Positions 1 to 64,000 of a stretch of 64,000 nucleotides of DNA are shown piece after piece (the stretch's first letter is position 1; each line of letters opens with the position of its first letter). Below the pieces are notes generated by a model. That model did not search any database, was not told the origin of the DNA, and saw only the letters and a program-made list of their open reading frames with translations. This stretch comes from Alphaproteobacteria bacterium (GTDB taxonomy: Bacteria > Pseudomonadota > Alphaproteobacteria > GCA-2731375), in assembly GCA_016776605.1 (NCBI GenBank), contig JADHTB010000002.1, positions 62,001 through 126,000 of the forward strand. Reading direction: 5' to 3'. The position numbers and the translations under genes are program-made.

Positions 1-1
1 G

Positions 2-1204
2 CCGGGCAAAATTATTCAGGGCATGAAAAAGGCCAAACGCAGCAATCCCCTGTATCTGTTGGATGAGATCGACAAGATGGGCGCCGATTTTAGGGGTGAC
101 CCAGCCTCGGCCCTGTTGGAGGTTCTCGATCCCGAGCAGAACAATTCTTTCAACGATCATTATCTGGAGGTCGATTATGACCTTTCCGATGTGATGTTCG
201 TGACGACCGCCAATACCCTGCGTCTGCCGCAGCCGCTTTTGGACCGCATGGAAGTGATCCGAATCTCCGGCTACACGGAGGACGAAAAGCTGGAAATCGC
301 GCGGCGCCATCTGATTGCCAAGGTGATCAAGGAAGCCGGCCTGAAAAAGGACGAGTGGTCTATTTCCGACGGCGCGCTGCGCGACTTGATCCGCTATTAC
401 ACGCGGGAGGCCGGGGTTCGGAACCTGGAACGGGAGTTGGCCAATCTGGCCCGCAAGGCGGTGCGGGACATCATCCAGAAAAAGCACGAAACCGTCAAAC
501 TGGACCGCCGCAATCTAGGTAAATATGCCGGTATCCGCCGCTTCCGTTATGGCGAGATCGAGGAAGAAGACATGATTGGCGTGGTCACCGGCCTCGCATG
601 GACGGAAGTGGGCGGTGAGTTGCTGACCATTGAATCCCTGGTGCTTCCGGGTAAGGGGAACATGAAATATACCGGCAAGCTTGGCGACGTGATGCAGGAA
701 TCTATTCAAGCCGCGGCCAGCTATGTCCGGGCCCGTGGGCTGGATTTTGGGATCAAGCCGACGGTCTTTTCAAAACGTGATATTCATGTTCATGTCCCCG
801 AGGGGGCGACGCCTAAGGACGGCCCGTCCGCCGGTGTGGCCATGTGTGTGTCCATCATATCCACGCTGACTCGCGTTCCGATTCGCCGCGATATTGCCAT
901 GACAGGGGAAATTACCTTGCGCGGCCGGGTTCTGCCCATCGGTGGTTTGAAGGAAAAACTGCTGGCGGCTTCGCGCGGCGGCATAAAAACCGTGCTGATT
1001 CCGAAGGATAATGAAAAGGACCTGGCGGATATTCCTGACAATGTGCTGAAGGAGGTGGATGTGATACCCGTCACCAGCATCGATCAGGTGCTCGAACACG
1101 CCCTTGTAACACGTTTGGTGCCTATAGAATGGCCTGAAGACGAGGATGAGGATGAAATAAAGGTATCGGAACGCAAGGATAGTGAAAGTCTAGTCACCCA
1201 CTAG
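2..1204 (+). CDS. lon: Lon protease, ATP-dependent (3' part)
   Basis: C-terminal half of the cytosolic ATP-dependent serine protease Lon, which degrades misfolded and short-lived regulatory proteins. The frame is open from base 2, so the gene starts before the window. The AAA+ Walker B region (LLDEIDKM) lies at the left edge. The AAA lid follows, then the S16 protease domain with the catalytic serine in PKDGPSAG (Ser codon 827-829) and the lysine of the GGLKEK motif (941-958). The acidic tail (DEDEDE) is short. Position directly upstream of an HU gene is the usual lon-hup order. A strong terminator lies between the two, so hup has its own promoter. Family assignment is certain; only the N-terminal substrate-binding part is missing. 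Confidence 0.97.
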
Positions 1205-1281
1205 TTGTAGCCATGGTTGCTGCGTACGGGCGGCGGAAGTGTATCCAGAAGGCCGGGTGACCATCGTCACAAAAGTTGTGG

Positions 1282-1305
1282 AAAACCGGGTTTGACCCGG
1301 TTTTT
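1282..1305 (+). terminator. Rho-independent terminator after lon
   Basis: A perfect 10-bp stem (1282-1291 with 1295-1304) with a 3-nt loop runs straight into a T run. It separates lon from hup. Confidence 0.85.
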
Positions 1306-1309
1306 CCTT

Positions 1310-1338
1310 TTGACCATACCGCGCTGCGTGCCTACACT
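1310..1338 (+). promoter_or_regulatory. Sigma-70-type promoter for the HU gene
   Basis: TTGACC at 1310-1315 and TACACT at 1333-1338 are separated by exactly 17 bp, close to the housekeeping consensus. The site lies just after the lon terminator and about 60 bp before the HU start. Inferred from sequence only. Confidence 0.6.
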
Positions 1339-1400
1339 CAGGTTGTCTTGAGAAAAATGAAACCCACAAAAACAGTGACAACCTATGACAGGGGGCGCAC

Positions 1401-1673
1401 GTGAATAAGAATGATTTAATTGCCGCCGTTGCAGCATCGGCCGGTATGAGTAAGGCCGACGCAACGCAAGCGGTGGAAAGTGTCTTTGACACGGTTACAA
1501 AAGCATTGAGCGACGGGGGCGAGGTTCGCCTGGTCGGGTTCGGCACTTTCAGTGTGTCGACTCGTAAAGCGAGTACCGGCCGCAATCCCCGTACTGGCGA
1601 ACCGATCCAGATACCATCGACCAAGCAGCCGAAGTTTAAGGCCGGCAAGGGTCTGAAGGACGCGGTTAATTAA
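1401..1673 (+). CDS. hupB: DNA-binding protein HU
   Basis: Small nucleoid-associated histone-like protein of 90 residues, the standard HU length. It binds and bends DNA as a dimer. The N-terminal helices (MNKNDLIAAVA, then SKADATQAVESVF) and the DNA-binding arm signature (GFGTFSVSTRKASTGRNPRTG) are typical of HU rather than IHF. The start is GTG at 1401, preceded by the purine-rich run AGGGGG at 1390-1395. It is a single-gene unit with its own promoter and terminator. The symbol follows the common lon-hupB arrangement; the alternative is another HU paralogue. Confidence 0.95.
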   Translation: MNKNDLIAAVAASAGMSKADATQAVESVFDTVTKALSDGGEVRLVGFGTFSVSTRKASTGRNPRTGEPIQIPSTKQPKFKAGKGLKDAVN

Positions 1674-1773
1674 AGGACGCTGTTACAGCGGCTAAAAATT
1701 ACCGGATAACGCGCCCGCCCTCGGTTGGGTGCTGCAATCTAGGCGCTGCAATCCAGGTGCTGAAATCTAAAGG

Positions 1774-1806
1774 AAATATCGACCGCGGTGCGGTCGGTAT
1801 TTTTTT
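1774..1806 (+). terminator. Rho-independent terminator after the HU gene
   Basis: A 13-bp stem (1774-1786 with 1790-1802, one G-T pair) with a 3-nt loop ends in a run of seven T. It terminates the HU transcript. Confidence 0.85.
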
Positions 1807-1862
1807 GCCCCGTCAGGCTCTTTATCACGGACTCTTCTGTTTGGTTCGCACCACAATAGCCC

Positions 1863-1975
1863 GGAATTGCTTTAGAGCAATTCCGGATTATTGAGAATCG
1901 CGAAGCGATTCTAAGTGAATGGAAAAATTGCTCTAATTCTAAAGATTTGAGCATTTTCAGAATGAAAATGCTCTA
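1863..1975. repeat. Composite palindromic intergenic repeat (TAGAGCA family), copy A
   Basis: Nested hairpins fill the space between the HU terminator and the GNAT gene. The outer arms TAGAGCAATT (1873-1882) and AATTGCTCTA (1926-1935) are perfect inverted repeats. Between them is an 8-bp hairpin AGAATCGC/GCGATTCT (1894-1912). A second unit, GAGCATTTTC/GAAAATGCTC (1949-1973), follows. An alternative pairing 1863-1870 with 1877-1884 competes with the outer arms. The same outer arms and layout recur at 59421-59484. Function unknown; it resembles the short palindromic intergenic repeats common in alphaproteobacteria. Confidence 0.75.
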
Positions 1976-1978
1976 GGA

Positions 1979-2500
1979 CTAAACGGCGCCACCGATCCGC
2001 GGTGAAGTGGCGGCGAGCGCGGCAATGGCCGCGTGGCCCATTCTATAGGGCCGCCAGTCCTCCATATGTTTCATGTTGATGCGGTGATAGAACGCCCGCG
2101 TCGGGTTCCATTCCAGTACCGAGAGGTCGATACGCAGGCAATTGCGTTCCTGGGCAATCCGCGCCAATGCCGCCAGCAATATTCGTCCCAATCCCAGTCC
2201 GCGGGCATGCTCTTCGACAAACAGGTCTTCCACATATAAACCGGCCCGGCCTTCCCAGGTGGAATAGTTGTGGAAGAACAGGCAAAGGCCCACCGGTGTG
2301 CCGCCGTGTTCAGCCATCAGGCATTCAAAACGGCGCGCGGTATTGTCCGGCTCGCCAAAACCATCCCGCAGGATATCAGCCTCGGTCACCTTCACGGTAC
2401 TAGCCGGTTCATTCTCATAGGCGGCCAGGGCCTGTATGAGGCGAACGATCTGTCCCGCATCTTTTGCTTCAGCCCAGCGGACTATTTGATTTTCTGACAT
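1979..2500 (-). CDS. GNAT family N-acetyltransferase
   Basis: Cytosolic acetyltransferase of 173 residues with one GNAT domain. The acetyl-CoA binding motif is seen as EEHARGLGLGRILLAAL near residues 95-112, followed by the C-terminal VLEWNPTRAFYHR motif. The pattern GLYVEDLFV...VLEWN resembles diamine/thialysine acetyltransferases (SSAT-like). The substrate cannot be fixed from sequence. The gene is monocistronic on the minus strand and its stop codon lies 4 bp from the end of palindromic repeat A. Confidence 0.85.
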   Translation of the reverse strand: MSENQIVRWAEAKDAGQIVRLIQALAAYENEPASTVKVTEADILRDGFGEPDNTARRFECLMAEHGGTPVGLCLFFHNYSTWEGRAGLYVEDLFVEEHARGLGLGRILLAALARIAQERNCLRIDLSVLEWNPTRAFYHRINMKHMEDWRPYRMGHAAIAALAATSPRIGGAV

Positions 2501-2865
2501 TGGGACACACTACCGCCAAGCGGCCCCGATAGGAACCCGCCGAATGACCGCGATTGCGATGCCTTGTCATGAATTGTGTCGATACGCCCGTTGAAATGAT
2601 GCGCCGGGCGGAAAAATGCAATTCATTTTACCACAGGCAACGTCTTGGCTTGGCGCTTCCGTATCTTGCGGTGTAAGATGCAGGCGGCGACCGGACATGC
2701 CACGTTCCTTACGACTTGCTAAGGTGGAAACTCAGAGGTAAGCATGCTTCTGCGTTTGGAGAGGTAAGGAACAAGCGTACGTACGGTTAATGATGTAAAC
2801 AATTTGATAGGGCGCTGGTTGTCCAATCTTGGGCAGTAAAACCGGCGTAACTCATAGGGAGCAAT
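2501..2865. promoter_or_regulatory. 365-bp divergent intergenic region with inverted repeats
   Basis: No gene is seen here. The region must hold the promoters of the GNAT gene (minus) and of the molybdenum hydroxylase operon (plus). It contains a 9-bp inverted repeat GTTCCTTAC (2704-2712) / GTAAGGAAC (2764-2772) with a 10-bp palindrome AAGCATGCTT (2740-2749) between the arms. This could be an operator or a structured leader. No regulator gene lies next to it. Confidence 0.4.
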
Positions 2866-3735
2866 ATGAGCGGGATGCGATACGAAGCCCCTGGCTCGGT
2901 CGATGAAGCGGTAACGCTTTTGGCCGACGCGAAAGGTGACGCGCGTGTACTTGCGGGCGGCACGGATCTATTAGTGCAAATTCGGGCCGGGATGATTAGC
3001 CCGGACCTGGTCGTTGATATTAAGAAAATCGCCGAAACGAAGGGTATTACCGCTAACGGCGGTGGCTTTAGTGTTGGTGCGTCCGTGCCGGGAGCCGAAT
3101 TGGGCGCGCACGCCGCATTTAAGGCGGCCTGGCCCGGCGTGGTTGAAGGGGCGGAGCTGATTGGCTCTACCCAGGTGCAGGGGCGTGCCACCATGGCGGG
3201 CAACCTGTGCAACGCTTCACCTGCTGCTGACAGTGTGCCGGCATTGATTGCCGCCGGCGCTACCTGCACCGTTGTCGGCCCCAAGGGACGGCGCGAAGTT
3301 CCGGTCGGGGATATTCCCACGGGGCCGGGCAAGACTTCGCTGGCTGACGGTGAATTCATTGTTGATATCAAACTGCCGGCGCGTCCGGCGCACGCCTCTG
3401 ACGCCTATCTGCGGATGATCCCGCGTACCGAGATGGATATCGCCATTGTTGGTGCCGGGGTCAATCTGGTGCTGGACGACAGTGGTACCTGCATCGAAGC
3501 TTGTGTGGTTCTGGGCGCCGTTGGCCCGAAGACCATCATAGTAGCCGATGCCGCTGCCGCCTTGGTTGGCAGCAAGGTTGACGCTGCCGCTCTTGCGGCC
3601 GTCTCTGCCGCCGCCAGTGCGGCTGCGACCCCGATTGATGACAAACGTGGCACGGTGGAATACCGCACCAAGGTCGCGGGCGTAATGGCCTCGCGCGCCG
3701 CTGCCATCGCGGCTGACCGCGCAAGGAGCAAATAA
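2866..3735 (+). CDS. Molybdenum hydroxylase FAD-binding subunit (CoxM/HcrB type)
   Basis: Medium subunit of a three-subunit xanthine-dehydrogenase-family enzyme. It carries FAD and passes electrons from the 2Fe-2S subunit to an acceptor. The 289 residues match the family length. The FAD-binding motifs ARVLAGGTDLL (near residue 30) and TMAGNLCNASPAADS (near residue 108) are both present, and the C-terminal CO_deh_flav_C region follows. First gene of a tight operon: its TAA overlaps the ATG of the next gene by one base. It is related to CO dehydrogenase subunits by family, but the substrate is unknown (see the large subunit). Confidence 0.93.
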   Translation: MSGMRYEAPGSVDEAVTLLADAKGDARVLAGGTDLLVQIRAGMISPDLVVDIKKIAETKGITANGGGFSVGASVPGAELGAHAAFKAAWPGVVEGAELIGSTQVQGRATMAGNLCNASPAADSVPALIAAGATCTVVGPKGRREVPVGDIPTGPGKTSLADGEFIVDIKLPARPAHASDAYLRMIPRTEMDIAIVGAGVNLVLDDSGTCIEACVVLGAVGPKTIIVADAAAALVGSKVDAAALAAVSAAASAAATPIDDKRGTVEYRTKVAGVMASRAAAIAADRARSK

Positions 3736-4217
3736 TGGCGAAACAACACATAACGACGACGATAAATGGCGAAGAGTCCGAGTATCTGTGCGAAGCACAG
3801 GAAACTCTATTGGATGTCTTGCGTGACCAGGTTGGTTTGACGGGCACCAAGGAAGGTTGCTCTTCCGGGGACTGCGGGGCCTGCAGTGTTATGCTGGATG
3901 GGGTGCTTGTCTGCTCGTGCCTGGTTCTGGGCGTGGAAGCCGAAGGCAAAACCGTCGAGACCATCGAAGGTATGGCGGACGGTGATGAACTGCACCCTCT
4001 GCAACAAAAATTCCTGGAAGAAGCAGCCCTGCAATGCGGCTTCTGCACGCCGGGCGTTTTGGTTGCGGCCAAGGCTTTGTTGGATATGAACAACAATCCG
4101 ACCGAGACCGAAGTGCGGTATTGGCTGGCCGGAAATCTTTGTCGTTGCACTGGTTATGACAAGATTATCCGCGCTGTCATGGACACGGCCGCCGACATGC
4201 GGGGAGCTTCAGCATGA
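3735..4217 (+). CDS. Molybdenum hydroxylase 2Fe-2S subunit (CoxS type)
   Basis: Small iron-sulfur subunit of 160 residues. The N-terminal plant-type ferredoxin fold has the cluster cysteines in GCSSGDCGACSVML (about residues 41-54) with a fourth at VLVCSC. The C-terminal four-helix fold has the second cluster in QCGFCTPG and NLCRCTGYDKI. All eight expected cysteines appear present. Translationally coupled on both sides: a 1-base overlap upstream and a 4-base ATGA overlap with the large-subunit gene. Confidence 0.95.
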   Translation: MAKQHITTTINGEESEYLCEAQETLLDVLRDQVGLTGTKEGCSSGDCGACSVMLDGVLVCSCLVLGVEAEGKTVETIEGMADGDELHPLQQKFLEEAALQCGFCTPGVLVAAKALLDMNNNPTETEVRYWLAGNLCRCTGYDKIIRAVMDTAADMRGASA

Positions 4218-6481
4218 ACGAACAGCCGAAACAATTTAAATGGGTGGGTACGCGCACCATACGCCCGGATGGGGTCGATAAGGTTACAGGCCGGGCCATG
4301 TATGGCGCCGATTTGACCCTGCCGGGTATGTTGCAGGGCAAGGTTGTCCGCAGTCCGCATGCTCATGCCCGTATCATATCCATCGATACCTCGGCTGCCG
4401 AGGCGCTGACTGGCGTCAAGGCGGTGGTGACGGCGGCGGATATGCCCGAGGCGGATTCAAAGTTGGTTGCCGCCGGCGAGGCGATGATCAACTTCCGTGA
4501 TTTGGCGCATAACGTCATCGCACGGGATAAAGTGCTGTATGACGGCCATGCGGTGGCCGCGGTGGCGGCGACGACGAACGACATCGCCGAACGGGCGGCC
4601 GCGCTGATCAAAGTGAAATACGAAGTGCTGCCCCATGTCATCGATGTGTTGGAGGCGATGAAGGACGACGCCCCCGTACTGCACGATAATATGTTTACCG
4701 GCGGCGTGAAGCCGAAACCGGAGAAGGCATCGAATGTCGCCAACCGGGTCGAATTCGGCATGGGTGATGTTGAAGCCGGATTTGCCGCCGCGGATCTGAT
4801 CATCGAACGTAAATTTACGACCGAGCCGGTGCATCAGGCCTATATCGAGCCGCATGCGGTCGTGGCCGATATGGGGCAGGACGGCAAGGTTGATGTGTGG
4901 TGCTCCAGTCAGGGCCATTTCATGGTGCGCTCGTTCTGCGCCGGCCTGTTGAAGATCGATATGTCGAAAATCAAAGTGTCGGCGGCGGAAATCGGCGGCG
5001 GCTTTGGCGGCAAGACCACTGTGTATCTGGAGCCTCTGGCGATTATGTTGTCGCGCAAGGCCGGGCGCCCGGTGCGTATGGCCATGTCCCGGGAAGAAGT
5101 CTTCCGTGGTTCCGGCCCGACCTCCGGCGCGGCGATGACCGTCAAGATCGGCGCGACCAAGGATGGCCGTATCACCGCCGGCGATGCAACCTTGTACTTT
5201 CAGGCTGGCGCTTTTCCGGGCTCGCCCGTGGGCCCTGCCTGCATGACGGCGTTTACGCCGTATAATCTGGATAATGTCCGGGTGGTTGGCTTCGATGTCG
5301 TATCAAATCGGCAAAAAGTGGTGGCTTATCGGGCACCAGGTGCCCCGATCTCGGAATATGCGGTGGAATCAATCGTCGACGAACTGGCCTCTAAATTAGG
5401 CATAGATCCAATCGATTTCCGCACGAAAAACGCCGCCCTGGAAGGTACCAAGGCGGCATATGGCGTAACATTCGGCGCCATTGGCATGCAGGAAACCTTG
5501 GATGCGGCAAAGGCAACCGAGCATTACAAGATACCTTTGGGCCCCAATCAGGGCCGGGGCGTGGCGTCCGGTTTCTGGTTCAATATTGGCGGTGAATCAT
5601 GCGCCGGTATCCGGATCAATGAAGACGGTACCGTTGCCCTGTCTGAAGGCAGCCCGGATATTGGCGGCTCGCGCGCGTCCATGGCGATCATGGCCGCGGA
5701 AGTGCTGGGCATTGATGTCAACAAGGTTAAGCCAACCGTGGTTGATACCGATGCTATCGGCTATCATTTTGTTACCGGCGGCAGCCGCGTGACATTTGCC
5801 ACCGGTATGGCCGTGGTCGATGCCTCCAAGGCCGTTGTTGATGAAATGCGGGCACGCGTGGCGAAAGTCTGGGAAGTGGATATCGAAGGGGTGGTCTGGG
5901 AAGACGGACACGCCCGGCCGGCATCCACCAACGTCGGTGATTTTGACCCGATGTCCCTGGCTGAAATCGCGGCGATCGCCAACAAGACAGGCGGTCCCAT
6001 CAGCGGACATGCGGACATCAACGCCAAGGGCGCTGGCCCCGCCTTCGGCACGCATATTTGTGATGTCGAGGTTGATCCGGAAACAGGCTTTGTTACGGTA
6101 CTGCGTTATACCGCCGTGCAGGACGTGGGCCGGGCTATTCATCCGGGCTATGTGGAAGGCCAATTGCAAGGCGGTGCCGCGCAAGGCATCGGCTGGGCCC
6201 TGAACGAAGCCTATATCTATGACAAGAATGGCTGTGTGGACAATCCGGGTTTCCTGGATTACCGGGTGCCCGTGGCGTCCGATCTGCCGATGATCGATGC
6301 CATTTTGGTGGAGGTGCCGAACCCAACCCATCCCTTTGGGGTGCGGGGCGTCGGGGAAGTGCCGATTATCCCACCTTTGGCCGCGGTCAACAATGCGGTC
6401 GCCGCCGCGACGGGCACGCGTTTCACCGCATTACCGTTGTCACCACCGGCAATTTTGGCTGGAATGGCGGCCAAGAACTAA
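4214..6481 (+). CDS. Molybdenum hydroxylase large subunit, molybdopterin-binding
   Basis: Catalytic subunit of 755 residues of the xanthine dehydrogenase family. The N-terminal ald_Xan_dh_C domain (RPDGVDKVTGRAMYGAD) is followed by the Mo-pterin binding domain with GGGFGGKT, and the C-terminal GVRGVGEVP carries the base glutamate expected in this family. The active-site loop reads AYRAPGAP. Aerobic CO dehydrogenase form I has AYXCSFR and form II AYRGAGR, so this is not a CoxL of either type. A hydroxylase or dehydrogenase of an aromatic, N-heterocyclic or aldehyde substrate is more likely. The downstream MoaD-like gene fits cofactor supply. Confidence 0.93.
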   Translation: MNEQPKQFKWVGTRTIRPDGVDKVTGRAMYGADLTLPGMLQGKVVRSPHAHARIISIDTSAAEALTGVKAVVTAADMPEADSKLVAAGEAMINFRDLAHNVIARDKVLYDGHAVAAVAATTNDIAERAAALIKVKYEVLPHVIDVLEAMKDDAPVLHDNMFTGGVKPKPEKASNVANRVEFGMGDVEAGFAAADLIIERKFTTEPVHQAYIEPHAVVADMGQDGKVDVWCSSQGHFMVRSFCAGLLKIDMSKIKVSAAEIGGGFGGKTTVYLEPLAIMLSRKAGRPVRMAMSREEVFRGSGPTSGAAMTVKIGATKDGRITAGDATLYFQAGAFPGSPVGPACMTAFTPYNLDNVRVVGFDVVSNRQKVVAYRAPGAPISEYAVESIVDELASKLGIDPIDFRTKNAALEGTKAAYGVTFGAIGMQETLDAAKATEHYKIPLGPNQGRGVASGFWFNIGGESCAGIRINEDGTVALSEGSPDIGGSRASMAIMAAEVLGIDVNKVKPTVVDTDAIGYHFVTGGSRVTFATGMAVVDASKAVVDEMRARVAKVWEVDIEGVVWEDGHARPASTNVGDFDPMSLAEIAAIANKTGGPISGHADINAKGAGPAFGTHICDVEVDPETGFVTVLRYTAVQDVGRAIHPGYVEGQLQGGAAQGIGWALNEAYIYDKNGCVDNPGFLDYRVPVASDLPMIDAILVEVPNPTHPFGVRGVGEVPIIPPLAAVNNAVAAATGTRFTALPLSPPAILAGMAAKN

Positions 6482-6510
6482 AATCGGGAAGGGACCAGGA
6501 AGCCTAGGCG

Positions 6511-6759
6511 ATGGTCAAGGTCGTACTCACCAGTGGGACTGCCCAGCAGTTCACGGATGGTCAGACGGCGGTCCACGTCGCGGCCAACAACGTTAGACAA
6601 ATGATTCAGGCGTTGGAGGCCGGGTTTCCCGGCTTGGGTACGGCGATCCAACAAACCATGTCGGTCGCCATTGACGGTGTGATCCTGCCCGACCCTTACC
6701 TGGAAACGGTTAACGAGGACAGCGAGATTTTCGTGCTACCGAAAATTGGCGGCGGCTGA
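6511..6759 (+). CDS. MoaD/ThiS-like sulfur-carrier protein
   Basis: 82-residue beta-grasp protein ending in KIGGG, the C-terminal di-glycine hallmark of sulfur carriers activated by MoeB/ThiF-type enzymes. The middle (NVRQMIQALEAGFPGLGTAIQ, with about 20 residues of ubiquitin-like core either side) and DSEIFVLPKIGGG match MoaD-type proteins. It starts 29 bp after the hydroxylase large subunit and is followed by a terminator, so it is the last gene of that operon. Its role may be a dedicated sulfur donor for the molybdopterin or for sulfuration of the Mo centre. It is not the canonical moaD next to moaE. Confidence 0.8.
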   Translation: MVKVVLTSGTAQQFTDGQTAVHVAANNVRQMIQALEAGFPGLGTAIQQTMSVAIDGVILPDPYLETVNEDSEIFVLPKIGGG

Positions 6760-6786
6760 AAAACCGCGCGATTATAGAAAACGATT

Positions 6787-6816
6787 AAGGGCGGCCCCTT
6801 TGGAGCCGCCCTTTTT
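6787..6816 (+). terminator. Rho-independent terminator of the Mo hydroxylase operon
   Basis: A 9-bp GC-rich stem (6787-6795 with 6805-6813) is followed by T residues. It lies between convergent genes and may also work on the minus strand. Confidence 0.8.
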
Positions 6817-6843
6817 CATTTATTTGTGCCTGGGTTGAATGTT

Positions 6844-8076
6844 CTAGTCCCGACCTGTCGGCAGGTCGCGAAAGGCGACCGCTTTGTCTACGCGGACATC
6901 CTGGGGCAGACCCAAAACACGTTCGGCGATGATGTTGCGCAGAATTTCGTCGGTACCGCCGGCGATGCGGTAACCGGGTGATGACAGGGCGCCGGTTTGA
7001 AACAGGCCGTCCAAGGCGGCAATATCGGGATCGGTGATGATGCCCACCATCTCCTGCATTTCCATACCGAAAAACGAGACATCCTGGTACTTGGAAGCGC
7101 TGACCACTTTGTTGATGGAAGATTCAGGCCCTGGTGTTTCGCCCCGTGAAAGGGCCGTCATGGACCGGAAATGGGCATTCTTGAGGCCCTGCTGCCGCAC
7201 ATACCAATCGGCCAGGCGGTCGCGCACCATGGCATTGTCCAGGGCCGGGCCGTCTTCCAATTCCGTGTTGCGCACCAAATCGAAAATCTCGTCGAAATCG
7301 GGCGGCGGCGCTACGCCGACGGCGAAGCGTTCGTTCATCAAGGTGGTCAGGGAGACTTTCCAGCCATCACCGACGGCGCCCAGACGCTGGCTGTCGGGAA
7401 TCCGAACATCGGTGAAATAGACCTCATTGAAGTTCGCTGCCCCGGACATCTGTTTAATGGGTCTGACTTCAACCCCAGGCGACTTCATGGACAGGAAAAA
7501 GAACGTCAGGCCCTTGTGTTTGGGCACATCGAAGTCGCTACGGGCAACCATAATGGCGTAATCGGAAAATTGCGCGCCCGAGGTCCAGATCTTTTGCCCG
7601 TTGATGACCCAGTCATTACCGTCCAGTTCCGCCTTGGTCCGCAGGCCCGCCAGATCCGAGCCCCCCGCCGGTTCGGAAAATAACTGGCACCAGATCTCCT
7701 CGCCCCGCACGGCGGGCGGCGCATAGCGTTGCTTCTGCTCTTCCGTGGCGTAGGCCAGCATGGTGGGGATGCACATGCCCAGGCCAATCTCGTAGACCCC
7801 GCGGGGCGCGACATAATTGGCTTCTTCCTGGTTGTAGATCACCTGCATGATGGGCGAGAGGCCCTGGCCGCCATATTCCTTCGGCATGGTGATGCAGGCG
7901 AAACCCCCGGCGGCTTTCCTGGCCTGCCAGGCGCGGGCCGCGGCCAGCGCTTCGTCCTTGTTCCAGCCGGTGGCCAGGTTGCGGTTGCCGCTGCTCTTGG
8001 TCTCGGCATTGGCGCTTAGAAAGCCGCGCGCCTTGGCCCGGAATGCCGCTTCTTCTGGGGTATCGGTAAAATCCAT
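6844..8076 (-). CDS. Acyl-CoA dehydrogenase (FadE-type, pair member 1)
   Basis: FAD enzyme of 410 residues that introduces an alpha-beta double bond into an acyl-CoA thioester. The N-terminal helical domain, the middle domain (FSEPAGGSDLAGL; GQKIWTSGA) and the C-terminal domain ending GGTDEILRNIIAERVLGLP are all present. At the position of the MCAD catalytic glutamate (YEGT) the sequence reads AGGT, so the base must sit elsewhere or be absent. It is the downstream partner of a second acyl-CoA dehydrogenase 11 bp away. Paired FadE genes of this kind often encode heteromeric enzymes acting on bulky acyl-CoAs such as steroid side chains. That role is inference. Confidence 0.9.
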   Translation of the reverse strand: MDFTDTPEEAAFRAKARGFLSANAETKSSGNRNLATGWNKDEALAAARAWQARKAAGGFACITMPKEYGGQGLSPIMQVIYNQEEANYVAPRGVYEIGLGMCIPTMLAYATEEQKQRYAPPAVRGEEIWCQLFSEPAGGSDLAGLRTKAELDGNDWVINGQKIWTSGAQFSDYAIMVARSDFDVPKHKGLTFFFLSMKSPGVEVRPIKQMSGAANFNEVYFTDVRIPDSQRLGAVGDGWKVSLTTLMNERFAVGVAPPPDFDEIFDLVRNTELEDGPALDNAMVRDRLADWYVRQQGLKNAHFRSMTALSRGETPGPESSINKVVSASKYQDVSFFGMEMQEMVGIITDPDIAALDGLFQTGALSSPGYRIAGGTDEILRNIIAERVLGLPQDVRVDKAVAFRDLPTGRD

Positions 8077-8087
8077 GGTTTTGCTCC

Positions 8088-9194
8088 CTACGCCGCGTTA
8101 CGCCGTTCCAGGGCGCGAATAAGCCGGTCTTTCCAACGCCGCTGGCTACCTAGAACCAGGGCCAACTGGCGGGCCCGGCGATAATAAAGATGGCAATTGA
8201 ATTCCCAGGTGAAGCCCATGCCGCCATGCACCTGCACGTTTTCCTTGGCGGCGAAATTATAGGCTTCGATCGCCGCGACCCGGGCGGTGGCGGCGGCCAC
8301 GGGCAGTTCCGCGGCGTTGGTCGATAGCGCCCAGGCGCCGTAATAGGCATTGGAGCGGGCCAGCTCGATTTGAATATACATATCCGCCAGACGATGCTTT
8401 ATGGCCTGATAGCCGGCAATGGGGCGGCCAAAGGCGAAGCGGCCCAAGGCGTATTCCTTGGCCATTTCCAGACACGCCTGGGCCCCGCCGATCTGTTCGA
8501 ACGCTATCAGTACGGCGGCCCGGTCCTGGATCCGCTCCAACAACGGCCAGCCTTCATTGCCCAGTTTTTCCGCCGCCGCGCCAGCAAAAATCAGCCTGGC
8601 TTGAGAGCGGGTGGGGTCCATTGTATCGACCGTCTGCCGCGTCACGCCCGCTCCGTTCAGATCGACGATGTACAGACCGGCCGCATCGCCGTCCCGTGCC
8701 ACGACAATGGCCCGGTCGGCGACATCGCCATCCGCCACGGGCAGTTTTTCGCCTGACAGTTTGCCATCCGATACCGCCGCCGTGATGTTGCCTTCCGCCG
8801 CCGGGCGGGGACCCTCGGATAGGGCCAGGCACCAGATCGCCGCGCCCGTGGCCAGATCCGGTAAATAGCTTTGCTTCTGTTCTTCACTGCCCGCCGTCAG
8901 CAAAGCCTCGGCGCCTAGATAGATGGAGGATGCAAAGGGCGTGGGCGCCAGAGCGCGGCCGAGTTCCTCCGCCAACACGCATAATTCCAGATGACCCATG
9001 CCGGAGCCGCCGTATGCCTCGGGTATGGCCGCACCCAGCCAGCCCATTTCGCCAAATTGCTGCCACAACGCCTGGTCATAGGGTTGCTCGGTCTCCAGGG
9101 TTTGGCGCACGACCTCGGGCGGTGATTTATCCATCAGAAAACGCCGTGCCTGATCCCGCAACATGCGTTGATCGTCGTTGAACTCGAAATTCAT
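8088..9194 (-). CDS. Acyl-CoA dehydrogenase (FadE-type, pair member 2)
   Basis: 368 residues, somewhat short for the family. The N-terminus is MNFEFNDDQRMLRDQARRFL. The middle domain is divergent: LALSEGPRPA replaces the usual MTEP..GSD FAD-contact motif. The C-terminal QVHGGMGFTWEFNCHLYYRRARQL is well conserved. The divergent FAD-contact region and the tandem arrangement with the next dehydrogenase suggest an unequal heteromer in which each subunit supplies part of the active site. First gene of a two-gene minus-strand operon. Confidence 0.88.
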   Translation of the reverse strand: MNFEFNDDQRMLRDQARRFLMDKSPPEVVRQTLETEQPYDQALWQQFGEMGWLGAAIPEAYGGSGMGHLELCVLAEELGRALAPTPFASSIYLGAEALLTAGSEEQKQSYLPDLATGAAIWCLALSEGPRPAAEGNITAAVSDGKLSGEKLPVADGDVADRAIVVARDGDAAGLYIVDLNGAGVTRQTVDTMDPTRSQARLIFAGAAAEKLGNEGWPLLERIQDRAAVLIAFEQIGGAQACLEMAKEYALGRFAFGRPIAGYQAIKHRLADMYIQIELARSNAYYGAWALSTNAAELPVAAATARVAAIEAYNFAAKENVQVHGGMGFTWEFNCHLYYRRARQLALVLGSQRRWKDRLIRALERRNAA

Positions 9195-9335
9195 ACCCGC
9201 CGTCCAATCCTACCCAATGCCACCAATTCCACTAATTCCAAGGCATCAAATCGGAAATCGCCCCCGCCCGTCAAGCCGCTTTGAGCCACAGCCGATTTTA
9301 GGGAAGATTAACCATACTTAATTATAAGCAATACG

Positions 9336-11354
9336 ATGGAAGAAATTGATCCACGGATGGAGTTCGAGGGCGGCAACCAGGCCCTGGCCGAAGGCCGGGC
9401 AGAGGATGCCGTCGCGCATTACCGCAGGGCCCTGGCCGCGGCGCCTGATGTGGTCGAAATCCATCACAATTTGACGGCGGCTCTGGCGCGGTTGCAGCTC
9501 CTGGAAGAAGCCGCCGATGTCGCCCGGCAGGGTCTGGCCCGCCGGCCGGATTACGCGCCCCTGCATGTTGCCCTGGCCGATCTGTTGAGCCAGGGGGAGG
9601 CAATCGAGACGGCCCGGCAGCATTATCAGCAAGCTTTGCAACAAGACCCGGGCCTGGCCTCTGCCTGGTCCGGCATGGCGGGCCTTTTGATGGCGGATGG
9701 TTCTTTCGAAACTGCATTAGAATATTACCATAAGGCTTTGATATTAAATCCACAAAATGCAGTTTGCATGAACAATATGGCAATTTGCCAGTCCAATTTG
9801 GGCCGCCCGCATGAGGCCCTGGCGCTGTATCGCGATCTGATCATTCTGAATCCCAATATGGGGCCTTTGCACAACAATCTGGGTCAGGTTTTGCAGGGTT
9901 TGGGCCGGCACGACGAGGCGGTCGGCGCCTTCCGCCGGGCCCTGGAATTGGATCATAATATTGACAATCTGTCGCCGTTCCTGATGCAGTCGTTGATGTA
10001 TCAATGTGCCTGGGATGATCTGGGGGAGATCAAACGGCGGGTGATGGATGAAACCAGGCGCCGGTTACGCGACGGCCTGCCCATCAGCGTACAACCGTTC
10101 TCGCTGGCTGGAACCGATGCGCCGGCCTCATTGCGCCTGGCCGCGGCGCGCTCTTATTCGGCCCATTGCGCCGCCTCGGTGAGGGCTTTGCGGGACCGTC
10201 TGGCGTTTCATCATGGCCCCGCCCGGCCGGGCCGCCTGCGCGTTGGTTATCTTTCGCCCGATTTTCGCCAGCATAGTGTCGCGACGGCTTTTAAGGAGTT
10301 AATCGCCTGCCATGACCGGACGGGCTTCGAATGGTTTGGCTATGCCATCGGGAGCGGACCACGGGACGAGATGACGGCGTATTTCCGCACCCAGTTCGGG
10401 CATTTTACTGATTTCAAGGATCTGGATTTGGAACAATCGGCCCGCCATATTCATCACGACCGCCTGGACCTGCTGGTGGATTTATCGGGCTTTACCCGTC
10501 ATTCCGCCCTTGAACTGCTGGAATTGCGCCCGGCCCCGGTGCAAGCCCATTATCTGGGCTATGGCGCGACGTTGGGGGCCGAATGCGTCCAATATTTGAT
10601 AACCGATCCCATCCACACACCACCCGAACTGGCGGTCCATTGCGCCGAGGCATTGGTTTATCTGCCCGATAGCTTCATGGCCACATCGCGGCCGGAAATA
10701 GACTCCGCCCTGCCGGACCGGCAAAGCCAGGGCCTGCCGGAAGCGGGCCTGGTCTTCGCTAATTTCAATGCCCATTATAAGTTTGATCCCGATACGTTTG
10801 ATTTGTGGCTGGATTTGTTGGACGCGCTGCCCGGCAGTGTTCTGTGGCTGCTGCGCGGCGGCGATGTGGCCATGGCCAATCTGCGCGCTACGGCCGCGGC
10901 CAGGGGTATTGCCGCGGATCGACTGGTCTTTGCGCCCCGGGCGCCGCACGCGGCGCATCTGGCCCGTCAATCCCTGGCGGATTTAAGTCTGGACTGCCGC
11001 TATCACACGGGCGGCGTTTCCACCCTGGACGCGCTTTGGTCCGGCCTGCCCGTGTTAAGCCTGGCCGGCGATAACCAATCGGCCCGCACGGGTGCCTCTA
11101 TCCTACATGCGGCGGGCCTGGGTGACCTGGCTGTCGGTTCAATGGCGGAATATCGCGAAACGGCCCTGCATCTGGCCCATGACCCGGCGGCGCTGGCGGC
11201 CCTGAAAGCGCGCCTGCGGGCCAATATGGCAACCGCGCCCCTGTTCGATACCCCGCGTCTGGCGCGCTATCTGGAAGCGGGCTATGGCGAAATAATACGG
11301 CGCAGCCGGGCCGGTGAGGCGGCAGGTTCCTTTGCCGCCGCCCAGGTCGTATGA
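9336..11354 (+). CDS. TPR / O-linked GlcNAc transferase-like protein (GT41)
   Basis: 672-residue soluble protein with about five N-terminal tetratricopeptide repeats (residues about 10-210) fused to a GT41 catalytic domain. Signatures are RVGYLSPDFRQHSVA (near 300), LGYGATLGAECVQYLITD (near 410) and HTGGVSTLDALWSGLPVL (near 560). These correspond to the histidine, UDP-sugar and C-lobe motifs of O-GlcNAc transferase and SPINDLY. Such bacterial proteins modify Ser/Thr on target proteins, but the target and sugar here are unknown. No signal peptide. It is monocistronic or leads into the RraA-like gene 42 bp downstream. Confidence 0.88.
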   Translation: MEEIDPRMEFEGGNQALAEGRAEDAVAHYRRALAAAPDVVEIHHNLTAALARLQLLEEAADVARQGLARRPDYAPLHVALADLLSQGEAIETARQHYQQALQQDPGLASAWSGMAGLLMADGSFETALEYYHKALILNPQNAVCMNNMAICQSNLGRPHEALALYRDLIILNPNMGPLHNNLGQVLQGLGRHDEAVGAFRRALELDHNIDNLSPFLMQSLMYQCAWDDLGEIKRRVMDETRRRLRDGLPISVQPFSLAGTDAPASLRLAAARSYSAHCAASVRALRDRLAFHHGPARPGRLRVGYLSPDFRQHSVATAFKELIACHDRTGFEWFGYAIGSGPRDEMTAYFRTQFGHFTDFKDLDLEQSARHIHHDRLDLLVDLSGFTRHSALELLELRPAPVQAHYLGYGATLGAECVQYLITDPIHTPPELAVHCAEALVYLPDSFMATSRPEIDSALPDRQSQGLPEAGLVFANFNAHYKFDPDTFDLWLDLLDALPGSVLWLLRGGDVAMANLRATAAARGIAADRLVFAPRAPHAAHLARQSLADLSLDCRYHTGGVSTLDALWSGLPVLSLAGDNQSARTGASILHAAGLGDLAVGSMAEYRETALHLAHDPAALAALKARLRANMATAPLFDTPRLARYLEAGYGEIIRRSRAGEAAGSFAAAQVV

Positions 11355-11396
11355 TGCCATCAATTTGGCGATTGGGTGTTTGGCAGCGAGGGTATC

Positions 11397-12047
11397 ATGA
11401 GCATAAATTTGACCGAACGACTTGAGAAGCTGTACGCCAGCGCGGTGTATGATGTGATGAACGGGATGGGGCACAGCAACTGCGTCCTGCCGCATGGCAT
11501 CAACGCCTTGGATCCCGCGCACCGTTTGGCCGGCCAGGTGGAAACCATGAATGGCGATTACAGCGAGGATAAGGACGCGGGCGAGACGCTGTTAGCCTGG
11601 GCCACGGTGCTGTCCAAGGCGCCGTCCGGCAAGGTGCTGATCTGTCAGCCCAATACCTATGAAGTGGCCTTGATGGGGGAGCTATCGGCGGAAACCCTGA
11701 ATTACCGGGGCGTGCGCGGCTATATCGTCGATGGCGGCTGCCGCGACGTGCCGTTCCTGTTGAAAAATGACTTTCCGGTGTTTTGCCGCTTCAACACGCC
11801 CAAGGATATTTGCCGGCGCTGGGTTGCCGAAAGCATGGGGGCGCCTATCGATATTGGCGGGGTTAAGATCTGCAGCGGCGATTACGTGCTGGCGGATATT
11901 GACGGCGTTGTCATTATTCCTCAGGACATGGCGGACGCGGTGGTGGCGGCAACGGAAGCCGTGGCATCAACGGAAACCGCCATGCGTGACGCCATTCTGG
12001 GCGGCATGGACCCGGTTGACGCCTACAGAAAATTCGATACGTTTTGA
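11397..12047 (+). CDS. RraA-like protein (HMG/CHA aldolase or oxaloacetate decarboxylase family)
   Basis: 216 residues if it starts at ATG 11397, which has a GAGGGT ribosome-binding site 4-9 bases upstream. An in-frame GTG lies at 11376. The fold signature is GYIVDGGCRDVPFL, with the Gly-x-x-Arg-Asp metal/substrate loop of the RraA/HMG-aldolase superfamily, and later CSGDYVLADIDGVVIIP. Members either cleave or decarboxylate 2-oxo acids with Mg2+ or bind RNase E. The enzymatic role is more likely in a catabolic context. Its stop overlaps a TTG start of the permease gene. Confidence 0.82.
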   Translation: MSINLTERLEKLYASAVYDVMNGMGHSNCVLPHGINALDPAHRLAGQVETMNGDYSEDKDAGETLLAWATVLSKAPSGKVLICQPNTYEVALMGELSAETLNYRGVRGYIVDGGCRDVPFLLKNDFPVFCRFNTPKDICRRWVAESMGAPIDIGGVKICSGDYVLADIDGVVIIPQDMADAVVAATEAVASTETAMRDAILGGMDPVDAYRKFDTF

Positions 12048-12892
12048 CCATTCGTAAACCGCCGCCGCAAAATCCGGGCCAATCGGCGCCCTATTTAGCG
12101 ACCCGTTTCGTGCCGCGTGACGTGGGGGCCATAAACTGGCTTGGTATCTGGACCCTCTATAGCAAGGAAGTGCACCGCTTCCTGAAGATTACCATGCAGT
12201 CCATCGTGGCGCCGGTGGTGACTACGTTGCTGTTTCTGGCGGTTTTTTCCCTCGCCTTTGGTGACCGTTCGGTCCTGGGCGGCCAGGTGCCGTTCCCCCG
12301 TTTTCTTGCCCCCGGCCTGATCATGATGGCGATTGTGCAGAATAGCTTCGCTAACGGCGCTTCATCCCTGCTGATATCCAAGATCCAGGGCAATATCGTG
12401 GATTTGTTAATGCCGCCCCTGGGGCCGGGAGAGTTGAGCTTTTGCTTCGCCATGGCGGGCGCCACCCGGGGTCTGGTCTGTGGCGCCGCCGTCGCCCTGG
12501 GCATGAGCCTGTTTGTCGACAATTCAGTCGCCCACATCTGGCCCATCGTTTTCTATGGGGCGGGTGCCGGGCTGTTGCTATCCCAGATCGGCATTACATC
12601 GGGTATATGGGCGGACAAGTTCGATCATATGGCCACCATCACCAATTTTATCATCACGCCCCTGGCCTTCCTCTCGGGCACATTCTATTCGATCGACCGT
12701 CTGCCCGAGCCCTGGCACGGCCTCAGCCAGATCAATCCTTTTTTCTATATGATCGACGGCTTCCGCTACGGCTTTATCGACCATGCCGATGGCGCCCTGA
12801 GCATGGGGGTCGCGGTTTTGGTTCTGCTAAACACCGTGATGTGGATCTGCAACTACCTGATCCTTCGCAGTGGCTGGAAGTTGAAGACGTAG
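12044..12892 (+). CDS. ABC-2 type transporter permease
   Basis: Inner-membrane permease of 282 residues with about six hydrophobic segments (VAPVVTTLLFLAVFSLAF, then FLAPGLIMMAIVQNSF, and others) and the ABC-2 signature region FLSGTFYSIDRLPEPW...NPFFYMIDGFRYG. The start is probably TTG 12044, overlapping the upstream TGA; a later GTG is possible. Relatives are normally encoded right after their ATP-binding subunit, which is absent here and replaced by an RraA-like gene. The partner ATPase must lie elsewhere. The substrate is unknown. Confidence 0.88.
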   Translation: MTIRKPPPQNPGQSAPYLATRFVPRDVGAINWLGIWTLYSKEVHRFLKITMQSIVAPVVTTLLFLAVFSLAFGDRSVLGGQVPFPRFLAPGLIMMAIVQNSFANGASSLLISKIQGNIVDLLMPPLGPGELSFCFAMAGATRGLVCGAAVALGMSLFVDNSVAHIWPIVFYGAGAGLLLSQIGITSGIWADKFDHMATITNFIITPLAFLSGTFYSIDRLPEPWHGLSQINPFFYMIDGFRYGFIDHADGALSMGVAVLVLLNTVMWICNYLILRSGWKLKT

Positions 12893-12893
12893 G

Positions 12894-12914
12894 GCATGTT
12901 TGGTTAAAACATGC
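12894..12914. repeat. Hairpin after the ABC permease gene
   Basis: A perfect 8-bp stem (GCATGTTT 12894-12901 with AAACATGC 12907-12914) with a 5-nt loop begins 2 bp after the permease stop. There is no T run, so it may stabilise the 3' end rather than terminate. Confidence 0.45.
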
Positions 12915-12978
12915 TCGGACTCTCCAAGAGCAGAGTATCCGGCGGCTGGCGGCCACATACGGATCAAACTCTAAAGAC

Positions 12979-14784
12979 CTATTTCGAAGTTTCGTTCGAT
13001 TTCGCTGGGGCGGGAAGGGCGCGGGCGGCCGGGAAGCAAATGGTGACCGTCGTGCCCATGCCGAATTCGCTTTCGATGACGAGTGTGCCGCCGTGGAGTT
13101 CCATGAACTTCTGACAGATCGGAAGGCCAAGACCCGTGCCCTGGTATTCCCGTGTCTTGCGGCTGTCCGCCTGGCTGAATGGCTTAAGCACTTCGCCAAT
13201 GTCGTGCTCGGTCATGCCAATGCCCTGATCGGTAAACCCAATGTCGATGCTTCCCGCCGCACCGCTATGTGCCTTGATGAGAACGTGGCTACCCTCATGG
13301 GAAAACTTCACCGCGTTGGACAGCAGGTTGTTGACGATTTGCATCAGGGTTCGTTCGTCGCAATAAAGATGAGGCAGGCCGTCCTGGATCGTAAGATCCA
13401 GCGAAAGATCTTTTTGCGCCGCCTGGTTGCTTGCCAGCTCGACCGAGTTATGCAGGAAGGCTGTCAGGTCGACCTCGGATTCAAATAATTCATAACGCCC
13501 CGCCTCGATTTTCGAGAGGTCGAGGATGTCATTGATAAGGCTGAGCAATACGTTACCGCTGGTTTCGATATCGCCAAGATATTCGTCGTAACGGGGGCTA
13601 CCCAGCGGCCCAAATATCTTTCTCCGCATCGCTTGGGAAAAGCCGATAATGGCGTTCAGCGGGGTGCGGAGGTCGTGGCTCATGATGGCCAGAAATTCAG
13701 ATTTGGCGTGATTGGCGGCATCGGCATGAATAACCGCTTCGGACAGGTTGCGGTTGGTTTTGGCGATTTCACCGGCCATGGCGTTGAAGGCAAAACCCAG
13801 CTCCCTGATCTCATTGGTTTCGAATCCCTCCTTCATCTCGACGCGGGCATCGTAGTTGCCCGCCGCCATTTGTTTCGTGGTGCTGATGATCGAGGACAAT
13901 GGCCGGGTCAGAAAGCCCGATAGGAACCAGCTCAACAATGCCGCGAATAGCACGCCGAAGAGGCTGATACTGATCGCTGAATTCTGGATTAATGTCGCGG
14001 CGGACCTGATTTCCGCTACCGGCTGCGGAATCATGACACCCCAGCCCGTCGACGGCACGAAGGTATAACCCGAAACCATATCGGCTTTCAGGGCCGGTGA
14101 GTAGAACAGCATGGTCCCTGTTTTCCGCGCCATCATGCGCTGCACTGGCGCTATTCTGGAGATATTCTTTATGGAACTTTGCCAGGCGGGCAATGGATGG
14201 GCGATGACCTGGCCAATCTGGTCGACGATCGCGGCATGGCCCTTTTCCCCGAACGACACAGCCTTGCCATGTTTGACGATATAATTCGTCGATACGGCGG
14301 CAATGACGAGTTTATCACCCTGGACCCGCAATAAATACAACACCGGAACGCCCCTGGGGTTCAGCATGACGGGGGAGATGACGACGCGGTCATTTTGCAG
14401 CAGGGAGGTGAATTCTTGAAAGCGTTCTGCCGGCACACGGGGGGGACACGGCAGGGCCTCTGGAGCGATAGCGGCATCAATCACGCCGGTTTTTAGATCG
14501 GCGACACAAACATGTAGGAAATTCAAGGTTCTCATGAACTTTGATATTGCCTGGGATTTCTGTTCCGCGGGCGGCAGCGTAACGATAAACTCAAAGCCAT
14601 TTATCAGGTCGATGGAGTACCGTTCCAGCGCTTCGCCGACATTTTTCGCAATGACCAGATGCTTGTCCGTGACGCTTTCAATTTCTCGTTTGAGAGCATC
14701 ATTGAAGATCCAGGTCGCGAGCGCGATCACCGGCAGCACGGCAATGCCGGAAAAAGTAAGAAATATAAGAAGGCGCAAGCGCAT
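12979..14784 (-). CDS. Membrane sensor histidine kinase with Cache-like sensor
   Basis: 601 residues. A transmembrane helix lies near residues 5-26, followed by an extracytoplasmic Cache-like domain (to about 265) and a second membrane helix (about 270-295). Next come HAMP, HisKA with the phosphorylated histidine at residue 370 (SHDLRTPLNAIIGF), and a HATPase_c domain with N (NLLSNAVKFSHEG), G1 (TDQGIGM) and G2 (GTGLGLPICQKFMELHGG) boxes. It has no receiver domain and no adjacent response regulator, so it is an orphan kinase of the PleC/PdhS/DivJ-like type. The signal is unknown, possibly a small organic ligand bound by the Cache domain. Confidence 0.93.
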   Translation of the reverse strand: MRLRLLIFLTFSGIAVLPVIALATWIFNDALKREIESVTDKHLVIAKNVGEALERYSIDLINGFEFIVTLPPAEQKSQAISKFMRTLNFLHVCVADLKTGVIDAAIAPEALPCPPRVPAERFQEFTSLLQNDRVVISPVMLNPRGVPVLYLLRVQGDKLVIAAVSTNYIVKHGKAVSFGEKGHAAIVDQIGQVIAHPLPAWQSSIKNISRIAPVQRMMARKTGTMLFYSPALKADMVSGYTFVPSTGWGVMIPQPVAEIRSAATLIQNSAISISLFGVLFAALLSWFLSGFLTRPLSSIISTTKQMAAGNYDARVEMKEGFETNEIRELGFAFNAMAGEIAKTNRNLSEAVIHADAANHAKSEFLAIMSHDLRTPLNAIIGFSQAMRRKIFGPLGSPRYDEYLGDIETSGNVLLSLINDILDLSKIEAGRYELFESEVDLTAFLHNSVELASNQAAQKDLSLDLTIQDGLPHLYCDERTLMQIVNNLLSNAVKFSHEGSHVLIKAHSGAAGSIDIGFTDQGIGMTEHDIGEVLKPFSQADSRKTREYQGTGLGLPICQKFMELHGGTLVIESEFGMGTTVTICFPAARALPAPAKSNETSK

Positions 14785-15006
14785 TCACTACTGTCCCGAA
14801 ATATTCCTGACGATCGAGTTTAGGGACTCAATCTATAAGTTTTTCTCCGCTGATTAGCACTAGTCGTACCCCGAAATAGTTAACAATTTACGATGTGGGC
14901 ACGGTGTAGGCGTATCTCTTATGTATATGCCGGTATTCCAGGGAATTTGGGTCTTTGTGGAGCGGACCGAGGACAGCGTCGGCGACGCTTATGGGCGGCC
15001 CAGTGT

Positions 15007-15801
15007 TCAGTCTGTTAACAAAGTAATGGCGGCGATCTGGCGGCCGTAATCGCCTTCATCGCGATGGCAGGCCCGGCGGTAACTGTAAAACAAACTGTCG
15101 TCGGCATAAGTATCGAGGGCCACATCGTGGCTTTGTCCCAGGCCCAGGTCGCCCAACCGGGCCATGACGAAACCCGCCAGATCGAATTGATGATGATGGG
15201 CCTTGCGGGAAGGGGCGAAGAAGCTTGCGAAAGCTGGATCCCGGGCGGTGAATTCGGCCAGGAATTCCGGCCCCACTTCATAAGACGCCTGGGCGATACA
15301 GGGACCGACCACCGCTACTATTCCGCCACGCCGGGCGCCTTGATCCACCATCATTTGCACCGTGGCCTCTAAAACGCCGGTCAGGGCGCCGCGCCAACCC
15401 GCATGCGCCGCGCCGATCACACCGCCGCTGGCATCGGCGAACAGCACCGGCGCGCAATCGGCAGTCAGAATGCCCAGGGCGATCCCGGGAGAGGTGCATA
15501 CCATGGCATCGCCACGGGGTGCTTTGTCATGGGCCCAGGCCTGTTCGGCCAGAACAACCTCGGCACTATGGAACTGATGCACGGTGAGCAGGGCCTGGGC
15601 CTCCACCGCCAGGGCCTGGGCGACACGGGCGCGGTTTTGCGCCACGGTATTGCGGGCATCGTCCGAGCCATAGCCGCAATTCAAACCCTGGTGAATGCCA
15701 TTCGATACCCCGCCCTGGCGGGTGAAAAAGCCGTGCGCAAGGCGACCGGTGTGTAGGCTGCGGTCCAGGCCGGAGTGGGTTATCGGTTTTGGCCGCATCA
15801 T
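15007..15801 (-). CDS. pgeF: Peptidoglycan editing factor / multicopper polyphenol oxidase domain protein
   Basis: 264-residue YfiH/PgeF-family protein. It has the conserved metal-site residues HQFHS (His), TADCAPVLFAD (Cys) and GAAHAGWRGAL (His). In other bacteria the family removes wrongly incorporated amino acids from peptidoglycan precursors, and homologues also act as purine nucleoside-cleaving enzymes. Its ATG overlaps the stop of midA by four bases, so it is the third gene of lgt-midA-pgeF. Confidence 0.92.
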   Translation of the reverse strand: MMRPKPITHSGLDRSLHTGRLAHGFFTRQGGVSNGIHQGLNCGYGSDDARNTVAQNRARVAQALAVEAQALLTVHQFHSAEVVLAEQAWAHDKAPRGDAMVCTSPGIALGILTADCAPVLFADASGGVIGAAHAGWRGALTGVLEATVQMMVDQGARRGGIVAVVGPCIAQASYEVGPEFLAEFTARDPAFASFFAPSRKAHHHQFDLAGFVMARLGDLGLGQSHDVALDTYADDSLFYSYRRACHRDEGDYGRQIAAITLLTD

Positions 15802-16877
15802 GCCTCCGCAAAGCCGGGGGGGCGGTCACTGCCGGCAGTCGTGACGGCCATGACCTTGAACAATTGTCCCATTTGATCCCGGTCCGTCAGGCGATGCAAG
15901 GCCGCCCTGACGGCCTCGGCCTGCGCCGGGGTGGCGTTTTGTTGCAGGCTGCCGGCCCGCGTGGCGATACCCAGTTGGTTTAGAAAGGCAGTTTGGGTGA
16001 CCGGGCCGAAAGTCCGCGCGCCGGCCTGGTGTGCGGCTTCGCCAAGGGCCTGGAAATCCACATGGGCGGTCAGATCAGCCGTGCCCGGGGCTGCCAGAAT
16101 ATCGACGAATTTATGGGCCTGCATGGCCTGCAGGGTATCGCCGGCCGCGCTTTCGCCATGCCCATAATCGACAATCAGGGCCGCGCCGCCATGGCTGACC
16201 AGGTTTTGGGCAAGGGCCCGCATTACATCGGTGCGGGCGGACGAGACTTCGACGATGGCGCCATTTGACGCCCGTTCGATGGCCGCCGCCAGCGGGCTGG
16301 TGGGGGTGACGGCCGGGTCGAGCAGCAGGCACAGGCGGCCGTCCTCGCAGCCCACCATGCGCTCGTGCCAGCCGTCCGCACCGCGCTGAAACTGGCGGAT
16401 CGGCAAAGCGTCAAAAAATTCGTTGGCAATGGTGATGGCCGGGCCGGGGGGAAGGTCGGCGATGTGGTCGTGCCAATAGATCGGCCGGTCTCCAAGCGCT
16501 GTTTTCTGGGCTGCCCGCAGGACCGGGCTGGTTTCCACCAGATGGACCTGGGCCGCCTGGCCGAAGCTGGGCAGAGCCGCCCCGGCGCGCAATGCATCGG
16601 CCATCAAGGTGCCCCGGCCCGGGCCCAATTCAGCCAGAACAAATGGATTGGGCGCACCCAGGGCCTGCCAGCGTTCGGCGCACCACAGGCCGATTAACTC
16701 GCCAAACATCTGGCTGATTTCCGGGGCCGTAATGAAATCGCCGGCGCGGCCAAAAGGATCGCGGCTGATATAATAACCCCACCGCGGGTGCCCCAGGGCC
16801 ATGGCCATGAAGCGCGAGATCGGCATGGGGCCATCCAGTCGTATGCATTCGGCCAGATGGTCAGCCAGCTTGGTCAT
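15798..16877 (-). CDS. midA: Class I SAM-dependent methyltransferase, MidA/NDUFAF7 family
   Basis: 359 residues starting MTKLADHLAE. ATG 16877 is chosen because it forms an ATGA overlap with the lgt stop; an upstream in-frame start would add 23 residues inside lgt. The family signature (GYYISRDPFGRAGDFITAPEIS) and SAM-binding motif LAELGPGRGTLMADALRA are seen. The mitochondrial relative methylates an arginine of the complex I NDUFS2 subunit; the bacterial substrate is not established. It lies between lgt and pgeF, a common alphaproteobacterial order. Confidence 0.9.
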   Translation of the reverse strand: MTKLADHLAECIRLDGPMPISRFMAMALGHPRWGYYISRDPFGRAGDFITAPEISQMFGELIGLWCAERWQALGAPNPFVLAELGPGRGTLMADALRAGAALPSFGQAAQVHLVETSPVLRAAQKTALGDRPIYWHDHIADLPPGPAITIANEFFDALPIRQFQRGADGWHERMVGCEDGRLCLLLDPAVTPTSPLAAAIERASNGAIVEVSSARTDVMRALAQNLVSHGGAALIVDYGHGESAAGDTLQAMQAHKFVDILAAPGTADLTAHVDFQALGEAAHQAGARTFGPVTQTAFLNQLGIATRAGSLQQNATPAQAEAVRAALHRLTDRDQMGQLFKVMAVTTAGSDRPPGFAEA

Positions 16878-17689
16878 GGCATGGGGTGCCGTCGGGCGCG
16901 CCAGATCAGGTATAGGCCACCCAGCAACATCGGCAGAGAAAGCCATTGCCCCATGGTGGTGCCAAAGGGTAACAGGCCGATCTGGATATCCGGCTGGCGG
17001 ACCAATTCGACCAGGGTGCGGGCCAGGGCATAGCCGCAGAGGAAAATTCCGGTCAACAGGCCGGGGCGCTGCAAGGCGCCCCGGCGCCAGGCCAGCCAGG
17101 CCAGCACCGCAAACAACACCGCTCCCTCCAGAACCGCTTCATACAGCTGGCTGGGATGACGGGGCAGGGGTCCGCCATGAGGGAAGATCACGGCCCAGGG
17201 CAGATCGGCCGCACGGCCATATAATTCGCCATTGATGAAATTGGCGATACGGCCAAAAAACAGACCCAGAGGAACGGCACAGGACACCAAGTCGCTAAGG
17301 CGCAACAGTTCCAATTGGCGCCGCCGGGCGAACCAGATCATCGCGACGGTGACCCCCAACAGACCGCCGTGGAACGACATGCCTCCCTGCCAGACGGCCA
17401 ATGCCTTCAGCGGATTTTCGGCGTAATAGGGCAGGTTGTAAAACAGGATATAGCCCAGGCGCCCGCCCAGGATGACGCCGATGATGGCCCAGGTCAGCAA
17501 ATCATCAATGACGTCCGATGTGGTCAGATCGGCCCGTTTTGCGTTCAGGCGCAACATATACCGCCAACCCAGCAACAGCCCGGCAATGTAGGCCAGGGCA
17601 TACCAGCGAATGGCGAAGGGACCCAATTGCAATAATACCGGGTCGATTTGTGGAAAGGCCAGGCTGGCCAGTGGCGCGCTTGCTATCAT
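16874..17689 (-). CDS. lgt: Prolipoprotein diacylglyceryl transferase
   Basis: Integral inner-membrane enzyme of 271 residues that attaches diacylglycerol to the lipobox cysteine of prolipoproteins, the first maturation step. It has about seven hydrophobic segments and the Lgt signature GRIANFINGELYGRA (around residues 146-160), followed by HPSQLYEAVLEG. It leads the lgt-midA-pgeF operon and is divergent from ubiK. The second maturation enzyme, lspA, is also in this window. Confidence 0.96.
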   Translation of the reverse strand: MIASAPLASLAFPQIDPVLLQLGPFAIRWYALAYIAGLLLGWRYMLRLNAKRADLTTSDVIDDLLTWAIIGVILGGRLGYILFYNLPYYAENPLKALAVWQGGMSFHGGLLGVTVAMIWFARRRQLELLRLSDLVSCAVPLGLFFGRIANFINGELYGRAADLPWAVIFPHGGPLPRHPSQLYEAVLEGAVLFAVLAWLAWRRGALQRPGLLTGIFLCGYALARTLVELVRQPDIQIGLLPFGTTMGQWLSLPMLLGGLYLIWRARRHPMP

Positions 17690-17784
17690 GCTTCCGATAT
17701 AGCCGGGGCACCGCGCAGCCGCAAGGCGGCTTGCCTATGTTGCCCGCCCCCGCCATAGTAGCGCGCCTTCAGGAGTGAACTCAC

Positions 17785-18147
17785 ATGTCCGCAAATCGCC
17801 GCATTTTGGATGACGTTGCCCGCCTTGCCACCTCCGCCGCCGGTCTGTTTCAGGGCGCCGGGCGTGAAGCCGAGAATTTGTTCCGGCAACGGTTGGAGTG
17901 GCTGTTGGATGGCATGGATCTGGTGCCGCGCGAGGAGTTTGATGCGGTCAAGGCCATGGCGGCGAAAGCGCGGGCGGAGAACGTGGCGCTGGGCAAACGG
18001 CTGGCGCTATTGGAAGGGGTGATTCAGGCCGGTAATGCCAAGAGCAAGTCCCGGGCGGCCCCGGCCAGCACCGCCAAGAGCCCTGCCAAGGCTGCTGTTA
18101 AAACCGCCGCGAAGGCAAAAAACAGCCGAAAAACCGCCAAAAAATAG
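17785..18147 (+). CDS. ubiK: Ubiquinone biosynthesis accessory factor UbiK family
   Basis: 120-residue helical protein. The N-terminal amphipathic region (LDDVARLATSAAGLFQGAG) and the central coiled coil (REEFDAVKAMAAKARAENVALGKRLALLE) match the UbiK/BMFP family, which assists aerobic ubiquinone synthesis and binds membranes. The last about 40 residues are a Lys/Ala-rich low-complexity tail, which is common in alphaproteobacterial members and may bind nucleic acid or acidic lipid. First of a ubiK-ybjN-proC series. Confidence 0.85.
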   Translation: MSANRRILDDVARLATSAAGLFQGAGREAENLFRQRLEWLLDGMDLVPREEFDAVKAMAAKARAENVALGKRLALLEGVIQAGNAKSKSRAAPASTAKSPAKAAVKTAAKAKNSRKTAKK

Positions 18148-18363
18148 AGATATCCTTCAAGTTTTCACGACCTGATCAGACCGTCTCGAGAGTCCGCTTG
18201 CGCGTCAAAGACCCTTCTGCGAGATTACTGCACATGGTGTGTCTGCGACCTGACGCCACAATATGTGGGACATAATAGTGAATTTTTTTATTATCTTGGG
18301 ACACCCTTGGAGCTGCGCCGGGGGCATGCCATGCCAACCTCGGACTGGCCAGGAGGTTTTGGT

Positions 18364-18867
18364 ATGAGTTTATCGACAGAAGGCTTCACCGCGTCGGTCG
18401 ATAATCCGTTGGATCTGGTCGAAGACATCGTCGCCGCCAATCAATGGCCCTTTGAACGTAATTGTGACGAGGAATTGTCGGTAACCGTGGCCGGCACTTG
18501 GTGCGACTATCACTTGGGCTTTTCCTTCAACTCCGCCCAGGGCGGGCTGCAACTGGCTTCCGCCTACGATATGCGGGTACCTGGCAAACGGCAGAGTGAT
18601 GTCCATAGCCTGCTGGCCATGGTGAACGAGCGTATGTGGCTGGGTCATTTTGATCTGTGGATCGAAGATGGCGTGCCCATGTTCCGGCATGCTGTCTTGA
18701 CCCGCGGCGGGGCCGGCCTGCATGCCAGCCAGATGGAAGAGTTGATCGAGATTGCGATTACCGAGTGCGAACGCTTTTACCCGGCCTTCCAATTTGTCAT
18801 CTGGGGTGGCAAGGGACCGGCGGAAGCTATTGCCGCCGCCATGTTGGAAACCGTGGGAGAGGCGTAG
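18364..18867 (+). CDS. YbjN domain-containing protein
   Basis: 167 residues if started at ATG 18364, which has an ideal AGGAGG site (18351-18356) seven bases upstream. An ATG at 18265 would give 33 extra poorly conserved residues. YbjN family proteins have a type III secretion chaperone-like fold and in enterobacteria affect stress and motility. The biochemical role is unknown. Features seen: DNPLDLVEDIVAANQWPFER and WLGHFDLWIEDGVPMFRHAVLTRGG. It precedes proC by 3 bp, a conserved pairing in alphaproteobacteria. Confidence 0.85.
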   Translation: MSLSTEGFTASVDNPLDLVEDIVAANQWPFERNCDEELSVTVAGTWCDYHLGFSFNSAQGGLQLASAYDMRVPGKRQSDVHSLLAMVNERMWLGHFDLWIEDGVPMFRHAVLTRGGAGLHASQMEELIEIAITECERFYPAFQFVIWGGKGPAEAIAAAMLETVGEA

Positions 18868-18870
18868 ATC

Positions 18871-19701
18871 ATGGCGGACAATGGTGGCTTCTCTGGCCCA
18901 CTGCTGCTGGTAGGCTGCGGTAAGATGGGCGGCGCATTGCTTGGTGGGTGGCTGGATCAGGGCGTTGCCGCCGATGCTATGTTGGTGGTGGAACCTACCT
19001 TGGATGCGGCGCGCAGCGGCGTGCCCGCCGGCGTCACCGTGGTGGCCGATGCCGGGGATATCCCAGCGGATTTTGCCCCGGCGGTGGTGATCTTTGCGGT
19101 CAAGCCCCAGGTCATGGCCGACGTGGTGCCCGGCTATGCCCGCTTTGTCGCCGATGGCGCGGTTTTTCTATCCATTGCGGCGGGGACGCCGATCCGTTTT
19201 TTTGAAAGCAACCTGGGCGCCGGGGCAGCTGTCGTGCGGGTCATGCCCAACACGCCGGCCGCGGTGCGGCGTGGCATGTCGGTATTGTGCGCCAACAGCC
19301 AAGCCAGCGCCGGCCAACGGGATTTGTGCGGTGATCTGATGGCGGCGGTGGGTGATACGGCCTGGCTATCGGACGAGGCTCTGATGGACGCGGTGACGGC
19401 TGTCAGCGGCAGCGGGCCGGCCTATGTCTTCCATCTTATCGAATGCCTGGCACAAGCCGGCGTCGAGGTTGGCTTGGAACCGGAACTGGCGGCCCGCCTG
19501 GCGCTGCAAACAGTTGCCGGCTCTGGCGAGCTGGCGCGGCTTTCCGATGATGCCGCGGCGCAATTGCGTATCAACGTCACCTCGCCCGGCGGTACGACCC
19601 AGGCGGCGCTGGAAATCCTGATGGCCAAGGATGGCTTGCAACCCTTGATGACGGCGGCGGTCCGGGCGGCGGAGAAACGCGGCCGGGAATTAGGCGCCTA
19701 G
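18871..19701 (+). CDS. proC: Pyrroline-5-carboxylate reductase
   Basis: Last enzyme of proline synthesis: it reduces 1-pyrroline-5-carboxylate with NAD(P)H in the cytosol. The 276 residues match the family. The N-terminal Rossmann motif is LVGCGKMGGALLGGW. The PMPN-type motif appears as RVMPNTPAAVRRG and the C-terminal signature as VSGSGPAYVFHLIE...TSPGGTTQAALE. Probably translated with the upstream ybjN-like gene. Confidence 0.96.
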   Translation: MADNGGFSGPLLLVGCGKMGGALLGGWLDQGVAADAMLVVEPTLDAARSGVPAGVTVVADAGDIPADFAPAVVIFAVKPQVMADVVPGYARFVADGAVFLSIAAGTPIRFFESNLGAGAAVVRVMPNTPAAVRRGMSVLCANSQASAGQRDLCGDLMAAVGDTAWLSDEALMDAVTAVSGSGPAYVFHLIECLAQAGVEVGLEPELAARLALQTVAGSGELARLSDDAAAQLRINVTSPGGTTQAALEILMAKDGLQPLMTAAVRAAEKRGRELGA

Positions 19702-19827
19702 TGGTGTCTTGCGCACCAGTATTCTTCAGAGTCTAACAGCTTCGATCATGGCGGGCTCTATAGACAGCCGGCTGACCCCCTGCTAAATAGCGGCGATGTT
19801 TATGACCGCGCGCCATAGTCCCCAGAT

Positions 19828-19874
19828 GGGCCGAATAATACGAATTATCGGCCCGGCTCAAAATTAGGGCCGGG
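19828..19874 (+). promoter_or_regulatory. Two mutually exclusive hairpins in the ileS leader
   Basis: Stem 1 pairs 19828-19839 with 19844-19854 (one bulged base). Stem 2 pairs 19852-19857 with 19869-19874. They share bases 19852-19854, so only one can form at a time. They lie about 100 nt before the ileS start. This could be an attenuator-like switch, but no T-box motif is seen. Confidence 0.3.
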
Positions 19875-19969
19875 AATGATTTCAACGCCCTTGTTGGCGC
19901 GCGATGTCGTCGTAATATGCGACGGGCGCTTCAGAAAATTCCATTTCTCAAATTCGGGGACCTAACCCC

Positions 19970-22783
19970 ATGACCACCGATTACAAAGCTACTCTGTTCC
20001 TGCCGCAAACTGATTTTCCCATGCGCGGCGGGCTGCCCAAATTAGAACCAAAGCTGCTGGAGCATTGGGAAAGCATAGATCTATTTGAACGCCAGCGGGC
20101 GGACGCCAAGGGGCGGGAAAAATTTATCCTCCACGATGGTCCCCCTTATGCGAACGGCAACATCCATATCGGCCATGCCCTGAACAAGATCCTCAAGGAT
20201 ATCATCAACCGTTCGCAGCAGATGCTGGGCAAGGATGCCAATTATGTCCCCGGCTGGGACTGTCACGGTCTGCCCATCGAATGGCAGATCGAAGAGCGTT
20301 ACCGTAAGGCGGGCAAGAACAAGGACGATATCCCGATCGATGAATTCCGCAAGGAATGCCGTGCGTTCGCGGATAAATGGATTGCGGTGCAGCGCGAGGA
20401 GTTCAAACGCCTGGGCGTCGTTGGCAACTGGAAAAACCCCTATACCACCATGGCATTCGAGGCCGAGGCGCAGATCGTCGCCGAATGCCTGAAGTTTCTC
20501 ATGAACGGGGCGTTATACCGTGGCTCGAAACCGGTGATGTGGTCGGTGGTGGAAAAGACCGCCCTGGCTGAGGCGGAGGTGGAATATCACGACCATACCT
20601 CGACCACCGTTCATGTCCGGTTCCCCGTCGTCGCCAGCAACGATGATCGGCTGACCGACGCCACGATCGTGATTTGGACCACCACGCCCTGGACCATGCC
20701 GGGCAACCGGGCCATCTGTTACGGCCCCCGTCTGGCCTATCGCCTGATTGAGGTGGCAGCGGTGGAGGCGGGCTCTCTGGCGCGGATCGGCGAAAAACTG
20801 GTGGTGGCGGAAAGCCTGATCGAGGATGTCTGCGAGCAGGCCGGCATCACCGCCCACAAGATATTGGGCGAGGTTGGCCATGACGTTCTGGCCGCGACCG
20901 TCTGTGCCCACCCCTGGCGCGGTCAGGGCTATGAATTCGACGTACCATTGTTTCCAGCGGATCATGTTACCGATGAGACCGGTACCGGCTTTGTCCATAC
21001 GGCGCCGGGCCATGGCGCCGAGGATTTCGAGGTCGGCATGGCTCATGGCCTGGAAGTGCCGCAGACCGTTAACGGCGATGGCCTGTATTTCGAGCATGTG
21101 CCGATATTCGCCGGGCAGCATGTATTCAAGGCCGATGCCCCGATCCTGGCTGAATTAACCACGGCCGGCGCGCTGTTGGCGCATGGAAAATTGCAACACA
21201 GCTATCCTCATTCCTGGCGCTCCAAGGCACCGCTGATTTTCCGCAACACGCCGCAATGGTTTATTTCCATGACCACCACGGGTTTGCGGGATAGCGCCCT
21301 GACGGGGATCGACAATGTGCGTTGGGTGCCCAAATCGGGCCGCAACCGTATTCACGCCATGATCGCGGACCGGCCCGACTGGGTGCTGTCGCGGCAACGG
21401 GCCTGGGGTGTGCCGATTACCCTGTTCGTGGACAAACGCACGGGAGAACCCCTCAGGGACGAGGCCGTGAACGAACGGATCATCGCCGCCGTGATGAACG
21501 AAGGCGCGGATGCCTGGTTCAATGCCGATGTCAGCGTCTTTCTGGGCCCCAATCATGATCCGGAAAATTTCGAGAAAATCGAGGATATCCTGGATGTCTG
21601 GTTCGATTCCGGCTCGACCCACAGCTACGTGCTGGAACAGCGGCCCGAATTGCAATGGCCGGCGTCGCTATACCTGGAAGGCTCGGACCAGCATCGCGGT
21701 TGGTTCCATTCCTCGCTGTTGGAGGCCTGCGGCACCCGTGGCAGACCGCCTTACGAGGCGGTGCTGACACACGGCTTCACCCTGGACGAGCAGGGCCGCA
21801 AGATGTCCAAATCCCTGGGCAACGTCATCGCGCCACAAAAAATTTGCGACCAGTTTGGCGCCGATATTCTGCGCCTGTGGGTGGTCAGTTCGGACTATGC
21901 GGTTGATCAGCGTATTGGCGACGAAATCATCAAAAGCCAGGTCGATGCCTATCGCCGTCTGCGCAATACGCTGCGGTTTTTGTTAGGCAATCTGGCCGGC
22001 TTCGACGAGGTGGAGCGGCTGCCGGTTGCCGAGATGCCGGAGTTGGAGCAATGGCTTTTGCACCGGCTTTCGGAATTGGATGAATTGGTGCGGCAATGCT
22101 GTGCTGATTACGATTACCACCGCCTGTACGTGGCTCTGGGCAATTTCTGTACCAACGATCTATCGGCGTTCTACCTGGATATCCGCAAGGACGCGTTATA
22201 TTGCGATGACGCGGGGTCTATCCGCCGCCGGGCCGCGCGCACGGTGTTGGATCAGGTGTTTTCCTGTTTGACTGCCTGGTTGGCGCCCATTTTGTGTTTC
22301 ACGGCGGAAGAAGCCTGGCGCGTGCGCTTTCCCGAGGACGACAGCGTGCATTTACGCCAATTCCCGGAAATTCCCGCCGATTGGCGGAACGCGGCCCTAC
22401 TGGAACGCTGGAGCAAAATACGTACCCTACGCCGGGTGGTCACTGGTGCCCTGGAGGTCGAGCGCAAGGAAAAACGGATCGGCGCCAGTCTGCAGGGTCA
22501 TCCGGCGGTTTATGCGCCGGCCGAATATCTGGCGGCCCTGGATGGGTTGGATGCGGCGGAAATCTGCATAACCTCGGCTATCACATTGCATGCGGGGGCC
22601 GCACCCGCAGGCGCCTTCACGGTGGAAGATGTCGCCAATATTGGTGTTGTCGTCGGCTTGGCGGAGGGCGGCAAATGCGCCCGCTGCTGGCAGATCCTGC
22701 CCGATGTCGTGACCGATGACGGTGGCGAAGATGCTGTTTGTCAGCGCTGTGTGACGGCAGTGGCGGCGCACGCCGCGGCATGA
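19970..22783 (+). CDS. ileS: Isoleucyl-tRNA synthetase
   Basis: Class I synthetase of 937 residues that charges tRNA-Ile. The HIGH motif appears as GNIHIGHALNK (about residue 64) and KMSKS as KMSKSLGN (about residue 610). The CP1 editing domain lies between them (TTTPWTMPGNRAI; TGFVHTAPGHGAEDF). The C-terminal zinc site is CARCW...CQRC, as in bacterial type IleRS. The long + strand series ileS-lspA-DUF3035-M16-M16-pgi-mutL starts here. The 268-bp leader upstream holds alternative hairpins. Confidence 0.98.
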   Translation: MTTDYKATLFLPQTDFPMRGGLPKLEPKLLEHWESIDLFERQRADAKGREKFILHDGPPYANGNIHIGHALNKILKDIINRSQQMLGKDANYVPGWDCHGLPIEWQIEERYRKAGKNKDDIPIDEFRKECRAFADKWIAVQREEFKRLGVVGNWKNPYTTMAFEAEAQIVAECLKFLMNGALYRGSKPVMWSVVEKTALAEAEVEYHDHTSTTVHVRFPVVASNDDRLTDATIVIWTTTPWTMPGNRAICYGPRLAYRLIEVAAVEAGSLARIGEKLVVAESLIEDVCEQAGITAHKILGEVGHDVLAATVCAHPWRGQGYEFDVPLFPADHVTDETGTGFVHTAPGHGAEDFEVGMAHGLEVPQTVNGDGLYFEHVPIFAGQHVFKADAPILAELTTAGALLAHGKLQHSYPHSWRSKAPLIFRNTPQWFISMTTTGLRDSALTGIDNVRWVPKSGRNRIHAMIADRPDWVLSRQRAWGVPITLFVDKRTGEPLRDEAVNERIIAAVMNEGADAWFNADVSVFLGPNHDPENFEKIEDILDVWFDSGSTHSYVLEQRPELQWPASLYLEGSDQHRGWFHSSLLEACGTRGRPPYEAVLTHGFTLDEQGRKMSKSLGNVIAPQKICDQFGADILRLWVVSSDYAVDQRIGDEIIKSQVDAYRRLRNTLRFLLGNLAGFDEVERLPVAEMPELEQWLLHRLSELDELVRQCCADYDYHRLYVALGNFCTNDLSAFYLDIRKDALYCDDAGSIRRRAARTVLDQVFSCLTAWLAPILCFTAEEAWRVRFPEDDSVHLRQFPEIPADWRNAALLERWSKIRTLRRVVTGALEVERKEKRIGASLQGHPAVYAPAEYLAALDGLDAAEICITSAITLHAGAAPAGAFTVEDVANIGVVVGLAEGGKCARCWQILPDVVTDDGGEDAVCQRCVTAVAAHAAA

Positions 22784-22793
22784 GGATGGTGTA

Positions 22794-23291
22794 ATGCGCC
22801 CAGGTCTGGCTCTCGCCGCTGCCATTGTGATTCTGGATCAGATCAGCAAGGCCTGGTTGATCGGCTGGTTGGCGGAGCGGGATGACTGGTTGGCGGTTAC
22901 CGGATTCTTCAATCTGGTACTGGTTTGGAACCGGGGCATCAGTTTCGGCATGCTGCAATCCGGGGAAACCGGGCGCTGGCTGCTGGTGTTTTTTTCCACC
23001 CTTGTCTGTCTTGGCCTCGGGATCTGGTTGCGTCGGCAGACCCACCGCCTGCCCATTTTGGCCCTGGGCGCGGTAATCGGCGGGGCGGTGGGCAATATTA
23101 TAGATCGGGTCTGGCGCGGCGCTGTTGCGGATTTTTTTGATTTCCACCTGATGGGTTATCATTGGCCGGCCTTTAATGTGGCCGATAGTGCCATTGCCTT
23201 AGGCGTGGCTGTGTTATTGTACGATAGTTTTCGCCCTGGCGCCGCAGAGGACGGACCGGGGCCGAAGGGCAATCGAGTGAAGGACGATTAA
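22794..23291 (+). CDS. lspA: Lipoprotein signal peptidase (signal peptidase II)
   Basis: 165-residue inner-membrane aspartyl protease that cleaves the signal peptide of diacylated prolipoproteins. It has four predicted membrane segments. The two catalytic aspartate motifs are VGNIIDRV and FNVADSAIALGV. It starts 10 bp after ileS, the classic ileS-lspA pair, and is followed at once by a lipoprotein gene. Confidence 0.96.
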   Translation: MRPGLALAAAIVILDQISKAWLIGWLAERDDWLAVTGFFNLVLVWNRGISFGMLQSGETGRWLLVFFSTLVCLGLGIWLRRQTHRLPILALGAVIGGAVGNIIDRVWRGAVADFFDFHLMGYHWPAFNVADSAIALGVAVLLYDSFRPGAAEDGPGPKGNRVKDD

Positions 23292-23295
23292 GGCC

Positions 23296-23931
23296 ATGGT
23301 AAGGTTAGAAATCACGCAGCTTGTAAGGCTTGTAAACGGCGCCAGACAGCGGCACGTTGGGTTAGCCGTGGCGGCGGTTCTGGCATTGGGTCTTTCGGCC
23401 TGCGATACCTTGAAGGAGCAGGCCGGATTGACAAAAAAGGCGCCGGACGAATTCACCGTTATTACCAAGGCGCCCTTGGTCATGCCTCCGGATTTTTCCC
23501 TGCGCCCGCCACGTCCAGGCGCCAAGCCGCTGCAGGAGGTGGCCCCCCGTGACCGGGCCCGGGCGGCGCTATTGTCGACGGGCAAGGACGGCGGCGCCAC
23601 GGCTGATCGGGCCGGGGCGACGGGCAAGGTTTCGACGGTTAAGCCGACCGGTGCGGAACTGGCTTTGCTGCAAAGGGCCGGGGCCTTGGGCGCGGATTCG
23701 TCTATCCGGCAAATCTTGAACCGGGAAACCACTGTGCTGGCGGAAAAGGATTCATCTTTTGCCGACCGCCTGTTGTTCTGGCGGACAAAGGAACCCTTTG
23801 GCACGACTGTTGATGCGGGCAAGGAAGCCCAGCGCCTGCGTGAGGCCGCGGCCGCCGGCGAGGCTCCGAATAAAACCGAAACACCGACGATCAAACGGCG
23901 TAAGCGCGGTTTATTGGAAGGCGTCTTTTAG
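23296..23931 (+). CDS. DUF3035 family lipoprotein
   Basis: 211-residue predicted outer-membrane lipoprotein. The signal sequence ends in a lipobox (LGLSAC, cysteine near residue 36), with a long basic n-region. The PLVMPPDFSLRPPRPGA motif near residue 60 marks the DUF3035 family, found next to lspA in many alphaproteobacteria. Rich in Ala/Lys/Arg; no enzymatic motif. It may be part of envelope assembly, but the function is not established. It starts 5 bp after lspA. Confidence 0.83.
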   Translation: MVRLEITQLVRLVNGARQRHVGLAVAAVLALGLSACDTLKEQAGLTKKAPDEFTVITKAPLVMPPDFSLRPPRPGAKPLQEVAPRDRARAALLSTGKDGGATADRAGATGKVSTVKPTGAELALLQRAGALGADSSIRQILNRETTVLAEKDSSFADRLLFWRTKEPFGTTVDAGKEAQRLREAAAAGEAPNKTETPTIKRRKRGLLEGVF

Positions 23932-24076
23932 GGGCGACCTTGGTCTTCAGCCAAGCACATATCACAAGGTCTTGAGTATGATTTTCGACCAAGACCTTGC
24001 GTTACGGTTTTCCCAGGCCATATCAGGGCTCAGAACCAATCTAAACCCGTACATTGGAAGAGGTCGCCAAAGGCCC

Positions 24077-25423
24077 ATGCTAAGAAAAATCATCGCGCTC
24101 GGTTTTCTATCGTTAGCCATTGCCGGCTTTCAGGCACCAGCGGCTGCCGCACTCTTTCACCCAAAGGTCCATACCCTGGCAAACGGTATGCAGGTCGTCG
24201 TGATCGAAGATCATCGCGCGCCCGTGGTCGCCCATATGGTCTGGTACAAGCTTGGTGCCGCGGACGAACCGCCGGGAAAATCCGGCATCGCCCATTTCCT
24301 GGAGCATTTGATGTTCAAGGGCACGCCCAAGGTGCCTTCGGGCCAGTTTTCCAAGATCATCGCCCGCAATGGCGGCAGAGACAACGCCTTCACCTCTTAT
24401 GATTACACCGGCTATTTCCAAAATGTGGCCAAGGATAAGCTGGACCTGGTCATGGGCATGGAAGCTGACCGTATGACCAATCTGGTATTGACGGCGAAAG
24501 ACGTGGATACCGAAAGGGCGGTGATCCTGGAGGAACGGCGCTCCCGCACGGATAACAATCCCTCGGCCCAATGGGCTGAAGCCATGAGCGCGGCGCAATA
24601 TCTGGCCCACCCCTACGGTATCCCGGTGATTGGTTGGAAACATGAAATCGAAAAATTAAGCCGGGCCGACGCTCTGAGCTTTTACCGCCGTTATTACGCC
24701 CCTAACAACGCTATTCTGATAGTGGCCGGCGATGTCGAAGCCAGGGCGGTCTTTGCCCTGGCGGAGAAACATTTTGGCCCATTGGCGCGTGCTGCCACAC
24801 CGCCCCGGCAACGCGCACAGGAGCCGCCGCAACGGGCGGCGCGGCGGCTTATTCTCAAGGACGGACGGGTCAGTCAGGCGGGTTGGCGGCGTAGCTATCT
24901 CGCGCCAACCCGATCTGCCGGTGCCAGCGAGCATGCCGTTCCACTTAGTTTGTTTGCTGATATGCTGGGCGGCGGCACCACTTCGCGGTTTTATCGCGAA
25001 CTGGTGGTGAAGCGTAAATTGGCAACCAATGCCGGCGCTTATTACAGCTCGACCGGCCTGGACCTGGGTACCTTCACGCTGTACGCGACCCCTTCGCCCG
25101 GCGTTGGCCTGGAAGCCGTGGAGGCGGCCCTGGATGAAACCTTGGCCGTTGTTCTGAAGGACGGCTTGCCGGCCGCGGATCTGGAACGTTCGCGCACCGG
25201 ATTGCTGGCGGCGGCGGTTTATGCCCGTGACAATCTATTCACCTCGCCTCGAATTTTTGGCGATGCCCTGACCTCGGGCCTTAGTGTGGAACAGGTGGAG
25301 GCCTGGCCCGATGAGGTCCGGGCGGTAACCATGGACGAGGTCATGGCGGCCGGCCGGGCGGTGCTTAAAATTACCCACTCGGTTACCGGACTGTTGCTGC
25401 CAGAAGCGAAGGTGGGGAAATGA
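24077..25423 (+). CDS. M16 family zinc peptidase (catalytic subunit)
   Basis: 448 residues from ATG 24077, which gives a clean Sec signal peptide (MLRKIIALGFLSLAIAGFQA, cleavage near AAA). Longer in-frame starts run back into the lipoprotein gene. The inverted zinc motif HFLEH (residues about 74-78) is present and a glutamate ligand lies about 75 residues later (TERAVILEERRS). Such periplasmic M16 proteins are mitochondrial-processing-peptidase-like and work with a non-catalytic partner. The partner is the next gene, with a 4-base ATGA overlap. Confidence 0.93.
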   Translation: MLRKIIALGFLSLAIAGFQAPAAAALFHPKVHTLANGMQVVVIEDHRAPVVAHMVWYKLGAADEPPGKSGIAHFLEHLMFKGTPKVPSGQFSKIIARNGGRDNAFTSYDYTGYFQNVAKDKLDLVMGMEADRMTNLVLTAKDVDTERAVILEERRSRTDNNPSAQWAEAMSAAQYLAHPYGIPVIGWKHEIEKLSRADALSFYRRYYAPNNAILIVAGDVEARAVFALAEKHFGPLARAATPPRQRAQEPPQRAARRLILKDGRVSQAGWRRSYLAPTRSAGASEHAVPLSLFADMLGGGTTSRFYRELVVKRKLATNAGAYYSSTGLDLGTFTLYATPSPGVGLEAVEAALDETLAVVLKDGLPAADLERSRTGLLAAAVYARDNLFTSPRIFGDALTSGLSVEQVEAWPDEVRAVTMDEVMAAGRAVLKITHSVTGLLLPEAKVGK

Positions 25424-26757
25424 TGGCTATCGTGATGCGGTCATTTCAGACGGCAATACTTTGTCTTGTCCTGGTCATGTTTGCGCCGCTATCAGCCGAT
25501 GCCACCAAGGTGCGGGAAGTGCGCAGCCCTGGCGGCATTACGGCCTGGCTGGTGCGGGAGCCGACAATTCCCCTGTTAAGCATTAAATTCTCCTTCGTTG
25601 GTGGCGGCAGCCTGGATCAGCCGGGCCGCAAGGGGACCGCCAATCTGCTTTCGGGGCTGTTGGATGAAGGTGCCGGGCCATATAATTCCCTGGCCTTTCA
25701 AACGCGGATGCAGGATTTGGCGGTTCGCATGAGTTTCAATGCCGACCGCGACAGCTTTTCGGGCAGCCTGCGAACCTTGAGCACCAACCGCGAGGCCGCA
25801 TTCGAACTTTTGCGCCTGGCCCTGAACGAACCCCATTTTGAAGCCGAGGCGGTGGCGCGGGTTCGCCGGCAGATCATCACGGGCCTGATCGAAGGCCAGG
25901 AGGATCCCGGCACCATAGCCGCAAAACTCTGGTTCGCCACCGCATTCCCGAGCCACCCTTATGGTCTGCCCGGCAAAGGCAGTATTGCAAGCGCCAAGGC
26001 CATTACGGTGGATGATCTGCGGGTTTTGCTGGGCAAGGCCATGGCGCGCGACCGTCTGACGATTGGCGTGGTTGGCGATATATCGGCGGCGGAACTGGGG
26101 CCCCTGCTGGATAAAACCTTTGGCGCCCTACCAGCCAGCGTGGCTATTGCACCGGTGCCGGAAACCATGCCCGTTGGTGCGGGTGGGGTGAAGGTGGTGC
26201 GCAAGCCGATCCCGCAAAGCCAGGTGATGTTTGGCGGCCCGGGCCTCAAACGCGATGATCCCGACTGGTATGCGGCCTATGTGCTGAATTATGTTTTGGG
26301 CGGTGGCGGCTTTGCCTCGCGCCTGACGGAAGAGGTGCGGGAGAAACGGGGACTTGCCTATTCAGTCTACAGCTACCTCTATCCCCTGGATCATGCGGCC
26401 GTCCATATGGGGGGCGTTGGCACCCAGAATGATCGGGTGGGCGAGGCGATGACCGTGATCAAGGAACAGTTCGCCCTGGCCGGTAAGAATGGCATTACCG
26501 AAGCGGAATTGATCAACGCCAAGACCTATTTGAATGGCTCGTTTCCCCTGCGGCTGACCTCGTCGGGGCGAATCGCGGGCTTGTTATTAGCCATTCAACG
26601 GCAAAACCTGGGTATCGACTATTTGGACCGCCGCGCTGACCTCATTAATGCGGTCACCATGGCGGATATTCGCCGCGTCGCGAAACGCCTGTTGCGCCCG
26701 GAAAACCTGTTGATCGTGGTGGTCGGCCAACCGGTGGGACTGACCAGCAGCGAATAG
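25420..26757 (+). CDS. M16 family peptidase-like protein (non-catalytic partner)
   Basis: 445 residues with an N-terminal signal peptide (AILCLVLVMFAPLSADA). The fold follows the M16 pattern, but the HxxEH zinc site is replaced by NLLSGLLDEGAG, so it should lack proteolytic activity. The glycine-rich loop YVLGGGGFASRLTEEVREKRGLAYSV is well conserved, as in the substrate-holding subunit of MPP/PMPCA-type heterodimers. Translationally coupled to the catalytic gene upstream. Confidence 0.92.
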   Translation: MMAIVMRSFQTAILCLVLVMFAPLSADATKVREVRSPGGITAWLVREPTIPLLSIKFSFVGGGSLDQPGRKGTANLLSGLLDEGAGPYNSLAFQTRMQDLAVRMSFNADRDSFSGSLRTLSTNREAAFELLRLALNEPHFEAEAVARVRRQIITGLIEGQEDPGTIAAKLWFATAFPSHPYGLPGKGSIASAKAITVDDLRVLLGKAMARDRLTIGVVGDISAAELGPLLDKTFGALPASVAIAPVPETMPVGAGGVKVVRKPIPQSQVMFGGPGLKRDDPDWYAAYVLNYVLGGGGFASRLTEEVREKRGLAYSVYSYLYPLDHAAVHMGGVGTQNDRVGEAMTVIKEQFALAGKNGITEAELINAKTYLNGSFPLRLTSSGRIAGLLLAIQRQNLGIDYLDRRADLINAVTMADIRRVAKRLLRPENLLIVVVGQPVGLTSSE

Positions 26758-26806
26758 GGGTTCCGCTCCACTTTCGATGATGGCTGGGCTCTGATAGCGT
26801 GGCGCC

Positions 26807-28102
26807 ATGGTGAAAACGCTTCCCATACAACAGAATATTTCCGGCTGTCTGCAGGCTGCCACCGGGGCGGTGGCCATGGATGCGGGCGCGTTGGCGCCCC
26901 TGTTGCGGCAATGCGAGGCGGCGCGCCTGCGTTTCGTCCGGGAACTGACGGCTGGCGGTCTCGCACCCCTGGCCCTGGCCCGCCGCCGCGATGATCTGGC
27001 GGGCTTGCAAACAATTGCCATTGATTGGCGCCGGCGCTTTCGCCGCGTTGTGTTGTTCGGCGTCGGCGGTTCCTCGCTCGGTGCCCGCGCTTTGGCGGCC
27101 CTCGCGCCGGGTGACAATGGCGATGGGCCGGAACTCTGTGTGCCGGACAATCTGGACCCGGATTTGATGGCGTCGGTATTGGCGCCGGATAGACTGGCGC
27201 AAACCGGGTTCCTGGTTATCTCCAAATCGGGCGGGACAGGGGAAACCCTGGCCCAGGCCCTGACGGCCGTTTCCGCCGTGACGGACAGCCTGGGCAAAGC
27301 GGCGCTGGCGGATCATTTCCTGGTGATAACCGAGCCGGGTCAGGGCGCATTGCGGCAATTGAGCGCCCAAATCGGCGCCCCCGTGTTGGATCATGATCCC
27401 GATGTTGGCGGCAGGTTTTCCGTCCTTTCCCTGGTGGGACTACTGCCGGCCATGCTGCTGGGCCTGGATGGCAAGGCGGTGAGAGAGGGCGCCAGGTTGG
27501 TGTTGGAACATGCCCTGGCCACGCCCGATAGCCCACCGGCCATGGCGGCGGCTATCCATGTCGGGTTGCAACGCCACGGCCTGGGCCAATCCGTGCTGAT
27601 GGCCTATGGCGAGGCGTTTAAGCCCTTCGTGCGGTGGTACCGCCAGCTTTGGGCGGAAAGCCTGGGCAAGAACGGGCAGGGCACCACGCCGATTGATGCC
27701 CTGGGCCCGGTCGATCAACATAGCCAGTTACAGCTCTATCTCGATGGCCCCGTGGACAAGCAATTTACCCTGTTGATGTTGCAACAGGCAGGGCGCGGAC
27801 CGGCGGTGGACGTGGATCTTGCCAACGGTCTGGGCCAGGATTATCTGGCGGGCCGGCGGATCGGTGATTTGGTCGCGGCCATGCAAACCGCCACGGCGGA
27901 TACCTTGGTCAAGCATGGCCGTCCGGTGCGCCGGCTAACGGCTGAAAAACTGGATGAAACCAGCCTGGGGGCGCTGTTCATGCATTTCATGTTGGAGACA
28001 TTGTTTACCGCCGATCTGATGGGGGTGGATCCCTTTGACCAGCCGGCGGTAGAGGAAAGCAAGGTATTGGCCAGACGCTATTTGCAGGAGACCGCGCGAT
28101 GA
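26807..28102 (+). CDS. pgi: Glucose-6-phosphate isomerase
   Basis: 431 residues, shorter than the enterobacterial 550-residue enzyme but typical of compact alphaproteobacterial forms. The SIS-type phosphosugar site is [13 protein letters not shown] (about residue 83) and [15 protein letters not shown]. The C-terminal signature is [14 protein letters not shown]...[16 protein letters not shown]. It interconverts glucose-6-P and fructose-6-P. Its TGA overlaps the start of mutL by four bases. Confidence 0.93.
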
Positions 28103-29913
28103 GCCGTCTGCGCAGATTGCCTGAAATTACCGTCAATCGCATCGCTGCCGGCGAAGTGGTCGAGCGCCCGGCCTCGGCCTTGAAGGAACTGGTTGAAAAC
28201 GCCATTGACGCCGGTGCCACGCAAATCGATATCGTCCTGTTGAACGGCGGGCAGGAACTGATTTCCGTCAGCGATAACGGCGCCGGCATGACAGCGGAAG
28301 AATTGACGCTGGCGGTACAGCGGCACGCGACATCGAAACTGCCGGACGAGGATTTACTGCATATCCAATGGCTGGGATTTCGCGGCGAGGCGCTGCCGTC
28401 CATCGGCGCCGTGGCCCGCCTGTCGATTGCCTCCCGTGCCGCCGATGCAGCCGACGCCGCCGACGCCTGGTGCATCAGCGTTGATGGCGGTCAGGTTGGC
28501 CAGGTGACACCGGCGGCCCAGGTTGTCGGTACCCGGGTCGAGGTCAGGGATTTGTTTTTCGCCACCCCGGCGCGGCTGAAATTTCTGAAAACCACCCGGA
28601 CGGAATTCCAGCACGCGGCGGATGCGGTGAGGCGCCTGGCCATGGCGCGTCCCGATATCGGCTTTACGCTGTCAGATGGGGAACGGCGCAGCGTTGATCT
28701 GGCCGCCCGTGGCGGCGATATGTTCGATGCCCGGCTGGCGCGGCTCGGCGCGGTCATGGGCCGGGAATTCGCCGATAACGCCATTGCCATCGATGCCGAA
28801 CGTGAAGGCCTGCGGCTGAGCGGATATGCCGGCTTGCCGACTTTGAACCGCGCCAACAACCGCATGCAATATCTATTCGTCAATGGCCGGCCAGTACGGG
28901 ACCGTCTGTTGGGGGGCGCCTTGCGGGCCGGTTATATGGATGTGTTGGCCCATGACCGGCATGCCATGGCGGCGTTGTTTCTGGAAGTGCCGGCGGAAGA
29001 GGTCGACGTCAACGTGCATCCCATGAAGGCGGAAGTGCGCTTTCGCGATCCAGGCTTGGTGCGTGGATTACTGGTCTCGGCCCTGCGCCATGCCCTGGCC
29101 GCGGCCGGTCATCGCAGTTCAAGTACGGTCAGCACCGCCGCCCTGGGCCGGGTGCGCGAACAGGGCTTTAACCTGCCATACCAGCAAGGTTCCGGACGGG
29201 GCGCCGGTTGGGGGAATGCAGGTCTGATGGAGGCCGCCGCCGCCTTTCAATCGCCCTTCGCCGCTGTCGGAGAACCCTCCGCCCGCCTGGAACCACTGCC
29301 CCAGGGCGATGACAACGTGGTGGCCGCCAATGATTATCCCCTGGGTGTGGCGCGGGGACAGTTGCACGAGACCTATATCATCGCGCAGACCGCGACCGGC
29401 ATCGTAATCGTTGATCAACATGCCGCCCACGAACGGTTGGTGATGGAACGCATGCAGGCGCAATTGGCCGACCGTGGCGTGGCACGGCAGATATTATTGC
29501 TGCCCGATGTTGTGGAGCTGGACGAGGACAGCGCCCAGCGACTAAGCGCGCGGGCCGCTGAACTGGCCGAACTGGGCCTGGTCCTGGAGGCGTTTGGCAG
29601 CGGCGCGGTGGTGGTGCGGGAAATCCCCGCGCTTTTGGGCGAGAGCGATATCCAGGGGTTGGTGCGTGATCTGGCGGACGAATTGGCCGAGATGGATCAG
29701 GCCCTGGCCCTGCGCGAGCGTCTGGATAGCGTCTGCGCCTCCATGGCCTGTCACGGCAGCGTCCGTGCCGGGCGCCGTCTGAGCGTGGAGGAAATGAACG
29801 CCCTGCTGCGCGAGATGGAGCGCACGCCGCGTTCGGGGCAATGCAGCCATGGCCGCCCCACCTATGTTGAATTACAGCTAAGCGATATTGAAAGCCTGTT
29901 CGGGCGCCGCTAA
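28099..29913 (+). CDS. mutL: DNA mismatch repair protein MutL
   Basis: 604 residues. The N-terminal GHKL ATPase has motifs [18 protein letters not shown] and [10 protein letters not shown]. The C-terminal dimerisation domain carries the endonuclease metal motif [12 protein letters not shown] (about residue 439), so this is a nicking MutL, as in species lacking MutH. It couples mismatch recognition by MutS to strand incision. Overlaps pgi at the start. Its stop overlaps the convergent rsmD stop by four bases (29910-29913). Confidence 0.97.
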
Positions 29914-30494
29914 GAAACTTCGATGTGGGAGCCGTCCCAGCGCAGGATGACGATACGGGCGGCGCCGTATTGGCGTTCGTCCAGCACGGTGAAGGCGGGG
30001 TCCGGCTGAAAGTCTTCCTGTTTCGCCAACTCGATACAGCAAATGCTGCCCGCGTGCAGCCAACCCAATGCCGCCAATGCGTTCAAGCTGGATTCGGATT
30101 GTCCCGTACGGTAGGGGGCATCCATCAACACCAAATCATAGCTGCTGTCAGTATGGCCGGGTTGTGTCGCATCGCGGGTCAGGACTTTGACCCGGTCGGT
30201 TTCCCCCATGGCCTTCGCGGTTTCCAGGATCAGGCGGGCCGCTGCCTTGTTGCGTTCGATAAAGCAGACCGAGGCCGCGCCGCGCGATAACGCTTCAAGT
30301 CCTAGGGCGCCGGTCCCGGCGAAAATATCCAATACGGATTGCTGCCTGGGCGTGGCGCCGTTCGGACCGGCATAATCGCCATGCGAGAGGATGTTGAACA
30401 GAGCTTCCCGTGCCCGGTCAGAGGTCGGGCGGATATCCTGGCCCGCCGGTGCCGTCAAACGCCTACCTTTGTGTTTGCCGGCGACGATCCGCAT
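29910..30494 (-). CDS. rsmD: 16S rRNA (guanine(966)-N2)-methyltransferase
   Basis: 194-residue SAM methyltransferase. N-terminal [13 protein letters not shown] and [15 protein letters not shown] are signature motifs; SAM binding is at [18 protein letters not shown]. The catalytic [DN]PPY motif reads LMDAPYRTG, a Pro-to-Ala change at the second position. It methylates G966 of 16S rRNA during 30S assembly. It directly follows the pseudouridine synthase gene on the minus strand, with no gap. Confidence 0.93.
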
Positions 30495-31337
30495 TTATTT
30501 CTTTTTGCGCGGGCGCTTGGCATCACCCTCGACCTCATCCATGCCAAATCGGGCGGCCTGACTGCCCAATTGATCGCGCAGGATGCGGCGGGGTACGGGG
30601 GCGATTTCGCCGCGGGCCAGATCGCCCAATTGAAAGGGGCCGTAGGACAGGCGGATCAGGCGGCTGACCTGTAAATTCAGATGTTCCATGACCCGGCGGA
30701 TTTCCCGGTTCTTGCCCTCTTTCAAGGCCAGACTGAGCCAGGAATTGCCGCGCTGGGTGCTGTCCAGCTTGGCCTCGATCGCGCCATATGAAATGCCCTC
30801 GATATGGACGCCGTCAGCCAGGCGGGCCAGGGCCTTCTCATCCACGGAGCCATACACCCGGACCCGGTAACGGCGGCTCCACCCGGTACTTGGCAATTCT
30901 AAATGACGGGCCAGGTCGCCATCATTGGTCAACAGCAACAGGCCTTCGGTATTCAAATCCAGACGGCCGACGGAAAGCACGCGGGGCATGTCAGCGGGCA
31001 GATTTTGAAACACCGTGGCCCGGCCTTCGGGGTCGCTGTTGGTGGTCAGTAGACCCTTGGGCTTGTGATAGCGCCACAGTTTGGTGGGCTCGGCTGAAGC
31101 CAGAGGCTTTTCGTCCACCTCGATTTTGCTTTTCGCGGTCACGACACAGGCGGGGCTTTCCAGCACCTTGCCGTCCACCTTAACCCGGCCGGCGATGATC
31201 CAGCGTTCGGCCTCGCGACGGGAGCATAATCCCGCCCGGGCCAAACGTTTGGCGATCCGCTCGCCGGCCTTCGCGGCGACGCCCGCCTCTGCTTTAGGGG
31301 TGGCTTCAGGCTTGACCATATTGCGCTTGCTGCTCAT
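30495..31337 (-). CDS. Ribosomal pseudouridine synthase, RluB/RsuA family
   Basis: About 280 residues from ATG 31337; in-frame starts at 31349 and 31319 are also possible. The N-terminal S4 RNA-binding domain (RLARAGLCSRREAERWI) is followed by the catalytic domain with the aspartate motif VGRLDLNTEGLLLLTNDG and the later EGKNREIRRVMEHL. It isomerises a uridine in rRNA, most likely 23S U2605 if RluB. A lysine-rich C-terminus (KRPRKKK) follows. Its 5' end overlaps the divergent tadA gene. Confidence 0.9.
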   Translation of the reverse strand: MSSKRNMVKPEATPKAEAGVAAKAGERIAKRLARAGLCSRREAERWIIAGRVKVDGKVLESPACVVTAKSKIEVDEKPLASAEPTKLWRYHKPKGLLTTNSDPEGRATVFQNLPADMPRVLSVGRLDLNTEGLLLLTNDGDLARHLELPSTGWSRRYRVRVYGSVDEKALARLADGVHIEGISYGAIEAKLDSTQRGNSWLSLALKEGKNREIRRVMEHLNLQVSRLIRLSYGPFQLGDLARGEIAPVPRRILRDQLGSQAARFGMDEVEGDAKRPRKKK

Positions 31338-31350
31338 GTTGGACAACATG
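31335..31350. promoter_or_regulatory. Palindrome containing the start codons of two divergent genes
   Basis: CATGTTG-GA-CAACATG is a perfect inverted repeat. It holds ATG codons on both strands at both ends (plus 31336 and 31348, minus 31337 and 31349), each in frame with tadA or the pseudouridine synthase gene. Confidence 0.5.
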
Positions 31351-31809
31351 CCCATTGCGAATACAAAATCAACCTTCATGAACCTGGCCCTGGAAGAAGC
31401 CCGGGCGGCTGCTGCCCGTGACGAGGTGCCCATCGGCGCCATTATCGTCGATGGCGCGGGTAAAACCCTGGCCCGGGCCGGTAACCGCACCGAAGAACTG
31501 GCGGACCCCACGGCCCATGCCGAGATGGAGGTGATCCGGCAGGCCTGCGCGCTTAGGGGCGAACCCAGGCTGCCTGACTGCAGCATCTATGTGACGTTGG
31601 AGCCTTGCCCCATGTGCGCCACCGCCATCTCGTTTGCCCGGCTGGGGCGGCTTTATTACGGGGCCGCCGACGCCAAGGGCGGTGGCGTCGAGCATGGCCC
31701 GCGGATATTCCATCAAAGCACCTGTCACCACCGCCCGGAACTCTATCCCGGTATCGGTGAAGATCAGGCCGCGGCCTTATTACGGGAGTTCTTTCAGGAC
31801 CGGCGGTGA
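31348..31809 (+). CDS. tadA: tRNA-specific adenosine deaminase
   Basis: About 153 residues from ATG 31348; ATG 31336 or 31378 are alternatives. The zinc deaminase motifs TAHAEMEV and LEPCPMCATA are intact, with the C-terminal helix AAALLREFFQDRR. It converts the wobble adenosine of tRNA-Arg(ACG) to inosine, and is essential in most bacteria. Its start lies on a palindrome shared with the divergent pseudouridine synthase gene, so each promoter must lie inside the neighbouring gene. Confidence 0.92.
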   Translation: MPIANTKSTFMNLALEEARAAAARDEVPIGAIIVDGAGKTLARAGNRTEELADPTAHAEMEVIRQACALRGEPRLPDCSIYVTLEPCPMCATAISFARLGRLYYGAADAKGGGVEHGPRIFHQSTCHHRPELYPGIGEDQAAALLREFFQDRR

Positions 31810-31824
31810 AAACAAGCCGCTAAC

Positions 31825-33042
31825 TTAAATCACTCCATTGGCCTGAAATGCCTCGATCTCGTCCGGGCTGTAGCCGGCTTCGGCCAGGATTTCGATGGCA
31901 TGTTCGCCGGGTGCCGCCGGTGGGCGGTCGATGGAGCCGCCGCCATGCGCGAGGCGAAAGCCGGAGCCGACCAGGTTCAAGGTGCCATAGGGGCTTTCCA
32001 CCGATTGCAGGACGTCTCTGTGCTGCAATTGCGGATGCTTCACGGCCTCGGCGATATTACGCACTTGGCTGGCGGGCGCCCCGGCTTCGGCCAGCCGCGC
32101 CTCCCAGGTGGCGATGTCATCTTTGGCGAAGGCGGTTTCGATGATCTGGCGCAGGGCCGGCTCGTTCTCGGCCCGGCCATGCCAATCCGCGAAACGCGGG
32201 TCGTCCAGCAATTCGGGTTGGCCAATGGCCTGCATCAAGGCCTGAAATTGCTTTTCCGTGTTCACCGCCAGGAGCAGATTATCGTCGCCCACCTTGAACA
32301 GATTGGCGGTGGGACGGCGGCTGATGGCCTGGTTGCCGTATTGGCCGTGCACGTGTCCGGTGGTGGTATGTTCGCTGATCAGCGGGGAGAGGAAGGTCAG
32401 GGTGGCATCCAGCATGGAGACATCAATGCATTGCCCCTGGCCCGTATGGCTGCGCTGAAACAAGGCCGAGGCGATGGCGAAGGCCGAGGTCATGCCGCCG
32501 ATGGCATCGCAGACGGCAAATCCGGCCCGTGTCGGCCCCGTGCCTTCATGTCCGGTAATGGACATGATGCCTGATACCGCCTGAATACGGCCATCGTAGG
32601 AAGGCGTATTGCGTTCTGGACCGTTTTGGCCAAAGCCCGACACCGCGCAATAGATCAGCCGGGGATTGATCGCCGCGAGCGCTTCATAGCCAATGCCAAG
32701 GCGGTCCATGACGCCGGGGCGGAAATTTTCCGTTACCACATCCGCCGTTTTGACCAGGCGTTTGACGATTTCGACGGCGGCCGGGTCCTTCATATCCAGG
32801 GCGATATTGCGCTTGTTGGCATTGATCGCCAGCCAACCAGGCGCCATGCCCCGGTCGCTCCATTCCTTGGACAGGGGGCCGTTGCGCATTTCCTCGCCGC
32901 CCGGCCGTTCCACCTTGATCACGTCGGCGCCCAGCAGGGCCAGTTGGAAGCTGCCGAATGGGCCGGCAAAGACCTGGGTGAAATCAAGCACCCGTATGCC
33001 TTCAAACGGCTTAGCGGATTGCCCGGTCGATCCTTCGGTCAT
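31825..33042 (-). CDS. CaiB/BaiF family CoA-transferase (class III)
   Basis: 405 residues. The N-terminal CoA-site signature VLDFTQVFAGPFGSFQLALLG, with IKVERPGGEEMR, is followed by the catalytic aspartate in SYDGRIQAVSGIMSI (about residue 148), as in formyl-CoA transferase. It moves CoA between carboxylic acids in the cytosol. Donor and acceptor are unknown. It lies 19 bp downstream of the first selenoprotein candidate on the same strand, so the two are probably co-transcribed. Confidence 0.93.
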   Translation of the reverse strand: MTEGSTGQSAKPFEGIRVLDFTQVFAGPFGSFQLALLGADVIKVERPGGEEMRNGPLSKEWSDRGMAPGWLAINANKRNIALDMKDPAAVEIVKRLVKTADVVTENFRPGVMDRLGIGYEALAAINPRLIYCAVSGFGQNGPERNTPSYDGRIQAVSGIMSITGHEGTGPTRAGFAVCDAIGGMTSAFAIASALFQRSHTGQGQCIDVSMLDATLTFLSPLISEHTTTGHVHGQYGNQAISRRPTANLFKVGDDNLLLAVNTEKQFQALMQAIGQPELLDDPRFADWHGRAENEPALRQIIETAFAKDDIATWEARLAEAGAPASQVRNIAEAVKHPQLQHRDVLQSVESPYGTLNLVGSGFRLAHGGGSIDRPPAAPGEHAIEILAEAGYSPDEIEAFQANGVI

Positions 33043-33061
33043 GGCATTTCCTACTCAGCTC

Positions 33062-34021
33062 TCACTCTGCGGCGTCGGGCCGCGCCGCATCGTCCCGGCG
33101 TTCCTTGGCAATTCTTTTCACCTCGTCGAATTCAGCCCGGCGGCGGGCGATTTCCTCGGCCGGAATTCGTTCGATATTCTGGAAATCCAGTTTCCATTCG
33201 CCATTCCTGTTCCAGCGCTGCGGCGATTGCCGCGTGGTGCGCGGCCCCGTGGCGCTGGCCAGTAAATCCAGCGCCAGGGCCAGGGTTTCTTTCTGGGAAT
33301 TCAGCTCGTCGGGCTTGCCGGCGGCATTGCCCAGGGGAAAGTCACTGAACAGGAAGCGCGGCACGCCGCACAGTTCAACAATATCCTTGGCACAGCCCAT
33401 GATTACGGTGGGAATGCCGTTGGCTTCCAGGTAACGCGCTGTCAGACTCACGGTCTGATGGCACACGGGTCAAGCCGCGACGAGGATCGCCGCTTCGGCG
33501 CCATCTTCGCGTAGACGGGCCAGGACGTCGGGGCAATCCTGTTCCAGGGTGGCCTGTTGGCTGCGGTTGGTCGGGGTGCCATGAAAGCGCGGTGCCAGCG
33601 CCCCGATCCGGCCTTCCTGGGCGGCGATTTTTAACTGTGCCAAGGGGAAATAGCTGTTGAGGTCGGCGGCGGTGGTATATTTCCGATCATAGCCGAGATG
33701 GGAAATCCGCAGATCTGGTGCGCTGTCCACCAGGTCGGAATAGACCCGATAGAACTTGGCCGAAGCATTGTATGCGGCACCCGGACCTTGATCGCCCTTG
33801 TCGGGCTGATAGGGGGCCGCGGTGACGACCAGGCCGACCTTGGTTTCGCCAAGGGGTTTTGCCAGCGGCGTGAATGGCACCTCGTTATATTGCGCCCAAC
33901 GGTAGGGGTTGCCATAGCCAAGTGCGAGATAATAATCCCGCAACCGTTGCATGTAGGGCACCGGCCTATCATGTTCGGCGGCGAAACCCAGGTCGCCGTT
34001 GTCTATCCCACGTTCATTCAT
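33062..34021 (-). CDS. GrdB/PrdB-family selenoprotein candidate 1 (in-frame TGA read as Sec)
   Basis: One reading frame on the minus strand broken only by TGA at 33470-33472. Read as selenocysteine it gives 319 residues with Sec at 184 in the motif AAUPVCHQTV (U-x-x-C). Frame and similarity continue on both sides: before it GYDRKYTTAADLNSYFPLAQL and GRIGALAPRFHG, after it YLEANGIPTVIMGCAKD and FLFSDFPLGN. These match the glycine/sarcosine/betaine/D-proline reductase selenoprotein B family. A SECIS-like hairpin follows the UGA directly. ATG 34021 is preferred (AAGGTG upstream); GTG 34030 is possible. The C-terminal 40 residues are charged. A second gene at 40563 has the same break at the same residue, which argues against a random nonsense mutation. 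The reaction is unknown; reductive cleavage or thiol redox chemistry is a guess from the family. Confidence 0.82.
33434..33466 (-). promoter_or_regulatory. Putative bacterial SECIS element 1
   Basis: Starting 3 nt after the UGA, the mRNA folds as GUGUGC-CA-UCAGAC-(CGUGA)-GUCUGA-CA-GCGCGU. This is a 6-bp upper stem, a 2x2 internal loop and a 6-bp lower stem with G-U pairs. The apical loop holds GU with the G at +19 from the UGA, in the window used for bacterial SECIS recognition by SelB. Confidence 0.72.
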
Positions 34022-34186
34022 CAGAAACACCTTTCGTGAAATTTTCGTGCTGCGTCAATGTAGCACATTTCGCAGGATAAACTGATGGGAGACTCAGGGC
34101 GCGAGTGGCGTTACATTGACCCGGAACAAGAAACCAAACGATGAAGGCCGGGCGCATAGGCGCCCGCAAGGAAGGATAGGTAAGAG

Positions 34187-35395
34187 ATGATCCCAGATTT
34201 TTCTGATCGCTCGAAAGATTTGCAGGAGCGGCTGCTGAAATTCATGGACGACGTGGTGTACCCGAACGAGGACACCTACAAGGAACAACTCGATAGCAGC
34301 GCCGAACGGTGGAGCGTGCCGCCGGTGCTGGAGGAGATGAAAATCAAGGCGCGGGAAGTCGGGCTGTGGAACCTGTTCCTGCCGGAAAGCGATGCGGTTG
34401 AGCCTATGAGCAACCTTGATTATTCGCCTCTGTGCGAGATCATGGGCCGCTCTCCCATTGCCGCAGAAGCCACCAATTGCTCGGCGCCTGACACCGGCAA
34501 CATGGAAGTGTTCACCCGTTATGGCACCGACGAGCACAAGGAACGCTGGTTGAAACCGCTGTTGGAAGGCAAGATTCGTTCGGCCTTTGCCATGACGGAG
34601 CCTGCCGTAGCTTCGTCCGACGCCACCAATATCGAGACCTCCATTGTGCGTGAAGGCAATGAATTCGTCATCAATGGCCGCAAGTGGTGGACCTCCGGTA
34701 TCGGTGATCCCCGTTGCGAGGTCTTGATCCTGATGGGTAAGACGGACCCTGATAATCCCGACCGTTACCGCCAGCAATCGATGATTGTGGTGCCCCGCGA
34801 CAGCGCCGGCATCACGGTGGAAAAAATGCTGCACGTGTTCGGTTATGACGATGCCCCGCATGGTCATGGCCAGGTTCTGTTCGAGAACGTACGGGTGCCG
34901 GCCGACGCGATCCTGCTGGGCGAGGGCCGGGGCTTTGAGATAGCCCAGGGGCGGCTTGGCCCTGGACGGATCCATCACTGCATGCGCCAGATTGGTGTTG
35001 CTGAACGGGCCCTTGAAAGCATGTGCAAGCGGGCTAAATCCCGTTTCGCCTTTGGCAAGCTGGTTTCCGAGCAGTCGGTCACCACCGAACGGATTGCCGA
35101 GGCGCGCATCGCCATCGATTCCAACCGTTTGCTGGTGCTGTTCGCGGCCCACAAAATGGACACGGTCGGCAACAAGGAAGCCCGCAAGGAAATCGCCATG
35201 ATCAAGGTGTCGGTGCCGAACATGACCTGCCGTGTCGTTGATATGGCGATGCAGGTACATGGCGGCGGCGGTGTCAGCCAGGTCTTCAATCTGGCCCATG
35301 CCTATGCCCATTCCCGCACCCTGCGCTTTGCCGACGGACCCGATGAAGTGCATCGCGCGCAAATCGGACGGCTGGAATTGCGCCGCTGGAACTGA
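34187..35395 (+). CDS. Acyl-CoA dehydrogenase, ACAD10/11-like
   Basis: 402-residue flavoenzyme. FAD-contact motifs are [17 protein letters not shown] and [15 protein letters not shown]. The C-terminal part has [18 protein letters not shown] and [10 protein letters not shown], where aspartate replaces the MCAD catalytic glutamate position, as in ACAD10/11 relatives that act on long-chain or hydroxyacyl-CoAs. It is a close paralogue of the gene at 46766, with most blocks identical. Divergent from selenoprotein candidate 1 and followed by a terminator. Confidence 0.92.
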
Positions 35396-35416
35396 GTAAG
35401 CGTGACGACTAAAGTA

Positions 35417-35458
35417 GGGGCGGGGCCGGTAATTGCTGGCTCCGCCCTTCTTTGTTTT
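35417..35458 (+). terminator. Rho-independent terminator after acyl-CoA dehydrogenase
   Basis: A 10-bp GC-rich stem (35418-35427 with 35438-35447, one G-T pair) is followed by a T-rich tract. Confidence 0.8.
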
Positions 35459-35478
35459 ATGTGGGATGAATAGACAAC

Positions 35479-36564
35479 ATGGCAATCGATGATTGGTTCT
35501 CGGCCAGCTATGGCGCGGCGCGGGCGAAATTTCTGGCGGCGGCCAAGAAGGCGGGCGCCACTCTGCAAAGCTATCCCCATCCCCTGAAAGGCCCTGATGG
35601 CGGCGATTTGGCAATGGATTTGGCCTATCTGGGCCCTAAAGATGCCAAACGGGTTCTTATCACCGCGTCGGCCACCCATGGGATTGAAGGTTTTTGCGGT
35701 TCCGGCTGTCAGATTGGTTTTCTGGAGTCCGATCTGCACGCTGAATTGCCCGGCGATATGGCGGTGATGCACGTGCATGCCCACAATCCGCATGGCTTTG
35801 CCCACCAGCGCCGGGTGACCGAAGACAATGTTGATTTGAACCGTAATTTTGTCGATTTTGCCAACCCTCTGCCCGACAACCCGGCCTATGACGAGGTTCA
35901 CCCCTGGCTGATGCCCGCCGATTGGGACGGCCCGGCCCGGCAGGCAGCCGACGCCGCGATCGCGGACTATATCGCCCGGAATGGTATGTTTGCCTTTCAG
36001 GCAGCGGTAAGCGGCGGCCAGTATCGCCATCCCGACGGCCTGTTCTACGGCGGTCAGGCCCCAACCTGGTCACGGCAAACCATAGAGGCCGTGGCCAGGG
36101 AATATCTGGGCGGACGCAGTCATGTGGCGTTGATTGATTTTCATACCGGCCTGGGACCCAGGGGGCATGGCGAATTGATTTCGGTTGATCTGCCGGGCGG
36201 GGCCGAACATCTGCGTGCCGTTGCCTGGTTTGGCGATGAGGTGCGTATTCCTGGTTCCGGTGATAGCGTTTCGGCCAAGGTCAACGGCACCATGGAGGCC
36301 GGCTATCACGCCCAGTTGAAGGATACGGAAAGCACCACCATAGCCATCGAATATGGCACCTTGCCGTCCGACCAGGTGTTGGGCGCCTTGCGTGCGGACA
36401 ATTGGCTGTATCTGCATGGCGACGTGGCCTCGGAAATGGGTCAGACGATCAAGCGGGAGGTCCGCGCCGCATTCTATGGCGAGGATCACGAATGGTACGT
36501 AAATGTCTGGGATCGGGGCCTGGATATAGCACGCAAGTCCGTGCGGGGCCTGGCTGACAGTTGA
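35479..36564 (+). CDS. DUF2817 family M14-like zinc hydrolase (copy 1)
   Basis: 361 residues, cytosolic (no signal peptide). The M14 carboxypeptidase-like zinc motif is ATHGIEGFCGSG (H-x-x-E, about residue 69), with the second histidine in LIDFHTGLGPRG (about residue 221). A general-base glutamate lies in TIAIEYGTLP, and VDLNRNFVDF is conserved. The substrate is unknown, probably an amide or peptide. It is paired with an equal-length paralogue that begins at its stop codon. Confidence 0.87.
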   Translation: MAIDDWFSASYGAARAKFLAAAKKAGATLQSYPHPLKGPDGGDLAMDLAYLGPKDAKRVLITASATHGIEGFCGSGCQIGFLESDLHAELPGDMAVMHVHAHNPHGFAHQRRVTEDNVDLNRNFVDFANPLPDNPAYDEVHPWLMPADWDGPARQAADAAIADYIARNGMFAFQAAVSGGQYRHPDGLFYGGQAPTWSRQTIEAVAREYLGGRSHVALIDFHTGLGPRGHGELISVDLPGGAEHLRAVAWFGDEVRIPGSGDSVSAKVNGTMEAGYHAQLKDTESTTIAIEYGTLPSDQVLGALRADNWLYLHGDVASEMGQTIKREVRAAFYGEDHEWYVNVWDRGLDIARKSVRGLADS

Positions 36565-37646
36565 CCGCCACCGAGGTGAATGCGTCTTATTTTCGCCCGG
36601 ACTATGCCGCCTGCCGGGACTATTTCCTGACTTTGGCCAAGGCTTCGGGCGGAGAATTGCTGCGGGCTGATAATCCCGCGCCCGGACCGGACGGCATTGC
36701 GTTGAGCACCGAGTTCCTGCGCCTGGGCCGACGGGATGCCGAACGCGCCCTGATCTTGGTATCGGGCACCCATGGGGCCGAGGGCTTTGCCGGCTCCGCC
36801 ATTCAATGCGCCTGGCTCGAAGCTGCCGGGGAAGCTACTGGGGCAGCGTCTTTGCCGGATAATATGGCCGTGCTGCTGGTGCATGGCCTGAATTCATTCG
36901 GCTTTGCCCACGGGCGGCGGGTCAATGAAAACAATGTGGATTTGAACCGGAATTTCATCGATCACGAAGCCGAACATCCGCACAATGAGGGCTATGCCCA
37001 AATAGGCGAGGCCATGGCGGCGACGGCCCTGGATGGTCCTGTGCGGGTGCGGGCCGATGCCGCGTTGGAACGCCTCCGGGCGGAGATGGGTCAATTGAAC
37101 GTCATGCGCGCCATCGGCGGGCAATATGATGCGTCCGAGGGGATGTTTTACGGCGGCCGGGTGCCGGTCTGGTCCAACCGGGCCCTGCGGGAATTTTTGC
37201 CCGAATTTTTGCCGCATGTGAAACTGGCGGCTTATGTGGATATCCATACCGGACTGGGGCCATCGGGCTATGGCAGCCCCATGTGCTATCACCACAAAGG
37301 CACCGAAGCCTATGATCTGGCGCGGTCCTGGTGGGGCAAGGATATGACCGCCGCCGCATCCAAGATCAATCACGGCAAGTCCGGCCATGGCGCCATGGAG
37401 GCATTGGCCCCAGCCCAGGTCGTTTGCCTGACCCTGGAATTTGGCACGCTGCCGTTCGCCGAAGTATTGGCCGCCCTGCGCGATGAGCATGCCCTGTGGT
37501 GGCACGGCAAGGAACGGGATGGCAGCGCTATTAGAAAGGCGTTCAAGGCCGCCTTTTACCGCGACGACCCGGAATGGCAAGGCAAGGTGGTCGAACGCGG
37601 CCTGCAAATCGCGGCGGATACCATTGCGGGTTTGCGAGATCTTTAG
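36561..37646 (+). CDS. DUF2817 family M14-like zinc hydrolase (copy 2)
   Basis: 361 residues, the same length as copy 1. The start is TTG 36561, forming a TTGA overlap with the upstream stop. Zinc and catalytic motifs are kept: GTHGAEGFAGSA, VDLNRNFIDH, YVDIHTGLGPSG and CLTLEFGTLPF. The flanking sequence differs clearly from copy 1, so this is an old tandem duplication with probably divided substrate range. An AT-rich gap follows. Confidence 0.86.
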   Translation: MTATEVNASYFRPDYAACRDYFLTLAKASGGELLRADNPAPGPDGIALSTEFLRLGRRDAERALILVSGTHGAEGFAGSAIQCAWLEAAGEATGAASLPDNMAVLLVHGLNSFGFAHGRRVNENNVDLNRNFIDHEAEHPHNEGYAQIGEAMAATALDGPVRVRADAALERLRAEMGQLNVMRAIGGQYDASEGMFYGGRVPVWSNRALREFLPEFLPHVKLAAYVDIHTGLGPSGYGSPMCYHHKGTEAYDLARSWWGKDMTAAASKINHGKSGHGAMEALAPAQVVCLTLEFGTLPFAEVLAALRDEHALWWHGKERDGSAIRKAFKAAFYRDDPEWQGKVVERGLQIAADTIAGLRDL

Positions 37647-37710
37647 AATCCAATTAATTTTCACAAATTTATATAAAAAATACCGCTTAAACAAAAGGTT
37701 GATGAGAAAA

Positions 37711-37729
37711 GTTAATCTAGAAGATTAAC
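37711..37729. promoter_or_regulatory. Palindrome upstream of the lipoprotein/M48 operon
   Basis: GTTAATCT-AGA-AGATTAAC is a perfect 8-bp inverted repeat with a 3-nt spacer in an AT-rich 184-bp gap. Its size suits a dimeric regulator site upstream of the gene at 37831. On the minus strand it is followed by TTTT. Confidence 0.45.
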
Positions 37730-37830
37730 TGTTACTGCCCGGAGAGATAGTGATCCCTTGCATTAATTCACGGATTGGCCCAGTCTTTTCAGGTTGAAAA
37801 AATGAAATGTATACAATTGGGGTAATCTTA

Positions 37831-38529
37831 ATGTCTCGTGCTGTTCGGATTGGAATTCTGACTATCTTGGCCGTTACCCTGGGGGCATGCCAAACGACGC
37901 TGAAAACTATAGATAATTTTGTTCCACCCGCGGGCCCGGTCAAAATTTTGCTGATGCCTCCAGATGTTCAGCTTTCGGAAATGCAAGCGTCGGGATTGCA
38001 AGAACCGCGGGCCGACTGGACAGAGATGGCCAAGGCCAATCTCAAGGCTGCTCTGGCCCGCCGGCTAGAAGAACGAAAATCGTTACTTGTGGATTATCTC
38101 CCGCCTGGAAATTTATCCGAAGAACGAGTGCACAACCGCCTGATTAATCTGCACAACGCGGTGGGAAATGCGGTTAGAATCCATAAGCTTTTACAGCCAT
38201 ATCAGTTGCCTACCAAAGAGGGGCGGTTTGATTGGTCGCTTGGGCCCAATGCTGCGCGGCTACGCGAGGCCTATGGCGCGGATTATGCTTTGTTCTTTTT
38301 TGTTCGGGATAGCTATGCCAGTGCCGGAAGAGCAGCCATGGTCGTGGCGCTTGCTATTTTTGGTGTCGGTGTACCGGGTGGCCGGCAAGATGGCTATGTA
38401 TCGCTGGTGGACTTGCGGTCAGGGGAAATCGTCTGGTTTAACGTGGTGTTGGGCCAAGGCGGCGATCTCCGGGAGAGTGGTCAGACGCAAGAGTCCGTGA
38501 AGGATCTTTTGGCCGATATGCCCATCTGA
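37831..38529 (+). CDS. Predicted lipoprotein, first gene of M48 operon
   Basis: 232 residues from ATG 37831, which places the lipobox (VTLGAC, cysteine near residue 20) correctly; ATG 37807 would extend the n-region. No enzyme motif is recognised. The middle has a charged helical stretch (EMAKANLKAALARRLEERK), and the C-terminal half has YGADYALFFFVRDSYASAGR and VSLVDLRSGEIVWFNV, the pattern of a small envelope lipoprotein of unknown function. It overlaps the M48 gene by one base. Codon use is less GC-rich than its surroundings. Confidence 0.75.
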   Translation: MSRAVRIGILTILAVTLGACQTTLKTIDNFVPPAGPVKILLMPPDVQLSEMQASGLQEPRADWTEMAKANLKAALARRLEERKSLLVDYLPPGNLSEERVHNRLINLHNAVGNAVRIHKLLQPYQLPTKEGRFDWSLGPNAARLREAYGADYALFFFVRDSYASAGRAAMVVALAIFGVGVPGGRQDGYVSLVDLRSGEIVWFNVVLGQGGDLRESGQTQESVKDLLADMPI

Positions 38530-39785
38530 TGCCGGGTCCTCGGACGTGGCGCGGTGTCGTTTGCATCCTGGTGGTGGCGCTGTTCATGAACGCAATGCCA
38601 ACGGCATATGCCGAGGAAGGTGACGGCAGCAGTTGGGATACGAATTCGTTCGATGACCAACGAGATGCGGACTCGCCGTCCTTCTATGCGCCGCTTTCAG
38701 ATTTGACACCAGGGTATCGTCCGGACAAGAAAACCGACGAAGCGGGTCTATGGATGGTCATGGACCAGGTAGAGGCGAAACTGCGGCGCTCGGCCAGTGT
38801 GGTCGCGGACCAAGCCTTGCGCGATTATTTGCAAACCATTGTTTGTCGCCTGACGCCCGAATATTGTCCCTTTATTCGACTCTATCCGGTGCGTACGGCT
38901 CATTTCAATGCCACCATGGCGCCCAACGGCACCATGCAGGTGTGGACGGGTTTGTTGCTGCGTTGCCAAAATGAAGCTCAATTGGCCTACATTCTAGGCC
39001 ACGAAATTTCGCACTACATCCGACGCCATTCGCTACAACGTTGGCGGTACATCCGCGGTACCGGCAATGTCATGGCGGTGCTGCAATTGGTCACGGCCGG
39101 GGCCGGAGTCGGCTTGGTTGGTGATATCGCCGGTCTGGTCGCACTTTCAACGATTTTTTCCTACAGCCGCTCGCATGAACGCGAGGCAGACAAGGCAGGC
39201 TTGGCGTTGATGGCGGCGGCCGGCTATGACCCCCACGAGGCAGCCAAGGCCTGGCAGGGTCTGCTTGAAGAACGCGAAACCGAGGAAGGCAAGGAAAAAA
39301 CGGCATTTTTCGCCACTCATCCGCCGATGGAGGAGCGGATCGATAATCTTAACAGACAGGCGAAATCGTTGGCGGAAAAGGGCGTATTGGAACTGGGCGG
39401 CGATCGATACGGCAAGGCGGTCGATCGCTTCCGTTCAATCTGGCTGCAAGACGAAGTCCGGCGCGGCCAAACCAAACAAAGCACGGTCCTGCTTCAGCGC
39501 CTGGCCAAGGGCAATGCGCAAGATGGGCTTTTGCTTTTCTATCAAGGCGAATTGCTGCGTCGAATTGGCCAACGGGAAGATACCTTGAAGGCGACTGATT
39601 TCTATCGACGGGCCATCAATGCGGGCAATGCGCCGCCGGAGGTATACCGTGCGCTTGGGTTTGCTTCTTGGGATCTAAACGAGATCGATCGGGCCATTGC
39701 AAATTTCCGTGCCTACCTCGCCGCTAAACCCGCGGCGGATGATAGGGAGATGATTCTTAGTTACTTGGAGGAGTTAAAGCCATGA
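38529..39785 (+). CDS. Periplasmic M48 family metalloprotease with TPR tail
   Basis: 418 residues with an N-terminal signal (VVCILVVALFMNAMPTAYA). The zinc motif HEISH (about residue 158) sits in ILGHEISHYIRRHSLQ, and the third ligand region is SRSHEREADKAGLALM. The C-terminal about 120 residues look like TPR helices (YRALGFASWDLNEIDRAIANFRAYLAAKP). It resembles BepA/LoiP-type proteases that monitor outer-membrane protein assembly. Flanked and overlapped by two lipoprotein genes, it probably acts with them at the outer membrane. Confidence 0.87.
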   Translation: MPGPRTWRGVVCILVVALFMNAMPTAYAEEGDGSSWDTNSFDDQRDADSPSFYAPLSDLTPGYRPDKKTDEAGLWMVMDQVEAKLRRSASVVADQALRDYLQTIVCRLTPEYCPFIRLYPVRTAHFNATMAPNGTMQVWTGLLLRCQNEAQLAYILGHEISHYIRRHSLQRWRYIRGTGNVMAVLQLVTAGAGVGLVGDIAGLVALSTIFSYSRSHEREADKAGLALMAAAGYDPHEAAKAWQGLLEERETEEGKEKTAFFATHPPMEERIDNLNRQAKSLAEKGVLELGGDRYGKAVDRFRSIWLQDEVRRGQTKQSTVLLQRLAKGNAQDGLLLFYQGELLRRIGQREDTLKATDFYRRAINAGNAPPEVYRALGFASWDLNEIDRAIANFRAYLAAKPAADDREMILSYLEELKP

Positions 39786-40345
39786 TGAAGAAATTGGCCA
39801 TAATATGTGTTTGTGGCCTATTGCTGACGGCGTGTGTGCAAACCACGTTGATCAAGGCAGGTAAGCAGCGGGTCGACGATATTTACACTGTCTCGCCGGC
39901 AACGGAATGGAACCAAATTAACGGCCTTCCGACAAATACATGGACCCAAGATGGTTTGGGGCTTCAGGAGTTGTCGTTTTTCGGATTGATTGGCGATGGC
40001 GACAGTCTCTTTCCATTGCCAGCTGGCAACAGCAAAAAAATGCCGAATTTTCGCGCTGACATGCGGGCCGACGATGTAATGGAACTGCTCGCGTCTAGCC
40101 TAGGAGTGGTGGGCGTACAATCCATTGAAACGAAGGGGTTGCGCCCGTTCACGTTTTCGGGAAAAAGGGGATTTCAGTTTAATTTCAACTATGTCACGTC
40201 GCGCGGCGCGGAGCTCCGGGGTGAAGCTTTTGGCGCCGTGATCGCTGACAAGCTGCATTTGATTACCTATGTGGGGCATCCGGAATATTATTACGACAAG
40301 TCCCGCCAGGAAGTTGTCCAGATGATACGTACGCTGAAACTGTAA
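39782..40345 (+). CDS. Predicted lipoprotein, third gene of M48 operon
   Basis: 187 residues. The signal peptide ends in lipobox LLTAC (cysteine near residue 18). The rest is beta-rich with no recognised motif: GLPTNTWTQDGLGLQELSFFG and FSGKRGFQFNFNYVTSRGAELRG. It is coupled to the protease gene by an ATGA overlap. Function not recognised; probably an outer-membrane partner or substrate of the protease. Confidence 0.75.
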   Translation: MMKKLAIICVCGLLLTACVQTTLIKAGKQRVDDIYTVSPATEWNQINGLPTNTWTQDGLGLQELSFFGLIGDGDSLFPLPAGNSKKMPNFRADMRADDVMELLASSLGVVGVQSIETKGLRPFTFSGKRGFQFNFNYVTSRGAELRGEAFGAVIADKLHLITYVGHPEYYYDKSRQEVVQMIRTLKL

Positions 40346-40361
40346 CGGAACAACGTCCCGG

Positions 40362-40475
40362 GCGCAGATCGGCAAATACAACGCTCTGCACTGCTATACC
40401 ACCCCCCACCCCTGCGCCAAAGTGCCCAAGCGGCATGACATCGAGATGTGGCGTAAACATAAGGGCAGCAAGTAG
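40362..40475 (+). pseudogene. Possible gene remnant (C-terminal fragment)
   Basis: A 37-codon open stretch reads AQIGKYNALHCYTT, then PHPCAKVPKRHDIEMWRKHK, and ends in TAG. It has the look of a real protein C-terminus but no start codon or upstream coding region. It lies in the 217-bp gap between the lipoprotein operon and selenoprotein candidate 2. I do not recognise the family. It may be chance. Confidence 0.2.
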
Positions 40476-40562
40476 CGGGCGGGCAGGGGGCGGACGGGAC
40501 TGCATACCCTACAACCGCATTGGCCCTATTGCCTCCCCTGGGCTAAATTCGGTGCGCCCGGA

Positions 40563-41378
40563 TTATTTTTTCAACTGCTTGGCCAGGGCCTCCGATGTTG
40601 TCTCGCCGGCGAAATAGACGAAATCATCATCCCATTGCAGGGGCAGATCGACCAGAATGCCGGGTTCCTGTGCGGTGACGGCAAAATCCAGCGCTGCGCG
40701 CAGGATTTTTGTCTGCATGGCGCTATCGCCCGCCCGCCCGAAGGTATTGCCCATGGGGAAATTGACGAACAGGCTGCGCGGCGGTCGCACCAGGGCGGTG
40801 ATGTCGCGTCCGGTCGAAACGGTGACGGTTGGAATGCCGCTCTCTTCAACAACTCTCGCTACCAGACCCACGGTCTGATGGTCGAGGGGTCAAGCCGGTA
40901 TGGCGATCAGCAGGTCTACGCCGTCCGCCTTCAGCGCCTCGACAAAGGCGGGGGCGGATTCCCCGATCACCTTGCTACGGTTATAGGTCCGGCCCATGAA
41001 GCCGCTCCACAGCCGGTTTGCAACCGCGCCAATCTCGCCGGCTGCCGCCAATTCGGCCAGTCGGTCGACGGGGAAGAGGCAGTTGAGGTCCCGGTCCGCG
41101 TCCGCATGATCGTAATAGCTGTCGTGGATCTGGTATTGGTCCAGCGGCGTACCGGGATCGATCGCATCGACCCGGTGATCGTTGCGCGCGTCCGGGTCGA
41201 ACGGCGGGGCGGCGCAATGGGAAATGCCGCCGCTGACCAGCATGCCGACGGTGCAGTCCGCCAATGGCTTGGTCAGTGGGGTCCATGGCGCGCTGTCATT
41301 TTCGCTCCATTTATAGGGCGGAAAACCCATGGCGCCGTATTTATTGTTCAGGGCATCGACATAACGGATCGGTTCCAT
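40563..41378 (-). CDS. GrdB/PrdB-family selenoprotein candidate 2 (in-frame TGA read as Sec)
   Basis: A continuous minus-strand frame interrupted only by TGA at 40890-40892. Read as Sec it gives 271 residues with Sec at 163 in IPAUPLDHQTV. It is paralogous to the gene at 33062 over its whole length: PWTPLTKPL, DADRDLNCLFPVDRLAELAAAGEIGAVA in two parts, VVEESGIPTVTVSTGRD, SLFVNFPMGN. The cysteine of the U-x-x-C motif is aspartate here. The start ATG 41378 has a strong AAGGAGG site (41389-41395). A SECIS-like hairpin follows the UGA. It is monocistronic. Alternative explanation: a pseudogene, disfavoured by the intact frame after the TGA and the matching break in the paralogue. Confidence 0.82.
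40855..40886 (-). promoter_or_regulatory. Putative bacterial SECIS element 2
   Basis: Three nt after the UGA the mRNA folds as CUCG-ACC-AUCAGACC-(GUG)-GGUCUGGU-AG-CGAG. The apical G is again at +19. The upper stem is almost identical to SECIS 1 while the lower stem differs in sequence but still pairs. Confidence 0.72.
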
Positions 41379-41473
41379 TCCCGAACGCCTCCTTTGTGTA
41401 ACTGCGGGTAGGCGAACATCCTACAACCGCGCCAAAGGCGGCGCAAATCCGGCACGTACCGATCCTCCCGAAA

Positions 41474-42085
41474 CTAGCGGAATTTTTCGATTTCTAATGA
41501 TCCCGAAAACGTCGGCCGCGCGCGCAGTCTTGGCGGTTTCTGTTCGCCTAAAACGCAGGACCAGAATTCCTCCAGCAGCGGGAATGCCCAGGCCAAATAA
41601 GCCTCGCTTCTGTAAATCCGAAAAAACGTGGCCTGCACCGGTGTCCACGAAACATAGTCCCACCACACCCGGCCGGTGATCGCCAAAGCACCCTGGATTT
41701 GCGGCATATAGTATTCAGGAATGACCGAATGGGGCTGCATTTTATAGTACGGGCATTTGACTTCCAGCCCGCCGTCGCTGCCTATTAATCCATCGGGAGA
41801 GCAGCCGAGACAGTCAAAATCGCGGTGAATATGTAATCCGGTTTCGACAACCTGGTGTCCGGTGACGCCCTCGTAAAGTTCAATGGCGGTGGCTTCGTTG
41901 GTAACGCCCCATTGGGTCGCTTCGTTGCCCTTGAATTTGGGCGCCAATTTTAGTTGTTCCCGCCACAATTGAGCCCGTGATTTATATTGATTTATGCCCA
42001 TTGCCGCCGCGAAATTGCTGGCGGTCAGCCGGTTTTCCCGGGCGGCATGCCATTCGCTGCTCCGCTGTTTAAGGTTTTCTGTCAT
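41474..42085 (-). CDS. YqaJ-like viral recombinase family nuclease
   Basis: 203 residues of the lambda-exonuclease/YqaJ PD-(D/E)xK family. N-terminal RSSEWHAARENRLTASNFAAAMG and the catalytic core GCSPDGLIG...GGLEVKCPYYKM (Asp, Glu, Lys) are present, as is the later YYMPQIQGALAITGR glutamine motif. In phages it degrades one DNA strand before annealing by a RecT partner. No recT or other phage gene is nearby, so it is a stand-alone copy, probably acquired. Codon use is more AT-rich than its neighbours. Confidence 0.87.
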   Translation of the reverse strand: MTENLKQRSSEWHAARENRLTASNFAAAMGINQYKSRAQLWREQLKLAPKFKGNEATQWGVTNEATAIELYEGVTGHQVVETGLHIHRDFDCLGCSPDGLIGSDGGLEVKCPYYKMQPHSVIPEYYMPQIQGALAITGRVWWDYVSWTPVQATFFRIYRSEAYLAWAFPLLEEFWSCVLGEQKPPRLRARPTFSGSLEIEKFR

Positions 42086-42114
42086 ACGGTGTTCGGCACC
42101 CTGCTAAAGCCCGC

Positions 42115-43143
42115 CTACTGGAAATGTGGCAGAACTTTTTCGGTGAACATGACGAATGAGGCATGGCTGAGCGGTGCGATCATCAGGTATTCCAGCGGCA
42201 GGGTTTCCTGCATTTCCTGGATATCGTCGATGACTTTCTCGGGCGTGCCGCAAATGGCGATGTCATTCACATAGCGCGCCACCGGGTCGTCTTCTCCCTC
42301 CAGCGACTTGTCCAGGGCTTCCACCTGCATGGTTTTTTGCGCGCCGGCGGCGGTACCGCGGATATTCGCCTTTTTGCGCAGATAGCTGCCGAACATGAAT
42401 TCCGCGCCGCGCCGGCCCACGTCCTCGGCCTCGGCCGCGGTGGCGCCCATGGCCAGGGTCCGCGCCATGGGAATATCCCGTCCGGCCATTGAAAAACCGG
42501 CGGCCTCCAGAGATTGCTTGTAGAGAGCGCGTTTCTTGGCGATTTCCGGGTGCGTGGCGTGGGGATCCATCATGATGGAGTGACCGCGTTGGGCAGTCCA
42601 TTCCAGCGCCTCCAGGGAGGTGGCGGCAAGCCAGACCGGCATCGGGTCCTGTAGCGGCTTTGGCAGCACCTCAACATCCTCGAACTGCCAGAATTCGCCC
42701 TGATGGTTAAGTTTGTCGTTTTCCCAAACCTTGAGAACGATTTCCACCGCCTCGCGGAACCGGGCGTAGCTTTCCTTGGGCTCGACACCGAAAATCTTGT
42801 GCTCGGTCGGGTCAAAGCCGCGCCCCGCGCCCCAGTTCACCCGGCCGCCCGAGACATGGTCCAACAGGGCCACTTCCTCGGCCAGGCGCAGGGGATGGTA
42901 AAACGAGGCCAGCGAGACCGCCGTGCCAATGCGCAATTTCTTGGTACGCGCCGCGATATGGGCGCCCATGACATGCACCGAGGGGCAGACGCTGTAGGTG
43001 GAGAAATGATGCTCGGCCAGCCAGACCGCGTCATAGCCGGTCTTGTCCATGACCTCCATGCGGTGAAAGGCCCGGTCATAGACGGTTGCCAGCGGCACCC
43101 GCCGGCCCGGCCAACTGAAAAACTGAAGCACGCCGAATTTCAT
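42115..43143 (-). CDS. LLM class flavin-dependent oxidoreductase
   Basis: 342 residues from ATG 43143, preceded by a GGAGGTGG site. Bacterial luciferase-like TIM barrel: MKFGVLQFFSWPG, WLAEHHFSTYSVCPSVHVMGA (partly), GWGAGRGFDPTEH-type loop and DPMPVWLAATSLEALEWTA. Such enzymes use FMNH2 or F420 to oxidise small organic molecules. The substrate is unknown. It lies alone between the YqaJ gene and the VWA gene. Confidence 0.9.
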   Translation of the reverse strand: MKFGVLQFFSWPGRRVPLATVYDRAFHRMEVMDKTGYDAVWLAEHHFSTYSVCPSVHVMGAHIAARTKKLRIGTAVSLASFYHPLRLAEEVALLDHVSGGRVNWGAGRGFDPTEHKIFGVEPKESYARFREAVEIVLKVWENDKLNHQGEFWQFEDVEVLPKPLQDPMPVWLAATSLEALEWTAQRGHSIMMDPHATHPEIAKKRALYKQSLEAAGFSMAGRDIPMARTLAMGATAAEAEDVGRRGAEFMFGSYLRKKANIRGTAAGAQKTMQVEALDKSLEGEDDPVARYVNDIAICGTPEKVIDDIQEMQETLPLEYLMIAPLSHASFVMFTEKVLPHFQ

Positions 43144-43195
43144 GATGCCACCTCCCACTGAAACAATACAAAACGCAATGTCGATATTTAGGTAC

Positions 43196-44581
43196 TCAGG
43201 TCCGGGCGTAACTTTTCAGAATATCGTCGATCACCCGTTCCAGATGCATCACCGTGGAGCAGGTTTTTGCCACATGGCAGAATTGCCGGTAGCGGAGCAT
43301 TTCACTATCGCCCGTACCCCAAAAGGTTTCCGGTTCGGGGTTGAGCCAGATGACCGCGCGCGAGCGGTCATGCAGGCGGCGCATGATGTCAATGCGCGGA
43401 TCGGTGAAGTTGGAGCGGCCATCGCCCAGGATGATGACCGTGGTATGGCGGTCCAGGTCCTCCATGAAGTTTTCTTCGTAATCATCCAATGCCTGGCCGT
43501 AATCGGTGGAGCGGAAGCCGATCTTGGCCATGATCTCGGGGATCGCGGTTTCCACATCGTTGTTTTCCAGAATATCGCCAACGCTAACCAGCCGGTCGGA
43601 AAAGGCGAAAGCCTCCAGTTGCGCGATGACCTCGTTCAGGGAGTAGAGGAAAAGCAGCAGGAACCGCGCGGCGGCGGCGACCGAGCGTGAGACATCGCAG
43701 ATCACGACGATTTTCGGCCGTTCGATCTTGATATGTTTCCAAAACACTTCAAACGGGATGCCGTCGTGCGGCATGCTGCGGCGTAGCGTGCGGCGCACAT
43801 CCAACTGGCCCCGCCTGGTATGTTTGCGCCGGCGGCTGTAGCGGGTGGCCAGGCGCTTGGCCATGCGGCGGACGATCTTGTGCATGCGCACGAAATCCCG
43901 CTGTTCCAGGTTGGACATGCGGGTTTCCATCAGGAACTCTTCGCGCAGGGCCTCGCCGTTGGAACGGGCGTAAAGTTCGTATTGCCGTTCGACAAATTGC
44001 CGGGATTCGTCCAACAGGTAGCGCCGCCCCTGTTCCAGGCGCTGCGCCAGATCGTCGCTGCCGTCCTCGTCGCCCTCGCCCCCACCTTCGCCACTGCGGC
44101 GAAGCTGGGCGATCAATTTTTCCAGATCGCGCAGGCCCATGTCATCCAGTATGCGCCGGGCGAAATAGCCCCGTTGGCTGAAATACTGGATCTCGGTCGC
44201 GCCAACCCGATTGGCGGATTGTTCCATGGCCGCGGCCATTTCGCTGCCGTCACCGTCCAGCAGCATTTCCGCCAGGGGCACGTTGCCGATTTCCTCGGCA
44301 AAGTCCGCGTCACTCTCGGCCCCCTCGGGCGGCTGACGGTTGCCCTCGCCATCATCGGCGGAGAATTCTTCACGGGTGAAAAACATCTCGAAGCAGGTTT
44401 CAAAATTGGCCACTTCATCCGGCGTTTTGGCCAAGGCAACGCATAAGGCATCCTTGAACAATTGCCGATCCTGATAACCCACCAGATCCACCGTGCGATG
44501 GGCGTCAATGCTTTCCGCCGGCGAGACCCGAATATCGGCGGCGCGCAGGGCCCGGAAGAAGTTCTCAAGAGGTCGCTGCAT
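43196..44581 (-). CDS. VWA domain protein, CoxE-like
   Basis: 461 residues. The N-terminal half is charged with an acidic stretch. The C-terminal von Willebrand A domain has the MIDAS motif ICDVSRSV (D-x-S-x-S, about residue 293) and IILGDGRSNFTDPRID. CoxE-type proteins work with a MoxR-like ATPase to mature or load metal centres, e.g. the CO dehydrogenase active site. Here it overlaps the MoxR gene by 17 bp, and the molybdenum hydroxylase operon lies 37 kb away. Whether it serves that enzyme is inference. Confidence 0.9.
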   Translation of the reverse strand: MQRPLENFFRALRAADIRVSPAESIDAHRTVDLVGYQDRQLFKDALCVALAKTPDEVANFETCFEMFFTREEFSADDGEGNRQPPEGAESDADFAEEIGNVPLAEMLLDGDGSEMAAAMEQSANRVGATEIQYFSQRGYFARRILDDMGLRDLEKLIAQLRRSGEGGGEGDEDGSDDLAQRLEQGRRYLLDESRQFVERQYELYARSNGEALREEFLMETRMSNLEQRDFVRMHKIVRRMAKRLATRYSRRRKHTRRGQLDVRRTLRRSMPHDGIPFEVFWKHIKIERPKIVVICDVSRSVAAAARFLLLFLYSLNEVIAQLEAFAFSDRLVSVGDILENNDVETAIPEIMAKIGFRSTDYGQALDDYEENFMEDLDRHTTVIILGDGRSNFTDPRIDIMRRLHDRSRAVIWLNPEPETFWGTGDSEMLRYRQFCHVAKTCSTVMHLERVIDDILKSYART

Positions 44582-45533
44582 AGCCTCTATCTCCAGCCTG
44601 GCGGGCCTTGCGGGTCAATTCGGCGATCTGCGGCCGTACCGCGTCAATATCTTGTTCGTATTTCAGCAGAACATTCAGGGTATCGCGGATTAAATCCGGG
44701 GCCAGATCATCCGCATGCAGCAGCAGCAGGACGCGGGCCCAATCCAGAGTTTCGGAAATGGACGGCAGCTTTTTCAGGTCCTGTTCCCGCAACATCTGGA
44801 CGAAGGCAACCAGCTTGCGGCGCAGCTTCACGTCAATGTCGGGGACCCGGGCGGCAACGATCTGTTCTTCCAACTTGGCATTGGGCAGCGGGATGAACAA
44901 ATGTAGACAGCGCCGTTTCAGGGCATCGCCCATTTCACGCATGTTGTTGGAGGTCAGGAAAACGATTGGCGGCACGGTGGACTTGATGGTGCCGATTTCC
45001 GGAATGGTGACCTGAAAGGCCGAGAGGATTTCCAGCAGGAATGCCTCGAACTCCTCGTCGGATTTATCAATTTCATCGATCAGCAGAACCGCGCCATGTT
45101 CCTGGCGCAAGGCGCTCAGCAAAGGCCGTGGTTCGAGAAACTCCTCGGAGAAAAACAGATCGCCAAAGCCTTGCAGTTTTTGCATGGCCATATCCAGGCT
45201 GGGCGTATCACCCAGCACATCGCCCATCTTGTCCTTCAGGATCTGGGTATAGAGCAGTTGCTTGCCGTATTTCCATTCATACAGCGCCTTGGATTCATCC
45301 AGGCCTTCGTAGCATTGCATGCGGATCAGGGGCAGACCCAGCCAGGCCGCCGTGGACAGGGCCAATTCGGTCTTGCCAACACCCGCGGAGCCTTCCACAA
45401 GGATCGGTTTGGTTAAATTGCCGGCGACAAAGATCGCCGTGGCGATTTGCCGGGAGGTTATATAGCCGACGTCACCGAGGCCGGCGATGATGTCATCCAC
45501 GTTTTTGATTTTTGCGGCGTTCGGGTTGGTCAT
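44565..45533 (-). CDS. MoxR-like AAA+ ATPase (CoxD-like)
   Basis: 322-residue ATPase. Walker A is VEGSAGVGKTEL (about residue 43), Walker B LLIDEIDKSDEEFEAFLLE, sensor 1 VFLTSNNMREM. A C-terminal lid region follows (RVPDIDVKLRRKLVAFVQML). It belongs to the MoxR group and acts as a chaperone with the VWA protein encoded immediately downstream. First gene of this two-gene operon. Confidence 0.93.
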   Translation of the reverse strand: MTNPNAAKIKNVDDIIAGLGDVGYITSRQIATAIFVAGNLTKPILVEGSAGVGKTELALSTAAWLGLPLIRMQCYEGLDESKALYEWKYGKQLLYTQILKDKMGDVLGDTPSLDMAMQKLQGFGDLFFSEEFLEPRPLLSALRQEHGAVLLIDEIDKSDEEFEAFLLEILSAFQVTIPEIGTIKSTVPPIVFLTSNNMREMGDALKRRCLHLFIPLPNAKLEEQIVAARVPDIDVKLRRKLVAFVQMLREQDLKKLPSISETLDWARVLLLLHADDLAPDLIRDTLNVLLKYEQDIDAVRPQIAELTRKARQAGDRGYAATS

Positions 45534-45569
45534 TGCTCTCTTTTCACTAACTACGGTTACGGTTAGATC

Positions 45570-46709
45570 CTAATAGGCGGCCAATAACGCCTGGCCGCGC
45601 TTTTGGGCCTGGAGGTCACGGGCGCTGGCCGCGATACCCAGAGACTTTACAAGGTCTCGATTGGCGATGGAAAGCGTGGTCGAGACCTTAATATCCCACG
45701 TGTTGATGAATGCCTCAACCTCCCGCTCGACCCATCTGGTGTTTTCCCGTGCGGCGGCGGCCAGGGACGACAGGGTTTCATCGATGTCATCGTGGCCGCT
45801 ATCCAACAGATCGGCGGCCCGCCAGGCCATGGCGGACAGGCCATCGGGCATCGCCGCCAGACGGCCCAGGCTGGCCGTCATCTCGGCTGGCGCCGCGCCG
45901 GGTCCGCTGACCTGTGCCGCAGCCATGCACAGCAGCCGCAGGCGGTGGCGCATGGCGCCCGCGGTCTTGGCCGCGGCCAGGGCGTCCTCCACCCGGCGCA
46001 TGGGCAGGGAAATCGCGTTGAAGGCATCGCCCAGGGGACCCAGGCGGTTGCTGGCCGGAATACGGCAGTTGGTCAGCTTAATCCCGCAATGGGGCGAGGG
46101 GTGCAGGAAATCCACTTTCATGCCGGCGGTAAGCTCCAAACCGGCACTGTCCCGCGGCACGATGAACGAGGTAAAGGCGCGGCGGCCCGCCACTTCGTCG
46201 GTAATGGCCAGCACCAGAAACAGATCCGCCAGGGGGCCATTCGTCAAAAAGGTCTTTTCCCCATTCAGGATGACGTCGTCGCCCGCCATTTCAGCGCGGG
46301 TGGAAAGCTTTTTAGGATGGGCACCGGCGCCCGGTTCCGAGATTGCCATGCACACCGTATGCTGGCCCGTGGCCAATCCCGGCAGATAGTGCGCCTTCTG
46401 CGCCGCCGTGCCCTGGCCCAGAATATGCAGGCGGGCATTCAGGGCATGGGACATCCAGGAAATGGCTACCCCCTGGCAGCCGCCGGCGTCCGCCAAGGTT
46501 TCCAGGGTCAGGGCCAGGGCGCGGTAGTCGCCGCCGCGCCCGCCATATTCGGGTGGTATGGCGATTGCCATCAGGCCGGATTGGCCCATGGCTTGCCAAA
46601 GATCGGCGGGGAAATCGTCGCGTAGGCCCAGGTCCGGCCGTACCGCGACCTCTGTCCGGGCAAAATTCTCTACCTCCGCCCGCAGGGCGCTATAATCAAA
46701 CACTGTCAT
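45570..46709 (-). CDS. Acyl-CoA dehydrogenase with divergent C-terminus
   Basis: 379 residues. The N-terminal and middle domains are ordinary (GLMAIAIPPEYGGRGGDYRAL; CMAISEPGAGAHPKKLSTRAE; NGEKTFLTNGPLADLFLVLA). The C-terminal domain lacks the usual HGG.G and YEGT-type signatures; it ends in TLSIANRDLVKSLGIAASARDL. It may be a specialised or redox-altered member. It is divergent from the gene at 46766, with 56 bp between the starts, so the two promoters overlap. Confidence 0.85.
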   Translation of the reverse strand: MTVFDYSALRAEVENFARTEVAVRPDLGLRDDFPADLWQAMGQSGLMAIAIPPEYGGRGGDYRALALTLETLADAGGCQGVAISWMSHALNARLHILGQGTAAQKAHYLPGLATGQHTVCMAISEPGAGAHPKKLSTRAEMAGDDVILNGEKTFLTNGPLADLFLVLAITDEVAGRRAFTSFIVPRDSAGLELTAGMKVDFLHPSPHCGIKLTNCRIPASNRLGPLGDAFNAISLPMRRVEDALAAAKTAGAMRHRLRLLCMAAAQVSGPGAAPAEMTASLGRLAAMPDGLSAMAWRAADLLDSGHDDIDETLSSLAAAARENTRWVEREVEAFINTWDIKVSTTLSIANRDLVKSLGIAASARDLQAQKRGQALLAAY

Positions 46710-46765
46710 GACGGCGCATCCATACTTCAGCTATACTAATTCTGAATATACCTGGGAGAGAGCAA

Positions 46766-47971
46766 ATGTTCGAGTTTACTGACCGCAGCAAGGATTATTT
46801 AGAGCGTGTGCAGGCCTTCATGGACCGCCATGTCTATCCGGCGGAGGCCGTGCATGAAGAACAGATCGCCAATATGGAGGATCGCTGGAAGGGTGTTCCG
46901 CCAATTTTGGAGGAATTGAAGGCCAAGGCCAAGGGCGAGGGGCTGTGGAACATGTTCATCGCCGAGGAACGCTTTGGCCCGGGGCTGTCGAACTTTGAAT
47001 TTGCCCCGATCATGGAAATTCTGGGCCGCTCCTCCATGGCGCCCGAGGTCTTTAACTGCGCCGCGCCGGACGTCGGCAATATGGAGGTGCTGGCGCAGTT
47101 CGGCGACGAGGCGCAACAGCAACGCTGGTTGACGCCCTTGCTAGCGGGCGAGATCCGCTCGGTCTTTTGCATGACGGAGCCCAATGTCGCCTCTTCGGAC
47201 GCGACCAATATCGAGACCCGCATAGAGCGCGATGGCGATGACTACGTAATCAACGGCCGCAAGTGGTGGAGCAGCGGCATCGGCCACCCGCGCTGTGAAA
47301 TCGCTATTGTCATGGGCAAGAGCGACCCGAACGAGGAACGCCACCGCCAGCAGTCGATGATTTTGGTGCCCGTGCATACGCCGGGTCTGGAAGTGGTTCG
47401 CATGCTGCCCGTGTTCGGCTATGACCATGCCCCGCATGGCCATGGCGAAGTCACCTTCACCAACGTACGGGTGCCGGCTTCCAACATGTTGTTGGGCGAG
47501 GGGCGGGGCTTTGAAATTGCCCAGGGACGTCTTGGGCCGGGCCGCATCCACCATTGCATGCGCCTGATCGGCAAATCGGAGCGGGCCTTGGAGGCAATGA
47601 TGCGCCGGGCTAAGTCGCGCGTCGCTTTTGGCCGGCCGTTGGCGGACCGGGATACGGTGCGGGCGGATATCGCCAATTCCCGTTGCGAGATTGATCAGGC
47701 CCGTTTGCTGATCCTGCACGCCGCCTGGAAAATGGATAAGGAAGGCAATAAAGCTGCCCGCAAGGAAATCGCCATGATCAAGGTGGTGACGCCTCTCATG
47801 GCGCAAAAGGTCATCGACCGGGCCATACAGATCCATGGCGGTGGCGGCGTCTCGAACGATTTCGGCCTGGCCCACGCCTTCTCCGAAGCGCGCTATCTGC
47901 GCATTGGCGACGGACCCGACGAAGTGCACAGGGAAGCGATCGCGAAACTGGAATTGCGTTCGCTGAACTAG
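46766..47971 (+). CDS. Acyl-CoA dehydrogenase, ACAD10/11-like (paralogue)
   Basis: 401 residues, a close paralogue of the gene at 34187. Shared blocks include [55 protein letters not shown] and [11 protein letters not shown]. The catalytic-base position is again Asp. GGGAGAG ribosome-binding sequence precedes ATG 46766. Its TAG stop (47969-47971) is formed by the left end of a palindromic repeat. Confidence 0.92.
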
Positions 47972-48020
47972 AGCAGTTTCGAGATTGATTTACCCGCTCG
48001 CTGCTTTTCCCGCTGCTCTA
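47969..48020. repeat. TAGAGCA-family palindrome, copy C, supplying two stop codons
   Basis: Inverted ends TAGAGCAG (47969-47976) and CTGCTCTA (48013-48020) bracket 36 bp. The left TAG is the stop of the + strand dehydrogenase. The right CTA (48018-48020) is the TAG stop of the - strand PagL-like gene. Confidence 0.6.
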
Positions 48021-48521
48021 ATTGCCGAACAGTTTACTGACGGGCAGGGCGTAGGTCAGCATCAGGCTCTCGGCGCCGGGATTCTTGTCGCCGATCGACG
48101 CGTTCGAGATGTGCGACAAGGCTAATCCGAGGCGGGAGCGGTCGTCGAAGCGGTAGGCTAGTTCCAGTTGCGAGCGAAATTCGAGTGCATGGCCCAGTTT
48201 TTTGCCATCGCCCTTGGCATAGGCGCCCGGTGCGAAGCTGATGGTGGCCACCATGCGCCGGCCAATGAACATATCCACCAGCACGCCGGCATAACCATAG
48301 GCCCCGCCGTCGGACGTACCCATCAGGCCCGCAAAGGGCTTGAAAACCCACAGGCGGATATCAGAGCGGTATTCCAGCCGGCCTTCGACCGCCTTTTGGT
48401 TTTTACCCAGGTCGAAGACTCCGGCGCTGAAGGCGATAAAGTCGGGTTCATCCGCCCGCGCCGGCTGAACCAGCAAAAGCAAAGCAAAAACACCAAGGCA
48501 CCCTGTGCGCCACAACCGCAT
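48018..48521 (-). CDS. PagL-like lipid A deacylase / acyloxyacyl hydrolase
   Basis: 167 residues with a signal peptide (LGVFALLLLVQPARA). Alternating polar/hydrophobic strands suggest an outer-membrane beta barrel. The catalytic triad region reads LSHISNASIGDKNPGAESL, giving the His-x-Ser and downstream Glu of PagL. It would remove the 3-O acyl chain from lipid A. It lies convergent to the dehydrogenase at 46766, with both stops in one palindrome. Confidence 0.82.
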   Translation of the reverse strand: MRLWRTGCLGVFALLLLVQPARADEPDFIAFSAGVFDLGKNQKAVEGRLEYRSDIRLWVFKPFAGLMGTSDGGAYGYAGVLVDMFIGRRMVATISFAPGAYAKGDGKKLGHALEFRSQLELAYRFDDRSRLGLALSHISNASIGDKNPGAESLMLTYALPVSKLFGN

Positions 48522-48555
48522 GCTACATTTCCTTCCACATTTTTCTGCAGTTTAA

Positions 48556-48592
48556 GGGAAGGCCCAGTCCGTGAAAAGCGTGTAGCCTTCCC
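48556..48592. repeat. 8-bp inverted repeat in a divergent promoter region
   Basis: GGGAAGGC (48556-48563) and GCCTTCCC (48585-48592) are separated by 21 bp, between the divergent PagL-like and nuclease-like genes and just before the latter's start. Possible operator. Confidence 0.3.
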
Positions 48593-48594
48593 GG

Positions 48595-49377
48595 ATGCTA
48601 AAAACCGTCATGATTATTCGCTTGCTGTTTATCCTATCGCTGCTGTTTCCCATTGCGGCGGCGGCCGGCGTCCTGGTCAAAAGCGGCCAGGGCCGTGTGG
48701 TAAGAGTGGTGGATGGCGACACCCTGTTCCTTGACGACGGCGTGCAAGTCCGCCTGGTCGGCATACAGGCGCCCAAATTGCCCCTGGGCCGGCGCAATTT
48801 CAAGACCTGGCCCTTAGCCGGCGAGGCCAAGCAGGTGTTGGAGACGCTGACCCTGGGCCGTCAGGTCACGCTTTCCTATGGCGGGCAGCGGTTAGACCGC
48901 TATGGCAGGGCGCTGGCCCATCTGTACCGTGACGACGGCCTCTGGATACAGGAACGGCTGTTGCATATGGGCTTGGCGCGGGTCTACAGCTTTCGCGACA
49001 ACCGGGCCATGGTGCCCGAAATGCTGGCGGCGGAACAGACGGCGCGGGCCGCGAAGTTGGGTATTTGGGGCCATCAGTGGTACCGGATCTGGCAGCAGGA
49101 AAATTTGCCCGCCGGCTTCGAGGGCTTTCAATTGATCGAAGGCATTGTCTTGAATTCCGCCCTGGTACGGGGCCGGATTTATCTAAACTTTGGTCAGGAC
49201 TGGCGCCAGGATTTCACCATAACCGTGCAGCCGCGGGACCGCCGACTGTTCGACCGCGCCGGCTTTGACTACCAGGGGCTGGCCGGCCATCGGGTGCGGG
49301 TACGGGGCTGGTTGAAGCATTACAACGGCCCCTCGATCGAGGCCAGCCATCCCGAACAGATCGAGATTTTGGATTAG
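48595..49377 (+). CDS. Staphylococcal-nuclease-like (thermonuclease family) protein
   Basis: 260 residues with an N-terminal signal (LLFILSLLFPIAAAAG), so exported. The SNase fold starts VVRVVDGDTLFLDDG...VRLVGIQAPKLP, with later LDRYGRALAHLY and GLARVYSF. In active nucleases the calcium/catalytic segment is GIDAPE; here Asp is Gln and the catalytic Glu is Lys. The arginine of VRLVG and the arginine of DRYGR are kept. Hydrolysis is therefore doubtful. The C-terminal 90 residues are an extension unique to this subfamily. Confidence 0.85.
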   Translation: MLKTVMIIRLLFILSLLFPIAAAAGVLVKSGQGRVVRVVDGDTLFLDDGVQVRLVGIQAPKLPLGRRNFKTWPLAGEAKQVLETLTLGRQVTLSYGGQRLDRYGRALAHLYRDDGLWIQERLLHMGLARVYSFRDNRAMVPEMLAAEQTARAAKLGIWGHQWYRIWQQENLPAGFEGFQLIEGIVLNSALVRGRIYLNFGQDWRQDFTITVQPRDRRLFDRAGFDYQGLAGHRVRVRGWLKHYNGPSIEASHPEQIEILD

Positions 49378-49432
49378 GCATTTTACTAGTCTACACTGGT
49401 TGCGGGATGATGCCTGTTGGGGAGCAAGAATT

Positions 49433-50362
49433 ATGAAAATCGCGGTAATGGGAACGGGCGCCATGGGCGGCTATATCGGGGCACGGTTGGCGGCGGCGGG
49501 GGCAGAGGTTGTATTTATCGCCCGTGGCGCGCATCTGGCGGCGATCTGCAGGGACGGCCTGAAGGTGACCAGCCCGCTGGGTGATGTGCACATCAATCCG
49601 GCTATGGCGACCGACGACCCAGCCCAGGTCGGTCCGGTCGATCTGGTTTTGCTGGGCGTCAAACTCTATGACGTGGCGGCGGCGACCACTGCCTTGCTGC
49701 CCCTTCTGGGCCCCGAAACCGGCATCATTTCGCTGCAGAACGGCGTTGAAGCGCCGACCATGATCGCAGAGATCGCAGGCGCGGTACACGCCATACCCGG
49801 CGTCGCGCTCATTAACGGTGAAATCATTGAACCGGGCGTTGTTCAGCACAATGCCATGAATGGCCTGACCGTCGGTGAGATCGACGGCCGCGCCAGCGAG
49901 CGGCTGGAGCGCCTGGTTGCGCTGGGCCGCAAGGGTGGCCTTGAGGTTACCCTTAGCCCCGATATCCGGCTGGAGTTGTGGCGCAAGGTGCTATTGTTGA
50001 CACCCATGGCGGGACTGAGCGCCATGACCCGCGTTCCCATGGCGCGGCTTCGCGAAACGCCAGCGACGTGGCGGTTGGCCGCGCCGGCCATGGCGGAGGT
50101 CGTCGCCGTGGCCCAAGCCGAGGGTGTGGGGTTGGCAGAAGCGGATATCGAAAACACGCTAGCCTTCGTTCAGGGCATGGCGCCGACGTGGCAGGCATCG
50201 CTGACCGTTGATTTGGAGCGGGGCAAACGGCTGGAACTTGAGTGGCTGCATGGCACCATTTGCCGGCTGGGCGAAAAGCACGGCATTGCTACGCCGTTTC
50301 ATCGTGTCGTGCTTGGCACCCTGATGCCGCATGCAAATGGCGCTGTTTTGGGGGACGCCTAG
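49433..50362 (+). CDS. 2-dehydropantoate 2-reductase (ketopantoate reductase family)
   Basis: 309 residues from ATG 49433, which has GGGGAGC upstream; a longer ORF would add 11 residues. N-terminal NADPH motif MGTGAMGGYIGARLA, then LVLLGVKLYD and ISLQNGVEAP, and a C-terminal ApbA domain with the catalytic lysine region (LELWRKVLLLTP). True PanE makes pantoate for CoA. Many paralogues have other substrates, so the specific role is uncertain. Confidence 0.88.
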   Translation: MKIAVMGTGAMGGYIGARLAAAGAEVVFIARGAHLAAICRDGLKVTSPLGDVHINPAMATDDPAQVGPVDLVLLGVKLYDVAAATTALLPLLGPETGIISLQNGVEAPTMIAEIAGAVHAIPGVALINGEIIEPGVVQHNAMNGLTVGEIDGRASERLERLVALGRKGGLEVTLSPDIRLELWRKVLLLTPMAGLSAMTRVPMARLRETPATWRLAAPAMAEVVAVAQAEGVGLAEADIENTLAFVQGMAPTWQASLTVDLERGKRLELEWLHGTICRLGEKHGIATPFHRVVLGTLMPHANGAVLGDA

Positions 50363-50369
50363 GGCGCAC

Positions 50370-51215
50370 TTAGGGGATACTGGCGGCTATTTCGGCGCTG
50401 ATTTGCCATAGCCGATCTTGCGCGGCGGTATCCAGGCTTTCGGGCGATGATATGACGGCCTGAGATTTTTCATAATATTTCCCGCTGCTGTCCGCCAGTT
50501 CGGGCGCGCAGGCCAGGTGCAATGGGGTTTTGGCGCCGGCTTCGGGGGATATGGCCAAAAGGATCTGGCTGAGGCGCACCACCAAGCCGGCGAAACCGGG
50601 GTTGTTGTGGCCGAATGCGCTGCGCACAAAACCCGGATGCAGACTGTTGGCGGTGATGGCCGTGCCCTCGAGTTGGCGGGCCAGGGCATAAGTGAACATC
50701 ACGTTCATCAACTTGGATTGGCAATAGGCGGGCCAGCCGGCATAGGCCAGTTTGCCTTGCAGGTCTTCGAAATTCATGCGGCCCCGGCGATGGGCACCCG
50801 AGGCGACGTTGATGATACGGCCCTGTTTCGCCTGGCCCAGGGCGGGCAGCAACAGACTGGTCAAGACGAAATAGGCCATGTGATTAAGGGCAAAGGTATA
50901 TTCCAATCCCTCGGTGGTGATCTGGCGTTGACGATAGAAACCGCCGGCGTTGTTCAACAAGACGTCGATGTGCCCGTGTTTATGCAGAATGCGGCTGGCC
51001 AGGGCGCGGACTTCCTGCAACAGAGACAGATCAGCGACCTCGAAGGAAATCTTGCGGTTGTCCGTGCTGTTCTTTATTGCCGCGGCCGCATCGGCGCATT
51101 TTTGTTGGTCCCGGCCCACCAGGATCACCTGGGCGCCGCGCGCCGCCAAAACTTCCGCGCAGACAAAACCGATACCACCGCTGGCGCCCGTGACCAGAAC
51201 CACAGAGTCTTGCAT
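50370..51215 (-). CDS. Short-chain dehydrogenase/reductase (retinol-dehydrogenase-like)
   Basis: 281 residues from ATG 51215 (MQDSVVLVTGASGGIG), because an in-frame upstream start adds only polar residues. Cofactor motif TGASGGIG, NNAG at about residue 87, catalytic Ser in NVASGAHRRG and the YxxxK as YCQSK. The extended form with LHPGFVRSAFG resembles retinol/WW-domain oxidoreductase types. NADPH-dependent reduction of a carbonyl is likely; the substrate is unknown. Confidence 0.9.
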   Translation of the reverse strand: MQDSVVLVTGASGGIGFVCAEVLAARGAQVILVGRDQQKCADAAAAIKNSTDNRKISFEVADLSLLQEVRALASRILHKHGHIDVLLNNAGGFYRQRQITTEGLEYTFALNHMAYFVLTSLLLPALGQAKQGRIINVASGAHRRGRMNFEDLQGKLAYAGWPAYCQSKLMNVMFTYALARQLEGTAITANSLHPGFVRSAFGHNNPGFAGLVVRLSQILLAISPEAGAKTPLHLACAPELADSSGKYYEKSQAVISSPESLDTAAQDRLWQISAEIAASIP

Positions 51216-51346
51216 GTTCCGTCCGCCTCGTTGCCGTTGGACCGAGCCTTCATTCAATCATGGTTTTGCAGGAAAGAGCAATGTCGACGGGAACCCCTAT
51301 TCCTTCCACAACCGAATACGCTTCATTGATCCTGCTGGCCCGAAAT

Positions 51347-51381
51347 AGCGAAACCACCGCTGACAAGGCGGCGGTTTCGCT
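51347..51381 (+). promoter_or_regulatory. Strong hairpin upstream of the enoyl-CoA hydratase gene
   Basis: A 14-bp stem with one mismatch (51347-51360 with 51368-51381) and a 7-nt loop ends 42 bp before ATG 51424. There is no following T run. It could be an attenuator or mRNA-stabilising element. Confidence 0.4.
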
Positions 51382-51423
51382 ATATTGGTGGACTTGTTTA
51401 GGGTGCAGGCGGGAGGAAACATC

Positions 51424-52227
51424 ATGGACTATCAAACCATTCTATTCGAACAACGTGGCGCCGTGGGTCTGATGACCCTGAACCGGCCGGAAAAGATGAA
51501 TGCCTGGACCTATGACATGCGCGACGAGTTGCTGCATGCCATGGACCGGGTGAATAACGACCCGGCCATGGGCGCCATGGTGATAACCGGGGCAGGACGC
51601 GGCTTTTGCGCCGGCGCTGATATTGGCGCCATGTTCAAGAAACAACTGGATGATGCCGGAGCCGACGACAGCGCGCCCAAGCGCCCCTCTACCGCGGCCA
51701 ATTGGGTCAAGGCGGTGCGCGCGGCAAAGCCAATGGTGGCCGCCGTCAATGGCGCCGCTGTTGGTGTCGGGCTAACGCAAATTTTGCCCTGCGATTTCAT
51801 CATGGCGTCGGAAAAGGCAAAATTCTGCTGCGCTTTTGTAAAAATGGGCGTGGTGACGGAGCTGGCCTCCTCCCACTACCTGGTGCAGCGCATGGGCTGG
51901 GGCAATGCCAGCGAGGCCGCCTTGACGGCCCGCATGATCCCAGGCGAGGAAGCCGTACAACTGGGCCTGGCCGATCGTCTGGTGCCGCATGACAATCTGG
52001 TGGACGCGGCGGTGGCCCTGGCCAACCTGATGGCGCAAAACCCCAGCCGGCAACTACGCATGGTCAAGGAACTGCTAAGCCAGAATGGCAGTGAAAGCGA
52101 TCTGGACAAAGTCTTGGAGCGGGAGACCGTGGCCCTTGAACTGGCCTATAAATCACCGGAACATGCCGAGGCGGTAAACGCCTTTCTGGAAAAACGCCCA
52201 CCCAATTTTCGTAACCTACCGGAGTAG
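51424..52227 (+). CDS. Enoyl-CoA hydratase/isomerase family protein
   Basis: 267-residue crotonase. ATG 51424 has a GGGAGGA site seven bases upstream. Oxyanion-hole motifs: GAGRGFCAGADI (about residue 62) and NGAAVGVGLTQILPCDFIMA. The second-glutamate region reads VTELASSHYLVQRMGW, with the catalytic Glu of hydratases at VTE. It hydrates or isomerises an unsaturated acyl-CoA and fits the nearby dehydrogenase and ligase genes. Followed 4 bp later by a GST gene. Confidence 0.91.
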   Translation: MDYQTILFEQRGAVGLMTLNRPEKMNAWTYDMRDELLHAMDRVNNDPAMGAMVITGAGRGFCAGADIGAMFKKQLDDAGADDSAPKRPSTAANWVKAVRAAKPMVAAVNGAAVGVGLTQILPCDFIMASEKAKFCCAFVKMGVVTELASSHYLVQRMGWGNASEAALTARMIPGEEAVQLGLADRLVPHDNLVDAAVALANLMAQNPSRQLRMVKELLSQNGSESDLDKVLERETVALELAYKSPEHAEAVNAFLEKRPPNFRNLPE

Positions 52228-52231
52228 ATTG

Positions 52232-52843
52232 ATGAGCAAGTTGATAATTCATGGCGCCTTTAACACCCGCACCTCGCGGGTGACCTGGATGGCGTTGGAG
52301 CTGGGATTGGATTTCGAGCACAACCCCATTCACTACAGCGACGGCCGTACCCGGACGCCGGAGTTTCTGGCCATCAATCCCAATGGGACCCTGCCGGCGA
52401 TCCAGGATGGCGATCTTTGCCTATGGGAATCCCTGGCCATCAACCTGTATCTGGCCAACAAGCACGGCGGCGATCTGGCGCCCCGGGACGCGGCCGAAAT
52501 GGGCCTGGCCATGCAGTGGAGTTTCTGGGCCACGACCGAGGTAGAAGAGGCGGCGCTGGATGCCTTGAAACACCGTCTGCTGTTGCCGGAAGCTGACCGG
52601 GACCAGGCCGTGCTCGCGGCGGCGGAAGCCAAATTGGCCAAGCCGTTGTCGGTGCTGGACGGCGTCCTGGCGGATCGGGACTATCTGTTCGGCGGGCGCT
52701 TCACTGTGGCCGATTTGAACGTCGCCGCCGTGGTGGGCTGGGCCAAATTCGCCAAACTGGACCTGTCCGCCTGGCCCAACTTGACCGCGTGGCTGGACCG
52801 TTGCCTGGGCAGGCCCGCTTTCAAACAGGCCCGTGGCGGTTAG
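52232..52843 (+). CDS. Glutathione S-transferase family protein
   Basis: 203 residues. The N-terminal thioredoxin-like domain starts KLIIHGAFNTRTSRVTWMALELGL, with the glutathione-binding NPNGTLPAIQDGDLCLWESLAI. The C-terminal helical domain ends LSAWPNLTAWLDRCLGRPAFK. Ser/Thr (NTRTSR) is the likely catalytic region. ATG 52232 has GGAG upstream; TTG 52229 is also in frame. Co-transcribed with the enoyl-CoA hydratase. Confidence 0.91.
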   Translation: MSKLIIHGAFNTRTSRVTWMALELGLDFEHNPIHYSDGRTRTPEFLAINPNGTLPAIQDGDLCLWESLAINLYLANKHGGDLAPRDAAEMGLAMQWSFWATTEVEEAALDALKHRLLLPEADRDQAVLAAAEAKLAKPLSVLDGVLADRDYLFGGRFTVADLNVAAVVGWAKFAKLDLSAWPNLTAWLDRCLGRPAFKQARGG

Positions 52844-52869
52844 GACTGCCTTTGACATGGCAACGGTCG

Positions 52870-52892
52870 GCCCGGACCATGATGGTCCGGGC
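52870..52892. repeat. Near-perfect palindrome/hairpin between GST and dehydrogenase genes
   Basis: GCCCGGACCAT and ATGGTCCGGGC (11 bp each) are separated by one base. There is no T run after it, so it may be a factor-binding site or a transcript-stabilising hairpin. Confidence 0.45.
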
Positions 52893-52949
52893 TGGCGATA
52901 GGCCGTGCAGGAATGCGACCGTGTAAAATTGGAATAGGGGATGTTAGCG

Positions 52950-54128
52950 ATGATTGATTTTTCTTTACCGGAAGATCTGGTGGCCCTGCGCGATGGGGTA
53001 ACGCGGTTTATCCGCGATGAAGTAATGCCGTATGAAAATGATCCCCGGCAGGAATTTCATGGTCCGACCGACGATTTGCGCCGGGAATTGGTGGCCAAGG
53101 CGAAAAAGGCCGGACTGCTATCGCCGCATGGACCGGTGGAATGGGGTGGCCTGGGCTTGAACCATGTGGGCATGGCCGTGGTGTTCGAGGCGGCAGGTTA
53201 TTCCACCCTTGGCCCCCTGGCCCTGAACATTCAGGCGCCCGACGAAGGCAACACCAATCTGCTGCACAACGTGGCCAGCCAGGAACAAAAAGAACGCTGG
53301 CTGGCTCCTTTGGTGGCGGGCGAGGTGCGCTCGGTCTTTGCCATGACGGAGCCTGACGGCGGTGCCGGCTCCGACCCCTCGTTGTTGCGGACCGCGGCGC
53401 GCCAGGTGGGTGATGATTACATCGTCAATGGCCGCAAGTGGATGATCACCGGCATGCACGGCGCCTCGTTTCAAATCCTCATGGCGCGTACCTTTGACGA
53501 ACAGGGTAACGATCTGGGCGCCACCATGTTCATGCTGGACAATGACACGCCGGGTATAGAAATCGTCCGGGTACTGGATACCATCGACAGCAATTCACCC
53601 GGCGGCCATGCCGAGGTTTCCTATACGGATGTCCGTGTGCCAGCCAGCCAGATCCTGGGTGAGGCGGGCAAGGGCTTCCGTTATGCCCAGGTGCGCCTGA
53701 CACCGGCCCGCATGACCCATTGCATGCGTTGGCTGGGCGCGGCGGTGCGCTGTCACGATATCGCCACCGACTATGCCAAAACGCGCCAGGCCTTTGGCAA
53801 GCCCCTCGGGGAACACGAAGGTGTCGGTTTCATGCTGGCGGAGAACCAAAGTGATCTGCACTTTTGCCGCCTGGCCATCTGGCAGGCCTGCTGGCTGTTG
53901 GATCAGGGGGAACAGGCGCGGGACGAAACCTCCATGTGCAAGGTGCGTTGTTCCGAGGCCTTCTCGGCGGTGGTGGATCGCTCGCTGCAAATTCTGGGCG
54001 GCAAGGGTATTACCGGCGATACGGTGGTCGAACGTATCTACCGCGACATCCGCGCCTTCCGCATTTACGACGGTCCCTCGGAAGTGCACCGCTGGGCCCT
54101 GGCTCGGAACATCATGAAACGGAATTAG
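52950..54128 (+). CDS. Acyl-CoA dehydrogenase family protein
   Basis: 392 residues from ATG 52950, which has AGGGG nine bases upstream; ATG 52941 lies too close to that site. FAD contact AMTEPDGGAGSD, substrate region NGRKWMITGMHGASF, and the C-terminal ILGGKGITGDTVVERIYRDIRAFRIYDGPSEVHR. The MCAD glutamate position is Asp in YDG, as in the ACAD10/11-like genes at 34187 and 46766. It is more distant from those two. Confidence 0.92.
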   Translation: MIDFSLPEDLVALRDGVTRFIRDEVMPYENDPRQEFHGPTDDLRRELVAKAKKAGLLSPHGPVEWGGLGLNHVGMAVVFEAAGYSTLGPLALNIQAPDEGNTNLLHNVASQEQKERWLAPLVAGEVRSVFAMTEPDGGAGSDPSLLRTAARQVGDDYIVNGRKWMITGMHGASFQILMARTFDEQGNDLGATMFMLDNDTPGIEIVRVLDTIDSNSPGGHAEVSYTDVRVPASQILGEAGKGFRYAQVRLTPARMTHCMRWLGAAVRCHDIATDYAKTRQAFGKPLGEHEGVGFMLAENQSDLHFCRLAIWQACWLLDQGEQARDETSMCKVRCSEAFSAVVDRSLQILGGKGITGDTVVERIYRDIRAFRIYDGPSEVHRWALARNIMKRN

Positions 54129-54185
54129 ATTATGCTTGAAGGAAGCATATTCCAAGGCTGGGGAAAATTGGCTACTGTCTGAGGG

Positions 54186-54725
54186 ATGTCTGCAAGCGCC
54201 CTTATCATCATCGACATGCAGGTTGGTTCTTTCACCGCCGCCACGCCGCGCCATGACGCCGATGGCCTGGTTGCGCGGTTGAATGCCTTGGCCGGGCGGG
54301 TGCGGGAAAACTCCGGGATCGTGATCTTTGTGCGCCATGATGGCCCAGCGGGGGACCCCCATTACCCCGGTCTGCCGGGTTGGCATATCCTGCCGGCGTT
54401 GGAGATCCTGCCCGCTGATACGATCATGGCAAAAACCGCCTGCGATTCTTTTCTGGGAACCGAGCTGGAAGACATCCTCACCGCCCGCGAAATTGACGAG
54501 TTGATCATTACCGGTTGCGCCACGGACTATTGCGTCGACACCACGGTGCGCAGCGCCCTGGCCAGGGGCTATGGGACCATCGCGCCCAGCGATGGCCATA
54601 CCACCGCCGACCGGCCGCATCTGAATGCGGCACAGATCATTGCCCATCACAACGCCATCTGGGCCGATTTTATCGCGCCAGGTGGCAGCGCACGGGTTTG
54701 TCCCTGCGCGGATGTGGCGCGATAG
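54186..54725 (+). CDS. Isochorismatase-like cysteine hydrolase
   Basis: 179 residues. The Asp-Lys-Cys triad is seen as IIIDMQ (Asp10), IMAKTACDSF (Lys) and TGCATDYCVDTTVRSA (Cys near residue 118), with the cis-peptide glycine-cysteine-alanine. Family members hydrolyse amides such as nicotinamide, ureidoacrylate or N-carbamoyl compounds. The substrate is unknown. Upstream of the acyl-CoA synthetase gene. Confidence 0.9.
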   Translation: MSASALIIIDMQVGSFTAATPRHDADGLVARLNALAGRVRENSGIVIFVRHDGPAGDPHYPGLPGWHILPALEILPADTIMAKTACDSFLGTELEDILTAREIDELIITGCATDYCVDTTVRSALARGYGTIAPSDGHTTADRPHLNAAQIIAHHNAIWADFIAPGGSARVCPCADVAR

Positions 54726-54771
54726 CGGTGATCGTCATGTACATAGCGAGTATTGGGGGGAGTGTCGGGTG

Positions 54772-56397
54772 ATGGAGTGGTACAAGAAACGGCGGTTTGG
54801 CGATCTGGCGGACGACATTGCCGCGCGTCTCGGGGATCGCGAAGGGTTGGTCTTTCAGGATGCGCGCTATACCTTTGCCCAGGTGGCGAAGGAGATCGAC
54901 CGCGCCGCCAAGGGCCTGATGGCCCAAGGCATCGGGCCGGGCGATCATGTAGCCCTGTGGCTGAACAACAGCGCCGACTGGATCTTCATCAGTTTTGCCC
55001 TGGCTAAAATCGGCGCGGTGCAGGTGCCCATCAACACGCGCTTTCGCACCGCCGATCTGGAATATGTGGTGCGCCAGTCCGACAGCACCATCTTGATCAC
55101 CCACGACCAATCCGGCCCTATCGATTACCTTGATATGGTGCGCCAGGTCATCGCCTTGCCCCAGCCCGGCAATGAAATTAGCGATGCAAATTTCCCCGAG
55201 ATGCGTCAGGTGATTATCCTGGGCCGGGACGATTATCCAGGCACGCTATCCTGGACCGAGGCGAAACGTGGCGGCGAGGCCGTCAGCGACGGCGATTTGG
55301 CGAAACGTGCGGCAGCGGTCAGCCCGGATGATCCGGTCTTCATCATGTACACCTCCGGCACCACCGGTTTTCCCAAGGGCGCGGTGCATAGCCACTGCCT
55401 GATCCGCAACCTCGAGGAACGCGGCTATCGCATGGCCTTCACGGTGAATGATGTGATCTTGAACTATCTGCCCCTGTTCCATGCTTTTGGCTTTTCCGAA
55501 GGCGCATTGATGTCTCTGGTGACCGGGGCCAAGCAGATCATCACGGAAACTTTCGATCCCGATGAATGTCTTGATCTGATCGTCCAGGAAGGCGTCAGTG
55601 TGATGCATGGTTTCGAGGCCCATATGAAAGGCCTGACGGAGGCGCAGGAAGCCAGACCGCGGGACCTTTCCACGCTGCGCACGGGGATCTTCGCCGCCGG
55701 CATGCACAGCGCAACACCGGTGACCCGCCGGGCGGCAAAGGTGCTGGCGCCGCTTTGCAATCTGTCCGGCTTTGGCATGACGGAGACATGGCTGGGCGTC
55801 ACCCTTTGTGCCCTGGACGATGATGAGACCCGCCGTTGTGAGAGCTCGGGCTATCCCGGCCTGGGTTATGAGACCCGCGTGGTCGATACCGAGACCGGTG
55901 TGGATCAACCGCCCGGCGTGCCGGGGGAGCTATTGGTGCGCGGCTTTAGCCTGATGCGGGGCTATTACAAGAAGCCGGAAGAAACGGCGGCGGCGATAGA
56001 CGCGGACGGCTGGTTCCATACCGGCGATACGGCGGAATGGCTGGAAGACGGCTACCTGCGTTTTTTGGGCCGCTACAAGGATATGCTCAAGGTCGGCGGC
56101 GAGAACGTCGACCCGATGGAAACCGAGGGTCTGCTGCTGGCGCATCCGGCGGTGTTTCAGATTGCCATCGTCGGCTTTCCCGACGAAAAATTGTCGGAGG
56201 TGCCCGTGGCCTTTCTACAACGCACGCCCGGCTCTGAAATCACGGCCGAGGCGGTGATTGATCATTGCCGGGGCAAGGTGGCCAGCTTCAAGATCCCCCG
56301 CCACGTGGTCTTCGTCGACGGCTTCCCCATGACCGCGTCGGGCAAGATCCGCAAGGTCGATCTGCGTGCCGAGGCGGTGCGCCTGTTGACGAACTAG
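54772..56397 (+). CDS. Acyl-CoA synthetase (AMP-forming)
   Basis: 541 residues from ATG 54772, preceded by GGGGGAG; a longer frame reads into the hydrolase gene. ATP/AMP motifs: MYTSGTTGFPKGAVHSH (about residue 191), GFGMTETWLG and WFHTGDTAEWLEDGYLRFLGRYKDMLKVGGENVDP split across the hinge. The C-terminal catalytic lysine is in TASGKIRKVDL. It activates a carboxylic acid to its CoA ester for the dehydrogenases in this region. Chain length and substrate are unknown. Confidence 0.92.
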   Translation: MEWYKKRRFGDLADDIAARLGDREGLVFQDARYTFAQVAKEIDRAAKGLMAQGIGPGDHVALWLNNSADWIFISFALAKIGAVQVPINTRFRTADLEYVVRQSDSTILITHDQSGPIDYLDMVRQVIALPQPGNEISDANFPEMRQVIILGRDDYPGTLSWTEAKRGGEAVSDGDLAKRAAAVSPDDPVFIMYTSGTTGFPKGAVHSHCLIRNLEERGYRMAFTVNDVILNYLPLFHAFGFSEGALMSLVTGAKQIITETFDPDECLDLIVQEGVSVMHGFEAHMKGLTEAQEARPRDLSTLRTGIFAAGMHSATPVTRRAAKVLAPLCNLSGFGMTETWLGVTLCALDDDETRRCESSGYPGLGYETRVVDTETGVDQPPGVPGELLVRGFSLMRGYYKKPEETAAAIDADGWFHTGDTAEWLEDGYLRFLGRYKDMLKVGGENVDPMETEGLLLAHPAVFQIAIVGFPDEKLSEVPVAFLQRTPGSEITAEAVIDHCRGKVASFKIPRHVVFVDGFPMTASGKIRKVDLRAEAVRLLTN

Positions 56398-56484
56398 GCT
56401 TTAGACTGGGATAATTTCGACGGATAAGATCGCCGGCCCGGTCCGGCATGACCTGATGGATAGATTTTTGGGGGAAATTATGTA

Positions 56485-57588
56485 ATGGCGAAGACACCCA
56501 TATCGGCGGATTCACATATTACCGAGCCGCGGAATTGCTATATCGATTATATCGATCCCAGCTTTCGTGATCGCGCGCCGCACGTGGCCCATAGCGAAAA
56601 ATATGGCGATGTCTATGTCATCGACGGCATGGAAAAAACCATTCCCATCGGCCTGGTTGCCGCCGCCGGCCGGGACCCAAAGGATTTACGTTGGAGCGGC
56701 GGCAAATACGATGAGATGCACCGCAGCGGCTGGGACCCGGCCTACCGGTTGGCGGATCAGGACCGCGACGGCGTTGGCGCGGAATTGATCTATCCCTCCG
56801 TCGGCATGGTGCTGTGCAATCACCCCGACTTTGATTACAAGCGCGCCTGTTTCGCCGCCTATAACCGCTGGCTGCAGGGCTATTGCGCCACCGCCCCTGA
56901 TCGCCTGTACGGCATGGCTCAGATCACCATGGCCTCGGTCGAAGAAGGCATCGAGGAGTTACGCACCATCAAGGAGATGGGCTTCAAAGGCGTGATGATG
57001 CCCGGCAATCCCAAGCATCAGGACTATGACCATGTGGATTATGATCCATTTTATGAAGCGGCCGTGGATCTGAAAATTCCCCTGTCATTTCATATTCTGA
57101 CCTCCAGCTCGGATGACATTGGCGCCCTCCGCGGGCCACGGATCAATGGTTTTTGCAGCATCATTCGGGGCTGTCAGGATATCATCGGCATGTTTATCTT
57201 TGGCGGTGTCTTCCAACGGCATCCGGAACTGAAACTGGTCTGTGTCGAAGCCGATGCCGGTTGGGCACCCCATTACATGTACCGCATGGATCACGCCTAC
57301 AAACGGCACCGTTATTGGATGAAATGCGCCGAACTGGCGCGGCTTCCCAGCGAGTATTTCATGGAAAATGTTTACATGACCTTCCAGGATGACTGGACGG
57401 CTTTTCAATTCCGCGATGCCTGCAACATCCGCCGCCTGATGTGGGCCAACGATTTCCCCCATTCCGACGCCACCTGGCCGTGGAGCCAGGAAATGCTGGC
57501 CGAGCACACGGCGGATATGACGCAGCAGGAACGTGATTGGGTTCTGCATGACAACGTGGCGGAGCTGTATGGCCTGACGGCCGTTTAA
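56485..57588 (+). CDS. Amidohydrolase family 2 metal-dependent hydrolase
   Basis: 367 residues of the ACMSD/LigW-type TIM-barrel family. The metal-binding start ISADSHITEP replaces the usual D-x-H; later ligands are in IPLSFHILTSS and WANDFPHSDATWP. These enzymes often decarboxylate or hydrolyse aromatic-derived acids using zinc. It starts 87 bp after the ligase and is followed 44 bp later by another amidohydrolase gene, suggesting one catabolic unit. Confidence 0.88.
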   Translation: MAKTPISADSHITEPRNCYIDYIDPSFRDRAPHVAHSEKYGDVYVIDGMEKTIPIGLVAAAGRDPKDLRWSGGKYDEMHRSGWDPAYRLADQDRDGVGAELIYPSVGMVLCNHPDFDYKRACFAAYNRWLQGYCATAPDRLYGMAQITMASVEEGIEELRTIKEMGFKGVMMPGNPKHQDYDHVDYDPFYEAAVDLKIPLSFHILTSSSDDIGALRGPRINGFCSIIRGCQDIIGMFIFGGVFQRHPELKLVCVEADAGWAPHYMYRMDHAYKRHRYWMKCAELARLPSEYFMENVYMTFQDDWTAFQFRDACNIRRLMWANDFPHSDATWPWSQEMLAEHTADMTQQERDWVLHDNVAELYGLTAV

Positions 57589-57632
57589 AGGCAAAAGGGA
57601 TTGAGCCAGGAAACTGGCGGGGAAGGGGACGC

Positions 57633-59318
57633 ATGTACGATCTGAAAATCACCAATGGCAGTCTTATCGACGGGACCGGCGCGCCGGCCGTGCTGGGCGA
57701 CCTGGGCATCAAGGACGGCAAGGTGGTGGCCATGGGCGAGGCTCCGGATACCGCGACCAGAGAGATTAATGCGGATGGCCAGGTGGTCTGTCCCGGGTTT
57801 GTCGATATCCATACCCATTATGATGCCCAGGTGCTGTGGGACCGCAACCTGACCATTTCGCCCTGGCATGGCGTAACCACGGCGGTAATTGGCAATTGTG
57901 GCTTTGGCGTTGCACCGACCAGGGCGGCGCATCGGGAAATGATCGTGCGTACCTTGGAAAAAGTGGAGGGTATGAGCGCCGATGCCCTGAATGCCGGTTT
58001 GGGCAAGGACTGGCCGTTTGAAACTTTCCCCGAATATCTCGATACCATCGAAGCCGTCGGGCCATCCATCAACGTCGGCGTCTTACTGGGACATACGCCG
58101 TTGCGGCTGTATGCCATGGGCGAGGCGGCGACGGAGCGGGCCGCGACACAGGACGAATTGGCTGATATGTGCGGTCTGTTGGCCAACGGCATGAAGGCGG
58201 GCGCCCTGGGCTTCGCGACCTCAAAGGCGTCCACTCATGTGGGATATGAAGGCCGGCCCGTGCCCAGCCGGGCGGCTGGGATGGAGGAAATTCACGCCCT
58301 GTGTGATGTGTTGGGGCGGCTGGATCAGGGCATCATTCAGGCCACGGTCGGGCGCGAATTGTTTCTCGACGAGTTCGAACAGATTGCCGAACGCACCGGG
58401 CGGCCGATTACCTGGACCGCCCTTTTGGCCGGTTTGTCGTTGGGCAAGGGCGGGCACGAGGAACAGCTCGAGATTTCCGAGCGCCTGGCGGCCAAAGGTT
58501 TGAAAATCAGCCCGCAAGTGACGCCGCGGCCGTTGAATTTCGAATACCAGTTCAGCGCACCGTTTGTTTTCGAGCCGATTTCATTGTTCAAACCGGTATC
58601 GATGGCGGATTTTGATGGCAAATGCCGTATTTATAAGGATCCGGAGTTCCGTGCGGCATTCAAGGCGCGCATGAAAACAATTCGCCCCTCGTTTCAAAGC
58701 TCGTTTGCCATGACGGTGATTTCCCAATGCGACCAGGAGCCCGCCCTGGCGGAGCGTCTGCTGTGCGATGTTGCCGCTGAACGCAACATGGACCCCGTCG
58801 ATCTGGCCCTGGATCTGGCTTTGGCCAGCAATCTGGAAGCGCGCTTTCGGATGCCCGTGGCGAACCATAACGAGGACGAGGTGGAGCCGTTGTTGAAGAG
58901 CGATTGCACGGTGCTGGGATTATCGGATGCCGGCGCCCATGCCAGCCAGTTGTGCGACGCCTGTCAGCCCACCTTTTTCCTGGGCCGCTGGGTGCGGGAG
59001 AAAAAGGTATTCAGCCTGGAGGAAGCGATCCGTATGTTGACCTCGCGCACGGCGGAAGTCATGGGGATCACGGACCGGGGGCAACTGGGCCTGGGACGCC
59101 CGGCGGATGTGGTAATCTTCGATCCGGCCACGGTAGGCGACCAGCCCTTGCAGCGGGTATACGATCTGCCCGCCGGCGCGGACCGCTTGATCAGTGAGGC
59201 GACCGGCATTGCCAACGTGATCGTCAACGGGGTGGTCATCCGGGAACAGAACGCCGATCTGATTGCCAATGACGCACCATTGCCGGGCCGGCTTTTACGC
59301 AATGGGGCGGCGGTTTAG
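57633..59318 (+). CDS. N-acyl-D-amino-acid deacylase family amidohydrolase
   Basis: 561 residues. The N-terminal beta-sandwich (DLKITNGSLIDGTGAPA) is followed by metal ligands DIHTHYDAQVLWD, the mid-domain VIGNCGFGVAPTR, and GLSDAGAHASQLCDA with the catalytic aspartate. The length and the HYDAQ motif match D-aminoacylase/N-acyl-D-amino acid deacylases. Some members hydrolyse other amides or dihydropyrimidine-like rings. Last gene of the + strand catabolic run; a palindromic repeat array follows. Confidence 0.9.
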   Translation: MYDLKITNGSLIDGTGAPAVLGDLGIKDGKVVAMGEAPDTATREINADGQVVCPGFVDIHTHYDAQVLWDRNLTISPWHGVTTAVIGNCGFGVAPTRAAHREMIVRTLEKVEGMSADALNAGLGKDWPFETFPEYLDTIEAVGPSINVGVLLGHTPLRLYAMGEAATERAATQDELADMCGLLANGMKAGALGFATSKASTHVGYEGRPVPSRAAGMEEIHALCDVLGRLDQGIIQATVGRELFLDEFEQIAERTGRPITWTALLAGLSLGKGGHEEQLEISERLAAKGLKISPQVTPRPLNFEYQFSAPFVFEPISLFKPVSMADFDGKCRIYKDPEFRAAFKARMKTIRPSFQSSFAMTVISQCDQEPALAERLLCDVAAERNMDPVDLALDLALASNLEARFRMPVANHNEDEVEPLLKSDCTVLGLSDAGAHASQLCDACQPTFFLGRWVREKKVFSLEEAIRMLTSRTAEVMGITDRGQLGLGRPADVVIFDPATVGDQPLQRVYDLPAGADRLISEATGIANVIVNGVVIREQNADLIANDAPLPGRLLRNGAAV

Positions 59319-59324
59319 GACGTT

Positions 59325-59484
59325 CTATTGAACCAATCACTTAAGTCGCGAAGCCGACGCCAATCAATTGAAAATTGCTCGTGAGCGCATTCGAAGAAAA
59401 TGCGCTCAGACTCTTAAAGATAGAGCAATTGAACCAATCACTTAAAGTCGCGAAAGCGACTCTAATTAATTGAAAATTGCTCTA
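59325..59484. repeat. Tandem palindromic repeats of the TAGAGCA family, copies B1 and B2
   Basis: Two direct copies of an about 54-bp unit (59327-59380 and 59429-59482) share ATTGAACCAATCACTTAA and end in AATTGAAAATTGCTC. B2 is intact: outer arms TAGAGCAATT (59421-59430) and AATTGCTCTA (59475-59484), inner hairpin AGTCGC-GAAA-GCGACT (59446-59461). B1 has a decayed inner stem. Between them lies a 10-bp stem TGAGCGCATT/AATGCGCTCA (59382-59408). Confidence 0.75.
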
Positions 59485-60699
59485 CCCCGCGGCCAACCAG
59501 CCCAGAATCCAGTCGGGGATGAAGCCGGCCAGGGATGAACCGTGCAGGCCGTCGTAGATCACCCGTTTCAGACCACGTTCCCGCTCGGTATCGATGCTGA
59601 TCGTTACCGTCATGCCGGCTCGTAGGGACCTGCGTCCCTCCACATCCGTGATGAGCAATCTAAGCGGGATGCGTTGTACCACCTTGACCCAGTTGCCGGA
59701 TGCATTCTGCGGCGGCAACAGGGCGAATTCGGCCCCCGTGGCCGGCGAGATACTTTCAACAAGTGCGTTATAGTGTTGATCGGGATAGGCATCGGCGACC
59801 ACTGTCGCCTTCTGTCCCAACACCACATGGGTCAGCTGGGTTTCCTTTAGATTGGCTTCGATCCAGAGGGCGCCGCTTTCCACCATGGCGAATACCGGCG
59901 TGCCGGCACGGACATATTCCCCCAGGCGCAATTTGACGTTCGAGGCGATGCCGTCCGCCGGCGCCCTGATAACAGTTCGTTCCAAATCCAACTGGGCCAC
60001 GCCGTAGTCGGCCAATAGCTTGTGATACTCCGGATCCTGTTCCGCCGTTCTTTTTGGATCGCCGCCTAATTCCGCCAGCAACGTTCGATTGTTTTCCTGC
60101 CGGGTCTTTAGTTGCCGCCGAGCCATTTCAAGTTCATGCCCGGCCTCGTCCTGTTTGGCCGTGGTGCCGACGCCGCGCTTGGTCAACTCCACCGCGCGAT
60201 TATATTCCTGGTCCATATAGCGGAGGGCTTCGCGGCTCTCTTCCACGGCCTGCAGACCGGCGCGGTAGGCCATGCGCTTGGCCTCGATTTCCAGGCGGAT
60301 GGTATCGAATTGCGCCAACTTCGCATCAACTTCCAACTGAAACGAATGGGGGTCGATGCGAAACAGGACCTCGCCCTTCTTGATGGCCTGATTGTCACGG
60401 GCATTGATCTCCACCACACGGCCCGAAACATCGGCGCTAACCGCCAGTACATGGGATTTCACATAGGCATTTTCGGTGTTGACGTAGCGCAGGCTTTCCG
60501 CCCACAGGCTGGCGCCATAAAGCACTCCGGAAATTGGGATGACCAGCATCAGGACAAACCGCGTCAGGCCATGTACCCAGCGCCTTTGCCGGCGCGGCGC
60601 GGAACTTGGCAGATCGGAAATCGTGGCCGCCGCAGGTTCGCCCGGGGTCCCCGGGGTCCCCGGGGCCACTGTCTCGTCGTTTTCCGCAGGTTCAGCCAT
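59482..60699 (-). CDS. HlyD/EmrA family membrane fusion protein
   Basis: 405 residues from ATG 60699 (AAGGA eight bases upstream; ATG 60708 is possible). A Pro/Ala-rich cytoplasmic N-terminus precedes one membrane helix (FVLMLVIPISGVLYGASLWA). Then come the biotinyl-lipoyl segment (HVLAVSADVSGRVVEINARDNQAIKKGEVLFRIDPHSF in two parts), a long alpha-hairpin and a beta barrel. It is the periplasmic adaptor of an EmrAB-type drug efflux pump. The EmrB transporter is missing; the gene is followed at once by the repeat array. Overlaps marR by 8 bases. Confidence 0.9.
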   Translation of the reverse strand: MAEPAENDETVAPGTPGTPGEPAAATISDLPSSAPRRQRRWVHGLTRFVLMLVIPISGVLYGASLWAESLRYVNTENAYVKSHVLAVSADVSGRVVEINARDNQAIKKGEVLFRIDPHSFQLEVDAKLAQFDTIRLEIEAKRMAYRAGLQAVEESREALRYMDQEYNRAVELTKRGVGTTAKQDEAGHELEMARRQLKTRQENNRTLLAELGGDPKRTAEQDPEYHKLLADYGVAQLDLERTVIRAPADGIASNVKLRLGEYVRAGTPVFAMVESGALWIEANLKETQLTHVVLGQKATVVADAYPDQHYNALVESISPATGAEFALLPPQNASGNWVKVVQRIPLRLLITDVEGRRSLRAGMTVTISIDTERERGLKRVIYDGLHGSSLAGFIPDWILGWLAAG

Positions 60700-61210
60700 C
60701 TTGAGCATCCTTCGTGTTCGCGTTGCTATTCTCCACCATGGTGGAGAGATTATTTTTGATCTTGATCAATGTGGAAATAAACCTTTCCTGCTCGTCCTCG
60801 GATAAATTCGCCAGAGCTTCCGTGCGTAAGTTTGCGGCCAGGGAGCGCATGGTCTGCATCAGAGGGTCAACCGCGCCCGCCAAAAAAACCAGTTTAACCC
60901 GGCGGTCCGCTTCAACGGTCCGCCGTTCGATCCAGCCCTTTGCCTCCAGGCGATCGAGCAGACGGCCCAAGGTCGCGCGTTCGATTTCGAGGATATCCGA
61001 TAGTTTGGTCTGTGACAGACCTTCGTTGAAGTAAAGATGGGTAAGCACCCACCATTGTGATCTGGTCAGACCCAGGTCGCGCATACGGCGGTCATAATTG
61101 GTGCGCAACTGGCGGGCGGTATCATTCAACAGGAAACCGAAATTGTGGTCGGTGGTTTCTGGGTGATTGATTTCCCTATGGTTGTGCTCGTTATGTTTGT
61201 GTTCGTTCAT
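60692..61210 (-). CDS. MarR family transcriptional regulator with His-rich N-terminus
   Basis: 172 residues from ATG 61210. The winged helix-turn-helix core is present: LTRSQWWVLTHLYFNEGLSQ, DILEIERATLGRLLDRLEAKGWIERRT and DRRVKLVFL. The first 22 residues hold six histidines (MNEHKHNEHNHREINHPETT, then DH), a possible metal-binding tail not usual for MarR. It probably represses its own operon with the EmrA-like gene in response to a small molecule. An upstream GTG (61288) would lengthen it. Confidence 0.9.
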   Translation of the reverse strand: MNEHKHNEHNHREINHPETTDHNFGFLLNDTARQLRTNYDRRMRDLGLTRSQWWVLTHLYFNEGLSQTKLSDILEIERATLGRLLDRLEAKGWIERRTVEADRRVKLVFLAGAVDPLMQTMRSLAANLRTEALANLSEDEQERFISTLIKIKNNLSTMVENSNANTKDAQDG

Positions 61211-61265
61211 TTTGGCTTTGGTTATAGTGGTCTGGTACCTATGCCTGACGATTATGTCTAATTGG

Positions 61266-61280
61266 TTGTCTAGCATACAA
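61266..61280. promoter_or_regulatory. Candidate MarR operator
   Basis: TTGT-N7-ACAA, a short inverted repeat 56-70 bp upstream of the marR start, in the AT-rich divergent region shared with the SDR gene. Weak evidence. Confidence 0.3.
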
Positions 61281-61349
61281 TAAGCCACATTAATGGAACC
61301 TTGCCAACAACTGTATTAGCCCCAAAAAATAAATCTAAGGAAAACCGGA

Positions 61350-62099
61350 ATGCCTTTAAAAAATGCCATCGATTTAAGCGGCCGCCGTATACTTTTAACC
61401 GGTGCCGCGGGCGGTATAGGTGCGGCCACGGCCCGTGCCTGTGCCGCCCTGGGCGCCGAGAAACTGGTACTGGCTGATTACGGGCCCATGGATGATCTGT
61501 GCGACGAGCTGCGTGCTCAAGGCGTCGATGTCAGCCCCCATCAGTGCGATGTCAGTCAGCGCCAGGACAATGCGGATCTGGTTGCGGCGGCAGGCGATAT
61601 CGATGCCGCCGTGGCTTGTGCCGGCATCTGCCCGCTGGAGGAGGATTGGCTGGATGATCCGGAATGGGATCAGGTCTTTCATCGGGTGATGGACGTCAAC
61701 CTGTTGGGGCCGATCCATCTGGTGCGCGAGTTGCTGCCCCGCATGGCGGCGCGGGGCGGTGGGCAGATTGTCTTGATCGGCTCCATCGGTGGGCGCATGG
61801 GGGGGACTTCGCCCATCGTGCAGCCCCATTACATCGCCTCCAAGGGGGGCGTGCACGCCTTGATCTGGTGGCTGGCCCAACGTGCCGCGCCCCAGGGCGT
61901 ACTGGTCAACGGTATCGCGCCAGGGCCCATCGCCACGGCCATGACCTCTACCACGCCCTATGCCAAGGACCGCTATCCACTGGGCCGGATCGGCGAGCCG
62001 GAAGAAATCGCCTGGCCTGCCGCGTTTTTGTGCTCTCCCGCCGCCTCATATTTTTCCGGCTCCATCCTCGACGTCAACGGTGGTTTGTTTGTAGGTTAG
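61350..62099 (+). CDS. Short-chain dehydrogenase/reductase
   Basis: 249 residues. Cofactor motif LTGAAGGIGAATA, catalytic serine in LIGSIGGRMGG, and YxxxK as YIASKGG. The acidic residue after strand 2 (LADYG) suggests NAD(H). NxAG reads VACAG rather than NNAG. The C-terminus is DVNGGLFVG. Divergent from marR, so it may share its regulation. The substrate is unknown. Confidence 0.9.
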   Translation: MPLKNAIDLSGRRILLTGAAGGIGAATARACAALGAEKLVLADYGPMDDLCDELRAQGVDVSPHQCDVSQRQDNADLVAAAGDIDAAVACAGICPLEEDWLDDPEWDQVFHRVMDVNLLGPIHLVRELLPRMAARGGGQIVLIGSIGGRMGGTSPIVQPHYIASKGGVHALIWWLAQRAAPQGVLVNGIAPGPIATAMTSTTPYAKDRYPLGRIGEPEEIAWPAAFLCSPAASYFSGSILDVNGGLFVG

Positions 62100-62186
62100 G
62101 CTGTTTTCGGGGGTCACCGGGTCTCCGAGTCTCGGGGTCTGTGGGCCAATCTCGAAAACTGTCCGGCATAACGATGGGTTCCGAGC

Positions 62187-63320
62187 ATGAAAATTGCTGA
62201 TAAACATTACCGCACGATTTGGCTGGGCGACGACGGCTGGTCGGTGAATGTGATTGATCAGACGTTATTACCGCATGTCTTTGAAGTCAGGCCTTTAAAG
62301 AGCATGGCGGCGGCGGCGGCGGCGATCGCGGACATGGTGGTGCGTGGCGCCCCATTAATCGGTGCCACGGCAGCCTATGGCATGGCCCTGGCGACGCATG
62401 CGGATACCTCTGATCCCGCGCTTGAGGCGGCCTACGCCCAGCTGCTGGCGACCCGGCCCACGGCGATTAATCTGCGTTGGGCCCTGGACGTTATGCGAGA
62501 GCGGTTGCTGGTGGTGCCGGAGGAATTTCGCCGGGAACTGGCCTATGGCCTGGCGGCGGAAATCTGCGATAACGACGTGGCGGCCTGTCGCAGCATTGGA
62601 CAGCACGGCAGCATCTTGATTGCCGATGCGCATGCGCGTAAGGCCGCGAATAGCGGTGCGCGAAATGGCGCGGGCGCCGCGGTCAATGTGTTGACCCATT
62701 GCAACGCCGGCTGGCTTGCGACGGTGGATTGGGGCACCGCCCTGGCGCCGATCTATACCGCCCATGACGCCGGCATCCCGGTGCATGTCTGGGTGGATGA
62801 AACCCGTCCCCGCAATCAGGGCGCCGCCCTGACCGCGTACGAACTGGGCAGCCACGGCATACCGTACACGGTCATCGTTGATAATGCGGGCGGACATCTG
62901 ATGCAGCACGGCATGGTCGATCTCTGTATCACCGGCACCGACCGCACCACGGCCCATGGTGATGTCTGCAATAAGATCGGAACCTACCTGAAAGCCCTGG
63001 CGGCGCATGATAACGGCATACCATTTTATGTGGGCTTGCCACACAGCACCATTGACTGGCGTTTGGGCGATGGCGTGGCGGAAATTCCTATCGAGCAGCG
63101 GGACGGCGGGGAGGTTTCCCATATTCATGGTGTGACAGAGGCCGGGCAGGGGACCAGTGTGCGTCTGGTGCCGGCAGGCGCGGCGGTGGCGAATTATGCC
63201 TTCGATGTTACGCCGGCCCGTCTGGTGACGGGGTTGATTACGGAGCGGGGGGTTTGTCCGGCCAGCCGGGCCGGTTTGCTGGGTCTTTACCCCGAACAAG
63301 CCGAAAACGCGGCGCCCTGA
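62187..63320 (+). CDS. mtnA: S-methyl-5-thioribose-1-phosphate isomerase
   Basis: 377 residues. Family motifs: [26 protein letters not shown] with the catalytic Cys172, and [21 protein letters not shown] with Asp252. The 80-residue spacing of Cys and Asp equals that in known MtnA. It isomerises methylthioribose-1-P, and in some species 5-deoxyribose-1-P, to the ribulose form. The aldolase gene next to it suggests a DHAP shunt rather than the full methionine cycle. Confidence 0.95.
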
Positions 63321-63321
63321 G

Positions 63322-64000
63322 ATGGATAATCTTTGGTCCGATAAGGCGGCCCAGGCCTGTATTGCGCGTTGCAGCGATGCGGGCCTTGGCGACGCCCTGG
63401 CCCTGCGGCTTTACAGCGCCCGGCTATTGGGCCGCGACCGGGATCTGGTCATGCATGGTGGAGGCAATGCCTCGCTAAAGGCCGAAAGCACCGATCCGTA
63501 TGGGGATGTGGTGGCGGTCATGCACATCAAGGGCAGTGGTTGGGACATGGCCACGATCGAGGCGGCGGGCATGCCGGCTGTACGGTTGGAGCCTTTGCGC
63601 CGGTTGCGGACCCTGGCGGCCCTGGATGATCTGGCCATGGTCAATCTGCTGCGGGGCAATCTGCTGCAGGCGCAGGCGCCGGATCCCTCGGTGGAGACAC
63701 TGTTGCACGCCTTTTTACCCCACGCCTACGTGGATCATACCCATGCCTCGGCCATTCTGGCGGTAACAGATCAGCCGGATGGAGATGCGATCTGTGCGGA
63801 ATTGTTTGGCGACAGGGCTGCCGTGGCGCCTTACCGGATGTCGGGACTGGCGCTGGCGCAGGCGGTTGCGGCGGCTTATGCCGGTCAACCGGATTGTCTT
63901 GGCTTGATCCTGTCCAAGCACGGCCTGGTCAGTTTCGGCGAGACCGCGGCGGAAGCTTATGAAAACACGATAAATCTGGTCAATTTGGCGGAGGACCATC
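63322..64000 (+). CDS. Class II aldolase (5' part), possibly bifunctional aldolase/SDR
   Basis: Frame open from ATG 63322, 1 bp after the mtnA stop, to the window end (226 codons). Class II aldolase features: LVMHGGGNASLKAE, KGSGWDMATIE, and the zinc ligands in YVDHTHASAI and SKHGLVSFG. The order and spacing (SRLLG-type start, VETLLHAFLPHAYVDHTHA) match the large bifunctional aldolase/short-chain dehydrogenase family rather than plain MtnB. With mtnA it could cleave 5-methylthioribulose-1-P or 5-deoxyribulose-1-P to DHAP and an aldehyde. Confidence 0.85.
   Translation, partial: MDNLWSDKAAQACIARCSDAGLGDALALRLYSARLLGRDRDLVMHGGGNASLKAESTDPYGDVVAVMHIKGSGWDMATIEAAGMPAVRLEPLRRLRTLAALDDLAMVNLLRGNLLQAQAPDPSVETLLHAFLPHAYVDHTHASAILAVTDQPDGDAICAELFGDRAAVAPYRMSGLALAQAVAAAYAGQPDCLGLILSKHGLVSFGETAAEAYENTINLVNLAEDH

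What the first reader, a model, noticed from the sequence alone, without database searches (positions are those of the whole stretch)
33062..34021. Selenoprotein gene hidden as two ORFs: GrdB/PrdB-like protein with Sec184
The frame is interrupted by one TGA, then continues without shift into a conserved C-terminal half. The interrupted residue lies in AAUPVCHQTV, where the family carries its redox residue. A hairpin with a GU loop follows the TGA. Automated annotation would report two hypothetical genes. GrdB/PrdB proteins are best known from anaerobic amino acid fermenters; this one is in an aerobic-looking alphaproteobacterium, next to a CoA-transferase gene.
Basis: partly seen in the sequence, partly recalled or inferred. 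Interest (0 to 1): 0.88.

Follow-up and report, generated by a model that had tools for sequence, protein, structure and literature searches.

The report
PrdB-like selenoprotein gene, read-through TGA
A gene that looks broken by a stop codon is a real selenium-protein gene of a family already known from seawater surveys, but what the enzyme does in these apparently oxygen-respiring bacteria, without its usual partner and beside a CoA-transferase, is unknown.

Summary
On the minus strand, 34021 to 33062 is one reading frame interrupted only by TGA at codon 184 (33472-33470).

The selenocysteine reading has strong computational support. Of 99 relatives, 83 carry TGA and 16 Cys at this column, nothing else. 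Of 38 genomes with the TGA form, 35 have selA; of 12 with only the Cys form, none does. A SECIS hairpin is conserved in TGA genes beyond what protein and codon usage explain; Cys genes show no such excess. This genome has selA, selB, tRNA-Sec (UCA), a selD with its own TGA, and six family members, all with TGA; a second one lies in the window (41378-40566).

The kind is known: PrdB-type UxxC selenoproteins were counted in Sargasso Sea and GOS data. It is not a D-proline or glycine reductase subunit: it fails the PrdB equivalog cut-off, and PrdA/GrdE and GrdA partners were not found in 22 genomes.

New here, as far as the searched papers show: a conserved operon with one class-III CoA-transferase subfamily, in six alphaproteobacterial families and in Rokubacteria. 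I infer a stand-alone, thiol-regenerated reductase for a small carboxylate or its CoA ester; the substrate is unknown.

The parts
33062..34021 (-). Selenoprotein gene of the GrdB/PrdB superfamily (subtype A), 319 residues with Sec184; stop TGA at 33064-33062; ATG at 34021, alternative GTG at 34030
33470..33472 (-). In-frame TGA read as selenocysteine 184 (UxxC motif U-P-V-C187-H188)
   Evidence: homologous codon is TGA in 83 and TGC/TGT in 16 of 99 relatives; aligned with Sec of clostridial PrdB
33443..33457 (-). SECIS apical hairpin, stem positions 16-20 / 26-30 counted from U of UGA, GU at 33451-33450 in the loop
31825..33042 (-). CaiB/BaiF family III CoA-transferase (PF02515) directly downstream, same strand; conserved partner
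34187..35395 (+). Acyl-CoA dehydrogenase, divergently transcribed; kept beside the selenoprotein gene in the same genus
40566..41378 (-). Second family member (subtype B), Sec codon TGA at 40892, motif UPLDHQTV (Asp in place of the resolving Cys)
42118..43158 (-). Luciferase-like flavin monooxygenase (PF00296) near the subtype B gene; such genes lie near subtype B members in other genomes too
35479..37646 (+). Two tandem DUF2817 (M14/aspartoacylase-like) genes, synteny kept within the genus; a role in the same pathway is only a guess

Best explanation
The locus encodes a genuine selenoprotein. UGA codon 184 is read as selenocysteine by SelB and tRNA-Sec, directed by the SECIS hairpin 12-27 bases downstream (strong comparative evidence; not shown by experiment). 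The protein is a stand-alone, PrdB-type member of the GrdB/PrdB superfamily that works without a pyruvoyl partner subunit (partner absence tested). Inferred mechanism: the selenolate at the N-terminal end of helix 185-200 attacks the substrate at a cleavable bond, the seleno-adduct or selenenyl-sulfide is resolved by C187 or, in the subtype that lacks that Cys, by an external thiol, and glutathione or thioredoxin regenerates the enzyme. The downstream family III CoA-transferase passes CoA onto or off the carboxylate that is substrate or product, feeding it to acyl-CoA metabolism. The selenoprotein claim is about 98% likely; the reductase plus CoA-transferase mechanism about 40%; the substrate is not identified. 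The confidence given is for the whole statement.
For: Sec or Cys only at the column: 83 TGA and 16 TGC/TGT of 99, no other internal stop except one TAG elsewhere in a Cys member. All 119 hits of a TGA+SECIS pattern in named genomes are family members with the TGA at this site. Co-occurrence with selA: 35 of 38 Sec genomes, 0 of 12 Cys-only genomes, p = 3.7e-9; over 385 genomes p = 1.6e-31. SECIS: mean 4.74 of 5 pairs against 3.10 +- 0.10 after synonymous codon resampling (maximum of 1000 resamplings 3.41); Cys genes 2.94 against 2.96; GU at 22-23 in 82/82 Sec and 7/16 Cys; compensating synonymous changes such as CAG..CTG to CAA..TTG. Full Sec machinery in the genome. At least 9 Sec/Cys changes on the tree. 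CoA-transferase directly downstream on the same strand in 10 of 54 subtype A genes, six alphaproteobacterial families, against 3 of 870 non-adjacent ORFs, and in 15 of 90 further loci including Rokubacteria and a Steroidobacter MAG. Confident model (pLDDT 93.1), Sec184 directly before helix 185-200. PF09338 and PF04723 not found in 22 Sec genomes; the PF09338 search finds PrdA in a control record.
Against: No experiment. Three Sec genomes show no selA (G011, 77% complete; G264 and G314, drafts rated 100% and 95% complete). G123's copy (L105) has a weaker hairpin. The CoA-transferase is adjacent in only a minority of members, so it may mark one sub-pathway and not the general function. No substrate evidence; no solved structure to place the active site. 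The absence of GrdA (PF04723) has no positive control.
Confidence: 0.6

Rival explanations
1. The TGA is a true stop: the gene is a pseudogene, a sequencing error, or two separate short genes.
For: Automatic ORF calling gives two ORFs; the hairpin's folding energy alone is ordinary (z -0.29).
Against: The same in-frame TGA in 83 genes across many families, no other disruptions, Cys as the only alternative, selA co-occurrence and SECIS conservation.
Confidence: 0.01
2. It is a working D-proline reductase or glycine/betaine reductase B subunit used for amino-acid reduction.
For: GRDB Pfam cut-off met, best NCBIfam hit PrdB, homologous Sec position and UxxCH motif; published surveys file such proteins as proline reductase (PMC1088965, PMC2398784).
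Against: 90 of 300 bits for the PrdB equivalog, far below the GrdB, GrdF and GrdH cut-offs; no PrdA/GrdE-type or GrdA gene found in 22 Sec genomes although the PF09338 search finds PrdA in a control; six paralogs in one genome with different neighbours.
Confidence: 0.05
3. It is a general thiol/selenol redox protein (repair or detoxification, thioredoxin-like role) whose neighbours are incidental.
For: UxxC motif; glutathione S-transferase genes next to several subtype C members; many different neighbourhoods.
Against: Subtype B has Asp in place of the second Cys; the same CoA-transferase subfamily recurs directly downstream across families and phyla; other neighbours are acyl-CoA dehydrogenases, AMP ligases and enoyl-CoA hydratases.
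Confidence: 0.3
4. TGA is a sense codon for another amino acid (for example Trp) in this organism.
For: The frame is open through TGA.
Against: TGA also ends this gene's own frame, the only alternative at the column is Cys, and there is a dedicated UCA tRNA-Sec with selA, selB and selD.
Confidence: 0.005

Closest known systems
PrdB-type selenoproteins of marine metagenomes (pfam07355, UxxC; 42 genes in the Sargasso Sea, 235 Sec and 110 Cys in GOS; PMC1088965, PMC2398784)
   Same: Same Pfam family, same UxxC motif, Sec and Cys forms side by side, open-ocean bacteria; very probably the same proteins
   Different: Those papers counted sequences and called them proline reductase; no operon, partner test, subtypes or selA co-occurrence is described in the passages read
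D-proline reductase subunit PrdB (TIGR04483; clostridia)
   Same: Sec at the homologous position followed by xxCH; about 33% identity over 200 residues
   Different: Score 90 against cut-off 300; extra N-terminal part and about 70 extra C-terminal residues here; no PrdA partner; different operon
GrdB / GrdF / GrdH, glycine, sarcosine and betaine reductase B subunits (PF07355, TIGR01917/01918)
   Same: Homologous Sec-bearing C-terminal part
   Different: 431-435 residues, work with GrdE-type pyruvoyl subunits and GrdA; far below equivalog cut-offs here; partners not found
FarB, the GrdB-like protein proposed to cleave the C-F bond of fluoroacetate (PMC10838667)
   Same: Precedent for a GrdB-like Sec protein recruited to a non-amino-acid carboxylate
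   Different: Has a second protein-B component (FarE), anaerobe, no CoA-transferase in the four-gene operon
'Glycine/sarcosine/betaine reductase selenoprotein B family protein' of Roseomonas and Haematobacter plasmids
   Same: 61% and 57% identical, full length
   Different: Cys in place of Sec

Membership tests
Bacterial selenoproteins | In-frame UGA at a column otherwise Cys or Sec in relatives | tested here: met
   83 TGA, 16 TGC/TGT, none other of 99
Bacterial selenoproteins | SECIS hairpin just downstream of the UGA, GU in the apical loop | tested here: met
   4.74 of 5 pairs against 3.10 expected from codon resampling; GU in 82/82; control Cys genes show no excess
Bacterial selenoproteins | selA, selB, selC, selD in the genome | tested here: met
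Bacterial selenoproteins | Selenium in the protein | not testable with these tools
   needs 75Se labelling or mass spectrometry
Pfam GRDB (PF07355) | Score over the curated cut-off | tested here: met
   31.2 bits, cut-off 22
D-proline reductase PrdB (TIGR04483) | Equivalog score of at least 300 bits | tested here: not met
   90 bits
D-proline reductase PrdB (TIGR04483) | PrdA pyruvoyl partner gene | tested here: not met
   PF09338 not found in own genome and 21 others; control finds it beside prdB in Peptoclostridium
D-proline reductase PrdB (TIGR04483) | Sec at homologous position with xxCH after it | tested here: met
   TAG-U-GTCH aligned to VAA-U-PVCH
Glycine/betaine/sarcosine reductase B subunit | Equivalog scores (602-800 bits) and GrdA partner | tested here: not met
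   35-44 bits; PF04723 not found in 22 genomes, without a positive control for that family
Any reductase of this superfamily | Dithiol-dependent reductive cleavage activity | not testable with these tools
   needs purified enzyme and substrates

The most novel reading that the evidence does not exclude
A widespread class of selenocysteine reductases without pyruvoyl partner works in aerobic bacteria on CoA-linked or CoA-destined carboxylates: one operon (selenoprotein plus dedicated family III CoA-transferase) shared by Alphaproteobacteria and Rokubacteria, with side branches tied to a flavin monooxygenase (subtype B, no resolving Cys) and to the sel genes themselves (subtype C). That would be selenium-dependent bond cleavage in aerobic carbon catabolism, a reaction type best known from anaerobic Stickland fermenters.
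Probability: 0.35. Interest if true: 0.72.

Novelty: new member of a known kind. Interest (0 to 1): 0.5.

Why it matters
The family is among the most numerous selenoproteins of surface seawater, yet its function is only borrowed by name from clostridial proline reductase. The tests here argue against that name and supply a concrete handle: a conserved selenoprotein + CoA-transferase operon, also present in a cultured strain (Enhydrobacter aerosaccus ATCC 27094), and natural Cys forms for easy expression. It also shows that such genes are split by plain ORF calling; 83 genes in the sampled genomes of this one class have the interrupting TGA.

Tried and rejected
Thermodynamic test of the single hairpin is uninformative (z -0.29); replaced by the comparative test. 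Rfam at gathering threshold finds nothing in the window. The TAG reported in G071 raised the idea of a UAG-coded Sec; rejected, because that copy has Cys at the Sec column and the TAG is elsewhere. Solved-structure searches, by sequence and by fold, find no relative. Literature searches for this family with a CoA-transferase operon found nothing. Other TGA-interrupted coding-like frames in the window were scanned; +11352 is the ordinary end of one gene before another, the rest (such as +31807, +32572, -28674) were not pursued.

Full report
WHAT IS THERE. The gene runs on the minus strand from ATG 34021 to the stop TGA at 33064-33062. With TGA read as selenocysteine it gives 319 residues with Sec184 in ILVAA-U-PVCHQTV. 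Table 11 splits it into ORFs of 186 and 134 residues. Codon usage is coding-like on both sides in the same frame. Pfam GRDB is over its cut-off (31.2 against 22 bits) and the best NCBIfam model is PrdB at 90 bits, well under its cut-off of 300.

SELENOCYSTEINE MACHINERY. The genome (4.6 Mb, 44 contigs, 93% complete) holds selA (584 bits), selB (408 bits), tRNA-Sec (68 bits; ARAGORN: anticodon UCA) and selD (387 bits), the last with its own in-frame TGA in HGGG-U-GSKIAP.

THE COLUMN TEST. A profile of the five copies first found in the genome was run over 385 genomes of the same class; 51 have a match. I fetched the regions and read the codon at the Sec column: 83 TGA, 12 TGC, 4 TGT, nothing else, two of the Cys forms coming from plasmid records. 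No copy has another internal stop except a Cys form in G071 with a TAG elsewhere. The genome itself has six members, all with TGA. selA was searched in the same 385 genomes: 35 of 38 genomes with a TGA form have it, 0 of 12 with only Cys forms do (p = 3.7e-9); in the whole table p = 1.6e-31. These p-values ignore shared ancestry, but the tree needs at least nine changes between Sec and Cys.

THE SECIS TEST. Counting U of UGA as 1, the stem 16-20/26-30 forms 4.74 of 5 pairs on average in 82 distinct Sec sequences. Resampling synonymous codons with the family's own usage gives 3.10 +- 0.10 (highest of 1000: 3.41). The 16 Cys sequences give 2.94 against 2.96 expected, so they serve as an internal negative control. 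GU at positions 22-23 is present in 82 of 82 Sec and 7 of 16 Cys genes. Paired synonymous changes keep the stem, for example CAG..CTG to CAA..TTG in L110, L111 and L113, and subtype C uses a G+C-rich stem with other amino acids. The single-sequence folding energy is ordinary.

SUBTYPES AND NEIGHBOURS. Three sequence subtypes can be told apart: A (UPVCHQTV, about 300 residues, the finding), B (UPLDHQTV, no resolving Cys; the second gene in the window at 41378-40566) and C (UPxCTRAV, about 415 residues, C-terminal part without Pfam match). On the tree B and C are each one side of a fully supported branch, A is not shown to be a single clade. Subtype C genes often lie within a few kb of selA, selB and a SelD fusion. 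For subtype A, one subfamily of family III CoA-transferase (profile scores 608-648) lies directly downstream on the same strand in 10 of 54 cases, in six families of the class and once with a Cys form; only 3 of 870 non-adjacent neighbour ORFs match that profile. Among loci of named genomes found by a TGA+SECIS pattern, 15 of 90 with enough room have it too, including Rokubacteria, a Steroidobacter MAG and the isolate Enhydrobacter aerosaccus ATCC 27094. Some MAG names are doubtful.

NOT A KNOWN REDUCTASE COMPLEX. The pyruvoyl partner family of PrdA/GrdE (PF09338) is not found in the own genome and 21 other Sec genomes, while the same search finds it three times in a Peptoclostridium plasmid, once beside prdB. 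GrdA (PF04723) is not found either, without a positive control. The Sec of that PrdB aligns with Sec184. So it is a homologue that keeps the catalytic residue but not the complex.

STRUCTURE. AlphaFold2 gives a confident model (pLDDT 93.1, pTM 0.89) with Sec184 between strand 177-181 and helix 185-200, a usual place for a reactive thiol or selenol (general knowledge). No solved chain matches by sequence or by fold (best E 0.022; query-normalised TM at most 0.26 among the 50 rows shown).

MECHANISM. Supported by comparison: Sec decoding, SECIS, the conserved operon, lack of a PrdA/GrdE-type partner. Inferred: nucleophilic selenolate, thiol regeneration, and a carboxylate or CoA ester as substrate or product because of the CoA-transferase and other acyl-CoA genes nearby (acyl-CoA dehydrogenase, AMP ligase, enoyl-CoA hydratase). 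A GrdB-like protein proposed for fluoroacetate defluorination (PMC10838667) is a precedent for recruitment to other carboxylates, though it has a second protein-B component.

NOVELTY. The kind is known: 42 PrdB selenoproteins in the Sargasso Sea set (PMC1088965) and 235 in GOS, UxxC motif (PMC2398784). Sec use in aerobes is also established (PMC5029168). In the open-access papers searched I found no account of the CoA-transferase operon, the subtypes or a partner test; absence there is weak evidence. I therefore file it as a new member of a known kind with an open functional question.

Noticed in passing
window 40566-41378 (-): A second TGA-interrupted family member (Sec codon at 40892), subtype B with UPLDHQTV, lacking the second Cys; all seven Sec members and the one Cys member of this subtype sampled have the Asp.
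   Followed up: yes
L117, L123, L122, L125, L134, L126, L141, L116: Subtype C genes sit beside selA, selB or a long SelD fusion protein in several genomes of different families, as if this selenoprotein travels with the Sec machinery.
   Followed up: partly
L101 (G071:C321): A Cys member carries an in-frame TAG away from the Sec column; probably pseudogene or sequencing error, not a UAG-coded Sec.
   Followed up: yes
G000:C32:330101-331027 and G000:C2:25699-26616: The genome has two SelD genes, one with Sec in its own active site and one part of a 771-residue open frame.
   Followed up: partly
genomes G264, G314, G011 (loci L143, L148, L087): Three genomes have TGA forms but no selA match; two of them are rated 100% and 95% complete.
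   Followed up: no
window 35479-37646 (+): Two tandem DUF2817 genes next to the acyl-CoA dehydrogenase, kept in the genus; function unknown.
   Followed up: no
L105 (G123): A Sec member with a weaker SECIS stem (CAGTCGGTCAGTTTG).
   Followed up: no
structure model m569f2ba71992 of window 33065-34021 (-): Confident model of the GrdB/PrdB-type protein with no match among solved structures, so the fold of this superfamily seems not to have been solved.
   Followed up: partly

Follow-up and report, generated by a model that had tools for sequence, protein, structure and literature searches.

Gene organization at the locus

The window, meaning here the whole 64,000-nucleotide stretch of alphaproteobacterial DNA that was analysed, carries two genes of the PrdB/GrdB type, each with an in-frame TGA (Table 1). 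The gene under study lies at 40.5 kb; its ends had been placed correctly by an earlier note on this DNA, which did not give the strand, and the gene is on the minus one. Under the standard code its frame is split into a 162-aa ORF and a 102-aa ORF starting with GTG. When TGA is read as selenocysteine (Sec), a protein of 271 residues results. As that note had stated, the frame is intact beyond the TGA, codon 163 being the only one of its kind before the TAA, and the strong ribosome-binding site it described is found as AAAGGAGG, 8 nt ahead of the ATG.

The paralogue at 33 kb shares 33% identity with the 40.5-kb gene (E 7e-39 for the pair). Their alignment puts both TGA codons in one column, which bears out the earlier claim that the two paralogues are interrupted at the same residue (IPAUPLDHQTV). 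Both belong to a set of seven PrdB-like paralogues in this 4.6-Mb genome, all of which contain one in-frame TGA. In the genomes of genus relatives the number of matches ranges from 6 to 11, a few being fragments of one gene. The earlier note was right in reading a selenoprotein here and missed both the seven-member family and the fact that the motif is UxxD and not UxxC. Elsewhere in the window, positions 35479-37646 hold two successive DUF2817-type genes of 361 aa each, apparent tandem duplicates; the Pfam check covered the first of the two.

Table 1. Features of the window and PrdB-like paralogues of its genome
Feature	Position	Strand	Remarks
PrdB/GrdB-like selenoprotein gene (putative)	40563..41378	minus	271 codons; ATG at 41378; TAA stop 40563-40565
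TGA codon 163, read as selenocysteine	40890..40892	minus	context IPA-U-PLDHQTV; UxxD motif
Predicted bacterial SECIS stem-loop	40855..40886	minus	evidence: folding energy; codons frozen among Sec homologues; stem disrupted in those with Cys; a single compensatory pair
Shine-Dalgarno AAAGGAGG	41387..41394	minus	8 nt 5' of ATG
Paralogue, UPVC (UxxC type)	33062..34030	minus	TGA at 33470-33472; GTG at 34030 is the listed, putative start
Class III CoA-transferase	31825..33042	minus	follows the 33-kb paralogue directly after a 19-nt gap; context only
PrdB-like paralogues of the genome (G000)			L026/L043, L044, L045, L046, L047, window 33 kb, window 40.5 kb

Conservation of codon 163 and selection on both sides of it

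Homologues, selection, a SECIS element, the Sec machinery and its co-occurrence with the gene are the five lines of evidence from which we conclude that UGA163 is almost certainly decoded as selenocysteine. This codon was read in 98 family matches and is TGA in 93, TGC in four and TGT in one, a conservation far above what chance would give. Counting distinct orthologues and near-orthologues, 57/62 have TGA and 5/62 have Cys (TGC or TGT), while in 17 related genomes each match that spans the codon has exactly one TGA. On the tree, Cys arose at this position at least twice, in L087 alone and in a clade of four.

The two ORFs obtained with the standard code would fit a pseudogene or a split gene, with the TGA a genuine stop and the sequence downstream either a decaying frame or a gene of its own. 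However, purifying selection is equal on both sides of the codon: pooled over 15 orthologues, codons 1-162 have a pN/pS of 0.18 and codons 164-271 one of 0.20. A search for frameshifts among these orthologues found none, all being in frame, so that neither the neutral pattern nor the frameshifts by which, according to the earlier note, readthrough could be refuted were seen after the TGA. The calculation was done on orthologues and not, as the earlier note had proposed, on the two paralogues of the window, since at 33% identity synonymous saturation is expected. Moreover, the TGA is conserved through several phyla, Cys occupies the site in five homologues and the whole read-through protein folds with high confidence in AlphaFold2. 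On the strength of the selection pattern and of the homologues with Cys we reject the pseudogene or split gene, whose probability is practically nil.

The earlier note had also argued that two independent nonsense mutations at the same codon would be very unlikely. This argument is moot: according to the tree and the alignments, the entire family has TGA as its common state, and the two paralogues therefore share it by descent and are not independent witnesses.

A predicted SECIS hairpin within the coding sequence

An Rfam scan of the window gave no match, and for this reason the SECIS was assessed by codon constraint and covariation. The predicted hairpin has the core CAGACC-GUG-GGUCUG at +13 to +27 after the UGA (40863-40877), with the apical loop G at +19. 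Codons 169-171 are invariant at the synonymous level among the 15 orthologues. Within the subfamily, 56 of the 57 Sec genes use GGT for Gly171, a codon that makes up 22% of the Gly codons in these genes, and the five Cys genes never do. Every Sec gene can form the pair +16/+24, and no Cys gene can (0/5). A CAA codon for Gln168 always comes with TTG for Leu172 (5/5 CAA genes), which keeps the base pair; two further TTG genes retain CAG at Gln168, giving a G-U pair. The CAA/TTG change is found on one alphaproteobacterial branch and on gammaproteobacterial branches of the tree, and thus arose at least twice or once reverted. Relative to synonymous recoding, the mean folding energy z is -1.31 and -1.18 in the Sec groups and -0.2 in the Cys group; the window's own hairpin has an MFE of -16.4 kcal/mol (z -2.14). 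Comparison, not experiment, thus shows a predicted SECIS inside the coding sequence that would guide Sec decoding.

A very divergent PrdB-like branch, represented by L047:6262-6903 and L023, carries UPLC, and the hairpin at the corresponding position has another sequence (GCC-GTG-GGC / AGC).

Selenocysteine machinery

The genome has a tRNA-Sec, a selB match of 408 bits and, 45 bp upstream of selB, selA (584 bits). There are two selD genes: L109 (G000:C32:330101-331027) contains one in-frame TGA and is likely itself a selenoprotein gene, and the other, L110, has no in-frame TGA and lies within a longer frame of 771 residues. Of the 26 TGA genomes tested, 25 gave a tRNA-Sec or a SelB match that was at least partial. 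Neither was found in genome G068, which has a TGA version of the gene (L068), and this is probably due to assembly incompleteness. With respect to the five Cys genomes, two of them, IMCC3096 (complete) and a Burkholderiaceae MAG, gave no SelB-scoring match. The three others (L078, L082, L100) keep SelB; therefore, the change from Sec to Cys was not forced by loss of the machinery.

Comparison alone cannot name the inserted residue, and the UGA might instead be read by a near-cognate tRNA or under a reassigned code, as Trp or Cys. Nevertheless, homologues show Cys and never Trp at the site, the SECIS constraint is confined to TGA homologues, and tRNA-Sec, SelA, SelB and SelD are all present. 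We consider such decoding extremely improbable, an alternative genetic code being rejected on the residues of the homologues and the SECIS constraint. Regarding selenocysteine itself, the earlier proposal of a second, paralogous gene with Sec163 is well supported by the Cys homologues, the SECIS, the machinery and the purifying selection after the TGA.

Family membership and the UxxD subfamily

That the product is both a selenoprotein and a member of the PrdB/GrdB superfamily is, judging from sequence comparison, very probable. It passes the gathering cut-off of the GrdB model PF07355 (24.5 bits against 22, residues 22-158), GrdB being selenoprotein B of glycine/sarcosine/betaine reductase. 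The best curated match is the D-proline reductase Sec protein PrdB, TIGR04483, with 136.8 bits over residues 30-249, a score that does not reach the equivalog cut-off of 300. GrdB-type models differ from the present protein in having about 430 residues versus 271.

The residue at +3 from Sec is Asp or Cys in all family members read. All 62 subfamily members have UPLD (UxxD), the UxxC motif of PrdB being absent, and the Asp (UPLD) clade is monophyletic in the tree with support 98/93. It spans Proteobacteria, Myxococcota, Actinomycetota, Acidobacteriota and Hydrogenedentota.

Marine metagenomes have been a known source of PrdB-like selenoproteins since 2005, with sets from the Sargasso Sea (PMC1088965) and from GOS (PMC2398784). 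With 42 Sec genes in the first set (PMC1088965) and 235 in the second (PMC2398784), they are abundant in marine surface microbes. These proteins are of the same family as the one described here, and their Sec occupies a site of the same type. Published inventories give UxxC only as the motif of PrdB and GrdB (PMC13188914, PMC2398784, PMC1088965), whereas the present subfamily is UxxD, a distinction from the marine proteins that is drawn from the tabulated motifs. No report of a UPLD/UxxD variant was found in a literature search that took in few of the subscription journals. As far as this search reached, the monophyletic, multi-phylum Sec-Pro-Leu-Asp subfamily delineated from sequences appears to be new. 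The gene is thus a solid member of a known family with a new active-site variant and not a new system.

Partner genes and genomic neighbourhood

In clostridia, D-proline and glycine reductases work with a pyruvoyl subunit, and the match to PrdB (136.8 bits, the best curated one) would agree with a true component of such a reductase. In contrast, this score is far under the equivalog cut-off and the motif has UxxD in place of UxxC. Furthermore, searches of the genome (93% complete) for the pyruvoyl protein PrdA and for GrdE/PrdA-type and GrdA genes gave no match, the control genomes being likewise silent in both cases. Since no PrdA/GrdE-type subunits were found, with the same silence in the controls, clostridial pyruvoyl chemistry is unlikely. 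The TauD dioxygenases that adjoin the gene in relatives also point to an aerobic context, and altogether we regard a true reductase component as improbable.

The 40.5-kb gene stands alone in its genome. In five close relatives (L055, L056, L058, L060, L062) the gene is followed immediately, and in the same orientation, by a TauD/TfdA dioxygenase gene; another is found beside the orthologue in L071, and one more beside another paralogue of the window's genome (L044:5484-6341). As this genome has 27 TauD genes, the adjacency is weakly suggestive. Gene neighbourhoods are mostly unconserved beyond close relatives, and a methyltransferase adjoins the gene only in some gammaproteobacterial loci.

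Structural model and proposed mechanism

The AlphaFold2 model of the read-through protein, with Sec modelled as Cys, has a pLDDT of 92.6. In it, Sec163 is located between a predicted strand (156-160) and a helix (164-179), and a loop between strand and helix is a typical site for an activated nucleophile. Sec163, Pro164, His167, Gln168 and Thr169 are invariant in an alignment of 41 sequences that includes three UxxC paralogues. No convincing relative came out of the fold comparison, whose matches were all weak (E no better than 0.0035, Z at most 7.5) and mainly to Rossmann-like folds; an Asp/Glu racemase fold, which had been suspected, was absent among the fold matches listed. Searches of PDB sequences returned nothing convincing, the best E being 0.079 with the single protein and 0.03 with a profile.

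A different role would be that of a thiol peroxidase or detoxifying reductase, in which Sec serves antioxidant defence and not catabolism. Many marine bacterial Sec proteins are redox enzymes (PMC2398784), and the position of the motif, after a strand and before a helix, is compatible with this. On the other hand, no thioredoxin-like fold match was seen in the fold comparison and the neighbours found are mainly catabolic enzymes. This role is unlikely in our opinion, though it deserves consideration.

Regarding the catabolic role, proteins with UxxC usually form a Sec-Cys bridge. In the UPLD subfamily the partner Cys is replaced by an invariant Asp, so that no such bridge is possible at +3. 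From the missing +3 Cys together with the failure to find PrdA/GrdE in searches that stayed silent in control genomes too, we infer a lone selenol acting as nucleophile or reductant. SelB and Sec-tRNA-Sec would decode UGA163, guided by the downstream SECIS hairpin. Sec163 would then attack or reduce a small organic substrate without an intramolecular Se-S bond to +3; Asp166 and His167 may act in acid/base catalysis, and an external thiol could regenerate the selenol. Judging from the CoA-transferase, luciferase-like monooxygenase and TauD/TfdA neighbours, the pathway may be an oxygen-tolerant catabolism of organic compounds. A stand-alone catabolic selenol enzyme is, in its chemistry, a tentative proposal for the 40.5-kb gene. 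Its extension to the UPLD subfamily as a whole, as lone selenol enzymes of aerobic catabolism that have neither a pyruvoyl partner nor a +3 Cys, is conceivable and more doubtful still.

A known enzyme offers a loose parallel. FarB, a GrdB-like protein that takes part in fluoroacetate reduction in Cloacibacillus, likewise lacks the Cys residues that are conserved near Sec, and Sec has been proposed as the nucleophile (PMC10838667). The likeness, a GrdB-type Sec protein in which the Cys near Sec is missing, is drawn by analogy. Unlike the proposed stand-alone enzyme, FarB belongs to a strict anaerobe and acts with FarE and GrdA/C.

Implications

In abundance, PrdB-like proteins rank with the foremost selenoproteins of the sea, and standard annotation would truncate the 40.5-kb gene and its six paralogues at the UGA. 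The UxxD clade, together with its natural Cys versions in five genomes, constitutes a defined set in which the purpose of selenium can be asked. Should a lone selenol enzyme of aerobic catabolism prove to be true, the GrdB/PrdB fold would be seen in a new use, one that lies outside the anaerobic fermentation of amino acids.

Follow-up and report, generated by a model that had tools for sequence, protein, structure and literature searches.

The two hairpins that directly follow in-frame UGA codons in a pair of paralogous genes (here called P1 and P2) of a marine alphaproteobacterium are almost certainly bacterial SECIS elements, lying within the coding sequence of two PrdB/GrdB-like selenoproteins. 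Among homologues the hairpins are conserved, selection acts on both their silent sites and their base pairs, and they are lost where selenocysteine (Sec) is replaced by cysteine. We infer that SelB binds the hairpins and that Sec is inserted. In the proposed mechanism, a ribosome arriving at the UGA would meet a downstream hairpin (stem 14-19/25-30, loop C-G-U-G-R, counting the U of the UGA as 0) bound by SelB carrying Sec-tRNA-Sec, and because of this binding the UGA would specify the selenocysteine of the active-site motif U-P-x-C/D-H-Q-T. Both genes lie in the window, the whole 64,000-nucleotide stretch of DNA that was analysed, and the features concerned are as follows.

40563..41378, minus strand: P2, a 271-aa PrdB/GrdB-like protein (PF07355) with the motif U-P-L-D-H-Q-T and a single in-frame UGA, from translation, Pfam, NCBIfam and orthologues with a UGA at the same site.
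40890..40892, minus strand: predicted Sec UGA of P2, codon 163, aligned with the Cys of the CPLD homologue L170.
40855..40886, minus strand: predicted SECIS hairpin of P2, with upper stem AUCAGACC/GGUCUGGU, apical loop GUG and lower stem CUCG/CGAG, from the fold, a covariance model (50.6 bits) and homologues.
33062..34021, minus strand: P1, a 319-aa PrdB/GrdB-like protein with the motif U-P-V-C-H-Q-T and a single in-frame UGA, from translation, Pfam, NCBIfam and 80 orthologues.
33470..33472, minus strand: predicted Sec UGA of P1, codon 184, where 19 of the 80 orthologues have TGC/TGT.
33434..33466, minus strand: predicted SECIS hairpin of P1, with upper stem UCAGAC/GUCUGA, loop CGUGA and lower stem GUGC/GCGC, from the fold, the covariance model (64.1 bits) and orthologues.

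P1 and P2 are paralogues that share 36% protein identity. Both score above the Pfam gathering cut-off of 22 bits for the GRDB superfamily PF07355 (24.5 and 31.2 bits), the family of glycine/sarcosine/betaine reductase selenoprotein B. The best NCBIfam match of each is the D-proline reductase PrdB (TIGR04483), at 136.8 and 90.0 bits; identity as PrdB itself was rejected, and the proteins are called PrdB-like because these scores fall far under the equivalog cut-off of 300 bits, which neither reaches. The UxxC motif, with a Cys three residues past the Sec, is present in P1 (UPVC) and absent from P2 and its orthologues, which have UPLD instead. Searching the PDB by sequence for P1 and P2 returned chance matches only, and thus no sequence-based solved template for either protein.

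A sequence-only reading of this DNA had described near-identical RNA after the two UGAs, and direct comparison bears this out, as the 18-mer CAUCAGACCGUG(G/A)GUCUG differs by one base between the genes. In both genes the apical G-U begins with a G (loop position 21) that is base 19 after the UGA, just as that reading had placed it. Both regions fold well, with -14.9 kcal/mol for 40855-40886 of P2 (z -2.7, 4 of 200 shuffles as good) and -13.6 kcal/mol for 33434-33466 of P1 (z -2.8, 2 of 200 as good). Common to the two is the helix 14-19/25-30 around the loop C20-G-U-G-R24, which in P2 is longer by C20-G24 and A13-U31, giving upper stems of 6 bp (P1) and 8 bp (P2) and distances from UGA to loop of 17 and 18 nt. 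In P1 the lower stem joins positions 8-11 to 33-36; in P2 it joins 6-9 to 34-37 and has one bulge.

The bSECIS model of Zhang & Gladyshev, as given in PMC13188914, places a hairpin right after the UGA with its loop 16-37 nt away, and specifies an apical loop of 3-9 nt, an upper stem of 4-16 bp, an MFE of at most -7.5 kcal/mol, and a G as the first or second loop base with G or U next to it (pattern N-G-[G/U]-N-N). The hairpins of P1 and P2, with their loop C-G-U-G-R, agree with this model in distance, loop G, stem length and energy, and show no difference in kind; the ends of the five-base loop form a C-G pair in P2 and a C-A mismatch in P1. Two further attributes of a bSECIS were also found, namely selection in Sec but not in Cys homologues, and a genome that encodes tRNA-Sec, SelA, SelB and SelD.

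Taken alone, the comparison of the two genes is suggestive, weak and not significant. With the protein held fixed and synonymous codons drawn by local usage, a 5-bp stem arises by chance in 4.0% of resamplings for P1 and 10.0% for P2, while at sites with identical residues the codons of P1 and P2 match in 7 of 8 cases inside the element (the UGA left out) and in 43 of 82 outside it, a marginal difference (p = 0.058). Such figures would fit an incidental hairpin, its nucleotide identity stemming from the conserved peptide HQTV-x-L together with codon bias, and the lower-stem pairs C11-G33 and G10-C34, which form in Cys homologues too, favor the same explanation. The earlier argument for RNA-level selection was therefore under-powered as drawn from two genes, and turned out to be right once homologues were compared.

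The homologue set consisted of paralogues from the same genome and from close relatives, 80 P1 orthologues from named genomes, and further matches at the class and phylum level. The source genome has seven PrdB/GrdB-like paralogues with exactly one TGA each (G000, contigs C18, C25, C26, C32 and C44), and the closest relatives have six to eleven matches each (up to 11 in G005 and up to 9 in G002). A complete 5-bp stem is found in 113 of 128 distinct UGA homologue sequences and in 0 of 41 distinct Cys ones (after one spurious Cys entry was taken out), counts of related and hence not independent sequences; the first homologue set gave 106 of 121 for UGA versus 0 of 24 for Cys (Fisher p = 1.6e-17). 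The P1 orthologues, which carry TGA (61) or TGC/TGT (19) at the same codon, give the sharpest comparison with codon usage: the complete stem is present in 59 of the 61 UGA orthologues where 2.1 are expected, and in none of the 19 Cys orthologues (expectation 0.24). Silent sites follow the same pattern, in that AGU encodes the Ser of the stem's 3' arm in 59 of 59 UGA P1 orthologues (versus 6% of Ser codons in the remainder of these genes), GUG encodes the loop Val in 60 of 61 (background 37%), and CUG encodes the Leu in 60 of 61 (background 55%). In Cys homologues whose HQT peptide is the same, Ser and Val are encoded by other codons. On the P1 tree, well-supported branches force two changes between UGA and Cys (the best tree has six), and on average the stem accompanies the UGA in 1.9 of the two well-supported changes, two contrasts being too few for significance.

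Homologues from related genomes that keep the UGA and lose the stem had been named as the observation that would tell against a SECIS function; none were encountered, because a hairpin is present in all UGA homologues examined. Fifteen of the 121 distinct UGA sequences in the first homologue set miss at least one of the five pairs, and every one still has a hairpin, 14 of them with a single mismatch and one (L141) with a different hairpin. The majority are GrdB-like paralogues (motif ...TRAV...) that mispair once in this register. A single stem mismatch also occurs in each of L098, L134 and L189/L193, and within the P1 clade several sequences have a mismatched C-A at pair 14-30. L141 (G011:C111) is a GrdB-like UGA homologue with the sequence UPDCCRNV, and its shifted hairpin, CGUGCC/GGCACG around the loop CGUGCU, lies 23 nt past the UGA, within the bSECIS constraints.

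Base pairing itself also bears the mark of selection. Across 30 diverse UGA sequences, four of the six upper-stem pairs have changed on both sides with pairing preserved, for example G17-C27 to C-G or A-U, A18-U26 to G-C or U-A, and U14-A30 to C-G or G-C. These 30 sequences give a covariation score of 0.364, versus 0.176 +/- 0.020 for shuffled data (0 of 500 as high) and a maximum of 0.144 in slid registers. RNAalifold predicts exactly the upper stem from UGA sequences and no consensus helix from 22 Cys sequences, and when codons were permuted within amino acids, the 742 upper-stem pairs exceeded the best of 500 permutations (717). The lower stem behaves differently. It had been proposed that the lower stems differ in sequence and still pair, and they do pair in both genes, but their registers differ and no consensus helix extends across homologues: RNAalifold predicts none, and lower-stem pairing is no better than in codon-permuted data (358 versus a mean of 360). 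An excess of GCA at the Ala codon facing U9 (33 of 60 UGA P1 orthologues versus 7% usage) is the sole signal speaking for the lower stem, which overall is weakly supported.

Together, the compensatory changes in the upper stem, the 59 complete stems where 2.1 are expected, and the Cys homologues that have the same HQT peptide without the stem make an incidental hairpin very improbable; for the upper stem, that explanation is refuted by the Cys-homologue control. It is more improbable still that the UGA is a true stop, or that the genes are decayed, split or affected by a sequencing error, even though standard gene-calling programs would report each gene as two ORFs divided at the UGA (in P1, 33062-33466 and 33470-34030). 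In more than 100 homologues from independent assemblies this codon is the sole TGA, other homologues have Cys at the same place, and the peptide past the UGA is as conserved as the peptide before it, so that the conserved UGA and the conserved downstream frame refute this possibility. One consequence of the SECIS assignment is a firm annotation for two genes that would otherwise be cut.

A further alternative accepts a functional hairpin, but has it drive stop readthrough or the insertion of another residue (Trp or Cys), with no need for the Sec machinery. The source genome encodes tRNA-Sec (67.8 bits) on a contig other than the window's, SelA and SelB that adjoin each other, and SelD. Over 44 genomes, SelB is found in 18 of 20 with a UGA homologue versus 1 of 24 with Cys-only homologues (no in-frame stop at that codon). 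The SelB search gave no match in two UGA genomes, G025 (77% complete) and G325 (95% complete), which is what Sec-independent readthrough would allow; both are drafts, and the gap is probably due to missing contigs, although recent transfer or ongoing decay of the UGA homologues in these two genomes is another possibility. Among the homologues examined the UGA stands opposite Cys and never Trp, and the hairpins satisfy all constraints of the bSECIS model (PMC13188914). Moreover, the terminator of P1 is also UGA (33062-33064), and thus UGA still acts as a stop. Readthrough independent of Sec is accordingly highly unlikely, and Sec insertion at a SECIS element is the preferred explanation for both genes. 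The source genome has two selD genes (G000:C32:330101-331027 and C2:25699-26616), one of which has an in-frame TGA and is likely a selenoprotein itself, while the other copy lies inside a 771-aa frame and is possibly a fusion.

Run over the whole genome, a covariance model built on the element gives seven matches (50.6-66.6 bits), which are exactly the seven paralogues, with the next match at 20.9 bits; in the window it finds the P1 and P2 elements only. At gathering thresholds Rfam gave no matches in the window, and a tRNA scan found no tRNA there.

Both the SECIS kind and the PrdB-like (PF07355) selenoprotein family are already known, and the elements are ordinary members of their kind, leaving the picture of bacterial SECIS function unchanged. 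Selenoproteins named 'proline reductase PrdB' (UxxC) account for 42 and 235 sequences in the Sargasso Sea and GOS data, rank with the most abundant selenoprotein families of both surveys, and form the third most abundant known selenoprotein family in the Sargasso Sea data (PMC1088965, PMC2398784). Compared at the family level, these marine proteins are of the same PF07355 type, and share the Sec UxxC with P1, whereas the P2 clade has UxxD. Clostridial PrdB (TIGR04483) and the glycine/sarcosine/betaine reductase proteins B (GrdB, GrdF and GrdH) have a homologous domain around the Sec site; as differences, P1 adjoins a CoA-transferase III gene, and P1 and P2 both score far under the PrdB cut-off. 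A search for GrdA gave no match in the source genome, nor in any control genome. Several GrdB-type selenoproteins per genome are likewise known, as in Cloacibacillus porcorum with its eight predicted grdB genes with SECIS (PMC10838667). Literature searches on the function of alphaproteobacterial PrdB-like proteins yielded nothing specific. What is added here is the Sec/Cys control within one family, the UxxD clade of P2 and the conserved gene neighbors. The control amounts to a clean natural experiment, in which the SECIS hairpin of a single protein family persists with the UGA and decays once the codon becomes Cys, and seven selenoprotein paralogues in one genome provide a handle on the selenium need of marine alphaproteobacteria.

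In the P2 clade (L007-L018), Asp replaces the resolving Cys in every UGA member seen (UPLDHQT), and the rest of the homologues carry U-x-x-C. The clade may tentatively be regarded as a conserved PrdB-like selenoprotein subfamily in its own right, in which the resolving Cys of U-x-x-C has become Asp, a proposal somewhat short of an even case. If so, selenocysteine in the P2 clade would work without a partner Cys at that position, and the clade would perhaps catalyze a reaction other than that of the UxxC paralogues. The homologue L170, 58% identical to P2, has CPLDHQT; a luciferase-like gene lies immediately upstream of L170, and its genome gave no SelB match.

Two neighboring genes in the window recur beside the orthologues.

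31825..33042, minus strand: CoA-transferase family III (CaiB/BaiF), directly downstream of P1, from Pfam and the neighborhood.
42115..43158, minus strand: luciferase-like flavin monooxygenase, upstream of P2 and separated from it by a YqaJ gene, from Pfam and the neighborhood.

A CoA-transferase III gene neighbors P1 orthologues at 65 of 80 loci, in UGA and Cys versions alike, suggesting that the two proteins act in a common pathway. A luciferase-like gene lies near P2 at 6 of 11 loci in relatives.
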